DNA of 64,000 nt. It comes from Tubulanus polymorphus. Taxonomy: Eukaryota; Nemertea; Palaeonemertea; Tubulaniformes; Tubulanidae. Every line of letters starts with the position of its first letter. The stretch's first letter is position 1. The notes below the pieces were generated by a model. That model made no database searches. It was given only the letters and a program-made list of their open reading frames with translations, and was not told the DNA's origin. The stretch is taken from contig NC_134028.1 of assembly GCF_964204645.1 (NCBI RefSeq), forward strand, positions 7,047,001 to 7,111,000, in the 5' to 3' direction. Shown here piece by piece: positions 1-64,000 of this stretch. The position numbers were made by a program, and so were the translations under genes.

Positions 1-49
1 TTAGATGTTATATAAGCTTTTGGTTGGCCACAACATTTTTAATGCTTAC

Positions 50-1617
50 TTGGGTCAATGTTTTCCCAGTGAACGGTGATGTGTTCATCACGGTCGGGTC
101 TGTCCTGTTCGTGGTGAAAACCCAACGCATGGATCACTTCGTGCATTACAGTATTCTTCGTTACACAACCCGGTGAGTCTAGGGATAGTTTCTGACCCCC
201 GCGATTCGGCTGCATTCCAACATAGGACCAACAGCTTTAAATGTTTAGGAAAAATAACTTAATAAAATATTGATGAAATATTCTTCGTAGTGTAGTTACC
301 AGAGGTCAGACAAGCTCACCCGCCTCCTTGGTGTATCTTCAAATAGTATTCTTCGTTCGCACGAGGTTTAAACCGTAAACAACCAGGACTGGCCTTGTTT
401 ACCATATACTGCAACCACTGTAAACCGTGTTCTATGATTGCTTCGTCTTCCGCAGCTGAATTATGAAATGAAATATATTTGTTTTTAGTAATTCAAGGAT
501 TAGCTGTTAGCTGGATCAGTTTCAAACTACAAAGCAACACGCTAAAACCAAACGCATGGCATGATTGATTTTAGGCGAAAATGCGGACCTGTTAGCTGAA
601 CTTTTTGAAAAAGCACTCGAAGGTTAAGACGTCTCATTGTGACGGCAAATACGCTAGAAATCCTATGCTTCCCATGTAGTTCGCTGCCAACCGCACTTGA
701 AGGCCTAAAGGACCGGAAGTACGTAGGACACGCGTAGGATTTCATTCAGTTGTAAAGGCGGACCTTTTCGGACTTTTTGCAGTTTGTCGTGAACTGATCT
801 AGAGGTGAATGATAGTAAATGGAACTTACAGTAGCCAGTCATGGTGTAGGGTACAATGCCGTTAGTCCACTGTCTGTTTGTAATCGCGTTTCGCAACTAA
901 AAGTTGTCACAAAAACTTCTTAACTGAGTACAACAAAACTAGACCGATACATCAGCATTTTAACCGTAGTTTAATCAGTCATACGCGAGAATAGTCTATT
1001 CATACTTACACGGGGTAAAGCGATGTCACCTTGATATTTGCCTGTTGATAATCAGAAACAAAACTTGTACAGTTCAATGGATGTTCTTAAAGCATCGTAA
1101 CAGATATGTTTCAAATATTTACCTGAAGCCAAAACGTAATCTGGAAATGAAACAATAATGGTGTGTATAAATCATTTTCTATAGAAAAGGATTTTTCCGA
1201 TCTGAGAAAATCGAGAGAACCATCGCAAAAACTACATTCCAAAAGTATTCATTTAATTTCTACTCTTTTATTGAAAAAATCAACTAATAAATATTTCAAC
1301 TGATAATTGTTGACGACGTTGGTCATAAATATACTTACCCATATCAGTCAAAACCCTCCCCTGAAAATATAAGTCCGAGAAAAATGTTGAAAAAAAAATT
1401 GATCCAAATCACCGAGCTCCGATTAGATATTTCTTTACAGGAATCAGTAATAGCAGACGATGTCTTAACGAACAGACGACAGATCTCAATATCTCGCTCT
1501 GACGAATGTTCGATATGAATGTCGCAGAAAGGTACTCTTTGTAAATCAATATCTTCTTACCTGAACTGATAAAACGCATATTGAACAGAGTAAGACGATT
1601 CTCACAAAAGCAGCCAT
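50..1617 (-). CDS. Astacin-like metalloprotease, copy 1 (5' part; 3' exons lie outside the window)
   Basis: Secreted zinc endopeptidase of family M12A. Exons in transcript order: 1561-1617 (19-residue signal peptide starting MAAFVRIV), 1339-1360, 1123-1140, 1010-1041 (propeptide with the YQGDI aspartate-switch motif), 830-896 (mature N-terminus, RNAITNRQW), 320-455, and 50-234 (zinc site HEVIHALGFHHEQ followed by RPDRD). Every junction has GT and AG ends, and the phases agree with copy 2. The exon at 320-455 must use the GTGAGC donor after GGAGGCGG; reading on would meet a TGA. The Met-turn and PAN exons would lie left of base 1. All catalytic residues visible here are intact, so this looks like a live gene, nearly identical to the gene at 3081-6796. 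Calling it an astacin is firm; substrate and tissue are unknown. Confidence 0.88.
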
Positions 1618-2452
1618 GTTGAACGCTCGTTTCAAAGAATGCATCGATATTGTACGTATACTTTTGCATCAACGTTTATATTCTCCAGCTACATAATAAT
1701 CCGTTATCAAATGCTAATATATTATTGCGATAAGCCATTTCCTGATGTTCGGATAATCAAATGTTGCACGGGTCACCCTCACAGCCGGATCTAACTTTTC
1801 ACTTATCTCAGCATAGTGTTTATTGCGTGTCATCAGAAATTCATTTAAGTTTTTGGTGTATACGCTCGTTCTCTTTTCAGCCTTCACCCCACTCAAAGTT
1901 TACAAGGCTTTTTCGTGTTTTATAAGTGTTTGTTTTGTATACCACTACGTTTGTTTGTTTCCTTTTTTGCAGTTTCCTGGCTGAATCGTATGTGGGTGTA
2001 CCGGATCTTTTCGCGAAATTAGAATACAACTTGTATTCTAAATGTATGTTGATTACAATTTCAAATCCCAAATATATTACCATTTATCATGTAATAGCAA
2101 GTCTAACTTATTTTGCCTCAAATCCCATGCATAGGTACTATACCAAGTCTTACGAAGCAATGATGCCATAAATATTTCTAGATTATATTCAAAGAACTAC
2201 TAAACGAAAATGGAGACTGGGATATTTCATTTTATAAATTACGTAACCACAAAAAGAAATCAATACTTCCTATCCTATATTCGAACTCCAAACGACGGAT
2301 AAATCATTAACCTGAAAAATCGTTGCACCTGTTGACCACGAATGAACGTCCGATTCAGGGAATGTTTTAAGTTATCGATGACCTAATTTTAATGATTAGA
2401 ATATACATGCCTCAAGTGCAGCCGATCTGGACAGTAATATCTATCGAAAACA

Positions 2453-2500
2453 ATGGTTTAGCAGTTCGTAAGCGGGATTTGACTGATATGTTCATTCCAG
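2453..2500 (+). pseudogene. Decayed signal-peptide exon of a plus-strand astacin gene
   Basis: The 48 bases align end to end with the first exon of the plus-strand astacin at 8444-8491, starting ATGGTTT and ending TTCCAG. The frame has two stops (TAG as codon 3, TGA as codon 10), and the GTAACA donor has become CTACTG. Flanking sequence on both sides also matches that around 8444. It is a relic of a second divergent gene that lost its body. Confidence 0.7.
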
Positions 2501-2710
2501 CTACTGCTGCGAATGTGAATTTGCAACATCTCGGCTGATAAAACTAATTTGTTTCGGTTATCAGATATAAACAGGTTTACATATTCCAGTTTCGTGGAAT
2601 GTACGTAAACGAGGTAGTCTTTAAAAGATCCTGTGGAAGTTCCAGGCAGTGGGACGGTGCAAAAACTACTGTTGATCCTACTTCGCAACACTGAATTCTT
2701 TATCTTATTG

Positions 2711-3140
2711 GTATGTTGATTGTATGTTGGCTGACGTACGTAGAATTCATCCGACTATTGATTCACTCACCGACTCTAACATACAAAAACCGAATCGCTC
2801 GGGAATAAAATATCAGGGAAAAGTAACGGCTTTATATTTTACATTTCTTCATTCAGATTGCCAATTTTCATTAAGATTTAGCATTGTTTATGCACATACA
2901 CAGTTATTGAGCTCCTTTTCTATGAACAAATGTTGATTGTATGTCAGCTGACGTACAGCTGACGTGCACCTTACGCTATAAACTACTGTAACCAAATCCG
3001 AATCGAAATGAAATGTTAGGAAAAAGTAACGGCTTAACATGCTAGTTTTGTTTATTAAGAATGAAAATAATTTTCAAGATTTAGCATTGTTTGTGAATAT
3101 ACACAGTATTCGAATTGGAGTTCGTTGGTTTTGATTCATT
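2711..3140. repeat. Tandem duplication of about 220 bp around the 3' end of astacin copy 2
   Basis: Two units begin near 2711 and 2931 with TTGATTGTATGT and GCTGACGTAC. Both contain the reverse complement of a C-terminus HKQC-stop (stop at 2878-2880 in the first unit, 3081-3083 in the second) and an AGTAACGGCTT block. Only the second unit belongs to the intact gene; the first is a copied fragment of the last exon and 3' UTR. GCTGACGT half-palindromes recur in both. Confidence 0.65.
3051..3056 (-). other. Polyadenylation signal AATAAA for astacin copy 2
   Basis: AATAAA on the minus strand, about 25 bases beyond the stop codon at 3081-3083. The spacing implies a very short 3' UTR. Confidence 0.6.
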
Positions 3141-6100
3141 GTGGTAATAACATCTTTTATTTCCAATGTTGAAAGTTACTCCGGTGCACTCCTCGTCCAC
3201 AGAACAAATCTCTCCACACTGGTCAGCATTGAGAGCATTTCCGACTGCCATATCTGGGCCTATTTGTTGGGTATCCATTCGTTTTTCCATCTTACAATTC
3301 TTGGCTTCAAAGAAAAAAATCAACATATCAACAATATTATCACAGTTCATCATAATTTCATTACTTGCCGATTCTTTATTGAAATCTTTGACATTAAATC
3401 GCATGGCTGTCGTTTCGAAAGAGTTATACAATTTGGCAGACTTCAAAAACCTTACCGACTTCAATACCGATATAGTACCTGCGTTCAACTTCCTGAAGTA
3501 GCTGCAGCTGATATTGGCTACAACATCTTTCAGAACATTATGCAAGTTACAGCGCTTGTAAATTGTGTTGTAAGTTGCCGCGAGACAAGCATTTTCAGAC
3601 ATACAGGCTTCTTTACAAACTCCTTCATTATCAGCGTACATCCTTTTGTAGTCATCTCCTGGTTGTTGAGTATTTGCTGATTTAATCATTCCGATATCAT
3701 CTGCATTAAATATACGCATATCATTCATTGTTTATTAAGTGATTGCTGAAGATGAATCACGTGATTTGTATGGATATCATTGTCAGTTGAGTTGAAAATG
3801 ACATACAATTGGTAAGTTCTTTAACAGTTTGTTATTTTAGGATTTTTGGCTGAGATCGGCATCCATTTTTGGCAGAGAATTTATGATTTTCTACAGTATA
3901 CCTCCATATTTAAGATTAACCAAAACCAAAAAGTGGCTGTGCGTTTGTGACTATTGAATTGAATTTATTTTGCATTTCAAAATTACATTATGAAATAGAA
4001 AAATTTACAGGGTTCCGTGTGAATTTTTTACAATATAGAGCAATGATAACTAATACGTAGGTCTTTCAAATTTGAATACGTAATAAAATGTATAGAAGAT
4101 TAATTCTAACTAAGAATTTTTCCTTCCAAACTCAATTTAGATAGGGACCTAGTTCACATCAATCTACATAGAGCAAATTTTTCACCAACCTGAACCCAAC
4201 CTCTCCCCCAAACATTTTCAGCTATAAGATCTGCAATATGTAATCAACGCCAGGTGGAGTAAGGTTTTATATTTACCTACCCTTATCAGATTTGTACGGT
4301 TTACACTTATATAACATTCGAATTCTCTCGACGTCCATTGGTTGTAGCACTCCTGGCCCGAGAACCTCTCCTGCTGGTTTTGACGTCATCGTCGGTTTGC
4401 CATTTTTACTGAATGCATAAGCGTTATAGTGCATCAGGGAACGGTAGTTATACGGCATACCCTGAGTACTCGTCGAAGTCCATAATTCAAAATTAAACCA
4501 TTTGTCTGTAAAATTATCAGTTGAATTTCTAATCAAGATAAGTGAAAGCTGTGTACATGTTCTTCGTGATAGTTAACAATGTGTTGCTTCATGTGAGAAA
4601 ATCATTTCGGTACAAAGTGCTATTTCTTCTAATGCATGAACACTAAGAAAAATCACTAAGAGTATTCAATGACCCGTTTATTTTACTCTGACTAGAAGAG
4701 GGTTGAAATTTTATAAAAGCTATTTTGGCCTGGCCACAGCTTTTGGAACTTACTTGGGTAAATGTTGTCCCTGTTTATGGTGATGTGTTCATCGCGGTCG
4801 GGTGTGCCCTGTTCGTGGTGAAAACCCAACGCATGGATCACTTCGTGCATTACAGTATTCTTCGATACACAACCTGGTGAGTCTAGGGATAGCTTCTGAC
4901 CCCCGCGATAGGTCTGCATTCCAACGTAGGACCAACAGCTTAAAATGTTTAGAAAAATAACATTTGACATTGATGAAAATATTCTTCTCCATAGTGATTT
5001 TATCAGATGTAAGACAAGCCCACCCGTCTCCTTGGTGTATCTTCAAATAGTATTCTTCGTTCGCACGAGGTTTAAACCGTAGACAACCAGGACTGGCTTT
5101 GTTTACCATATACTGCAACCACTGTAATCCGTGTTCTATGATTGCTTCGTCTTTCGCAGCTGGATTTATATGAAATACAATCTATATGTTTTGGAAGTCC
5201 AAGGATTAGCTGTTAGCTGGAACAGTTTCAAACAAGAAAGAAGCACGCCAGAGACAGACTCATATCGTGAGGTTAATTTTTACGAAAATGCGGACCTTTT
5301 AAAACGGCGCTTGAAGGTGAAGACGTCTCGTTGTGACGGCTAATACGTTTGCAATTCTAGGCTTCCTATTGTAGTACGCTGCAAATCCTACATACCTGAA
5401 TGCCTAAAGTACCGGCGGTACATTGGACAAGCATAAGATTCCATTCAACTGCTAAAGGCCGAACTTTTCCTATTTTGGGCTGTTTGTCAAAACATCTCTA
5501 CCCGAACACCAACACACCACACGTGCGGACCGAAGACCTAAAACTTTTTGGCCTAGAGGTGAATGAGCTAAGAAAAGTAAATGCAACTTACAGTAGCCGG
5601 TCATGGTGTAGGGTACGGTGCCGTTAGTCCACTGTCTGTTTGTTACCGCGTTTCGGAACTAGAAATTGTCCCAGAATATCTGACTTAATTCATTAAGATA
5701 CCGATGTAGCAGGTTATAGTTTTATTCATCAGCTCATACGCGAGAATAGTCTATTCATACTTACACGGGGTAAAGCGATGTCACCTTGATATTTGCCTGT
5801 TCAGAATCAGATACAAAAATTGTACAATTCAATGGATGTTCTTACAGCGTCATAACAGATACATTTCGAATATTTACCTGAAGCCAAAACGTAATCTGGA
5901 AACAAAAAGATAACGGTACGTATAATGAATAACTTTCTATAGAAAAGATTTTTTCTGATCTGGAATATCACTTGAACCAGCTACCAACGCTAAAACTACA
6001 TTACATGAATAGTTCATTTCATATTTAAAGAAAATATTAACTGATTAATTACGTTTCAACTGATAGTTGTTGACGACGCTGGTCATAAATATACTTACCC

Positions 6101-6796
6101 ATATCAGTTAATATCCTCCCCTGAAAATATAAGTCCAATAAAATTTTAGAAAATTGATCCAAAACATCGAGCTCCGATTAGATATTGATGTAACAGGAAT
6201 TAGTAACAGCAGACGCGATAATAGTATGTACAGTCAATTTCGTGGTTTTTAACCCCCTTGCATAAAGATCTTGTTACTTAATTAACTCCCCACCCGTACG
6301 TACATTATGGAAGACCCTCTCAACCAACGAATTGCATAATATTATGCTTAATTTGTTGACCTTTCTATTGAAAAAAAAACGCCGTGATGGTCGCTAGAAT
6401 TTTATAGCGACGATGTTTCTATTATACAAAATCGTGTTAATCTTAGGATATTTAGAGTGGGGGTGATATCAGGATACTGTAATTTTATATCTTGTGTCAC
6501 TGCTTGGTGTCCACTAAGTAGGTATATTTTCTTATGAGACCCCCTTATCAGAAAAGAAAGTACCTTTTTCCGACCCCCTCCCCGTACGAAGTTAGTACAT
6601 TAACATTATTCGTTTACCACTCCCACCAAAACCGTATATACATACTATTTGAACGCTCCCTGTACGAACTGACGACAGATTTCGAAGACAGTCTCATTCA
6701 GGTTAGATCCCAATTTTACATCAAATACCTTCTTACCTGAACTGATAAAACACAGTATGTCGAACACAGTAAGCCGACGCTCACAAAAGCAGCCAT
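3081..6796 (-). CDS. Astacin-like metalloprotease with two PAN/Apple-like domains, copy 2 (complete)
   Basis: Secreted M12A zinc endopeptidase. Exons in transcript order: 6737-6796, 6099-6120, 5878-5895, 5765-5796, 5592-5658, 5024-5159, 4754-4938, 4281-4505, 3479-3700, 3081-3304. They sum to 1191 bases and give 396 residues without a stop. Residues 1-20 are a signal peptide (MAAFVSVGLLCSTYC). The propeptide carries GDI with the switch Asp39. The catalytic domain starts near FRNAV at 45. Zinc ligands are His143, His147 and His153 in HEVIHALGFHHEQ, with Glu144 as general base; the Met-turn SLMHY ends at Tyr200. Two cysteine-rich PAN/Apple-like repeats follow, about 249-322 and 323-396, each in its own exon, with the pattern CKEAC...C...CNLH. 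All introns are GT-AG. The intron between the PAN exons is 174 bases and stop-free. It is head to head with the gene at 8444. The second half could be another Cys-rich fold; PAN is inferred from cysteine spacing. Confidence 0.9.
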
Positions 6797-7785
6797 GATA
6801 AACGTTTGTTTGAAAGCATGCATTTCAGACGATTATTTATACTTCTTTGCATAAACATTTATGATCTCTTACTATATGTATAATCATCCATTATCACAAA
6901 TGTTTACGTATATACGCATCATAGCGATTACCCATTTGCTGATGTCCAGATAATCAGGTGTTTTTATGGCTCACACTCGCTGCCGGATCTATGGTTTATT
7001 GCGTGTTATCAGAAATTCACATTAACTTATTTGGTGTAAAAACGTGCGCTTGTTGATTCTATAACCCGCCCTCGTGCTCACCCAATGTTTATTAGGTTTT
7101 TATATTTCATGATTAGATAATATGTTTTTTATGATTGTTTCTATTTTTTACATTTTCCTGGCTTTATCGTACTTGGGTGTGTCGCATCTTTTCACGAAAT
7201 CAGAATAGAACCTGTATTGTGAATATAATGTTAATTGCGATTACTTTTCCAAATTGTCATTTACACATTAAACATATTACCATTTATCAATCAGTGTCAA
7301 GTCTTTTAACTCAAATGCGGCGCCGGTGACCAGGATATTATATTTCACAAATTACTTACCTTACCACATAGGATTGATTCTTCACATTTCTTCTGATTTT
7401 GTATGAAAAATCATGAACCTGAATATCATTGCACCTGATGACCACGAATGAACTTCCATTTCAGGAAATGTTTTTAAGTTATTGATTACCTGCTTGTAAT
7501 GATTAGAATATATGCCTTAAGTACGGCAGCCGAGCTGGACGGTAACTGCAGCAGTGAATCGTGCGACCATCTTTTTTGTAAATAGAAAATGTAAATTTAT
7601 AACATCTTCGGCCGATTGCAACTAATTTGTTTCGCTATCAGATATAGACCGAGGCGATAGTTTCGTGGAATGTACGTGACGAAACGGGGCATTTAAAATA
7701 TCCTCCGGGTTTTCCAGGCTGTTGGACGGTGCAAAAACTACTGTTGATACTATTTTGCTACACTGAATTCTTTATCTATTATTGT
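4690..7785. repeat. Segmental duplication, unit B
   Basis: Second copy of the block at 1-2705. It includes the astacin copy 2 exons from the zinc-site exon up to the signal exon and the region upstream of it. The upstream part (about 6960-7500) is copied again at 7850-8420. Confidence 0.8.
6834..6841 (-). promoter_or_regulatory. TATA box upstream of astacin copy 2
   Basis: TATAAATA on the minus strand, 38 bases upstream of the ATG at 6796, which implies a 5' UTR of only a few bases. In copy 1 the matching position, around 1653-1662, reads TATACGTA, so the box is degraded there. The assignment rests on position and motif only. Confidence 0.4.
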
Positions 7786-7794
7786 ATGTCGATT

Positions 7795-8443
7795 GTATGT
7801 TTTTGATCTTAAAATGAGAATTTACCCTGTTATTTATACTACTCCTTTTTGGTGTATACGTGCGCTTGTTAGCTCTATTACCCGCCATCGTCCCACCCAA
7901 CGTTTACATGGTTTTCGATGTTTCATGACTGGATTGTTTGTTTTGTTTACCGTTGTTTTTTTTCTGTTTTGCAGTTTCCTGGCTGAATCCTATGTGGGTG
8001 CGCGGCATTACTCAATCAAAATTAGAACAGAACATGTATTCTAAATGTTTGTTTATTACATTTACAAATCCGAATCTTCATTTGCATGGATAGCAAGTCT
8101 AACTTATTCTGCCTCAAATCCCGTGTATCGGTAGGTCTTATCCGAAGCAGGGACACCATGAATATTTGTAGAGCGTATTTGACGAACTACTAAACGAAAA
8201 TGGAGACCGGGATATTCCATTCTATAAATCACGTAATCACAAAAAAAATCGATTCTTCCTATCCTAATTTCGGATTCCAAACGTTGGATAAATCATAAAC
8301 CTGAAAGTCATTGCACCTGTTGACCACGAATGAACATCCAATTCAGGAAATGTTTGAAGATAAGACCTGATTGTGATGATTCAGAATATATGCCTTCAGT
8401 ACGGCGGCCGAGCTGGGCAGTAAAATAGACCTATATGGAAGAT
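7795..8443. repeat. Third copy of the astacin intergenic sequence (shared divergent promoter region)
   Basis: Sequence around 7850-8420 repeats 1850-2420 and 6960-7500, including the blocks TTTCCTGGCTGAATC and CACCTGTTGACCACGAATGA. The whole 6797-8443 interval lies between two divergent astacin starts and holds no other gene that I can see. Regulatory elements for both are expected here. Confidence 0.65.
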
Positions 8444-11399
8444 ATGGTTTCGCTGTTTGTTAGCGGGCTTTTGTTAATTTGTTCAGTCCAGGTAACAAAA
8501 ATAACTTTCGCATTATCTGAGCTGAGCTGCGCCGAAATCATGAAAATTATGGAGAGCGTCACAATATTTACCAATCGATGCACGTAGACGATAGGCTATC
8601 TGAACTTGACAGAAAAAAGATTCGGCTCAACCGAGGCCCGTTGTTCCATAAAATGATGTAAACTGATTTTAAGGTGAATGAAATGTTATCGTTTTCAGTT
8701 TCAGGCCAGGGCTGCGACTTATACAGGTAAAAACGTAAACTGTTTTTATTTAATATGGCTCGAGGATTTCAATTCATTAATATTGTATAAGCTATGATCT
8801 GGATCTTTTCTGGGCGTCTACGAATTTACATGGACAAATCACATGTTTTACATATATATTGCGGAATCTGCAGAAGACCTACGTAGGTATTTAAACTTAA
8901 ATGTCCATTTCAATTTTATTCAAGCTCGGTCCGAAGGAAGCATTGCAGGGAGCCAAAATGTAACGCGAAACGTAAGTATAGGTTCATTCCTACTTTCCAA
9001 AATATATCCACATACTTTAGGCGGGACATTGGTTTAAACGTGAATTGTGTAATCGAAGATTTTTGATTGCTGTTGTCGGAATATGAGTTTCACATTTTAG
9101 GTCAGAAATGCCGTAAATAGTAATCAGCGTTGGCCGCATGGAGTCGTACCTTACCTGTTAACAGGATTCAGTAAGTCACCGCCCACTTGTGAAATATCTA
9201 TTGAATATCTATCTGCACACACGGGAAAAGTTTCTTATGATGAAAACTGAATTGTTTTATCAAGGTGGGAATGAGCAGGCGAAAATAGAGCATGCGGTGC
9301 AAATGTTGAATTACTTGGTGAACAAAGGGAGATCGTATAGATCAGATTGCATTCGTTTCAAACCACGAACATCCCAAACTGACTACGTGAAAATACAAAA
9401 GGGAAAAGAGTGAGTTCCCAACTGACGTGAATAGTGAAACGAATGATCGGCTGGTTTTCACTCTTATTTCTTGAAACAATTCATACATACTTAATTATAC
9501 TGTATATAAACAATTACATGTATATAAACGTACCCATCTTTTTTTCTGATAGATGTAGTTCTTCAATTGGAAAGATCGGTGCCGTTCAGTCGGTTTCGCT
9601 GAATAGTGAATGCTTGGACAAAAATGGTGTGATCCGCGAATTGATTCACGTTCTTGGATTCGGTTATGAACAAAACAGACCGGATCGGGATCAGTTTGTA
9701 GCCGTCAACTGGGACAACGTCAAACCAGGTGAGCCTATAGTCGAAGCATCCTCACTATGTCTTAACTTCACGAATCCTCGCGATTTATTCGTGAAATTTC
9801 ATGCCGTGTTTTTTGTCATTACGCAGAGTATAAGGATAGTTTCAAGATAGAGGAGAAAAGTGTCACTTTAGGCGTACCCTACAACTACCGTTCGGTGATG
9901 CATCTCAATAGGTATCAATTCAGTAAAAATGGAAAACCGACGCTGACACCAAAACGAACGGGAGAACTGATGGGCGGCGGAGTACTGCAACCACTCGACG
10001 TTAAGAAGATTAGAATATTGTATAAATGCACCCCGTACGAACCGGAAACAGGTAAACCAGTAAGGCCATGCGAAGTGCTTTCCCCGGACCCACAGTAAAG
10101 CCCGCCGCACACGGCATAACATTCGTTTCACCGAAACAGAAAACACGTTTTCACACAACGCGAACGATAAAACGTTCAACGCATGAAATAACAAAACACA
10201 TCGAACCCGTTTTTGACGAGGAAAAAAACGTTTTTGTTCAGTGCCGCCTGCGACGGGCTTAATCGTCTCTTTCTGCGCAGAGTAACGCCAACCGTCCCCC
10301 TCCTCTCACAGCCAAAACTGTAAAACTGCGTCACACATTGAACCATCTCATGACATACTGATCCTTTTGGAATAATCAAGATTCATCATTAGGAGCGCAG
10401 ATCGCATGTTCTAGATGAACTGTTTTTTAGAATGCTGGGGTACGCGTTTGCCGATGCTGGGTCCATTTTTACGTATATCATCTTCAGCAAGTTCATTTTT
10501 CGGCGCTTAGTTGCTGTAGTGTTTTGATTATCGCGAATCCTCGTTAACATTTTCAGATATTTTCGGGATGAGGAAATCAGAATACAAACAACAAGCCGGT
10601 CCCGATATAAAGGGAATCCGAGCGTACGACGGAGGATCGTGTAAAGAGGCCTGCATGCGAAACCACCCGGCATGCGTTGCGTCAACTTTCAACGTGAAAA
10701 CTAAATCGTGTTACTTACATAGCGCTCTGCGAAAATTGAAATCCTCTAGCGATTGTATTTACTTCAAGAAATTCGACCATTCCAGTAAGTATAATGAATA
10801 AAAACATGTATATCAACTTGAGAACTGCCAGGATTGACAAACTGTCCGCAGGTATGACGATGGAGCGTCACGCAAGTAAGTCAAGGATGTAAACTCGATT
10901 TCCTAAAATATCTTTATTTTTTTCAAATTTACATCGGTCTATCTGTATACGACAGTAATTCGTTGTTTCTTCGCACGAAAATGTTAAGAAATAAAACCCG
11001 AATTCATATTGCAGGAAATGACATCTAAAAGCATCAATTTCTAAACATTTCCTGGCAGAGTCGAAGGGTTTACGCCAGTTCTAGGGTTCTGCAACAACGA
11101 ATTTCATCTAATGAAAAGTTCGACCCTTTCAAATCTTCTAGATGTCCCTGGGTGATTGATACTACGCATATCTAATTTCAGAATGCCAAATGACCGAACT
11201 TCGAAGTACTGGAGTGGCCGGAACGGTTTTGTACACATTGACTTTGGAAAGTGCCGGTATGTGCAGAGACAGTTGCCGCGTCGATGAAGAATGTCTAGAA
11301 GCAACTTATCGCACTGACTCGAGAAAATGTTTCTTCATGGCGAAATCCATTGCTAGATTCATAGATCAAAAACGAATACATTTCATAAAACAATGTTAG
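8444..11399 (+). CDS. Secreted astacin pseudoprotease with two PAN/Apple-like domains
   Basis: Exons: 8444-8491, 8705-8726, 8874-8882, 8925-8971, 9101-9170, 9265-9409, 9553-9728, 9827-10051, 10557-10784, 11182-11399. They sum to 1188 bases and give 395 residues with no stop. Signal peptide MVSLFVSGLLLICSVQ. The mature astacin domain starts near VRNAVNSNQRWPHG. The zinc motif reads RELIHVLGFGYEQNRPDRD: the first histidine is Arg142 and the third is Tyr152, with His146 and Glu143 kept. The Met-turn is SVMHL, so the tyrosine ligand is Leu199. The propeptide has EGSI where active copies have QGDI, so the switch aspartate is gone. The four catalytic-domain cysteines remain. Two PAN-like exons follow. 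Exon sizes largely match the active gene (22, 225 and 222/228 nt). The 9-nt exon 3 is the least certain: its phase fits, but a 13-nt alternative would break the frame. Known astacins with these losses would not bind catalytic zinc; a regulatory or binding role is inference. Confidence 0.87.
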
Positions 11400-11725
11400 A
11401 CATAATTTGTTCATTACCGTTGCTGAATGGGCGGAAAAAATTCCTTCGCTATGATGAAAAACAAAAACGCTTGAAGTTTCTTTCGAAATATTTAATGGGC
11501 TGATATATAAAATGTAATCTAAGATTTAAACTACATGTACTGTTAGTTTCAATGCGATAGTGAAATGAACCCCTTCTTAAAATGTGGCCCTGAAATTTTA
11601 CGAGAAAATGAAAAATACAAGCTGATACCTAACAAAGTGTAAATTCATTAGCTTGTATTTCCAAAACGGGTAAATGTTCTCCGATGAGCTTAGTTGGCGT
11701 TTGGGGTGCTAATTTTAGACGAAAT

Positions 11726-11811
11726 CACAGGGGCTCGTATCTGAAGAATACCTTGCATATTGGATGATCTAAGCAACAGTTCGCCCCAAACTTCAAATAC
11801 GAGCCCCTGTG
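11726..11811. repeat. Short MITE, deleted member of the 13931 family
   Basis: Begins CACAGGGGCTCGTATCTGAAG and ends with its inverse, CTTCAAATACGAGCCCCTGTG. The interior GGATGATCTAAG plus the right arm match the right half of the element at 13931-14106, so this copy is missing most of the left arm. Confidence 0.75.
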
Positions 11812-12397
11812 TGGATGAAATGATTGACATTTCGCTATAGAATGGCTATTTTTGCGAAAAATCATCATGGCATTTTGGTGCGCCGACGAATACAATGAGC
11901 TAGGACTCCATCAAAGTGGAAACACTGGCTCTGACTCTTGGTTACACCTACGAGCAATTTAGAATATTTGCCCGCCAGATTACACCGGGACTCAATTGAC
12001 CCCGCTGACTACCTGACTAATAAACGAGGATGCACTGATTCGGGCCGCATGGCGTAGATCCAACGTACGGTGCTGCCAACATTCTCATTAATTTTGACAC
12101 CAGGTGGTGCATCGTTCGAAAATCAACCGGCGTCAACAGAAATTGATTTTCCTTATAGAGTGAGGAGTCCTTCTCTATATTTGAAATATTCCGGTAAGTA
12201 TTTGGTCGCTTGCCTTGAAGGGAGTGAGAGGTGCGGATCTGCACTTTTACCAAATTCTTTTTTCTCTAACTACGTTAGCATACGTCATAAGCCGGGCCTA
12301 AGCTTACGTACAATGTAATAGCATTTTATTTTCGATTGGCATCGATCTTTCTGGGATATTTCGTTTAATTTTTGGCGTACAAACCTCAAATACGTCT

Positions 12398-13214
12398 TTA
12401 ACCCTTTCAGTGCTGATAAATCTAAACCCTATAGTGCTGAAGATAATTTGAAAATTTTGAAAAATTCCATATCTAGTGTGTTGAATAACGGGAATTCCAC
12501 TATATACGGTGATACTAGCCGAAAGCGTTGTTCAACTGCAATGTACAATAGACAATAGTAACCCAGTACTGTGCTGACAAAAAGGGATCACGATAAATTA
12601 TGACAAAACAAAAATATTAATTTTCAGAAATTCGTCGAGTGTATAATCCTATTTTAACTATTGATGGACGTGTCATAGAATGTTTAAACTCATTTTAATA
12701 CCTAGGTCTTATGTTCAATTCCAACGGAAAGTATAATACTGCTATTAACTATATTGCTGATCGGAGTAATTTCGGCTTTTTTCTCTTTTAAGAAATGTAT
12801 GCTCAAGTTCCCAGACATGGCACCCAGACATTTAGCCTTGAAATTTGAATAGTCTGGTCATTCCAGTTTTGAATTATGGGTGCCAAGTCCGGGGATTTTG
12901 GCAAGAAAAGAAATTAGAACGCATAGTTACTAGATTTTATAAGTCGAGCGATCGACTCCTGATTATTTTGTTAATGGAGAACTGGGTCGATATCCCACAA
13001 TAAAGATATTATTATTATTATTATTACTACATTGCATCTACATAGCGGTGCAGTGTATTGTTAGTTACTAATATTTCACTATTTTTGATAGGTGCTACGA
13101 TCTTTCACTATAGGTAAAAACTAATTACATCAATACACCGCAGTGCGGTGTAGGAGCAAAATCCATCACTGTTTTATACACCACACTGCGGTGTAGATGC
13201 ACTGAAAGGGTTAA
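12398..13214. repeat. TIR element (TTAACCCTTTCAGTGCTG family) interrupted by a LINE fragment
   Basis: Ends TTAACCCTTTCAGTGCTGA and TGCACTGAAAGGGTTAA are inverted. A 206-214 bp relative lies at 51446-51659. Both carry internal hairpins of the type CACCGCAGTGCGGTG near one end. The extra length here comes from the retrotransposon piece at 12695-13030. Confidence 0.65.
12695..13030 (+). mobile_element. 5'-truncated non-LTR retrotransposon (LINE) 3' end
   Basis: Conceptual translation gives YLGLMFNSNGKYNTA, then after a frame break KKCMLKFPDMAPRHLALK, then LVIPVLNYGCQVRGFWQEKK. This is the C-terminal part of LINE reverse-transcriptase ORFs, just before the tail. The sequence ends in AATAAAGATATTATTATT repeats, the usual (ATT)n tail. 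It carries at least one stop and one frameshift and is dead. Confidence 0.75.
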
Positions 13215-13930
13215 CGAATCAGTACAGTTGTGCAGTCCAGATAAATCATTGTTTTTATACCCATTTTGTACCGATTTGAAGGATTGATAATATTCTCGAA
13301 AATTTTAGTAGGCTACATTTTTCTATCTACGCTACCAGTAGGCCCTAAATAAAAGGCTTTACGCCTTTATTTCATCTTATTCATTCTTAAAGATAGATTT
13401 TGTCACTTTGGTATTAAGGATGATTTGTTCAGATTTTATTTTTGGACGCCTGTAGTTCCCAAAAAAACACTGGTTCAGGTTGTATTGTATGGGGGATTAG
13501 TGACCTAGTCGTTGGTGGTAAGCCTTATATAATCAGATGGGCTTAAAGTATGGTTTGTGAAAATATCTGATCGTGAAACTAAACCACAGACAGGTTACTG
13601 ACTAGGGGAACCTCTGTCTGTACACTGTCGCTGAATCCAATAGCCTACATAGTTTTCAAAGTGAAAAAAGGTGGATGCCAATGAATGGGATAGCTCGTTG
13701 AATGAATTACTTATTAGAATTGAAGGACTCGGCATAAGATATTGTTTTGTGTATTTAATAACTGACTTCGAAATTGCTTCTGGGAACTGTTCATTGTGTA
13801 ATGATTAGTGTGAACAGTCAAAGCCTATATACATACGGTAGATTACTGACATTTTGCTTGACATGACTACTGGAATGTTTTATTTTCCCCCTGGAATTCC
13901 AGTTGGCCCGAGGTATAAAAACCCTAAGAC

Positions 13931-14106
13931 CACAGGGGCTTGTATATGAAGTTTGGGGGTAAACTGTAGCTTAGATCATCCAGTATCCCTGGTACTATAT
14001 ATATATAAGAAGAATATTCGATAATTTTCTTTTTATACACAGTACCAGGGATACTGGATGATCTAAGCTACAGTTTACCCCCTAACTTCAAATAGGAGCC
14101 CCTGTG
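13931..14106. repeat. Near-perfect palindromic MITE just upstream of UCHL5
   Basis: The 176 bp form two arms of about 75 bp around an AT-rich loop. The left arm starts CACAGGGGCTTGTATATGAA and the right arm ends with its inverse, AACTTCAAATAGGAGCCCCTGTG. The arms share CTGTAGCTTAGATCATCCAG and CAGGGATACTGG. It sits 155 bp before the UCHL5 start codon, between any upstream promoter and the coding region. It has no coding capacity. Confidence 0.85.
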
Positions 14107-14260
14107 CCTTAGATGAGTATCTAACCTAACCTTTAACTTCATAGCGCCACGTGGACTAAACTGCTTGGTGAGACCCAGGAATCTAATTTTTCTCAATTTT
14201 CTTGCATCTTTTTTTTCGCAGGAAAGTTTCCTCATCTTTGAAAAGGAAAGAATCATTCGA

Positions 14261-15244
14261 ATGGCGTCTCCGGCCGGCGATTGGTGTCTGATCGAAAGCG
14301 ATCCGGGCGTTTTTACCGAATTGATCCGCGGTTTCGGCGTCAAAGGAATCCAAATCGAAGAACTGTGGAGCTTGGACACGGACAGTTTGAAAGCGTTGAA
14401 ACCGGTGCACGGTTTGATATTCCTGTTCAAATGGAAACAGGACGACGAAACGCAAGGCTCGGTCGTACGCGACAGTCGCCTCGATAAGATATTCTTCGCG
14501 AAGCAGGTCATCAACAACGCGTGCGCGACTCAGGCGATCCTGAGCGTGCTGTTGAACTGTCAACACAAGGACATCGAACTCGGCGAGACGCTCGGCCAGT
14601 TCAAAGAGTTCACGCAGTCGTTCGATCCGGCGACGAAGGGCCTGTCGATCAGCAACTCTGACGTCATTAAAAGCGTTCACAACAGCTTCGCGCGGCAGCA
14701 GATGTTCGAATTCGACCACAAAATGGCGACGAAAGACGACGACGTGTTTCATTTCGTCGGTTACTTGCCGATCGACGGACGGTTGTACGAGTTGGACGGA
14801 CTGAAAGACGGCCCGATCGATCTGGGTGCGGTCACCGACGGCGGCGACTGGCTCGATTTCATCAAACCGATCATCGAACAGCGCATTCAGCGGTACAACG
14901 CCGACGAAATCCATTTCAATTTGATGGCCGTCGTTTCCGACCGAACGATGATCTACCAACGACGCATCGACGAGTTATCGTCGGGCGGTCGCGCGGCGGA
15001 CGACGACAGCGCGATGGAAACGGACGCGGCGCACGCGGAAATCGAGCGGTACCGCGCGCTCATCGACGACGAGAAGCGAAAAACGCTGCGACACCGCAAC
15101 GAGAATATCCGTCGCCGGCACAACTATCTGCCGTTCATTATCGAACTGTTGAAAATTCTCGGCAAAGACGAAAAACTCGTGTCGCTCGTCGAAAAAGTGA
15201 AAGAAAGTCAGGAGAAGAAAAAACTCGAAAACGGCAACAAATAG
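14261..15244 (+). CDS. UCHL5: Ubiquitin C-terminal hydrolase L5 (UCH37), single coding exon
   Basis: Cysteine deubiquitinase that edits ubiquitin chains on the proteasome lid through RPN13 and also associates with INO80. 327 residues, against about 329 in vertebrates. The start is MASPAGDWCLIESDPGVF, which matches the family N-terminus. The catalytic set is present at the family positions: Gln82, Cys88 (NNACATQ), His164 (FHFVGY) and Asp179 (YELDG). The C-terminal ULD tail ENIRRRHNYLPF is present for RPN13 binding. No intron interrupts the coding region, whereas vertebrate orthologues have many. A strong acceptor (T-rich tract then CGCAG) ends at 14221, so a 5' UTR intron is likely and exon 2 would start at 14222. 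The coding sequence is much richer in GC at third positions than its surroundings. It could be an intron-poor ancestral locus or an expressed retrocopy; the frame is fully intact. Confidence 0.96.
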   Translation: MASPAGDWCLIESDPGVFTELIRGFGVKGIQIEELWSLDTDSLKALKPVHGLIFLFKWKQDDETQGSVVRDSRLDKIFFAKQVINNACATQAILSVLLNCQHKDIELGETLGQFKEFTQSFDPATKGLSISNSDVIKSVHNSFARQQMFEFDHKMATKDDDVFHFVGYLPIDGRLYELDGLKDGPIDLGAVTDGGDWLDFIKPIIEQRIQRYNADEIHFNLMAVVSDRTMIYQRRIDELSSGGRAADDDSAMETDAAHAEIERYRALIDDEKRKTLRHRNENIRRRHNYLPFIIELLKILGKDEKLVSLVEKVKESQEKKKLENGNK

Positions 15245-15392
15245 AGATGAAAAATTAGAAATCTCTCGTCAACCCGGAGGACTTTATATTAAGGAATCAA
15301 AAATCGTAAATTTTCTTCGATGTTGTGTATCATATTCAGTGCTATTCTTGTTGATATGTTTCACGATCACTTTCAAAGGGGCAAATTAAGTG

Positions 15393-15398
15393 AATAAA
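15393..15398 (+). other. Polyadenylation signal AATAAA for UCHL5
   Basis: AATAAA about 150 bases after the stop codon, followed by a T/G-rich stretch (TTTTAGTCTTTGTAG), as expected downstream of a cleavage site. Confidence 0.6.
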
Positions 15399-16729
15399 TA
15401 TCAAGTTTAAAATAAGTTTTAGTCTTTGTAGAATTTTGTGTTGACCTATTTAGGGCCGATTATATAGACCGGTTTAATTACAAGCCCGCTGGGGTCAGTT
15501 CTGCAAATCTGCAGTTCTAGCCGACTGAAATATTAAACCAATGAGTCCTATCAACTGACCAGAAAAGTTTGGAATTTGGAAAATTCAGCTAAAAACCTAC
15601 AAAACTGGGAAGTTGGATATCGACGACGCATTTCTTTTATGAATGTATTGTTTATCGTTACGTTTAAAACCAATAAATTTCTCCATTCACATGCCGATTC
15701 ACTGGGGGTAATCATTTGCATTTGGTAAACGGTCCCTGTTCCCGACCGACCGTTCCCATTACCCAAAAGTACATAAGTACCGTAACAAAATGGCGGCTAG
15801 CAACTGTAAAATGGTTTATTACAGTAACCACCGTATGGAAAATCAGGGAATTTTATCAATGGACGGAAAGTGGCCATTCTGATAATGATTGACAGTCGTT
15901 TCTTCTTGCATCGTACCTCCCGAATAACGGAATGGTGCAGTCAATGTGCCACAATCCTTAAACGCGTTAGGCCCATCTGAAACTGAAATTGACTACTATA
16001 TTTTGCTAGGCGTTGACCTGGGATCCGAATTGTAGCGACGAGGGCTTAGTTCACTAGAGATTGTCACAATGACACATTGCTTTTTTTATGTCCGGTAAGC
16101 TTTTATGCAGCGTTACTTCTGTTTTCTGGTCATTCCCCCCGATGATTGCTGTTTGTCAACAGCCGATACATTGTGGTTTCAAAATGATAAATCTTGTCGT
16201 ATAAAATTCGAATTGCGGGACTTCTTCGATTAAAAACAATACAAACTGTCGGGCTAACTTTAGACGTAACAACTGTATGATATTTGCAAGGCACAACTCT
16301 TACCAACTCGTGAGGCTTTATAATAAAAATGACAAAAACCTTTATTAGAAAAAAGTTAACAATAATAAAGTTAGAAGGTGTTGATTGATGGATACATCAC
16401 CGTGTGTGTGTTTTTGATACATCATTAATTAAGATAGTCGGTATATAACAAAAATCGAGCTTCACACAAATGACATGGAATATAGAGAGCATATTATCGA
16501 TTAAGTTATTCTTTTTAGTGATTTTTATCAAATTCATATCAGCTTCGAGGAGCCGGGGTTTCATGCATGACCCCGGAACCGAATAAAATACGCAAAATAT
16601 ATTTACATATATCGTGCATATAGCACTGATCTCGTGGTCCGGGGAATTTTAAACCGGAATGGTGGAAAGACTTTTCTCTAATGACCAAAGCTTCCTTAAG
16701 CGAGTTAATTTTTCAGATATACGTGTGTA
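15399..16729. other. Intergenic stretch between UCHL5 and the TARP-like gene
   Basis: The two genes converge here tail to tail. A fragment related to the GGGCCAG...TATAGAC repeat family lies at about 15450-15480, and a short hairpin GAGCCGGGGTTTCATGCATG lies near 16550. I see no coding exon. Confidence 0.5.
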
Positions 16730-16735
16730 TTTATT
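16730..16735 (-). other. Polyadenylation signal AATAAA for the TARP-like gene
   Basis: AATAAA on the minus strand, about 25 bases past the stop codon at 16760-16762. Confidence 0.55.
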
Positions 16736-16759
16736 TCGTCGCTAAATTTTTCTGTGGCG

Positions 16760-19700
16760 CTAAATCGTCGTTCCGATCGAGCTGAGGTGGTGATGGTGTT
16801 GATAAGACTGGCCGTGGCTCGTGCTCGGCGCGAAGTCCAGGTCCCGTTCTTTGATCACGTCCCGTTGCAAAATCAAATCGACCTTGTGCTCCAAACCGGG
16901 AATGAGTCGAATCATGTCTTCCACGTCGGCGTGACGTCGCAAATACAGAGATATCTGGCACATGGCGGCTATTTGACTGCATACGTACGCGGAACCGCAA
17001 AACATAAACGACCAACCGTACTCGTACGAAAACATCGGGGGATTGTCGCCCTTAGCGGGCGGCACGTGGTTCATTTCATCGTTTAGAGTACTGATATATA
17101 GTATAATCCCGAGAGCCAGTATCATTCCTGAAATTAGAAATTAATGAATTATGCAATGGAGATATGTAGGCTGAATAATGACCAGTTTTATGACGTTCGG
17201 CAGTGGAAGCTATTTGCCAATGAAGCACCGCCGCGTTCAGAGCTTCCGTGGGTTGAGCATGTTTTTATCGCGACTATCGTAGAAGTGGATTTAGCAGAGA
17301 TAGATAAAGGCATATCTCGGATAAGGTGGGTCTTTCCCTCGGTTTCAGATATTTTAGAAGAAATAAACCCAAAAAGATGCAATTTCGTGAGGTTGAGCGT
17401 CAAATTTATGGGTTTTCGCGACTTCTGCCTTGACGAAAATCACAAACTCGATTGGAATGCAGGGGTCTGGACCCCGAGACCACCCCTTAACCAGCCTTCG
17501 TTATTCCACAGTGTTACCGGCACGCCGAAACCCGAGGCGCCCGTTGAAAAACCGACAGTTAATATGAATGAGAACTCAGAACGCCTGGTGCATTCCCCAT
17601 GACTACATTGCTAGATTATTCCTGGTTAAAAATCAATTCCTTAAATCCAAGATTGATTTGACCCGTTCTCGCTAATCCTTCCCGCCGGAAACGAAAAAGC
17701 CGATGTATTTTTTTGTTGTCGACCGCATAGTGACATTTTGTTCAGTGAAGCGATCTTGATTCTGTGATGTTCTCCACGTTACCGAGGCAAGTGATGATGA
17801 ATTTTGTGCGAGATAAAAGAAAGTAGCAATTATTATTGGTTATCTGTCAACTGAACATGATAGAGAACTTGCGTTTAGCGGGTGTCTGGTGTCAGCAATG
17901 CACATACATCAGCCTGTAGCTTCTGGTATAGTCTTCAGAAATGTCGACAGAGGAGTTTACTTACTTCTGGAATACATCGTGTTATATCTACAATTTCTAC
18001 ATGTTTTTTCGTTGCATCCGTGTCTATACCCCACGAAATGACGCGAATGAACGGGGTCCGTTATATACATATATGGATTTCCGACTGAAAACGGCTTTAT
18101 ATGGATTTAATCGAACTACAGTGGACTCCCCTCAAGTCGGATCCTATCAACTCGGATGTTTTTTCAAATATTTTATGTGAAACTATACACGAAATACATA
18201 ACATCCAACTCTGATATCACTCTAAGGTCCGACGCGGCGTCTAGTGTATTTCGATTCGTTTCAGGAATCAGTAAAGGCCCTGTGGTTAGAAATAGGTTAA
18301 TCCAAATGATAAGTCGTATACGTGTAGCCTTAGGGACAAGAATAGATGAGAGACATCGTCGAAAAACTGTGGTCTAGCCAAATATAGCTTCATTTTTGCA
18401 TTGATAACACTCTCAAAGACCTTTGGCATAAAGCTGGATTTAATACCCGGCGAGTAAAGCGAAATGATAAGCCTCTTATTTATGTGCAGCACTCGACTTG
18501 CAGATGTAAAAAAACGCACGATAAACGGAACGAATCGTCTGTCCGAATAGTCCCGCAACAACGAAACAGGTTTCAGAACCGAACAGATTTCCCAAGCGGG
18601 CCAAATGCTAATACATCGGAATTCACGAGCGTCTGGGAGTTTGAAAGAAGTGATTTTGATAACGAGGGATAATTTTATTACCGCTAACGTTTGCAGTATC
18701 TAGTTTTATACCGCGGAGAAAACTCTTCAGCCGAATACGTCATCCGTGTCTTCTTATGCGGCCTCATCTTTCAGTAACATTATTCCAAAAAGGGGGAAGT
18801 GCATGCCCGCGGTTCCTTGCCGAGTTTTTTATTCCGCTTGTGGCAGAATCTTCTATTGAGAGTTCTCCACCCGAATGACTAGCTTCGAGTCGTGATGGAC
18901 AGGGTTTTTCTTTCAGTCGTAGTTCTCTGGTTCAAACGCTTAAAACATGATAAATTATGCATCCGAAAATCCATTTAAGATATGCTCAATGGCTTTACAT
19001 CAAAAGAACTAGGGGGGGGGCTAGGTACCGGTAAATAAAGTACTAAGGTTGAGTACGTGAAGCCTATATACCCGGTGGATTAACAAGATCGTTTAGGAAT
19101 CTAAATGTTATAAGGATTAGGATTTTAAACTAAATACAATATTGGTTTGGGAGCCAGTGAAGGCCATGAAGAATTAGCGTGATTTGACAGAATCTGGATT
19201 TGCGAGTTGATACAACACGAACAGAATAGCTTTCCCTGTTTTTTGGCTGGTAGTTTTTCATAATCTGATTCGAGCCAGCGGAATAAAAAAGTGACCCGCA
19301 CTATGACCTTGACCATATACTAACCGGAAGTGATGTAAATGACGGCTGCTACGATGGTCTTCATATCTTTTTTTAGGTATCCACAAGCGCTGACAATGAA
19401 TCCAATTACTAGCAGCACTAAACTGAAACCAGGCATCGGGGCTATCGACTGGAATGCGACTGAAATGCGGAAAAATATATCATAATGTCAAATACCCATC
19501 GAAAATACACGTCTGCAGCTGGTACATTATTCATTCAACTTATGCCGCGGTAATGAAATAAGCAAGCAGATTTTCATTTTCTCTAACTGTTAATCAACGG
19601 ACGAAGCAATTTTCGAAGCGTTTTCGGCAAAAAAAATATATATATAACATATTAATGTTTGTTTTAGTCTTAGCGAATATCGACATAAAGAATATAGTAG

Positions 19701-22700
19701 AAAAAAAGCTGTTCCCCGAATGCAATTTTAGTATAATAGTAGTAAAACGATGTAAAACTACAATAAAAACCAACGCTATATCCAAGATAACGATATCTAA
19801 AAAACAACTAGATTTCAAAACGCAATAAAACATTTATCAGCTATATTATGTTTCTTTTTTTCTATTACAAGATCAAGAACAGAACACGGAAACATAGAAA
19901 GTGTGCTTTTTACCATGAAACAACGATTTACAATTTCTACTTATTCAGCCGCCATGCAAACTTTAAACAGATATTCTGTATTACTCGAAACGACAGGCAA
20001 AAACGATATAGAAACCATTAGTGTAGACACAATACCAGAACATATTCATTTTAAGTTGCGGGATGCTAATTGCAAGAGTCTCGAAACAAGATGTAGTGAG
20101 CAATTACATATTCAGACAGATGTTCAATATAGTGGTTTGTTTACCACATGCTCCGCCCATTATAATACAACCTTTTTTAACTTCCTCGATAAATCATTGC
20201 AAATTAGAAATTACTGCAAAAGAAATTGCTACTGAAATCTAATATGTAAAATTTATTTCTTTTGTATTCATTAAAGGAAGATCTCATTAATTGATGGTTT
20301 TTTCTTACTGATCATGGTCCATAATCGAATTAGATTTAACTCAAGAATTGACTCTAAAAAGTCGCTGTATAAGAGTCGATTTTGATGAAGCACTCGCTGT
20401 CTGAAACTGATCCCTGATTTGTGAAATTAGGAACGTAAACGAATAGAGGATAGAGGATAGGATAGGTAGCAATATGTACATTTACTAAGCCTACTTGTAG
20501 CCGATAGAGAGTAGTCTGGTTGCGTCGATCCCAGAGTCGGGAGATCATCTTCGTTTTCGAAATACACTATGTTATCACACTTATAGATTGACGATGTTGT
20601 ATCTAAAATACGAAAAAAGCTTTTAAAAACATTCCGGATCCAGCGTCACTCATTTGGTAGACCAAATAGTCGGCCAATAAAGACATTAAATCTTAATCTA
20701 TTATTGTTTTCTGAAATCCGCCTCAACCCGTGGTGAACGCTTCTAAAAGTGTAAATAGCACCGGGTTCGCTGTTATAGCGGTGAAACGCCTGAGAATCTT
20801 TGATTGACTTTAGAGTAATCAGACTGATTATTCCAAGGATTGACCGTATGAGAATCACATTTTATACTGCGAGATGTGAATACAGGCCAGTGCCGAGCTA
20901 TTTTTCAGGGGCAACTATTTCAAGAAAAGGGGCTCTTTTACACCGTGAAAAGGGGCACTTTTCTATTGAAAAAGGACAGATCTTAGATACGACCCTCATC
21001 TCAGTACCTGGATATATCTCACGAGAATGGATTACTTGAAAAACATGAACATTCTATCCAACTTGCGAAAAATCTCGATCCGAATTGCTTTACTGACTTT
21101 TTAGGTGCACTTTGAACATGATCGGCACGGACCTGGAACACGTTTTGAATATTTCGAGGTGTTTACGAAGGGCTGGTGACCCCGCTTACACTGAGTCGAC
21201 CTCAGACAACAACGTCTGAGCATTCGGTACAAGTGTGCCAGGTTAGGGATAAAGATGCGAAGGAATAATTCCCAATGAATATAAACCTTTGATCTTTCGC
21301 GTACAAGTATAACGTTCATTAACTCCCTCTTCACAACAATATTCGATGCTATCTATTCTACCATAACAATATACCCATTGAGCCCGAGATCGCGTTGGAA
21401 AAGATGCAATTTTCGTCGACGGCTTTTTTGCGACTCTCCGAGGAGTAATATTCTAATGGAAATTCCTTTCACATATGGGATCAGCCGCTGTAACGTTCGG
21501 GGGAATCACGCAGCTACTGTTACGGCCATTTCCTTCTGCGATCCGGAATCCGGATGTAACATTTCTGAAGAGGCCGACACGAGTAGGAACGAAAGTGATA
21601 CAGCAAACGCGGTATTGGCAATGGTGAAGAATAGTGTGATAGCGTCAGCTGTGGTATCCGAGAAAGTTGCGCGAAAGTAAAGGACGAATTTCTCGGAAAA
21701 CAATGATCTCGATCAGCTTGTTGTGATCGTTTATATGTAAACAAAACTGATATTCAAGATTCCATAATAATTGACGATAGAGGATTTGTTTGTTTGATCG
21801 TTAGTACAAAACGTGAAAACAGCCATTTAGCGTCATAGGTTGTTACGTATCTAGCAAGAAAAAATATGATATACAAGAAAACAGTATATTTGGAATGTGT
21901 ATCGTTTGCAAGGCCGGCCCTACACACGCCTTTACTAAAATCTGATTATTCCTTGTGCATCAACTTTGAAATAAGAGAAGAGAACGTTTCAACCACAAGA
22001 TTAAGTCAAAATGTGAAAAATTGGAAAATCCATTCAGGGCAGGGAGCCGGCCAAGAACACATCGTCCTAGACGTCGATTTTCATTGGTCCATGTATATAG
22101 GTCATTCGGCAATTAACCAATGGATATCAACATCGATTTCCAAAATTAAATATTCAGCTATAGTTTACGCAAAATACGCAATATACAATACACGTACATA
22201 ATAAACTAAATAGTAATTGAATTGATTGATTGATTCATTTGTTTAGTTGATTCGATTGTTTTTCTAGGGTGGTAAGTCATTCCGCCAAGCAGCGATCGAA
22301 GTGCTGATGGAATACCATACGCATATATACATAGAGAAAAGGGAATGATTCAGAGTTCATATTATATATACCTTCAACTATTTCAGCAGGAACTGAGGAC
22401 AAATTTCGACCGGGCAACAACAAAATTTCCCCTGGAAAAGAAATATACATGTATAAGTATACACGAACATACCAAATCACGCTTTGACGGTACAGGTTAT
22501 ACATTTGAACTCCCGATGGAAGGATCAGGAAATACAACAATGCGATTATTTTTTGTGCATGAAATTCCAAGGTTTTTCACCAGGTTTTATAACTTCGTCG
22601 CTCGTCGATCTATAATAGCTGTATAGTCGAACTTCAGGGAATATCGAATTTCAAAATATGTGAGCACTAGTCCTTCTCGAAATCAAACAAAATCTACGGC

Positions 22701-25700
22701 AGCATTTATGTGAATTTTTCAGCGGTAGTTGGTATAGTTGTCGTCAGTTCCTAACTGGCGACAAACGACTAAAGCATCTGGCAGAAACAAGATAATGTAA
22801 GGACGTTACAAGCAACGGGTGACATGAATAGTGATAAATAACGATACATTATATCCGCGTTTCTACACGATGTTAATGTACGTCTGAATCCGACGACTCA
22901 CACACATATACACTAGTTCTCCGAGTGATTCCCAGTGCCTGATGCTGTATCGCTCCATGGCCAATTGTATGCCGTACCAAAGCCACTGATAGCAGGCACA
23001 TTTTCAACGAAACGGTGTTTTAAATCAATATTTCTAGAATAAATTCCACGAAATAAAATCTCAAACCTCGTACATTATACCGTAATGTCCCCGGGCAAGA
23101 CACCCATCCTCATTGCCTCTCTTCGCCCAGGCGTAAACGGGTACCTGGTCTGATAGATGACTCCAGAGCACCTAGCAGCTGCTCGGATGTTACTTCTCCC
23201 CGGGGAGAGATGACTGATAAATGGTAGAGGGGTAATGATACCGATTTAATGCACCGTTGCACAGTGAAAAGGGCACTATATACAAATTGGGTTACTATAA
23301 CCTGCCATTCTAAAAAACCGTTTCGATTTGCCCTTCGTGGTCACTTAGTGGGATGTTTTCTTATACATAACCTTATTCTTATCTGATTTAACCATAGACT
23401 TATGAACTATAGTTTAATTATACGCCCATGATCTTACTGCAATGAATAAGCCCGGTGCTTATGACCGCATTATAGCCACTGGAGCTTTCTCAAAAATCTC
23501 TTTTCAATTTTCGTTAGTGTCTGCGCCACTGCACGCCGTTTATCACAGAGGTAGGATTTCACAGAGCATGCGTCGTAACCGGAGCCAACCGTCGAAAATT
23601 GTCGATTGGCAGGCATAAAAATTGCAGAAGCAATATCGTTGAGTGGACGACTGAAGTCTCTCTATCTGAAAAGACTATATGTAAATGTATCTTTCCGGCG
23701 CAAATTTCAGGCGCCGTGAAAGAGGAGAATTAATGAATATGTTATATACCCGTTATAATGGACATCTGTAGAGATATTGGGTGCATTAATCATTCTCGAT
23801 TCAGACTGTTTGGAAGATTTTTGAATTAACCGGAACCGAAATTTCCAATTATGTGCGTCGATTTAAACAAAAATTCTGTAAATACGACCGCCGATCACAC
23901 AACTACATTTTACTTCGTAACGCATTTCACGGTGTCGGCCATTTTGGAACTATAGGTTCGAACTACAGCCCTCAACAGGTGCTCCACAGGTGCGCGGATA
24001 GGTGCTTGCAGGTGCGCGGTTTAAGGTCAAGGTGAATTCGTTTTTCTATTACGCCTACGGTCGTGAGCGACGGTGGTCAGTTGTGTGGTTCGTTATTTCT
24101 GGGCCATAGTTTCGGGGATGACATTCGATTTTCGAATAACTCCGATAATCGAAGTTTGTCCACAGGTCGGCGTTGACCCGGTCATAGGGGCGGAGCCAGC
24201 GACCACTGTTACGGGTAGCACAACCTGAGAAAAATGGCATAATCCAAGGCAAACAACTCCTCCCCAATAAAATCATTAAAATTAACTGCTTTTGGTGCAA
24301 TTTCCAAACGATAAATGAAGTCCTGATGATGCTGTCTAGACAATTTACCGCATTGAAATGTAGTTTCCAGGCAATTAAGATGAAATTGCGAAGAATGGCT
24401 GAATGTGCATTATTGTTTAAAACTATCTAGTAGGTAGTACCTCGTTTTTTGTAAAAAAATGTGCCCTTTTCAACTTCGGCAAATGTCATAGAAAAATGCC
24501 ATAACGACGATCCGCTAATACCTGGAAAGTGTGCCTTTACGAAATCGACGATTTCAAACCTTATTATCTGATACATGATCAAGAAATGGACTATACTTAG
24601 TTTTCAATCATGTTACTCGATTTACTGGAGACGTCGCAGCCGAGTGTAAGTTCATTATCTAGTAATTTAGGGTGATGGCTGTACATAATATATTCATGCA
24701 ATAATCACTGGGAAATATGTAGATGTGTATATATATCATCATCGTGTTGATTCCTTCGTGTTGATATTTCATCATCGGCTGCTCTGAAAACTCAACCTGA
24801 ATAATAGATTTCTAATCACTTTCGTTCGGTGAAGTGGGCGAGTGTTTTACTTGATTTCGATGAGGAAAAATCGTCCCAAACCTCGATCAAGTACTTGGCG
24901 CTCTAAAACGAAATCCATGTCGATCTTAAAGGTCCCACGTATTCCGGATAGATTCACGTCCATGTCTTTATCGATCGATGCATAGAAAGACGGCGAATCA
25001 TTTTTGAGTCCATATCGACCCCACCTTAGATAACACGACGAAACTTTTACGTCATACCGGATGTTAATCTTATATCCGGTATCGGAAATGAGATTTACTC
25101 ATTGAAAACTCGTAAAGAAAATCGATGAACGTTCATTTCAAAATCCAAAAACAACCGTAAACAATCTATAAATAGTTTTAGATATGATAATTGACATTCT
25201 TTCAAACTTATCAAGCGTAACATCAGTGACAGATACATTAAGAAGGAAGACAATTCGCCATGTATGGTTCGTAGTATTGATTTATCATTTGGTCGTCACC
25301 ATGGATATCGGAGACGGGCCACCCAAAAACATTCATGCACATTCACTCTCAGGCCTTTTTTGATATAATATAATAATGATTATATAATTAATTTCATTAT
25401 AATAATAGTAATAATGATATTCTATTTCATTTATAAGTTCATTATAACAATCTAAAGAATGAGGACTTTTGAATATTTTCTTTGAATACTCGTACGCTGG
25501 GAGATTCACGAATCGATTTTAGAACAGTATTCTAGAGAAGAGTTCCAGAAATCTTTACACTGAATCGTCTATAAAATGAGTTTCGTAATCCATTGACTGG
25601 GCGTCTCGATTTTGAATGTGATGGCCGAACTTTCAGTAATCTGAGTGGGCTGTATAGACGGTTTTGAATCAGTTTCATCGTACAATTTCTCTGTTGGATG

Positions 25701-28700
25701 TCCTTTCGGAATGGAAACGCTTTTGACGGTGTTGTTGTAAGAAAATAAATTAGTTTCATTTCACTGTCTCCCTCGCAGCCAGCCGCCGCGCGCGCGTTTT
25801 GATATCTTCCCTCGATCCATCTACAAAAATGCCGCGCATTAAAGCTGCGCGCCCATCATCAAACAGACGATTATACATAAAACCAATTTGGGAACGCTAT
25901 CCACGTGTACGTCGTTATTATTATTAGTGGATTGTACCATCAGAACAGAAATAATTACTATTCGGGCCCTGGGCTTAATGGCTGCTTTATTGGATATGAT
26001 TAGAAAACAAATGCGATCCGACAGCTAGCTGGGGTGATTAACACAGCAACAAAGCAACGAACATGGGCGGCATAAATGTCGAGATAGAAATCACCTCTGA
26101 TACCGGCTGTAACTGGCAGATACAGCGTTTATTGCGGTCCGATCAGCGTTAAATACGTCAACGCGACGATAATGTAGCGTTTTGTTAATTTCATATCATG
26201 ATTTCCGTGGCGTGGATGCGAATGAGGTGGCCTTAAGCTTCCGCTGTTGGTCGCATTTATATACGGCAGGTATGAATTCGCGCGGCAAACCCAATCTGAT
26301 CGACGAAGATTGCGATGAACTCTTCTCATATATGGATGCGTTGATATCTATACATATTCGACGGGGGATGGCGAGTTAAAAGTATAGGTATTTATACCTT
26401 CAGGCTTTTTTCTCCGTAAGACGCTGAAGCTTACTGGCGGGATATCATAACGAAAAAATATCGAGTAGTATTGATATTTACATTTTATCATCACGAGACA
26501 TTGATATTCATAAATGCAATGAATGCTTTTCTCTAAGTCCCCGGGGGCCATTCGATACGACTGTCGGAATCTCACTTCAAAATGGACTCAAAGCCGAAGA
26601 GATATGTATATATATCAGATCCCTGTGTTCATTTAGATGTTATTAGCAAAGAACCCCCCTAAGGACGTTTTAATGTAGCCTACCTATTGAACCACGCTAT
26701 AGCAGACAGTGAAAGTACAGTTACTAAGTTGATATTCGGTCGACCGTGATTACAAATGATATCACTTTTAAAGAACAGCGCGCGCATCGGCGTCACGCAG
26801 AGCGTCCGAACTTTTGCGGTCAAAAGATCTCAAGAACTTTCTCTCATCGACACGAAGTCGATACTTAAACATACGCACGGCCAGCATCTTTCATTTGGTA
26901 CCAACAAATTGATAATGGATCGCGCACAGATCGAAAAAAGATGGCCTCTTAAATTGTTGGGCTTGTATCATGGGACAGAAATTCGCACATGGTAACATCG
27001 TATTTCAGACACTGAAAACGGCAAGCGCTTTCGCGACGGAGTCGAGTGTCGGTTAAATTGACATTTCATCTCGTCTAAAGCGTTGAGCGTCCATCAGGTA
27101 ATGTCATCATCATTATGATCATATATCAGTAACAACATCAGTAGCTGGAGTTCGAGCCGTCGGTAATTACTTATGTCACGGCAGGGAAATAGCATTTGAC
27201 GCGAATGCGCGCTTCCAACAGAAATAGCTCGGAAAAAAATTGACTAGTCGGAAATATTGTAATTCAGCGCTATACCCCGAGCCGTTGTCCTACGCGGATT
27301 CGATCGGACTTATGAAGGGTATTCGCTGGTCACTGCTGCGTTTTCCATCAGTTTTCGCGAGTAATTTTGCGAAGCGCCGTCGGGGATTTCGGAGCAATCA
27401 CCATACAATCTCTCAAAAACACAATCGTACACAATATATACAGCGGACTATTCGACGGCGCGCAAACGTCGTCGGTATTAGAACTGTGGATATGTTAGCG
27501 TTTAATGAAGGCTATGAAAACAGACTCGTCGTTGTGCGAGTAAAACCCTTACCCGACCATTATCGCCAATCCATAAAACAATAAAACAAAACGGAATAAC
27601 GAGCTTTTATAGAAGAATCTACCATTATCAAAAATCATCGTTGTACGATACGATATACATGTATAGACAGTATATCAGCTTCAATACACTTTTTTATAAC
27701 CGACTCGTTGGCACTCGTTGGCATTGGTACTAAAAGCAAATGCGAAAGGTTTGGTTTGCCATTAATGGAACAGAGGCCAATGAAGAAATGTTATGAAATT
27801 GCAGTTTGGTTTAGTTAATTAGTTAAGTTCGTATCTCATAATGCATATTGTCATATACTGAGAGTATGAGTAACTTGGGAGATTCAGTAGTGGATTAGTA
27901 ATATACATTACTGATTTAGTAGTGGATTGGTATTATGCAATATTGATTTAGTAGTTTAGTTAATAGTTAATTTAGAAGAAAATGTGTTGCGCCAGAATTC
28001 GAACCCAGAACCTAACATTTAACGGTATGGTAAAATATCTACCCGTGGTCATCTTGGTCCAATTTCCAAGTTCCAGTTCTACTGAGAATAGTGGGTCGAT
28101 CTTGATGAAATTTGGCTACAATATTAGTATGGAAGTCTACAGTGCAAAGAATTGGCGCCACCTAACGGCAGAACTAGGCACACAAACTCTGTTTTTCAGT
28201 GACTTGACCTTGAAGATGACCTCATAACTGTGGAACGGGGTCGAAATTCAGAAAGTTTTTTTGACAAAATTTATTCATTGGCCCTAGATACAACATGTAA
28301 TGGGATCTAACGCAAGGCAATTTCGGGGTTCGGGCCCCAGAGAATCGTTGTCGCCGGTGGCTTGTCAGATAATCTGACAATCTGTAAATCTCATACTTTG
28401 AATATAGATCCAAAATACCGGTTTGTAGATTTCAAATTGTTTCTTTTGCAGTCAGTAATTCGGGCCTTAAGTCAAACTCCCTACAGAATATAATATTACA
28501 TGTCGGCGGCATAATCTGTTAGTAAATCATCCGACAATTAATTGAAGATCTCTCCCGCAGACCGACGGGAGGCCTAAACCCTAATTTTTTATCGGCGGTA
28601 TTTTACATAAGATGTTCACATAAAACCCAATATCGCTGTGTATTAATATTCTAGTAATACCATCCAACGCCTGCGGGCCGGGAACGTGATTTGCATATTT

Positions 28701-30660
28701 TATCTGCATCCGTCGCCGACTGCGGGCATTCGTATGAAATATCTCTTCGTTTTCATTCCTTCGTCGTCTCCTTTCCCGTATATAATTCAAAATACGTCGT
28801 ATATGATTCAAATATTTCCATATTCAATAACACGATGTATGCGTTTTTGACATCCGCATATTGTTCATATACATACATTATTACATTCCAAGGAGTAAAA
28901 CATGGATCGATAAGTTTTCGGAACAGACCGAAAGCAGTCCACGGCGTCAGATAAATTTCAATTCTCACCGTTTAAAAGAATATATTAACGAATCAAATGT
29001 GAATTTATCTTGGGCGGTGAAGGTGTGAACTCGGCATCATCCCAGGCGACAATTTATCATCACAGTTTCGCAAGTGTCTGATATAGTTTATATTTCTCGA
29101 CAGTTTACGACAAATTCATGAATAATTCATACGGAGACGTCGCTTAAAAGTGTTAAATAAAATAAAATATGCCATCGTGGAATAAAATGAACATGCACGA
29201 TACAGATGGGGTGACGCTACTTAGTCAATCGACAGAATTTTCTGCGGGTGTTGCTTAAGCGCAGTCTATAAAGGGTTGCGTTTTCGCATGACGATACAAT
29301 GGTCAAACGCGTCATGGCTTTTAGTGTTGCTGTGCTTGGTAAAATTCAAATTACCAAATATTTACGAAGCGCTGGGACATATCATCTGGTGCAAGGTGTT
29401 TTCCTGAAGATGGGAAGAGGCCAGCCCCTTGTGAGCGTCGTTAGCCCCCTTGTCATCGTTAGACACTGGATTAATAGATCATCGTTTTTTGCGACAGCGC
29501 CACGGCGCTGGGGCATATTAAGATGACCAAACCGCCTGGTGTCTTCCAATACCACCGCCTAGTGGGCTCAATGCAAGTGCAAATATACTTTATTAATACT
29601 TATTCAAATATACTTTATAATTTCTTTATTCAATACTCTTGAACTATAAATACATCGGATTTTCACAATTAACGGGTCTACTGAGGTCTACTCTTGTAAT
29701 TAACAAATTATTCGAAAGCAAGAGATCTTGCATTTGAGTTCATTCATTTTGAGGAGGTTTTTCATAATGTATGATTATGTAATACGACTACCGCGGTGCT
29801 TCTTTTCAAAATAAACAACATGTTTCGTTTACTATTTTCATACTTCCGATTTTTTAATCTTCATTAATTTATTCATTCTTAACGACTTCTACCTCCATAA
29901 TCGGAAGTATTATTTCCTTAGAGGCGTTTAATCTTAATCTTTAATGACTTGCAAAAACCACCTGTCGCAGTATATTTCCTTGTACAGAGCACCTAAAACT
30001 CTGATACGAGCCCCTGCGCTCACTACTCGTGGATGCAGTCAATTGCTATAAAGAAGTTTCCAGTTTCTAGGCGCCTTTTTGTGGCGGTCCCTCGAGGTCC
30101 CCATTGTTGCGGTGATTTGCGCTCATTCTTAAAACATAAGTTTAGATTGAATATCATATAGCTCTGCAGCCCCTTGCTCGATGCTGCATTTCATTTCCTT
30201 TAAAATAGTGTATAAATTGATTTCGTTGAGCAAGGGACTGCAGAACTATATGATATTCAATCTAAACTTATATATGTTTTAAAAATGAGCGCAAATTATG
30301 CAACAATGGGACCTCGAGGGACCGCCACAAAATGGCGCCTAGAAACTGGAAACTTCTTTATTGAAGATCACTAGCAGCTGGTCTATAAATGTTGTGTCAA
30401 ATTTTACCCTCCGTCCCGTTTTACCCGCATGTTTCACGTATGTATTTCCGATTAACTTAACAAAATCGATACTTACTGTCGTAGGTACAAATTCTCCAGA
30501 AACCGAAATGTCTAAAAACGGCCACGGTGTGATTTCTGTCCGTAGTTAACTCTTTAGTCTTCAGCCAGTAATCCGTGGCGAACGATAACGACAGCATCAC
30601 CGCAGATAGAGCTCCTAAACTCAATGAAATTATGCCCAACATCCGCGCTGTACAATGCAT
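16760..30660 (-). CDS. TARP/CACNG-like (calcium-channel gamma, claudin superfamily) four-pass membrane protein
   Basis: Family members escort AMPA receptors or modulate voltage-gated calcium channels at the plasma membrane. Exons: 30477-30660, 24072-24224 (donor uncertain), 19325-19459, 16760-17127. They total 840 bases and give 279 residues, with phases that agree. Start MHCTARMLGIISLSL. TM1 is about 7-28, ending in the family TDYW. The first loop has an NHT sequon and FGFWRIC, the claudin/gamma GLWxxC signature. TM2 lies in exon 3 (MPGFSLVLLVIGFIVSACGY). TM3 crosses the exon 3/4 junction, ending in LYISTLNDEMNH, like LYISSINDEM of gamma-5/7. TM4 begins YGWSFMF. The tail has a His run and ends GTTI, a class I PDZ ligand pattern comparable to TTPV in stargazin. 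The four-exon layout matches vertebrate CACNG genes. An acceptor-like TATCTTTACTTCAG upstream of the ATG suggests a 5' UTR exon. Orthology to gamma-5/7 rather than gamma-2 is inferred from the INDEM and YGWSF blocks. Confidence 0.8.
17128..19324. other. Intron 3 of the TARP-like gene
   Basis: Mostly AT-rich unique sequence. It contains a 152-codon open frame on the plus strand (17144-17602) that I could not assign, and a pogo/Tigger-like end at 18119. A poly-G run lies near 19012. Confidence 0.5.
18119..18240 (+). repeat. Fragment of a pogo/Tigger-type MITE
   Basis: Starts TACAGTGGACTCCCCTCAAG followed by TCGGATCC, the typical CAGTGGA...CTCAAGTCGGA terminus with a flanking TA. The opposite end is not found nearby, so it is a one-ended relic. 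Confidence 0.4.
20883..21135 (-). repeat. hAT-like MITE of the GTGCCCCTTTT family
   Basis: Inverted relative of 39539-39791 and 56979-57288. It shares GCCGAGCT, TTTCAGGGGCA and CACCGTGAAAAGGGGCACTTT. The far end CACGGACCTG mirrors CAGGCCAGTG at the start. Confidence 0.6.
23080..23260. repeat. SINE-like dispersed repeat
   Basis: Contains GACACCCATCCTCATTGCCT and AAACGGGTACCTGGTCTGAT, blocks of a kind recalled from short interspersed repeats in marine invertebrates. The GC content contrasts with flanking DNA. No second copy exists in this window, so the call is tentative. Confidence 0.35.
24072..24224 (-). CDS. Probable exon 2 of the TARP-like gene (first extracellular loop)
   Basis: It begins after TTTTTCTCAG in a phase that matches the exon 1 donor (CGACA, then GTAAGT) and continues the loop as SCATRNSGRWLRPYDR. 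It contains KIECHPRNYGPE, whose Cys and PE spacing resembles GLCKQIDHFPED of vertebrate TARPs. To join exon 3 in frame it must end at CACC before GTCGCT, a poor donor, so that end is uncertain. It is longer than the vertebrate exon 2, adding about 20 loop residues. Without it the first loop would lack its second cysteine. Confidence 0.5.
27880..27960. repeat. Imperfect tandem repeat, GATTTAGTAGTGGATT units
   Basis: Three decaying copies of a roughly 40-base unit built around TTTAGTAGTGGATTGGTA, ending in TTAGTTAATAGTTAA. Confidence 0.55.
27970..28330. repeat. Dispersed repeat with a tRNA-like B box and GACCTTGAAGATGACC
   Basis: Near 27994 the minus strand reads GGGTTCGAATTCTGG, a pol III B-box-like sequence. 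Near 28205 the plus strand reads TGACCTTGAAGATGACC, a block common in invertebrate repeats. It is probably a composite SINE-type insertion. Confidence 0.35.
30047..30361. repeat. Large foldback MITE of about 315 bp
   Basis: The arms are about 135 bp each. Left: AAGAAGTTTCCAGTTTCTAG, then CCCTCGAGGTCCC, then AAGTTTAGATTGAATATCAT. Right: the same in reverse, ending GAAACTGGAAACTTCTTTAT. The loop is AT-rich. A worn single arm occurs at 32332-32395. Confidence 0.85.
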
Positions 30661-33600
30661 CTTGCCGAGCTGATTAACCGACTCTGAAGTAAAGATACGT
30701 ATACACATTTAGAGCCGGCGAGTAAATTCAATTTTGAATTCAGGACACATTTGTGGAATGATTTGCGCACATAATTAAAAGTCTCTGTCAGAGAATTAAC
30801 GCAATTCCAATTAGTTTCGCTTTCGTTATTAGTTTTGTTTAGCTCCACCACGTTTGTGACCAGTTCATGTTCAAGGTCAAATTGTCAATAGTTAGATCGT
30901 AACAAACATGCAAAATTAACATGAAATAACGTATCACACAAGATCGGCTTCCCTCAAATAATCTAAAAAGGAAATAACAAGTTTCTGTGTGTGATAAAAT
31001 CTAGGTTATTTCAATTCAATCAATGATTTATTCAACACGATTTTTAGTGAAGACATAAATTAAGAAAATTAAGAAAAGTTGTACGTAATACTTAAGAAAT
31101 TAAACGCTCCTCTAAAAATTTTAATTTAAAGTTAAAAAAAGAACTAGGTAAAAATAAGTACCATGCCTCTCTTGTCACTTTTGAAAAACCAGTGTTTTGA
31201 GAAACACAGAATCAATTTTGAATGGCCGTATCTAGCACCATGGACTCCAAAAATGCTAGCCTTCTATTGTTCGTTAGCACGGACTAGATTAGAGCCCATG
31301 GTTTCAGATACAGTTCAAGTTAGAGCGAACCAACTAGCGATATGGTGGACGTGGCTCCTCTAGAACTGACGTGTGAACTCTAAACGCCCCGGTTTCCCCC
31401 ATGGTCTCGTTGCACCTTATCGATCCGTCATCGGCTTATGTGCCTCGTCTAGTTGACGACATTTGCCTGATGAGATTATGCGACATATTTATAAAAGGAA
31501 AACCAGATAGACGCATGCAAAAGACTCCTGGCGACTCGGGGTCGCCGGCGAGGGCTTAGAACAATACCGGATCACCGATGATACATGTACCGAATAAGGG
31601 CTAGTTCCGGGCAAGTCGAGAGATGCGATTGTACAAATCCTACCCTAACGGAAGAAAGTTAGACCGGAAGTGACGTGTAAACGCCGAGCTCATCAATATT
31701 TTCGAGCTATCCCTTTTTGTTTCTAATCTCCCTGGCAATTCCCGACGAGAAAATAATCTATTGCAGTACAGCGCGAGTATAATACACCCGCTTCGAAGTG
31801 GTTTAATTGAAATCCTGGCGGCCGTATGATAAACGAGACAAATTAAAACCGAACAAATCTAGACAGAAACAGGAAACAATTATCGCATTGACATCACATT
31901 GCGTGATAGATTGAAGACCGGTTACGTGTCTGGGTTCGACGCGACAGTACAAATGAAGCAATATTTAAAGGCTAATAGGTCAGTTTTGGCTTACTGAAAA
32001 AGTAAGGCGAATTTATCCTGTCGAATCAGATTTGATTTTCATAATCGCAATTTGAAGTGGGAGCGTGGACAATAGCTGCGAAGTACGGTACTCCATAAGC
32101 GTCGTATCTAGTTTGAACGCGGCTATAAAGCGACTCACATCGATGGGGGTGTTTTCTTAAATGTACTGTTCTGTCCACATTCTTCTATTGTCCTTTTGTA
32201 GAAATTTCGTCTGTTAAACTCCACATTCAGTGAGATGGTAGTGCGCTGTGGGAAATCCCTCTGCGTGAAATCTTAAACCGAAATTGTTAAAAATCAGATG
32301 TCATGAAGTATATATATACTTGAAAAATGCAATAATGGGGCCCTCGAGGGCCACAACACGACGCCGAGCAGGGCAACTTCTTTATTCCCAATGAAATAGC
32401 GAGAAAGCACAAAGAAACATAATTTGAACAGTTTACCCTGGGATCTGTGAAACCCTGGTCAATTCTATCCTACAGTTTCTACGGGAAGTCTGCTGTTCCA
32501 CGGTGAGAGTTAGTTTCGATTTGCTTCTTTACGTCTTCGGTTTCCAAAAATGATGAACCCATCGCTCATCTAGTTTTAATGATTCGCAATGGACTATCAG
32601 ACTACAGAAGTCAGAAGTCACTTATGTTTTTTGAACAATGATTATTTATATGGCGTATCAAGATGTGAAACATTCGATAATCAATTTAAGATCTTTGGAC
32701 TAAATTAGCAAATCTTATACCCGTTTCTTCTTAGATTTTGTATTTTTACCCATTTTGACTTTGAGCCAAATAATGTATTTACAGTTGTACATATATATTG
32801 ATACATATCTATTTGCTTGTTTAGTTATCACGGTCACATGTATATCATATATGAACATGAAAGGAAGAATTAGATATAGAACCGGCCAGCACTAATTTAG
32901 ACTTATAAGTCACTTCATACGAAATGATTACATATTACAATGAATACAAAATAAGAATTTCCGCAGAATTAATTGTTACAAATTTGTATTTGAAAGTGAA
33001 TTTCTTTTTCTTATATTATGCGTTTATTCCTAACGGTGTCGATATGCGACATTTCACTTAAGATTCAGGTCAGATTATGTAATTAAGCACTGATATAATA
33101 TTTGATCTTGTCGTCCGATGATTGATGGTGATGAGGTATGAAGGTATATGAGTTTCGACGCACGTATGCGCATGCCAGCAGAAAATCGACGAATATCTCC
33201 GCTTACCGCGTCCAAAAAACCGATAGACATAATCAACCAATCTCGATAACAAGGTAAAAAAGCATCTTGCAGTGAAGATGAAGCAATATTGCATCCAGGA
33301 TGGTTACATTTCAGCTTTGACACTATATGAATTGGGATTATTGATGAGGAACGCGCACCACGCTCAAAAGGAACGACACACTCATATCTCAAGACAGGTT
33401 TAGGTGGAAATAAATCCATAATCATTCACATAAAACCGACGGTGCTGATATGTATATATTACTGACTTAGGGCCAGTGGTAACTAACTTATTTTAGAATA
33501 AACATAACTTATTAATTTGAATATTGAATAAAAGCCTTTTCGTAATAAAATCATCGTTTATAGGAATCTTTGCGTTTTCAACTTATAGATTTACGTACAA

Positions 33601-33890
33601 TATATAGGCATCAAGCGAATAATGATTGTAAAAGACCAAACAACAAACTGCGTTACCTCATGCGCGATCTAACTCCAGATTCTCCTATAAACGCAAAGCG
33701 CACGCCAAAACCTATTTGTCTGCTGTACACTTGTTGAATTCGGATATATTCCCATCAGTAACAGTATCGCATGCATTTGAATTCTCCAAGAGAAAAGCTG
33801 AGAACGAAGCGTGTTTCAGGCGAAATTGTCACCGGCTTTGGAATGTATATATTCGTGTCTTCTACAGACATCGCGATTGAAACAATATTG
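30661..33890. other. Stretch without a recognised gene
   Basis: Upstream of the TARP-like coding start. It should contain its 5' UTR exon and promoter, but I cannot point to them. A 116-codon open frame at 33075-33425 (minus) has no recognisable features. Confidence 0.4.
32332..32395. repeat. Degenerate solo arm of the 30047 foldback family
   Basis: GCAATAATGGGGCCCTCGAG then GGCAACTTCTTTATT parallels the right arm at 30300-30361. Confidence 0.55.
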
Positions 33891-33894
33891 ACAC

Positions 33895-34130
33895 GTCCCG
33901 TATGAGCGATGAGCGCGGGTCCGTAGCGCGCGAGCCGTTCGATCAGTCTCCGGTTACAGGACTGCCGCGCGATTCGTCTTCAGTTTTCTTTTCCCGGCGG
34001 AGTCATCAGCGAGTCACGTGATTACTTACGACAGCCAATCAGCACCGCGGTCGGGGTAGGCCGTTTAATTATGAAAGGTCGGGTAATAGAGCTCGCGCGG
34101 AGTTAATCGAAAATTAATGACGCGAACGTG
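33895..34130 (+). promoter_or_regulatory. GC/CpG-rich promoter-like block with E-box and CCAAT box
   Basis: CpG density jumps in an otherwise AT-rich region (GAGCGCGGGTCCGTAGCGCG). TCACGTGATT is at 34014-34023 and CCAATCAG at 34035-34042. The likely target is the MS4A-like gene, whose coding exon at 37734 follows an intron acceptor, so the first non-coding exon would be near 34.1 kb. The orientation is inferred. Confidence 0.45.
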
Positions 34131-34306
34131 TTCCGTAGGGTTAAGAAGTTTGGGATCGGTGGAGCGGCTAATTGCAATTTAGGATCTGAGTTCACGAGGT
34201 GCCGTGGACGATCGAACAGTTTTTATTTCGCCGGATCGGCAAATAATATGTACAAAGAACTTCTAAAGACCTATGAATACGAAGTGTACATAACACTTTT
34301 TTACGT

Positions 34307-34332
34307 ACGCACGCAAGCGCGCGCGCGCGCGC

Positions 34333-34385
<53 letters not shown>

Positions 34386-34430
34386 CACACATACATACAT
34401 ACATACGAATACGTACGTACATACATACAT
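34307..34430. repeat. Compound microsatellite (GC)n-(ACGC)n-(CA)n-(ATAC)n
   Basis: Runs of GCGC, then ACGC, then CACA, then ATAC units. Long open frames across it on both strands are repeat artefacts. Confidence 0.95.
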
Positions 34431-37400
34431 TCATACGAATGCGTACGTATCTATGCACGCGCGCATGCACGACAGAATTTTACTCTGTTGCCACCTGTTG
34501 ATCGATCGTCGAACTAAATTCTCAACGACTGTACTACAACGCCCGAACGCTTCCATGGATTTCGTTTGAGGACTGTAGAATCCATGGTTTTAGGGATCTC
34601 GACAGGCTGTGAAAAACGTCTTATCTAATAAATCAATTCACATATTATGTTTTGGATAGGAAATCTAACCAGAATCACATGTATGTAAAATTTCTGTTTA
34701 TAGGCGCGCAGGCGGTAGCACCGTATAGTAGGCACGTGTAAGCGTCGCGAAAAAATCGTGCCTTCTTTTCATTTCTACATTTTATTTGTCCCTATCAACC
34801 CCAAAAGTAGAAAAGGACACATCTATTTTACAAGACGAGGCAGATAATTCTTTACATTCACTCGTCCAACAATTCCGAACTAAGGGCACTGCTTTGAAAT
34901 CGCACCAGAAGGCAGTACATTTTCAAAAGTTTTTGGGGGACAACCCCAAAACCCCTAGGGATTATGCCCTTTTTAATTAGTTCTTGTGCTACTCTTTCAG
35001 AGGCGTAGCAACCAATTTATTGATGGTCCGGCGGATTATTTACCGAGCGCCGTATACGCGAGTAGTACAAAGACTAATTGCGGGGTCTTGACAATTTGTA
35101 AATTTTAACTCCAATTTAGGGCCATTTCATGCATTCTGAGCCATGTTAAATACTTCTGATTTTCGCCATTTTCTGAAGTTCGAAAATTGAAAATTACATC
35201 GTTAAATCTCCAATCATTTTCAATCAATAAACTCCCACATGGACAACCCATAATTTTTTTAACAACGTGTTAGAAAAACTTCGGTACGGCGTGCGCCGTA
35301 CAATCGTACCTGTTGCTATTCCCCTGTCTCTGCAGTGGTCCCTGAATTTGGCGTGTTTGAATAGGCAATATTAAGAATAAATTGCTGTAGTTTATTTTAC
35401 ATACAGTTGACATACGAATACATTGTATCTATTCTTTTAAACCTGAGGTGACATAATATTTTGATACACGTATCCAGGGATGAACGAATCATACAACCAT
35501 GGAACGAATAACTGGCTACGATGATGACGCTTTAGTTACGTGACGCGACAAATCCTTACTCGGCTGTTCCCAGCATTGCAACTCGATTTGTGAAGGCTGC
35601 ATACACACCGCGCGGCGTCTCCTTCCGTTCTCATTCGACCCTGGATACGCGTTCGTATCGAGATATATATATACACATACATATTCGCGATCCGTTCGAA
35701 AGTTTGACAGGTAGGTCGATATATTGTCATAACCTATCGAAAAATAATTTGCTAGTAGAATGTTATGAAGAATGTAGCGCTTACACGTGGTTTAAGAGGT
35801 TTCTATCGGTTCTAAGGGGATGATAGGGGCGTGTCCGTTGTAATGCATGGCGCCATCTCATCATTTTAAAAGAAGATTTTCATTTACGATTCAAATATCC
35901 TCTGGGAGTGTAGGATTATACATGATAGGCTACAATTCTCAGTCCGTATTCTTTCTATCGGGAGGTTCGTGAAAAAAAGGCGTTTAAAATGGCAATATTG
36001 TTTGTATGACGGGTGTTTGCTACTTATTGTTGGTATTTGATGCACTAACTATACTTGTCATACTCGTTTCCAATACGTCCATTGTATCTTCTGAAAGGCA
36101 ACCAGATGTGACCAGGAAAAATGCATATACCGTATTACAGCCAATGCATTTTTCCTGGTAACATTCATCTCAACAATCAACATTCTTTTGCCAAGCCAAA
36201 AGCGAAAATCTAGAGCAACTGAACTAAATACGGTAAACCTTACTTAAGTCGGATATCAGCGGAAAGTTGGATAGTCGCTTATATAGTAGGATGAATCCCG
36301 ATTTTTACTTCTTTCTTGCGAAGAAATTTGATATATTCCAAAGTTTGATTTTTTAAGTCGGAAACTCGTCTATCTCGTAGGTTATTTTCTTAGTTACAAT
36401 CCTTCCTCGAAAGCCGGAAGGCTATTGCAGTTTCCATTGCAGTTTCATTTCTTCCCTGTTCTGTTCCGACCCCAGTTTCTGGCTTAAAATCGACGATGCA
36501 TGTCAACAGTCGTTATTTTAAATGTGATACAGTGTTTTAGAATAGAAAAATCAACCCGAAATATTTCGGCGTTTTTGAATCATTTCTTGTCAGATATTTA
36601 TTCAATTCAGACAGAAATTATTTCTCAAGTCGTAGTTTTCGGAACAAGGCCGGAAATCCGACTTAATCAAAGTCTGCGGAGGATTTTACTTGGTCCTAAA
36701 AATCCCACTTTCTGACGCAAGATTTACTGTTGAAATCGTCGATATCAGTCGGGATTGTATGGAATTTATGAAAAGATATTCCTGGGGATGTACATCGTAC
36801 GTATGGAAATAGCTCTAGGTGAATATTGATAATACAGAATACATTATTACGGGAAAATTATCACGCATTTATAAATAATTTACTAGACTGTCGTAATGCA
36901 TTGCGTGTATTGTTTTCGCTGCTCACAAGCGGGTGACCATTGACGAGAGACGAAATTCGTCAATTTCTAAGGTGAAGTTAATTTGACGAATTGACGAAAT
37001 CGTATTTTGGGTTTTTTGAGGCATCACGGCTCCCGCGGGGCTTGTAGGATGGAAAATTTGCGATTTAAATGTATGACGCTCGGGCGGCGGTGATGGCTAG
37101 TAATTCCTATCCAAAAGTTACGACAAAATCAATCATACAAGATTAGATACAAAGGCGCGCAGTGACTTCTATTTCGCTGCAAAATCAAATTATGTTACAT
37201 TGTATCATCTAGTCCTACGGGCGCTATGACCTAGTCAGTCGGGCCATCTTTTCAAAAATTGTTTATCGGTCACTCATAGCCATTCAAATGCTTGCGAATA
37301 ATTTCATTTCGTCAAACCGTCTCAACAACGAAACTCCGAATCGATTCTCGTGCTATTCCAACCGCATTCCACAGAATACGTTTCTTCGTTTCATTTTACA

Positions 37401-37702
37401 TGGCAGCATTGCGGAGGGGATATAATCGATATTTTAGAACGAAGTAGTCGGTTAATTAATCAAGCAGTTGTAGAACCGATAGAAACGAAGGCCATGCTTT
37501 GGTACATAATCAAGTAGATATTCAATAAACACTCTGCAAAGCGTGGTCTATGTGTGTAGTAACAAAAATGTTGATTAGAACTTCATATACAACTCGATCA
37601 CTCTCGTGTACAATGAAATGTTTGTTAATTATCCAGGGCAAATATCTGGGTTACGTTTCCTTATGCGATCATCATATTGATCTTTCGTTCTTTTTTTCTC
37701 AG
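34431..37702. other. Probable 5' intron of the MS4A-like gene plus repeats
   Basis: Holds a hairpin at 36112-36157 (CCAGGAAAAATGCAT with its inverse) and a MITE at 36231-36729. No coding exon is supported. Confidence 0.4.
36231..36729. repeat. pogo/Tigger-like MITE of about 500 bp
   Basis: Starts CGGTAAACCTTACTTAAGTC followed by GGAT, and ends CTGACGCAAGATTTACTG. The interior repeats the AAGTCGGAA...TCG motif. The ends resemble the CAGTAAACCTCGCCTTAG terminus at 45235. Confidence 0.45.
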
Positions 37703-37733
37703 GTTTTTTTAGGACGCTCTCCAACAGTTGAAA

Positions 37734-38345
37734 ATGCAGGACAACAAACAATATCCGCCTCAACAATACCCACCTCAACAGGGCCAGCCAGCAGTTCAGT
37801 ACACTGCACCACCGCCGGGGTACCAACCGGGTCAACCAGGAGCTCAGCCCCCGGTTTACATAGCAACCACGTACCAGCCGACTCAGTTACTCAACCCAGG
37901 GTTCAAAGCCAAACGTGAATTAGGATGTGGTATCACATTAACTGTATTCGGCTGTCTATATTTGATCAATGGTTTCGTAGAAATGTCGAAGGGCAGATCG
38001 AAATTCTACCAAGGATTTTGGGGTGGAGCCCTTTTCCTCGTCACTGGAGTTATGGGCATTATGGCCGGCAAAACCCGCAAAAATGGATATATGATTGCGT
38101 CGATAGTATTGTGCGTGATATCTGCAATCTTAAGTTTTGTTTGTTTCGCCATTCTGCTTTTTGCTGCCGTGGTTCTCATGAATGGCGGCCATTTGTTTGC
38201 TATGTTTGGTATTTTGACCATCATAAACGCCATTGTTGCGTTGGTAGTTTTCATCATCGCCATTGTTCAGGCCGCTACTTGCTGTAAATGTTGTTACGGA
38301 CCGGAAGCCCAACAAGCCGCTCCTGTTTCGAATGCTGCTGTCTAG
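37734..38345 (+). CDS. MS4A/CD20-like four-pass membrane protein
   Basis: 203 residues in one coding exon. The true start is the ATG at 37734 (MQDNKQYPPQQYPPQ); it follows an acceptor, TTCTTTTTTTCTCAG, ending at 37702, so an upstream non-coding exon exists. The N-terminal 45 residues are Pro/Gln/Tyr-rich and cytosolic. Four hydrophobic segments follow: CGITLTVFGCLYLINGF, FWGGALFLVTGVMGIMAG, ASIVLCVISAILSFVCFAI and AMFGILTIINAIVALVVF. The FWGG...TG...I block after the first loop is typical of MS4A proteins. A CCKCCYG cluster after TM4 is a likely palmitoylation site. The tail is short. MS4A proteins act in membrane signalling or ion conduction; no specific role can be read here. The alternative is another Pro-rich four-TM family of similar fold. 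Confidence 0.8.
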   Translation: MQDNKQYPPQQYPPQQGQPAVQYTAPPPGYQPGQPGAQPPVYIATTYQPTQLLNPGFKAKRELGCGITLTVFGCLYLINGFVEMSKGRSKFYQGFWGGALFLVTGVMGIMAGKTRKNGYMIASIVLCVISAILSFVCFAILLFAAVVLMNGGHLFAMFGILTIINAIVALVVFIIAIVQAATCCKCCYGPEAQQAAPVSNAAV

Positions 38346-39538
38346 TTTCTACGTCTTTGAGATTATTGCAGTGCAGGCCTGAAACACGTATATAGAAACA
38401 TAGCCTACATAGTAATATCAACCATCTTATAAACCGCTTTCCATATCATCACGCCCCGATCGAGAAGAGTATTCTAAAAGAAAGCGAACTTCAAGGGAAA
38501 ACGAACTGAAAAATGCATTTTAACGACAATTCTAACTTTTCACGATAACACTTCAGTGTAAAAGGGCATTAATCGACGATGAACACAGACAGTTTGCTAT
38601 TGTTGGATTTAAACAGGGTTAAAGATACGTATCGTTAAACGTCGGCAAGAACTCTTTTCGCGAGACTGTGAGGTGACAAAAAGCCAGTTGGGGATTAAAA
38701 GGTCACAGAAGACCTATATATATACATACATATATACGTACATACATCGAGAGAATATCGGTTCACCGCCATAGTAGCCATCCCATCCCATTCAGGGCGA
38801 TTTTGAACCTTGCTTGCTGATGCTCCATCGCAGGTGTCTGGTTCGATAAACCCGTATATTGAGAGACTCATAATATGCATATTCGGGTACGATAAAATCA
38901 CCAAAGAGTCTAAAACGTTTTAGAATCCATAATCAAATCAAACATATAAAGGGTTTACTTATACTTATGATTTTTTATGACACATTTTATGCGACGACGA
39001 CGGCCTATCGTGAATGTATTGTACGCACGCGCGCTTATTGTAGAGGCTGGCAGGATTCGATCGCGGAGGGTGTACAGCTCTTTACACGCTTTTTAATCAG
39101 TCATCATCATTATCACCACCACGAGAAACATCAGGAATAGATCTTATGATTGGAATGTACTGCGGTATTGCATTCCATGATGTCGACCTTTCCTCGACAC
39201 GACGATGCCAACCGATTCAAATGGGAATTAATCAAACGCGAGAAACGTTATTTGCTAACCGACATCATAGTATAGTAACGAGCAACTACCATAATGATGG
39301 AATGACATTATATAATATGTATATATAAATGTATATCTTACTCACAATGATTATGAAAAAATCGTTACATATAAACGTTTTGCTGAATGTATATTTACGT
39401 TATTCGTATGAAATCAAATACGATATACACATATTTTAGATGATATAAAACTCCTCAACTCCGCTTTCTTTCCTTTTGTTTCGAAAAATAGTATGAATTT
39501 ATTCTCGATTTTCTAAGCACGTGATGTATAGTCCGTAG

Positions 39539-39791
39539 CAGGCGCGTGCCGGGGGGGGGGGGGGTTGGTGGTGTCGGGGGTGGCGAACGTACCCTTTAAA
39601 AGTGCCCCTTTAAAAGGGTCAAGATTTTTCGAAATTTGGAAAATGATAAGTGATCCATTCTCAAATGTTTCGTGTCACTGTTAAAAAATCATGTTTAAGA
39701 TCTATCCGTCTTCAATAGGAAAGTGCCCCTTTTCACGGTGAAAAAGTGCCCTTTTTCTAACTGCCCCTCAAAAAAGCTCGGCATGGGCCTG
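39539..39791 (+). repeat. hAT-like MITE of the GTGCCCCTTTT family
   Basis: Starts CAGGCGCGTGCC followed by a G run and ends GCATGGGCCTG. It contains AAAGTGCCCCTTTTCACGGT and AACTGCCCCTCAAAAAAGCT, shared with 56979-57288 and, inverted, 20883-21135. Confidence 0.65.
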
Positions 39792-40164
39792 AATATATCC
39801 AATGCACTTAATATGTTATATCCAACAAACATATATGTGCGAAGTTGATGTCTATTGATTTGTAATATAATCATCATCATTATTTTCTATTATTGATTGT
39901 GCCGTCGATTTATTACGTTACCATGGTTTCCAAACGATATGTGTTCTTTGTATTCATTCAATGAATGGTGCTATTCCAGATCGATGGCACCTACTGCTAT
40001 GATTTTCTATCGTAGCAGCAAAATCTAATAGGGTAAAAGTATTTTCTATGATATTATTTTGAATATTTTTGGTGCTATACTGTTTATAACGCACCACGCA
40101 ACTGAATACCTGATAAATACGTGATCCGACTCGATCCGTCGCGCGTTTATACGTCCCCTGTAGT

Positions 40165-40272
40165 CATCCTCCCCCGGCAGGGATTCGAACCTGATGGCAT
40201 CGCGTACCATGTCGCGTCGCGTACCGCAGAGTTTGCCGATGTCAACAGGTTCGAATCCCTGCCGAGCGAGGA
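40165..40272. repeat. Inverted repeat built from tRNA T-arm-like ends
   Basis: CGGCAGGGATTCGAACCTG and its inverse CAGGTTCGAATCCCTGCCG flank about 65 bases that are themselves CG-rich. GGTTCGAATCC matches the pol III B box in both orientations. It could be two head-to-head SINE ends. Confidence 0.5.
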
Positions 40273-41617
40273 TGCTTCGCGCGCGATTATGACCACTCTT
40301 TCGAGGCGCCATTTGAGACGATTTGGTCAAAAGTTCACCCGTTGTCGATCGATTTAGATTCGATTTTTCATTATGGACCGCAGTATGAACGAATCTAGAA
40401 TCTAACATGCCAACAATTGTTTCATAAACGATTAGCCTACTTGACGAGCGATTTCTCGTAGTCAATCGAAAATTGTCTTTACTGCAGGTATCGGGCATTA
40501 AAATTCTTGTAATTCTTGAAGTATTGGGCATTTAAAACGACTTCGTAAACATCTTTTGCCTGATTTTTTTTCCGTAGGCATATAAAGAAGGGATATATTC
40601 GACAATCAAACTTCATCTAGTTGAAAATAAATTCTATATAAAACTAACGAGTTCCTGGTATGATGAGATACCCTTGTAGAAATCAATCCATAAGACACAC
40701 GACTCACGGTTACGTGGCGGTTGCCTTTTTGAATCTTTGAAATTTTCAAGCTGTCCGGTTTTCGTAGTTGTCTGTATTTTCTGACTGTCAAACTGTCAAG
40801 TATTGACACATTTTATATCCTACAGTACTTTGTTAGAAACATGAAATGTAGCCTAATATATAATTTGATATAGGTGAATGTCAATGGAATATAGATGTAT
40901 TTTGTGAAATGAACTGTTAAGAATATATATATAGATTAAGGATAACTGTTTAAATCTATAAAGTTAATATGTGCTACTATATATCTATAAAAAACGTCTG
41001 TATATTTTTGCATGCATCTTATAGAAAATGAGAATTAATATTTTTTTTGCTTGCTTCTGAACTCGGCAGATGTACAGGTAGGCTACTCGCTGTGAGCAGT
41101 AGCGGAAAGTTCCGAGGCAACTTATTGGCTTACCGATGGAATTCGTTGCCATGGAAACAATAGGATCGAGGTGCGACCTTGAAAGGTTGGAATTAAAAAT
41201 AATCCCATCCCATGTTCAGTGAGGAAAAGCCGTATTTTTTTCGACAATTGCTTTACGTAAATGGAAAAAAATAAAAATATTGACGAAGTCAAATGAGTTG
41301 TTTTTACGTCTGTTGGGCTGTAATGAAGTCTTCTGCTTTATGTTTCAAACGAAATAAAGATTTTTATCGGTTGATTGCAGATGGTAAAATACAATACATG
41401 ACGTACTTTACGCGGTATGTATGTACCGAAAAACATAGATTTTGCTTAATGGGCGAATTTAGATTTAATATACGGCACCAACTGCAAGCAGCCGTAATCC
41501 CCTGATAATCCAACTGCGGCCTGTTGATTATACGCGAACCATTTGTATTTATCAAATGAACGCGAAGAGAACCTAATTGATGGAGCCTGTTTCTATGGAG
41601 ACCAGAACTGCAGTTAC

Positions 41618-41982
41618 CCGACCACGACGTTGAGGTCTGGATAAACATTTAGAGGATGTACACGCGAGATTTGTGGGCTCCCAAGAGGAAAATTATCTCG
41701 ACGTATTTGATACAGACATGAAATAACATGTATTTCTGATGTTTGTGGAAGTGAAATAGTCTGTCTGACGTAAAGCAGGTTTGAAAAACTGCCAAGACCA
41801 CGGTAAAAGTTGACTTCGGCGCTTATTTCGGATCTTTTGGAACCGTAAAAAAGGGTCCGACTGGAGTAATATCCGAGTTGGGTGGTATATATTTCGTATA
41901 TAACGTCACGAAAAATATTCAGAAGATAACACGCGATTTGAACGGTGTCTACTGCTGTTAATAAAAAGAGGAAAGATATCAT
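41618..41982 (-). CDS. Uncertain exon with hydrophobic N-terminus
   Basis: A 121-codon open frame from an ATG, starting MISFLFLLTAVDTVQIACYL, that runs into a GTAACT donor-like site after GGTCGG. The start resembles a signal anchor. I recognise no family and see no partner exon. It may be chance; the region is less AT-rich than its flanks. Confidence 0.2.
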
Positions 41983-43466
41983 AGTCGCTGGAGAATTTAT
42001 CTCGTCATCAAGTTGGATTTAGCCTCTCGCCAGTTTTGTCGAATCGTGCACGCAACATGTTTCTGCGCTATTTTTTCAACAGATGGGAGAGATTTCTCGC
42101 ATGGTATCCATGGAAACCAGCGTAAAGCAAGCAGCGCATTCCTCGATATTGATACACTTACCTGGAGAAACCACCACAAGATTGTATCGAGCAAGGGAAA
42201 TCCAAAATCCTCGATTAATAACGTTAAAAAATCGCTATAAACAGAGAATGAATTTACATGAATTACAAAATTTTTATTTTAATGTTTTTTTCTTCGATTG
42301 ACGTTATAACATAATAGTTTTGAAGTTTTCAACAAAATGATCACATTTACATATATTACACTACGTTATAGCAGTAGGTTATAATTAATTTGCATATCAC
42401 ACAAAAAGATTTAGCGGTGAAGATTTTATAAACAAATTCATTAAAACAGCCTTCAAAAATCTTCTTACCCAACTCTGAATATCAGTGTAAATATGGACGT
42501 ATATTCTAGTCGGAATGTGTGGACAATATGTACAATGTATTCGATTTAATTCCCTAGCAACGTTTGTATTTGTTTCCGAAATTCTCTCTACAAAAAGCAA
42601 TGGATGGAATTCATAAAATACATTTCAGATATTTCATAAAACGCCTGATTGAACAGAATAATCGACCGAGTTTCGCCGGTACATTCCAAAGCGAAAACAC
42701 ATCATTAAACGCCAGCAGTTACGACTGCATTTTTCCTTCATCGAGGATTATCCGTACCCGAGGTTTCCCTTTTTCATCGAGACAGTAATCGTTAAAACCT
42801 AACAATTCGACACTCATCCTCTCTTTAGAAATTGTAACGGATCTTCATAAAGAATTTCAGACACTGCGGGGGACCCCACAAGGCCTTAAACATGGGAAGC
42901 CGACGAAATCGCTTAATTCGCTTTTCTATCGGATCGTATTCATAAGAAAAGAAAGGGTATCCCGCCTTCCAATTTTTATTGATCGGTCCCAACAGTCTCT
43001 GCAATCATAACACTGTGCAGGCAGGTTCGAATCACATAAAATGAGGATTCGAAGGGCCTGCGATATTGATAGCCGCATATTGTTCATATACATGATGAGG
43101 ACGCGACGCATCTTCTTTTTTCAAATATGATAAGTACGTTAACATTCACAAAGGATACAAAAAATACTTAGAGATAATGATAATAATATTTGATAAAATA
43201 AAGTCACTTATTTTGATTTTTAACTATAAGACCGTCCTAACAAGTACCAGCAAAATGGAGGCCGCTTGTAGAAGTCTGAATCACAAATTATGCCGACGTA
43301 TGTTTATGAACAACAAAATATCGATGTAAATAATGAAAAGTTTTTGATGAACGAATGAATGAATATAATTATCTATCGCTAATCGAACGATAGGGAGAGT
43401 AGTGAAGGAGCTGTGTGTTCATCGCATTTAACATCACTAAACGTGAAGACAAATAGATGTTGTACT

Positions 43467-43521
43467 TTGAAGCTACGAGCAATCATTCGAGCAATCATCT
43501 CAACATGATTGCTCGTAGTTT
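43467..43521. repeat. Short hairpin
   Basis: GCTACGAGCAATCAT is followed 18 bases later by its inverse ATGATTGCTCGTAG, with an extra CGAGCAATCAT in the loop. Confidence 0.6.
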
Positions 43522-43530
43522 GAAGGAAGT

Positions 43531-43860
43531 CATGGTTCCCACAGTTACATGAATCGAAAATTCCCAGGTTTTTCCTAAATATTTCAAGGGTGTTGTTTAA
43601 ATCTTTTCCAAATGGAAATGAACAGATATCATCATGCTAGTCAACATTTTAGTTGCGACTGGTTGACAAAGGTGATTCTCAAGGGAAATTGCTGAAGAAA
43701 GTTGCCCTCGGCAAGTGCAATCCGTGAAACGTAAATGAATTTCCCAAATATTTCCCCGATTTTAGGAAAATTTTTTGAAATTCCCAAATATTCCCAAACT
43801 GGGAATCATTATTTCAATATTCCAAAGTTTTTCCCAATTTCCCTGTTCTGTGGGAACCAC
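43531..43860. repeat. MITE with ATGGTTCCCACAG termini
   Basis: The left end CATGGTTCCCACAG and right end CTGTGGGAACCAC are inverted. The interior has repeated AATTCCCAAATATT and TTTTTCCCAA blocks. Confidence 0.65.
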
Positions 43861-44042
43861 GGGTAGTGCATGCAGATAGCTTCACCAGGTGAATAAGTAA
43901 TTACCTGATGAAGCTACAACACACTTTAGTAGCAAAAGCTTGTGCCTGAAATAAATCTAGTTTAAAAGGGCGATCGTCTGCCAGACATGGCAGCATCTCT
44001 GAACCTATGGAGCAGTCAAGAGCTACAATGGTTGAAACATGG

Positions 44043-44218
44043 TACTGTGGAACTGCGTTATAACGAACTCGGATACAACGATTCATCAGATATAAATATA
44101 GAATTTCGTCCCAAGTAAAAATATTTGAGTAATTTCATACTGGATATAACGAACTATCAGTTATAATGAACAGATATTCTGGTCCCAGCCAAGTTCGCTG
44201 TAATGAGGTTCCACTGTA
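44043..44218. repeat. pogo/Tigger-like MITE, 176 bp
   Basis: Left TACTGTGGAACTGCGTTATA and right CGCTGTAATGAGGTTCCACT (then GTA) are inverted, with TA on both sides as in TA-targeting elements. Confidence 0.65.
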
Positions 44219-44727
44219 TTTCCCAATTATCACTGTTAACCAATTTGGACCCTCCTTTCTGGCAAGGATATGTGTGAACAATGGAATGTTTTTCTTATTT
44301 ATGTAAGTCATTTTATCTAATGGATTCAACAACATCACTGATCATCAATCAAATATATATGCATAAATATATTACAGAAATATTCTTATTTTTTAACCAT
44401 TAATGAATGTTTCTTCACTGAATGAAATAAATGGCACAAAAATGAGCCTCAAAAGCACATTTAATCGTAAACAGTACATATCTATACTCAGCCAAGTGTA
44501 ATATGAGGCTGGGTAGAGACATATGATCATCATCATATACAAGACAGATCCTTAACATCACTTGATCAAATAAATGCTTGGTTACACACACATACAAAAC
44601 TACCGAGATTCATTTCGAATTTCAGATCATTCGGAATTCATTTTTTGATCATTCGCAACTACTGAGTGTCAACTGAGTCAGAATCCCCGGGTTATATTCG
44701 AAACTGGTTGATAAAACCTATCAATAT

Positions 44728-44868
44728 CAGGGCCGTACCAGCATTTGAATTTTGGGGAGCAGAGAAACCCAAAGGGTAGTTCTATTGGATATAACAGTAA
44801 TATTTGCAAAAAGGGCACTTTTCCAGGAGCATTTCTGGGGGCAACTGCCTCCGCTAGGTATGACCCTG
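44728..44868. repeat. hAT-like MITE, short copy
   Basis: Ends CAGGGCCGTACC and GGTATGACCCTG are inverted. It shares AAAGGGCACTTTTCC and GGGGGCAACTGCC with the larger copies. Confidence 0.55.
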
Positions 44869-44924
44869 AATATTACTAGCCGATTTTAATAGGGTGCCAG
44901 AGAAAAACCAAGAAACTTTTGCGT

Positions 44925-44990
44925 CACCAGGATTCGAACGCACGAAGCCTGGACTGACAAGACGAGCAATGGCTTGAAGGCCTTACGAGA
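44925..44990 (-). repeat. Degenerate tRNA-derived SINE segment
   Basis: The minus strand reads GTTCGAATCCTGGTGACGC, a B-box-like tail. The T-stem does not pair and there is no intact cloverleaf, so this is not a tRNA gene. Confidence 0.35.
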
Positions 44991-45234
44991 TTATTATCAT
45001 CCTTTTGAGATTCTATCGAAATAATCAAAACAATCGATTACTGATATATAATACTGTGAATACCCTATATTATACAATAGAGAGTGCATTGATGATAAAA
45101 TAACTATCCTTTTAATGATATAAATATAGATAACATGTTATTCGTGGTTAAAAACGTTTAAAACCGTAATAGATATTGTAGTTTAAAACTCAATGTTGAA
45201 AATAGATCCAATCCCATTTCGAAGAATACATACA

Positions 45235-45391
45235 CAGTAAACCTCGCCTTAGTCGGAAATGGCAATCCTGGACTTTTTACTAACTCTGACATTTTTCCAA
45301 TTTCTTGATGTATTTTCCTATCCTTCGGACTTCGCTTACCTCGGACCCATTTTGCCGGTCCCAGTTTGTCCAACTTAGGCGAGGTTTACTG
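45235..45391. repeat. pogo/Tigger-like MITE, 157 bp
   Basis: CAGTAAACCTCGCCTTAGTC at the left and CAACTTAGGCGAGGTTTACT (then G) at the right are inverted. Confidence 0.75.
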
Positions 45392-45622
45392 TAGTCGCAC
45401 AATAAAGCTGTATGCGACCTAGTTCTCGTAGATACTTTTCAGATAAAACCAGACCGAGCGTATTTCGTTCCTAAAACAAATTCATGTATTCAGATTAAGC
45501 CCCATTTTGGGTGCAAGCTTTGACTGGAACTCGACTATGGTTCATTTCAGTTTAAATTAAAAATCATTGGATATCTACATTTGACTCCTTCATCCACTTT
45601 GAATCCATCACACGAATCCAAG

Positions 45623-45760
45623 GGTCAGTTGCACAGTCATGGCTATGATTCGAAACAAGTCTAAGACCAACTTAGTCAATCTAACAAACTTAAAATTGGT
45701 CTCAAAATTGTCTAAGACCACATTGGACATAAACCACGACTGTACAACTGTCCCAAGGGG
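45623..45760. repeat. MITE with GTCAGTTGCACAGTC termini
   Basis: GTCAGTTGCACAGTCATGGC and ACCACGACTGTACAACTG are inverted. The interior GTCTAAGACCA is repeated. Confidence 0.6.
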
Positions 45761-46290
45761 ATTCATGAGACTTGCAGCAGCCAGATTTTCGAGTTACCCG
45801 TGAAAAATGTAAAACCTCTGCATTTATTGAAATTATTCTAGTCACCGGATACCCACGGAATAATATCGAGCAATAACAAACAGCGTTCTTCCCAACTTAC
45901 TCATAAACCAGTTCATACAGTTATAGTTTTGAATTCATTATCATAGAGATTCACTTGACTTTTGTTCGTAACCCTCATATATTCAACAGATCCTGTTTAT
46001 CCGTGATAACGACGAGAAATACATATCGTATATAAAAAACGTCGAGAATAAACCCAGATTTGTTTTCGTAATTAGCTTACATTAACAAACTGGGAAGGAG
46101 GGATGGGTATATTAGAAGTATGTATCAAATGACCGCCGATCCTAAAGCGTACGTATAAGATCGCTCGAGGAATTTCAAAAATGCCGAATGTGTCAGTCAG
46201 TAGTAAATGCTAGAGATGCACAAGTCTCAAGGTTAGGGCACACAGGTATATTTACTCACTCGATCAAATCGGCCGTATAAAATATGTTTC

Positions 46291-46420
46291 ATATTTTTGG
46301 CCGATTATTTACGCCGGCGATCGGATCGCCCGCAAATTCGCTCGTCTGCCCGCACTCAGTGTAATAACCAATCAGATCCATTGTCGATATCACGTGATTG
46401 GGTATAATTGCCGCTGTAGA
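46291..46420. promoter_or_regulatory. CpG-rich promoter-like block with CCAAT boxes and E-box
   Basis: GCCGGCGATCGGATCGCCCG, then CCAATCAG at 46368-46375, TCACGTGATT at 46390-46399 and an inverted CCAAT (ATTGG) at 46397. The same E-box and CCAAT words occur together at 34 kb. The target gene and direction are unknown. Confidence 0.35.
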
Positions 46421-46564
46421 TTCACTCGTAGCGATCGCCGAGAAAAACGCCCTCGTGTGCCCTTCGCTTCTGTTCTCATATTTTGAAGTAATCAGGCCGA
46501 CTCGCTAACAAACATACATACACACATGCAATCGCGCTCGTATTACTGCAATCTTGCGAAATCC

Positions 46565-46895
46565 TCAAATATCAGTCGTTTCTAAATTATTCAAAGTCGT
46601 CGGATTATTCCCGTGCGTCGACGACGACAACGTATCATTTGCGATGGCGGCGTCGCTCGCGTTGTTGCCATGGCGATGACGGGCTGTGTTCTGATTAAGG
46701 TCGTTGTGGTTTTTCGCGGCGTCGTGTTCTTTCAACGCGGTCGACAGATAGATGTCCGAATTCGAAACGGCCGAGTTGGGGATTTTGCCATTATTCGGAT
46801 GGTCGTATTCGTCATTGTATAAATCGACGGACACTTCCTGTTCGTCGTAGTGTAGCATCGTCGGGTCGATGTCATTCTCGTCCAATGAATTTTTA
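46565..46895 (-). CDS. Terminal coding exon (tail B) of an unidentified gene
   Basis: Starts after TTTTTTCTGTAG in the phase that follows the donor at 59978 and runs 110 codons to TGA. The product is acidic and low in hydrophobics: SLDENDIDPTMLHYDEQEVS, VDLYNDEYD, then an Asn/His-rich part, ending ETTDI. The last residues fit a class I PDZ ligand (T-x-I). It looks like a cytoplasmic tail. I do not recognise the family. Confidence 0.5.
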
Positions 46896-47025
46896 CTACA
46901 GAAAAAACAAGAAATGAAAAGGAATCAGAAAAATTTCTCTATTAAGTCAATTAATCATGATAAGGACACTTGAATAAGTGTAATCAAGTCCCAAGTCAAT
47001 ACAGTTTATTCCTTAGGCAAAAAAA

Positions 47026-47216
47026 TTGATACCTTGTTTCTTATTTCTGCTGAGCTTCAAAGTTGATCCAGCTGCCTATCTACCCTTTACATTACTCTTT
47101 TTAAAATAGTTGATCAAACTTACAATAACAGACCCGGCAGTTATAGAAATGAATACTTTACAAATTTCATTGCAGTTTACAAAATGACTCGGCCGATTAG
47201 GAGAAACGAGGTATCA
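47026..47216. repeat. MITE with TTGATACCTTGTTTCT termini, copy 1
   Basis: Left TTGATACCTTGTTTCT and right AGAAACGAGGTATCA are inverted. The interior AACAGACCCG and CCTATCTACCC match the copy at 48332-48479. Confidence 0.75.
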
Positions 47217-48331
47217 TTTCTTTAAAGCTTACTAACAATTTTTGCTAGACACAGCTTTTTCAAAACTCTTTAAACCGGTGACCAGTTGCAAAGTCAAGGC
47301 TTACTTTTTTAAGATATCAATAAGCTCATTTTGTTTCTATAAGCCAATCAATCTAAAGCTTGAAGACATAGAACGCAGGACACCGACGCAGACACTGAAC
47401 ACGGAAACATGTTTCTGGGTGTTTCCCTGTGTCGTGCAAGTTTATGAGAAACATAGTTTCCGAAATCAAACATGATCTATGTTTCTGAGTTTCTGGCTTA
47501 CGCAGACAAGTTTTAGGACCGTTCCCCGGCTTGAAACCACGACTGGGCAACCGCGTCTAAATGAAATCAACGGTTCATATGAACCTACTAGCAATTTGCT
47601 CATGGTATCAACTTAGCTGCTGTGAAATCGCTATAAAAACGGGGCACAATCGGTAGAATAGTGTTAGTTTGAAATAAAAATACGGTGCTAGAAAAAGGAA
47701 ATATCTGATTTAAAAAAGTTTGCGTGAACTGTTTATTTGTTGAAGAGGCATAGTGTAAGTGGGCGATATAAACACGCTTGTCTGTTTTGAAAGGATGTTA
47801 GCTTTGAGTGCAGAAACGACTTTTTTTAAAAACTGAACACACTTCATGCCCGCGAAAAATGAACCTTAAAAATCATAATCAGCAATTTCCGCCCTCCACA
47901 TGCTCATTACATAACGTAAATGGTAATAATGATATCGTATATATATACATATACGTAGAGGGTTGACCGTAAACCTTAATGAGGTTTTGGGATTTACCAA
48001 CAACTTAACCAGCGACCACTATTGAAATGATATACGTTAATTTTTACGCGGGTTTAACTCAATTGATGGCTGATGAATCGAGTTAACACAGATTCTTCTA
48101 AGTAAAAGAATCTCCAGGGGCATTCATCTTCTTCATCCATTTAGTTAGTGAATGGGGAGGGACCCGCTGACCAATGAGACGAGGCCCAGGGTGAAAATTT
48201 CGAATTTTTTTCTCTTAATGATTCGCAGATACTATGCACCACTTCGGATCCTGGCAATGAGCCAGGCCAAAAGTTGATCGGAACATACTTTTCGGTAATC
48301 ATTGCACATGAATATATCTAGGCTGAAAAAA

Positions 48332-48479
48332 TTGATACCTTGTTTCTCATTTCTGACGGCCGCCTATCTACCCTGTACATTGATCAAGCTACCATAACAG
48401 ACCCGACTGCTATCGACAGAACTGATTTCAAATTTTACCGCAGTTCACAGACCTGGCCAATTCAGAGAAACGAGGTATA
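48332..48479. repeat. MITE with TTGATACCTTGTTTCT termini, copy 2
   Basis: Same termini and internal blocks as 47026-47216, in the same orientation, about 45 bp shorter. Confidence 0.75.
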
Positions 48480-48574
48480 ATTCTTCAGCCCTATGCTACA
48501 ATATATCAAGTTTGCCGAAAATGATTGTTTGTCCGACAAATTGCCAGACCAGTTGAACTGCTAATGCTAAGCCC

Positions 48575-48692
48575 CTGGGGCCAGTTTTATAGACTGGTTT
48601 AACCTTTATTTAACCCTGCAGCGGCTAAATCAATTGATAATGAATTGAGTTAGCCCTGGAGTTAAAGTAATACCCGTTTATGAGACTGGCCC
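48575..48692. repeat. MITE with GGGCCAGTTTTATAGACTGG termini
   Basis: GGGGCCAGTTTTATAGACTG at the left and CCCGTTTATGAGACTGGCCC at the right are inverted. A relative lies at 53687-53761. Confidence 0.65.
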
Positions 48693-48949
48693 TTGAAATA
48701 TGCCGCGTGTATTTCAGAAAGTGGTCACCGATATTTTTTGCTCTTAGCGTACTATATATACCATCTATACATCCTCAAATGAACCGGCAATAGATGAAAT
48801 TCCAGATCGCCATCGAGCCAGCTACACAGCCACCGCAGATAAAGAGAGAGAGGAAGAGACTCATCATACGTTTATACACGAATCATTATACATCGTTCTA
48901 AGTATAAGGCATCTTGCAACATCTCTATGGAATTCGCGAAATTTGGACA

Positions 48950-49125
48950 TTCGAAACATCACTGAACTTAATACTTTTAAAATCCGTCTGAAACATTATC
49001 GTTTTGTGAAAGCATATGAACTCTAATTCAGTATCAGCGCTGCTGAACGTTGTTTCAATGTAACAGGCGCTATACAAATATACAAATGTACTATTATCAT
49101 TATTATTATCATTAGAATGTTCAAA
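48950..49125 (+). mobile_element. Non-LTR retrotransposon 3' tail
   Basis: The frame FKIRLKHYRFVKAYE, followed by a stop, is the usual C-terminal end of LINE ORF2 proteins. After it come GGCGCTATACAAATATACAA and a (TTATTATCATTA) tail. Confidence 0.6.
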
Positions 49126-51445
49126 CATAATAGTTCCAACAGGATTTCAGTCAAAATAACATACCACGCCAACCACTACAGTCTTCAAATCTGAATTTCA
49201 GAGGCAATGCCAAGCGGTTCAGATGATGTGATCAAACCCACTTTTTTACTTTTTAACATTTTATCATGATATTTTCTTAAAGTCATTAAGAGGTACTTTT
49301 AGTACTTACACAACAAAGGACACTAAAATTCTAAACTAAGAGGCTGTCTGTACATTTGTAGTACATTTATATGTAAATATCGCTAAGAGAGTGAAGTAGC
49401 TAATCCACAGTACCTTGGCCCTCCATTCAGTTATCATTCAAGTAGGAATCACTAAAGATCATTATAAACTATAGGGTGAATGCATTAGATAGTAACAGAG
49501 TAAATAGTTCTTTTTTCCATTTGATAGATGTTTGCTTTAGACTAACGAACAACAAAGAGTTTTTCACAGTTGTCGACGAACTCCTCTTGAAAAACTTTCA
49601 TCAGAGCATACCCCAGGTTCCAACCTCAACATCTACAGTATAGCGAAGTATTTCACGGTACATATAACAGCTGGCTATTGTCTATTCAAGTTATAAATTT
49701 AGTTCGACTGAACTCCAGGGGGTCATACGATGAACTATCGCGTGCTTATTGACTCATACTCATAAGCCATTAGGCAACATCCTTTCAGACACTAGTATTC
49801 TAACCTGGTTTTCAATAGGAAAAAAATATAACAAACAGCAAAAAGATGACTCTTTGTTTCGAAGTCCAATTGATTCACTCATCCCGAACTCGAGTACTAC
49901 AACCAAGTTTCTCATGATCGTATTCTTCCTTTTATGTCATGTGTTCAATGTTATTTTGCGCGCAGCACTTCACGGAAGCATATACCCACCTATCAGTGTC
50001 TTCTGGCTTGAAACCTTTATTTTCATATGATTCCATCCAAATGGGATTGGACCTGAAACGATAATAAAACTGTACGTCATATCACGCGACGAAGTGTCCA
50101 GCTCCCCGTGAAGTATGAATTCGTTAACGCGAAAAGAAACGAAATGAATATTCTCGATTTTTGGTGATTTTCGAAGAATGTTAAAGTTCATGATACGTTT
50201 TCATGTTCAAAGAGGTTTACTTGGTTATAAACCATGTTTTCAGTCAGGATTGAAACGTCACTTATGCAAATCAAGGATGCCAGACATTTATCTATGAATA
50301 TCAGATTTTCTGGCTTTATCAACAAGTTTTAATCTAAACCACTAGATACACCGCTGGTTGACCTTTAGTCCGAATGCAATTAGAATCTCCGTGAGACTAG
50401 GAAATCAATTCGTTACATTATCCAGTATGAAATTAATAAGATTTCTGATCAAAATTTTGGCTTGCTTTTTTTTCCAATAGATGGTTTCATGAGTATAAGC
50501 CAGCATTTTGCCGGAATACCGATTTATGGTTTGTATCAACGGAAAAAATTGTGGTTCATTATCGATTTGCTCAGATCAATATTAGTGATAAACGGACGGA
50601 CAGACAAGTCTATCAAGATCTTATCCTTAGAATCACTACCATACAGCGCTGCCAGCAAATTGGAGACATGCATTACTTCCATAGCAGACGAGTGTGCATT
50701 AGTTGAGAGTCGAGAGCCTGTTGACATTTAAAGCAAGGACATCTCTTCAAATCAGAACTGAAATCGTTGGCGCTTTCTATTTAGAAAGTTATTCTTACAA
50801 CGAATCTGATGTCGAGACATTTTGAATTATTGATAGATGTCTTTGAAGGACGCCTTGAAGAAGATTTTTCAAATTCGAAGATTTTAAAACGTGATTAACA
50901 TATAAAAACGTATAGTACTTCTAAAATGTGACGTTTTCGAAAAAAAAAAACGCGAGAGAATCGCGTCAAATTTGGGATGGAGGTTTTGGAAAATAAAGAA
51001 ACAAACTTTTTAAAATGTGACGAATGATGAATGTAGATATAAAAAGTGTACATTTTAGTTTTTGGAATGTCAATAAAACTCTCCAACTGATCTGGCATTA
51101 CCACAGAGTTTGCTAAAATAAGAAGATGCTAAAACATAACGTTCCTATGCTACTCAGGATAAACAAGAGTGCACATTGAGACAGTTATACGACATATTGT
51201 TTACACCATCTTTTTACACACCGAACAGCTTTTTCTCGCTTCTTGGGGAGAGCCCAACATCCTATAGGCATCTCATAGATAATTACACAATACAATTACC
51301 CTTCATATTACAATACGTCTAAACATTCAATCGAGGCAATTTTTTCTAATTTCACACTGCAACACAATTCGAGTGTCATAGTCTTATTCAAGTGATTAGA
51401 AACCGAATTTTAGAGTGAGCCAGACTTCTATCAGTTCTGATCTGA

Positions 51446-51659
51446 TTAACCCTTTCAGTGCTGACCAATTGTTTGATAATCGAAAATTTGTCTACACCGA
51501 AGTGCGGTGTTTTTATTAGTAATTTTAATTTAGAAATGTTTGACTGCCATCTTACAATAGATGTAACGAATTATTACCAACATCAAATTATATCTATACA
51601 CTAGCAAAGTTCATCACTGATCTATACACTGCACTGCAGTGTAGACACTGAGAGGGTTA
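51446..51659. repeat. TIR element, TTAACCCTTTCAGTGCTG family
   Basis: Starts TTAACCCTTTCAGTGCTGAC and ends ACACTGAGAGGGTTA. Internal ACACCGAAGTGCGGTGT and CACTGCACTGCAGTG hairpins are shared with 12398-13214. Confidence 0.7.
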
Positions 51660-52445
51660 TGGAAAGTTCAGTAGACTCATATTTGCCATAGTTTGTTCAG
51701 TATACCTATCAAAGTGGACCTATCATTTCAAAAGACTGATGACTGATGAATTGAGTTAAAATGTGGTCGTTTAATGCTGAAAAAGAATGATACATTGAAA
51801 TATTCAACAGTTTACAAGATCCCTCAAATTTGCCATTAACAGAGGGGAAACATGCTGTTTACAGGCAAAATGAAACATTGAACGATAACATTTAGTTTAC
51901 CCTAAAACTTAGAATTTGATCGGCTAGAATTCACCACGCTAACAAAAAGAAACAAAACACAGGAAATAATTATATATCAGTTAGTTAATACTTATCATGA
52001 AATGATTTTTAAAAAAAAGATCTATATGAAATTATGTTAATAACGACAATCTTATTCTAGAAATCGATATCAATTAATGATTAAATGAATATCATTAAAA
52101 TTATGAATATGAAAATTATGAAATTATGTTAGGAAAATAAAGAGAACTTGGAGGTTGATTCAGAAAACATCGACAAAGATTTGGCCAGATTTGTGAGGAT
52201 TGTGTCATGAATAAAATTGTGATCAATGGTCTTTTTTATCAATTTAGGCTCGAGGAAGCCGTGTGTGATCAATTAACAGTGATCATAGTCTGTATCGATC
52301 AACTTATACATGATCGTTAATGTGGTTAGTGCATTTGTTGATCACTTTCTAAGATGATTGCGCGAGGCTTCAATCAATCGGAAACATGCCCACGTAATGA
52401 GTGAATGCTAGATTGTGATCCATTCATATTCGATCATTGTATGAA

Positions 52446-52448
52446 ATA

Positions 52449-52537
<89 letters not shown>

Positions 52538-52550
52538 ATATATATATATT
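52446..52550. repeat. (TA)n microsatellite
   Basis: About 105 bases of almost pure TA repeats. The long frames across it are artefacts. Confidence 0.95.
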
Positions 52551-53686
52551 CTGCACATCCTCGCGCGATTTTTACTTTTACAAACACAGGTGTGGTACGA
52601 TGATGAAATAAAAGTCGATTGTTTCGGTAAGAAAACATAACGACCAGTCGTGAAGAACAGTTAAAAATATATACAACACGACCAAAACTCAGAGAAGATT
52701 AAAACCTCATATCGGGCATGCGTGTGAACAGCTTGATGTCATTCAAACAGGACTTTAACAGGACGATAGAGACAAACGACGGAACAAAATGAACTGAAGA
52801 CCACGTCTTCATCTAAAAGTCAGGTCTTTCGAAGATATACCACCCTCCCATTTCAGGGATCTAAATTTGATTGAATCGCTAGACTGTCGAGGCACGAGAC
52901 TTGACCTAGTGAACCCGGGTGTGCACGCATCTAATCCAATCAGATTTCCCACTGAGGACCAAATGAAATACAATTTCCGATTGGCTTATGATGAATAATC
53001 TGTACTAGCTACGTTCGATTAACTAGGAATCCCAGCCAAATGATGATAATTTGGACGGCATAAGTCGACTTTCTCCACTTATCGCGTAGCATGACCTTTC
53101 TCACTTATCGCGTAGCATGACCTCCGGTTCTTCGCACAAAATACGCGTAACAAACACGCGGAAGACGCACATACGTTAAAAAAAACAGACAGCAACATCA
53201 TCAAAACAGCGTGTACGATTACCACGATGAAAACAATGAAATATGCAGGCCAGCGCCGCCGTGACAACGGACATACCTCGTCATGTGTGGGCGGCCGGTT
53301 TAAAATACTTCTTTTCGTCGACTAACACGTTCCACATTCCTTGCCTTAAAAACCTCGGACGTCGAGCTGGGGGTTTGGGTTTAGTTTTCTCAACAGTACC
53401 GCCACTATTTTCAGCTATTTTTAGAGGAAAGCATTATAACTACGCGACATTAAGACTTGATATATTACAAAACCTCGATCGAGCGCAATGAATATATCCA
53501 CCCTCCCAGCCCGAGAAATGTATATTACAAAAGAAATATATACGTGAAATAGTCATGACACAACCCTTACATGATGCAATAATGATCGAGGACCCTGTTC
53601 CACGGGTTGGCAGCGTTAACTTCCGACATTTAGGGCTGGATTCGGGGATCCGTTCTCAATTGATCGACAGAATCAAACATTTAAAC

Positions 53687-53761
53687 CTGGGCCTAGTTTT
53701 ATATAAACTGGTATTATATTTAGGTTGGCCACTTTTCTCTCTGTCTATAAAACTGGCCCAA
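53687..53761. repeat. Short MITE of the GGGCCAGTTTTATA family
   Basis: CTGGGCCTAGTTTTATATAA and GTCTATAAAACTGGCCCA are inverted ends about 75 bp apart. Confidence 0.55.
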
Positions 53762-53870
53762 GAGCAGATTTAAATGTTAACTCTGAAAGCTGTGAAACTG
53801 GATTCAGATTTCTGCAGCTTCAGTCTTCTTCCAAAAATTTGACTGGATCTTATAACAACTGATTGATATG

Positions 53871-54255
53871 TCACTGAAGGTGCAGAAATCTTTTTTCTTT
53901 TGGTGCCGTTGTCAACAGACCTTTTCTATAATCAGGCACACCAGGTGGCGCCCCTGCGCTCGGTTGTCCGGCGTACGCCTCGTCGTCGTAATCGGGACGC
54001 GGATACCTATCTTCCGGATTACCATAATTAGCGTATCCGGGCTCATAACCGTGATTGATCCTTTCGTTTCGGATTTCCGGATATAATCCACTTTGAGGAT
54101 AATCGTCTGGCGGATAATCCACCGGCGGGTAATCGTCCGGCGGATAGTCCGCCTGCGGGAGATCGGCCTCGTTCGGGTAAACAGCGTATTGGTGCCCGGA
54201 CGCCGGGTGTTTTTCGTACGCCAGATCCTCCATCGTGTAGTTATTGTCGGCGCGT
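53871..54255 (-). CDS. Terminal coding exon (tail A) of an unidentified gene
   Basis: Starts after TTTCCGCCACACGACAG in the phase that follows the donor at 59978 and runs 127 codons to TGA. The product is Tyr/Pro/Asp-rich, with three YPPDDYP/YPPVDYP repeats (ADYPPDDYPPVDYPPDDYP), then YEPGYANYGNPEDRYPRPDY and a basic end, KEKRFLHLQ. Tyrosine-rich acidic tails of this kind usually lie in the cytoplasm of membrane proteins. The codons are GC-rich compared with the surroundings. No family is recognised. Confidence 0.55.
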
Positions 54256-54644
54256 CTGTCGTGTGGCGGAAACGAGACGAGGGAAAATGGAAAAGAAAGA
54301 CGATGTACCGAGGTGAAACGAAGAGATTTCGAAAGATTAAAAAAACCACCATTTTCCAACTACCCACCATAATAAAATGTATATATTTTCATGCATGCAT
54401 ATATTATACACCCACCGACCTTGGGGTTTTCGAGTTTATCATAAAAATGTTTATTTGCTGAAGTTGGTCTTAGAACTGACTGATATAAAAAGGATAGAAC
54501 CCAAGATCAACCTATGATTTTCTAGATTTGACTATCGATCAAAGCACCGGTAATTCTAACGGGAAGAACTGTTCTGCCATATATACTATCGTACGATTTT
54601 AATAAGACCATTGCCTGAAGATATACGAGTAGGGTTCGTTACTC

Positions 54645-54658
54645 ACACCAGGTGGCGC
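54645..54658 (+). promoter_or_regulatory. CTCF-like motif
   Basis: ACACCAGGTGGCGC, 13 of 14 consensus positions. It lies in non-coding DNA 390 bp upstream (on the minus strand) of tail exon A. Confidence 0.35.
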
Positions 54659-55937
54659 TGTCATATGTACGTGATTTCTCTAAAAACAAAAGTCAACAAT
54701 ACGTGAGTCCAAGTATCATTCGTGCGCGGGACTCCAAGAACAAAACATCACTCGAATTCATGCATGATTTTCACGACATTTCACTCCATCAAAAAGAAAT
54801 TCCAGACGACAGTGCGAGACAACAGCGATGATGATAATGATGATGATGAGTCAGAAGGGTAGAGAGATGACGATGAAAAGTTTACAGGAACTAGCCTAAA
54901 AATCCGTCCCTGAATAATGAGTCCCAAAGAGTAAAGGATAGCCTCAATAAGTTAAAGTTGTGTAAATATAGATGAAGCCAGGAATACCAAGGAGACTTAG
55001 ATAAATGCTCTGTAAACACAGAGAATTTATACGAATTGACAGCCATTTCCTTAATGAGCCCATGAGCCAGCACGAAATAGAATAGAGTACCTAAATATTC
55101 AACACCAAATTTAGCTATTTAAACATTCATTTCATCGTCTGAAAGCATAAGGTAGACCGAATACCCGAAATACAAGAATTCTGGTACAGAAATCTACAGC
55201 AGCATTCTCCTTCAAGCGATGCCGATCGATGCTCTTTTTGTGGAGGGTCAAATATTGATATTGACTCGGTTAATCAGTTCTGCAACAGAAACTGACGCTC
55301 GAATGCCGAGCTACATCAAAAGCGTTGAACGCGTCGTAGCAAATTGATTACGACCATCTAGCTCGCGGCTAAACACGATCGACAGTCCAAAGTAATTTAG
55401 TTCAACTGCACCAGCGGCATCCGATGGAAACTATGCCACAGTGAAAATTAAAAAGCGATTTCGAATTCTTTAAATCCTTCGACCCATCGAGCGCTTCGAT
55501 TAGTGGGTCAGATGTTTCCTTTTTGCGGTTTAACTGACGCAACGATTAAGTCAAGTCAATGATTCATTTACGATGTTTTTACTGTAATGATGATTGCATG
55601 AATTATGATACGATCTGATTTTTTGCACGAAAGAAGGTTAAGATGCACCATGAATTCATTCTCTTTTATACGATGTCTGTTTCTCATGGCAGAGTATCAT
55701 CTCCCACTGAAAATACGATTCTTTTTTTTAACTTAATGTTACAAAGGGTGAATGTAAACTCGTCTGTATGGTTTTTTGTTGTGATGGTTGCTTGAATTAC
55801 GATACGCTCCGATATTTTCTACTATTAAGGTTGGATGTACTATGGAAACATCCTCTATTATAATAAACGTTTACTCAGTATTGAGTATCATCTCCCGCTG
55901 GAAAATAAGTATGAATGTGAATTCGGCATAACCGAAC

Positions 55938-56357
55938 TCAGGGGCCGATCTAGGAATTTTGTAGGGGAGGGGTCCCAGGGAGTTAAAAGGGTCAGTATGA
56001 AATGTTACTGTAAGGACGATGCAAGCTACGTAGCGGCATAGCCGTCATGGCCTATGACCGCGAAGGGGGTGCTCTTAAGGGGGAGATTTGAAATTTCTTT
56101 AAATTTTTAGAAGAATTTGGTGAGATTTCCACGAAGTTGAACAATGAATTCCATGAAATTAATCATAATACACAATACAAATACCAAAATACAATTGTAA
56201 ATTCATCATTTTGCGCAAGAAAATACCACCACTATTTGTTTTATATTCACCTTCATTGAAAATAGATCCCTTAAGATTTTTTGAGGTAGACATTTTTAGG
56301 GACCTTCAAATTTAGGGGGGATCAGGACCCCTTTGGACACCCTAAATCAGACCCTGG
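55938..56357. repeat. hAT-like MITE
   Basis: Begins CTCAGGGGCCGATCTAGG and ends AAATCAGACCCTGGA, with internal GGTCCCAGGG and GGACCCCTTTGG. The termini fit the CAGGGGC pattern of hAT elements. Confidence 0.5.
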
Positions 56358-56978
56358 AACTAATTAATCCGTATGGTTTTTAAACTGCGACTGTTGCATT
56401 ACGCAATGATCTGATTTTTTTAGCGAAGGTTAGACGTACTATATGGAGACATTCTCTATTTTACAATATCTATTTCTCTGTACGTAACATTAACTCCCGC
56501 TGGATATTAGCTCTATAAGCTGTTTTTTTTAACTCAAGGTCGCTTATAATAGCGAACTTGTCGATATGATTTTCTACGCGGCAAACCCTGGAGCGCTCCC
56601 CGGAGCACTCGTTGATTGTGTCTAGCAGACGCACTGTTCGGTATTTTTTTATCAAACGATACAATAAGGCATGATGAGAGTGGCTGCTAGGTGATTCGAT
56701 TATCAAAAACTTCCAATCGAGATCCAGAGAGTACAACGTAAAAATGACGGTGATAAAGTACAATATTCAGAGAGATATTCGAAAGAACAGATTTAGTAAA
56801 AGCTACCAAATCTGAATTATCGGTCATGCGATTAAATACGGAAGTCCTGAAAACTGCGTTCGGTCTTGAAGAGGTTAAACGGAAGAAACTGGGAATAGTA
56901 AAGTAAATACTAAAGACTCAATTTCCCTTCTACAAAAGTAATGTGAAAGATTAACCGTGATTTCAGTTTGTAGGAAGA

Positions 56979-57288
56979 CAGGCCCCGTGTCGAGGAAGGG
57001 GGAGGTTCGGGGGTAGCGAAAGAACCCCCTAAAATTTTGTGAAGTGCCCTTCAAAAAGTCGGTTTAAAAAAATTTGGGTCAAGATTTTCCGAAATTCGGA
57101 TACAATTTTTATGTTTTTTTTTGGAAAATGAAAAGTAATCAATTCTCAAATGATCTATGCAAGTACCCGGACACTTCATATCTAAGATAGCTGCCTTTTT
57201 TTTGATAGCAAAGTGCCCCTTTTATGGTGAAAAAGTGCCCTTTTTCTTGAAACAGAACTGCCCCTCAAAAAAGCTCAGCACGGGCCTG
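56979..57288 (+). repeat. hAT-like MITE of the GTGCCCCTTTT family, longest copy
   Basis: CAGGCCCCGTGTCGA at the left and AGCTCAGCACGGGCCTG at the right are inverted. The interior AAAGTGCCCCTTTTATGGTG matches 39539-39791. Confidence 0.7.
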
Positions 57289-57740
57289 GAAGACAACCAG
57301 GTTGAAATGATTCAGCGCTTAAGGGTACAGAATGGCCATCTTGGTTTCGATAACTTCCTCCAAACTGAGTAAGAAATTTTGTACAAAAGACTACACATGT
57401 GATTCACTTCAAATTACATGAATATGGCATTCAGGGTTGGTAGCTCTTATGCAACAAATTCACAGCCCAATCAGTCGTTTTTTTTAATTCAAATTTTGGA
57501 TCGGGGACTCGGTTATCGTCACTGATTGAGATGACGAATCTGAATACACACGTAGATAATGCATACGCAATAGATTGAACCTGTTATTTAGTCAATATTT
57601 TCGGAAGGATTTCGGGATCATATTCTCTCCCATGCTGAAATATTCCACGCTTTCTTCGCTCATTTTTCTCCTGAATGCCAAACGACAAGCAATAGACGAT
57701 TAAATAATAGAAAATCAACATCGAAATCATGATTAATAAG

Positions 57741-57915
57741 TCAGGGGCCGGAGCAGGAAACCCGATAGTGCTAACCACGGTTAGTGTACTGTGGTTAGGC
57801 ATGGGTGCAGGAAAATGCTGTCAGCTAAACATTGTCTTCGTGTGGCCACTTATTTTAAGGTTTTTAGCCTAACCACCAATAAGCCACTAACCAGGGTTTT
57901 CCTGCGCCTGCCTCA
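57741..57915. repeat. MITE with GCAGGAAA...TTTCCTGC termini
   Basis: GGAGCAGGAAACCC and GGGTTTTCCTGCGCC are inverted, and CTAACCACGGTTAG pairs with TAACCACCAATAAGCCACTA. The interior carries a second GTGCAGGAAAATGC block. Confidence 0.55.
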
Positions 57916-57988
57916 TGTTTATTGGAGGCGCAGTCAGTCGTACCTAGTTTCGAAAATACGTCAGTTCCATGCCTAATGAATGGGGCAC

Positions 57989-58002
57989 ACACCAGATGGC
58001 GC
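57989..58002 (+). promoter_or_regulatory. CTCF-like motif
   Basis: ACACCAGATGGCGC matches 13 of 14 positions of CCASYAGRKGGCRS. Related sites are at 54645-54658 (ACACCAGGTGGCGC) and, inside coding exon A, 53938-53951. Confidence 0.35.
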
Positions 58003-59977
58003 AACAATGCAAGTGAAAATTAGTTCGTTTTCGATGAATTTTGAACTGGATTTAAAGGCTCCCAAATGGAAAGTTTGTCAAACAAGTCATCAAATATATA
58101 TAAGATTAGCGTCCCTAATGAGTATGTGGTATAGTTTTACTCAAAAATGATTTGCCAATGAGAAAAGATGATTCAAATTTCATCGAAATGTAGAAGAAAT
58201 TGAAGCCCAGAAACCACTTGTGAACCTGGAGGATCCTCGCCTGCCATAAGTGGAATCCTCGATTGCCACAGTAGCGGTGCCGGTGGTACCCCATACAGTT
58301 CATTTGGACCGAGAGTTTAGTGATGATTGCGCAACCAAGCCCACATAAAAAAAACGGCACAGAGAAATCACGTTTACGAATGACGATAACCGGCAGAAAA
58401 TTGCTCAATGAACAATGTACGAAAAAAAGCATTGGCACCCGATAACCCGTCCTACAGCTGCACCTGCATCGTGAAAACAGCTATGGGAAATACATCAGAT
58501 CAATTCTTTTCACCTGCACCCATCTCCGCCCCTATTATATGAGCTTTAGTCATCATTTCATGAGGCGAAGGCCCTTTTCAAATAAAGGTGCACTAAACAG
58601 GTTCTGGGGTCCATTCATTATTGTTATGCTGAATGTGAAGATCACGATATCCGCGATGTAACAATAAATGTACAATCGCACCATTTGTTGAATGAATTTT
58701 AAAAGTTTACTTAAGATACTAGAAATATTTTGTGTGGTTCCTACTGAGCCCTTCTTCAGTCTTGGAGATGATATGACAAATAAATACACAGTATGGAAAT
58801 ATTTTAAGCATTTTTGGATAAACGTTTTAAAGTCATTAAACAATTTAGAAAAAAAAAAAATAAGATTTTTACATTCATTCTTGTAACACTGTCATTTCTA
58901 AATAGGATAGGATATCAAAGCTAGTGGACATTGTCACGGGGAGAAACTACCAGCCGAAAGAAATGAATAATTTTTCATTTTTCTTCGTGAGAGAAGGTTG
59001 TTCTATACATATCATTTCTGAAACCAAACAAAACACATTTTCAACGCAGAAATATGCTGCCTTGCTGAATTGCTAATGCTATGAATCACCGAAAAAGCAA
59101 ATAGAAAAAAAAAATAATCAGACTGAAAAAGTCCATTTATGATGGTTTAACATGACTTGGGATATATGTATAATTGAAAAAATGAGAGATCCCTGAAGAG
59201 ACAGATTCTAAAACATTTCGTGTCGACAAATGTATGTTTAGAGGATACATAATTAGATACCCTGGAGACTGAAAGCCCACGAGCTAATGGATACTACACT
59301 AACGCCATCTCGTGGAAAATGAAAAAACTAAGATCCAAACAAATCTCCTCGTGGAATACCCATAAGGCCGCCGACTATGAATGGTCTACGCTATTTCAAA
59401 TATCCGTAATTTATAACTTAGATAATCTACGCAATAACCATAAACATCGCCCAAATGTTAAGTGTAGTGCCAATACACAGTCATCGCCATGCTTTGAATA
59501 CACACGTACATATGATAGAGGTAGTTGGAACAGTGGTAGGGGTAAGGTTGGGGTAATTAGTATCGTTAATTAGTAACAGAAATGCGAACATTAGCGGCTA
59601 AATAACATCTCTTTAATCAACAACTAACGAAGTAGAATTAATTCAAATGAGGTTGCATCTCGCCAAACAATTTTACATATCCAATTCCACAGTGTTGCGA
59701 GTTCGACTTGAAGAGTTTAAGCGATTGGCTAAGTGTGCCCCTGCCAAAACCACGACTGCGGAATTGGGTCCGGGTTACTGAGTAATTCATGTTAATTGTA
59801 GCATTAAGTGATTATAAATGAAATATATAAACTTTTAAAATGAAAAACAAAAACAAAAAAAACTGAATATCAAATTAGTTCAAACAACCATTTTTTCATC
59901 CCACAATATTAAATACCAAGCCCTTGAAATAAGTTACATAAGAAATATAGCGGAATATTTTTCAATTCAATGCTTAC

Positions 59978-60041
59978 CCTTCATAAGTATGCAGATTAGT
60001 GCCGGGCATCTGTAAATGATTCATTGTCGTATCTTTTGAGC
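59978..60041 (-). CDS. Short internal coding exon of the unidentified minus-strand gene
   Basis: 64 bases between a clean acceptor (GTCTTTTTTTCCAG) and donor (GTAAGC). Only one frame is open and reads SKDTTMNHLQMPGTNLHTYE. It ends with two bases of a codon, and both downstream exons (54255 and 46895) begin with the third. Exons further 5' would lie beyond base 64000. Confidence 0.6.
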
Positions 60042-62164
60042 CTGGAAAAAAAGACAAAAATCATTTTGAAGCATTTCTACAACCAGAATCGTGGTTTCCA
60101 CGCCGAACCATGACTTTCGAAGACTCTCTAAATTGACGTAAAACATCGGCGAAAACAAAGAAAAACATGCTTACGATGATGGACTATTTCTCCGAGCCAA
60201 AAATCGGCAATAGATAATAAGGGACAGTAATGCTTGGTTGTTTCAAGGGTCAGTCAGGGGGCAATAAAGTATTTTCAGAGGGAATAGAGGCTGTTCCTGA
60301 TAATCAGTGATGGCTTAAACAGCACTTCAACAGGGAACCATATGAACAGAGACTGATTCTGATAATCAGGGCTGGTTGACAGCTCCGCATGTGTTGCATT
60401 GTCAGCGGTAAAGTGCAGTAAATGAAATTCAGATACCGCTCATGACAATCATCGCAGCATAAATATATATAATTACAAATTTTATCGATGATTTGAAGTA
60501 TGTACTGGGTGACTCACAGTACATTTTACATAAAAGCCTGTCTAGACAGGTTTTTCTGATACAAAGCAATTAATTGAAGTTGCAGCGCCGATGAATTATA
60601 TTAAGTAGTGTCAATCATACCGGGGATTTCATGAAACATCAATAACGACTGTTATGACAGGCAGATGAGTGAAACTGTAGAATATAGTTGATTCGCAGGT
60701 GTTGATGAACTGACATTATTCACTAATGACGCTAATGATGACCGGTGACATCCACTTGCATCGTGACATCTCACATGACACACAGTAAGTCGGAACAGTG
60801 TATATTAGCTAAAATTTTCCTATTAGTCACTGCAAGATTTAACTTGTCCGAATAAAAAAATAATCAGAACGGCGTATCTTATAGAACACAACTATTACTT
60901 CTTTTCATATTACTTCATATTACCTTTTTGACAACAAAACTCTAACCCTGTTTGTCAATTGATTTTAAATTTTAAAAAAAGAAAGAAAAGAAAACGACTC
61001 GGGTGAAGTCGCTAATTGGACGATAGAAACTTGGAAGAATGGTGATACTACGGCAATAACCATTCATTAATTACGAATTATAACTCAACTATAACAGAAC
61101 TATAGAACCACGTCCCTGATTGATAGCATCATGGACGTGCTTATCTGTACATGCAAATTGGTCAAAACAATATCTCTATATTATTTAAACATGATTCCTT
61201 GTTTCTCCGCAGCGGCCGGGTCATATTTGTAAAGTTTAATAAAATTTGTAATTAGTTCATTTCTATAGCTGCCGGGTATGTTATGGTAAAATTGATAACG
61301 ATTTTTAAAAATGTATTGTACAGGGTAGTTATTCGGCTGACCGGGACTACTATTAAGCTCAGCAGAGCAGAGAAAAGAGGTATCAATTTTTTTAAGCCTT
61401 ATTGACATATTTGATATATGAATATCGTCTATTTGTCTGTCATTTCGCGGTTTCTATGATTTTGCACGAAAATGTAGCCCGAATGTAATCTATTGTTTTT
61501 ATGCGTGGAAAACAATTATCGACGGGTGTAATTACATAAATTATTCATCTGATACAAACAGCAATTACTCAGCGACGAGTCACAAAAAATGGCAATAAAA
61601 ATCCGAAAACATTTTTCAAGCCAGGAATTATATCAATCGTGTCATCGAGGTCGCGAATTAGGTTTTACGGAATGCGCGCTTTATGATTGACTTATATCAG
61701 CTATCCGACCGCCCTCCTCATTTGCTGAACAAACTCGTTTCATTCGTTTGTTCCTGTTACATTAATAATTGAGCACTATTTCGGTCGTGCAAAATACAAA
61801 AAAGTTTTATGCATGCAATTTACTAAATTGATTCCTATGAGACGAAAGATCACTACTAACAAAGAGCATTTCTTTCCGACAAGATTTACACATACACAAT
61901 AGATATTACATATATTTTTTTAGAAACTTATTTTCATATCCCAAGAGTCTCATACGTGATATACGATTAGCCTATACCAGGCTCCATATGGGAACCCTTC
62001 AACTGGCCTGGTGCCGCTCAAGCTGTAAAAATATCTTCCCTGATGGGTATCACGAGGTTTGAGGGTTCCTTTCCGCGGCAAGGAGTGAAAAACTCATCAT
62101 TCAGACAACAGCATGATTCGAACCCTAGTTTTACGAGAGACCAGTACATGAAAGGCTGCTTAAG

Positions 62165-62520
62165 GGGGGGACATACTGGGCTATTTTAGGGGGACATACT
62201 GGGCAAATCGCCTAGTGTGTCAGGGTTGGTGCTTGAAGATCACCTTCGGCAATTCAAACTTATTTGCCCAAATCCATCATGTTGGACCAAATCACCTAGT
62301 GTGCCAGGCTACGGTGATCGTTTGCCTCAAGTGCCATTTTAATCAGCCAATGACTCTTCTCCGATGGCACGTGATAGCAAAATGGCAGCAAGATTTTTCA
62401 AAGGGTGGCGCTAGTGCCTGGCTAGTGTGTCAGCTACTCTTGGCGATCAAATCAGTGAGAAAATTGGCGGTGAATGAGTTGGCCGACTTAATCGCCCAGT
62501 GTGTCCAAGGCTTTAGTCAA
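62165..62520. repeat. Direct-repeat cluster, CGCCTAGTGTGTCAGG units
   Basis: GGGGGACATACTGGGC occurs twice within 40 bases. AATCGCCTAGTGTGTCAGG, AATCACCTAGTGTGCCAGG and AATCGCCCAGTGTGTCCAAGG follow at wider spacing. It is probably a worn repeat element. Confidence 0.45.
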
Positions 62521-63220
62521 TGAACCACTGAGGCCGTCAAAACCTTTCATTTTCCATCGACGAAACTTGTTCAGTTCAACGGTAACATTTTCATGTGGGG
62601 TACAGTTCAATACAATTACAACCATCATGCAACATTCCGTGATGTCATATCATGACATACGATGCGATAAAAATATCGTTTAAAAATTCTATCTAAGCTG
62701 AAAGCTAAAAAACAATTGTAAGCTAAAATTGTAACAACAATGTTTTCGTCACATCATTATGATTGTAAAAAGATTTTATCTAAAGTTTTTTGGAAACCTC
62801 TTTTGTACTTCGGCATTTGAACCCCTGTAAATACTGAGCTAAATTGTGGAGATCGGCTTTATTTTGTAACAATGAAACTTGAAGCCATTACTGTGTAACA
62901 GCCCCAGGCATCCCATAGTGAAAGGCAGGATTGAAACTAACTGGTCAACCAAACATTGCCACAAAATGTTGATCAGTAATTCATTGTTTTCATGTTTTGC
63001 ACCATCCGACCAGACTGATTACTGCGCCATATGTTTCCATTGTTTTCAAGATTCATGACTGAAATGATTTGTTCATGCAGCAGTAGTTCTACATTATATC
63101 AATTCAGAAATGTTGATTGTAACGCGATATATCTCTATTAGAAAACAGCTTGACGTATACCCGGTATGCAAAATCCATCCAAGTGATCGAGTTTTACCCA
63201 TTTTATCTAGGTGTGCCTGA

Positions 63221-63435
63221 CAGGGGTGGATCTAGGACCTGATTCTGGGAGGCGGGTGCACCCCAAAATAGGGCATATCATATAACTAAAAGGGCACCTC
63301 AAAAGAAAGCTCATCGGAGAAAATTAACTAATTTTTGGAAATACAGACAACAAGCCGATGAATTTAAACTATCCAATTTAATATTTTCAGTTTTCCAGTA
63401 AAATTTCAGGCCAAGTGGACATTTTTAGGGGCTGG
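63221..63435. repeat. hAT-like MITE end
   Basis: CAGGGGTGGATCTAGGACCT followed by AAAAGGGCACCTCAAAAGAA parallels the other copies; the right end is unclear. A second left-end-like CAGGGGTAAATCCAGGAC starts at 63838. Confidence 0.4.
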
Positions 63436-64000
63436 TACTGCAACTGACATTACTTTCATTGAGAAAGATATTTTCTTTGTTTCTAAATGAAAGTGCTAAA
63501 AATACATGTTTATCATATTTGTATTCAAATCATTGTTGATTTCTACGGACACTGACCAAAGCGCTTTTTGCGTTGTTTTACACTGAGATGCATGGACAAA
63601 CAAACACTGGTTGGTGCGAAAAACATTTGGAGTTTACCACAAATCAATGGGACTTTTACTTATAACTGCATGCGACTTTCACGGCTGTCCATTAAGATAA
63701 AATTGGGAGCGATTTTTTTCATACTGATCGAAGTACTTAATGAACACCCTGATCTTGACTAATTGTATATGCCTTAGAATACCCCAGCAGAAGGACATTT
63801 CAAAATCAACTGACATTAATTATTCACATGGGCAATTCAGGGGTAAATCCAGGACTTTAAGGAGAGAATATGCACCTGTCCATTCGAAGGGGACTCTTAT
63901 ATATATATATTTATATCGCAAAAGGAAGAAGGCAGCCCAGACGTTGTCTGAGGAATTTTGAAGGTCTTCCTTTAGCTATTAGGAAAATACAACATCAATC

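Follow-up and report, generated by a model that had tools for sequence, protein, structure and literature searches.

A secreted astacin–PAN gene of Tubulanus polymorphus that lacks its zinc site and is probably retained as a pseudoprotease

Introduction

Is an astacin gene that has lost its zinc site on its way out of the genome, or can it be kept for work other than cutting? The question is raised by P6, an astacin–PAN gene of Tubulanus polymorphus that adjoins five related genes with intact catalytic motifs. Non-peptidase homologues have a class of their own in MEROPS. Pseudoproteases in general are common, and in Drosophila 180 pseudopeptidase genes are grouped in the accessible part of one study (PMC12869072). 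In the portion available of a review of inactive metallopeptidases, the named metzincin cases are the ADAMs, the word “astacin” is used once, and no astacin is among the table rows shown (PMC11266112). The zinc motif is kept in all eight labial-gland astacins of the salmon louse (PMC10828956, in excerpt), and the accessible sections of a paper on the astacins of C. elegans describe no naturally zinc-less member (PMC2824743). We found no described astacin pseudoprotease in the literature searched, which consisted mostly of papers outside subscription, and we do not claim that none is in print. Where an intact zinc-less astacin adjoins active paralogues and the genome has another zinc-less lineage, loss of activity could be studied with built-in active controls, and P6 and its neighbors would put to the test the idea that astacin arrays encode their own regulators. 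Here, we analyze P6 within a stretch of 64,000 nucleotides (the window; C4:7047001–7111000 of a 267.8-Mb genome) and compare it with other astacin loci of that genome.

Results

P6 spans exactly positions 8444–11399 of the window on the + strand, from an ATG at 8444 to a TAG that ends at 11399. Its ten exons, with AG/GT borders throughout, join into a single frame of 402 codons plus stop, which bears out with exact coordinates the earlier note's proposal of ten exons encoding one open frame with a signal peptide. Exon 1 (8444–8491), placed by frame joining and by comparison of exon copies, encodes the signal peptide MVSLFVSGLLLICSVQ; exon 2 (8699–8726) was placed by frame joining, and exon 3 (8925–8971) encodes the prodomain. 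The astacin domain begins in exon 4 (9101–9170) and continues through exon 5 (9265–9409), exon 6, hereafter the zinc exon (9553–9728), and exon 7 (9827–10051). Exon 8 (10557–10784) encodes a first PAN-like domain, exon 9 (10852–10875, placed by frame joining) a linker, and exon 10 (11182–11399) a second PAN domain and the stop. A candidate short exon near 8874 was rejected, as exons 2 and 3 already join in frame. The predicted product thus consists of a signal peptide, a short prodomain, an astacin domain, and two PAN-like domains. Residues 51–240 match the Pfam Astacin profile (PF01400) over its entire length (1–189 of 189) with 146.5 bits against a cut-off of 22.5. The four structural cysteines of astacins, which the same note had listed as kept, are present (C93 in exon 5, C114, C134, and C239 in exon 7). 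Both PAN-like domains that it described are in place, the first (residues 261–300; PAN_4, 21.4 bits) below the Pfam cut-off of 27 and the second (residues 338–389; PAN_1, 38.8 bits) above that of 21.4. The ten exons contain no stop, frameshift, or lost splice site. Third-position GC is 0.455 in P6 and 0.45–0.47 in the neighboring genes, and introns have a GC content of 0.38. On the + strand, no AATAAA occurs within 600 bases past the P6 stop, the next lying at 12019; the window holds 119 such hexamers, as expected by chance (mean 122). The promoter and terminator scan of the window was of bacterial type and is uninformative for P6.

By descent, as read from its sequence, P6 is an astacin. It matches 17 distinct solved sequences, comprising astacins, hatching enzymes, meprins, and BMP1/tolloid. 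It shares with crayfish astacin (family M12A; PDB 1ast, 3lq0, 6ht9) the full-length profile match, the four cysteines, ExxRxDRD, the methionine of the Met-turn, the signal peptide, and the prodomain; unlike crayfish astacin, it lacks two zinc histidines, the Met-turn tyrosine, and the prodomain aspartate. Residues were mapped by alignment to the crayfish protein, with positions counted by hand; the roles of positions 92, 93, 96, 102, and 149 are established. The first zinc histidine (position 92) is R141 in P6 and the third (102) is Y151, whereas the catalytic glutamate (93; E142) and the second zinc histidine (96; H145) are kept, so that in place of HExxHxxGFxHE the zinc exon reads RELIHVLGFGYE (9635–9670). 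The tyrosine ligand of the Met-turn (149; SxMHY) is L198, giving SVMHL (9892–9906, exon 7). These alignments agree with the substitutions first read from the letters alone, to Arg and Tyr in the zinc motif and to Leu in the Met-turn. The motif FXGDI is common to the prodomains of animal astacins, and its aspartate serves as a zinc ligand in the zymogen (PMC9848320, in the part available). At this place P6 reads SEGSI (EGSI at 8933–8944), with serine for aspartate, against YQGDI or YEGDI in the array. Loss of the aspartate had been claimed correctly; the accompanying statement that the neighbors read QGDI is true of four of the five, A1 having EGDI. By three features of its sequence, then, namely zinc motif, tyrosine ligand, and aspartate switch, P6 is predicted not to be an active astacin: it has an open frame with catalytic residues lost, and is a genuine, intact, and very probably noncatalytic gene.

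The five astacin–PAN genes that adjoin P6 (A1–A5, at approximately C4:7.031–7.054 Mb) lie on the opposite (−) strand. Two of them reach into the window: A4 (1–1644) crosses its left edge, and A5 (3081–6823), modeled without one short exon, has the zinc motif, the Met-turn tyrosine, and QGDI intact. A5 and P6 stand head to head, and the spacer between their start codons (6824–8443) is related, by blastn matches, to the spacers inside the array. All five array genes carry HExxHxxGFxHE and SLMHY. Their models are partial, comprising a signal exon, a prodomain exon, and exons 4–8 and 10; a short exon that would lie between signal and prodomain was not found in them. P6 and the array have the same domain order, their exons match from the astacin domain onward, and the array genes are its nearest relatives, but they have an intact catalytic site and prodomain motif and 49–53% identity to P6 in the astacin domain. 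A genome-wide search with P6 gave, after its own exons, array exons as the best matches. In a tree built from exons 6 and 7 of 13 sequences, which include just four other active astacins, P6 and the array group together with an ultrafast bootstrap of 95, and again of 95 when the catalytic columns are removed. Within the array, exon 8 of A3 (the first PAN exon; C4:7041287–7041488) bears a frameshift, and fragments of PAN sequence lie between A1 and A2 (C4:7035088–7035515).

The 48-nucleotide first exon of P6 has three orphan copies in the array spacers, all on the + strand and divergent before A2, A3, and A4. The copy at C4:7040235 (80% identity over 51 nucleotides) has lost its ATG, that at C4:7044909 (88% over 51 nucleotides) is open, and that at positions 2453–2500 of the window (76% over 51 nucleotides) has two stops and no GT donor; two of the three are therefore broken, and P6's own exon 1 is open. 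The spacers around these copies resemble that between A5 and P6. These sequences are most simply read as repeated duplication of a unit made up of array gene, spacer, and P6-type first exon, in which case the head-to-head pair would predate the array's expansion. That P6 is controlled jointly with the array is an inference from this arrangement only.

How long could a gene such as P6 have stayed whole by chance? In its frame, 4.6% of random point changes give a stop. With start and splice sites also counted, the chance of remaining intact without indels is 0.387 at 1%, 0.15 at 2%, and 0.009 at 5% neutral divergence, and with one indel per ten substitutions it is 0.116, 0.013, and 2e-5, respectively. 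If the codons of the two histidines, the tyrosine, and the prodomain aspartate are assumed to have begun as in the array, the four P6 codons require at least six nucleotide changes (counted by hand), and five of these must postdate the first loss. Under neutrality, an intact P6 together with at least five hits in these 12 nucleotides has a probability no higher than 3.4e-6 (7.5e-8 if indels are allowed). When just the three zinc-ligand codons are considered, with at least three further hits in 9 nucleotides, the values are 1.5e-4 and 1.5e-5. Such low joint chances imply that P6 probably was kept open long after the first loss, or that the site changed under selection while some function lasted, and simple decay appears unlikely on these sequence-based estimates.

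The dead domain of P6 is better conserved than its PAN domains. Amino acid identity to the array, 49–53% in the former, is 34–40% over the two PAN exons (A1, A2, A4, and A5) and 27% for A3, in which a single PAN exon was compared. Differences from A5 at codon positions 1, 2, and 3 number 70, 43, and 115 in the astacin domain (192 codons) and 62, 64, and 84 in the PAN domains (143 codons), where the near-equal counts at positions 1 and 2 speak against retention; the frameshifted exon 8 of A3 was excluded from codon counts, and A3 as a whole from the comparisons of codon positions and of exon 7 rates. In the astacin domain, dN between P6 and the array is 0.36–0.40, and dS is 2.36 in one of the five comparisons and saturated in the others; because synonymous sites are saturated, we claim no pairwise dN/dS ratio. 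The zinc exon of P6 was also compared with 40 active rows (A1–A5 and 35 of 89 further loci, which passed filters for motif score, length, and CxS). Of 24 columns with a conservation of 80% or more in these rows, P6 retains 19; the motif columns are conserved by construction because active rows were picked by motif score. The five changed columns are the two zinc histidines, two V/I swaps, and one glycine replaced by glutamate. With the histidine columns set aside, P6 averages 7.3–9.7 unique residues in this exon, compared with 3.3–5.6 for the array genes (35 outgroups), a roughly twofold faster change of the zinc exon in P6. In exon 7, by contrast, the rates are about even (16 comparisons). 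With the catalytic columns removed, branch length is 0.54 for P6, and the stem and tips of the array add up to 0.38. A fast zinc exon together with an even exon 7 suggests that constraint loosened around the lost site and not domain-wide, although the P6 branch includes an active period, so that this constraint cannot be dated to after the loss.

Selection after inactivation can be followed in a second zinc-less lineage. The 89 further astacin loci were picked by eye among those listed of 161 matches, include some near-identical copies, and are not all the astacins of the genome. HExxHxxGxxHE is whole in one exon in 73 of them; in 11, an apparent exon edge follows HExxHxxG, which leaves the third histidine unread, and one (L087) is unreadable. 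The remaining four (L074, L076, L092, and L094) lack a zinc histidine, and against this background the altered motif of P6 is more than chance. Three of these, L076, L092, and L094, read QQLLxVLGMKxEH and belong to genes with MAM-like exons, L104 (C6:10557001–10566500), L105 (C1:24053001–24062500), and L106 (C1:24070001–24079500), which are known from exons and not as full gene models. Their Met-turn is SLLHY or SLLHF, and the MAM-like exons score 24.5 and 17.8 bits, both under the Pfam cut-off of 26.4. Like P6, this QQLL lineage lacks zinc histidines in open exons; unlike P6, it also lacks the catalytic glutamate and has MAM-like exons instead of PAN domains. It branches apart from P6 in the 13-sequence tree, which points to loss of the zinc site at least twice. 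L105 and L106 are a young pair: over the 188 codons of the dead domain, dN is 0.011–0.013 and dS 0.080–0.103 by three methods (dN/dS 0.11–0.15), with 6, 0, and 11 differences at codon positions 1, 2, and 3, which are small counts; with the MAM-like exons included, dN/dS is 0.16–0.20. Between this pair and L104, synonymous sites of the astacin domain are saturated. Because QQLL is common to all three copies, the pair very likely split after the loss, and their low ratios would reflect selection after inactivation. By analogy, retention of a zinc-less astacin in this genome becomes credible, without being proven for P6. The fourth locus, L074 (C8:7633889–7634313), is an astacin zinc exon with glutamine in place of the third histidine. 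L083 (C10:3313571–3313923), among the 11 loci cut by an exon edge, reads HQxxH, with glutamine at the position of the catalytic glutamate.

Discussion

The present analysis suggests that P6 encodes a secreted astacin–PAN pseudoprotease that has been retained, which we regard as probable and as the best explanation of the data as a whole. Loss of both active site and inhibitory switch in an otherwise preserved scaffold had been taken in the earlier note as pointing to a role as decoy, inhibitor, or ligand-binding protein; the losses and the intact, constrained scaffold hold, noncatalytic retention is the likeliest reading of the sequence, and the three roles are indistinguishable from one another. 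Given that P6 is whole and that its neighboring relatives appear to be functional, it has probably not decayed but kept a role in binding or regulation. Its protein would be unable to hold the catalytic zinc and hence to cut, and the switch aspartate, no longer needed for latency, would have been free to change. ADAM pseudopeptidases (M12: ADAM2, 7, 11, 22, 23, and UNC-71) are metzincins with binding roles whose pattern P6 resembles: their zinc and base residues are substituted and the Met-turn is kept (PMC11266112, available portion). However, they belong to another subfamily and have disintegrin domains and usually a membrane anchor, whereas P6 is a secreted astacin with PAN domains. More tentatively, and at somewhat less than even chances, P6 may be a binder that does not cleave, with substrate, matrix, or partner surfaces in common with the array enzymes, which it would tune as a decoy, a competitor, or a partner. 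A broader proposal, that the array carries its own antagonist in the zinc-less paralogue placed head to head with it, across a spacer like those recurring among the active genes, with enzyme and non-cutting counterpart made together, and that retained pseudoproteases arose at least twice (with PAN and with MAM-like domains), is doubtful.

These readings must be weighed against the possibility that P6 is a pseudogene on its way out, its function having ended with its site and its frame being open because little time has passed. The faster change of the zinc exon, the absence of an AATAAA soon after the stop, and the broken pieces nearby (the A3 frameshift, the PAN fragments between A1 and A2, and two of the orphan exons) would fit such decay. 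However, ten exons without a stop, frameshift, or lost splice site would have to be explained, exon 7 is no faster than in the array, and the chance of remaining intact, 0.15 at 2% and 0.009 at 5% divergence, leaves too short a span for the five additional changes in four functional codons; we therefore consider recent decay quite unlikely. Somewhat less unlikely, though still improbable, is that function resides in the PAN domains, with the dead astacin domain serving as a passive spacer. PAN domains are established binding modules, and both of those in P6 retain their place and cysteines. There is also a proposed precedent in some sperm ADAMs whose metalloprotease domain is cut off (PMC11266112, available portion). 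In P6, however, it is the astacin domain that is closer to the array than the PAN domains are, and that has fewer differences at the first two codon positions. Finally, P6 retains a glutamate at the catalytic position and the middle histidine, and could in principle be a peptidase that uses another metal site or mechanism; with two of three zinc histidines and the Met-turn tyrosine gone, and no other metal site seen in the sequence, this is very improbable. Retention of P6 as a noncatalytic protein thus remains the preferred reading.

Elsewhere, the window holds a single open frame for a UCH-family deubiquitinase with a UCH_C domain (14117–15244, + strand; 225.9 and 57.7 bits), which is perhaps a retrocopy. 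A weak claudin-like match (16763–17140, − strand) scores 18.5 bits, below the cut-off of 29.1, and a frame for a CD20-like membrane protein (37713–38345, + strand) scores 29.8 bits against a cut-off of 27.9.
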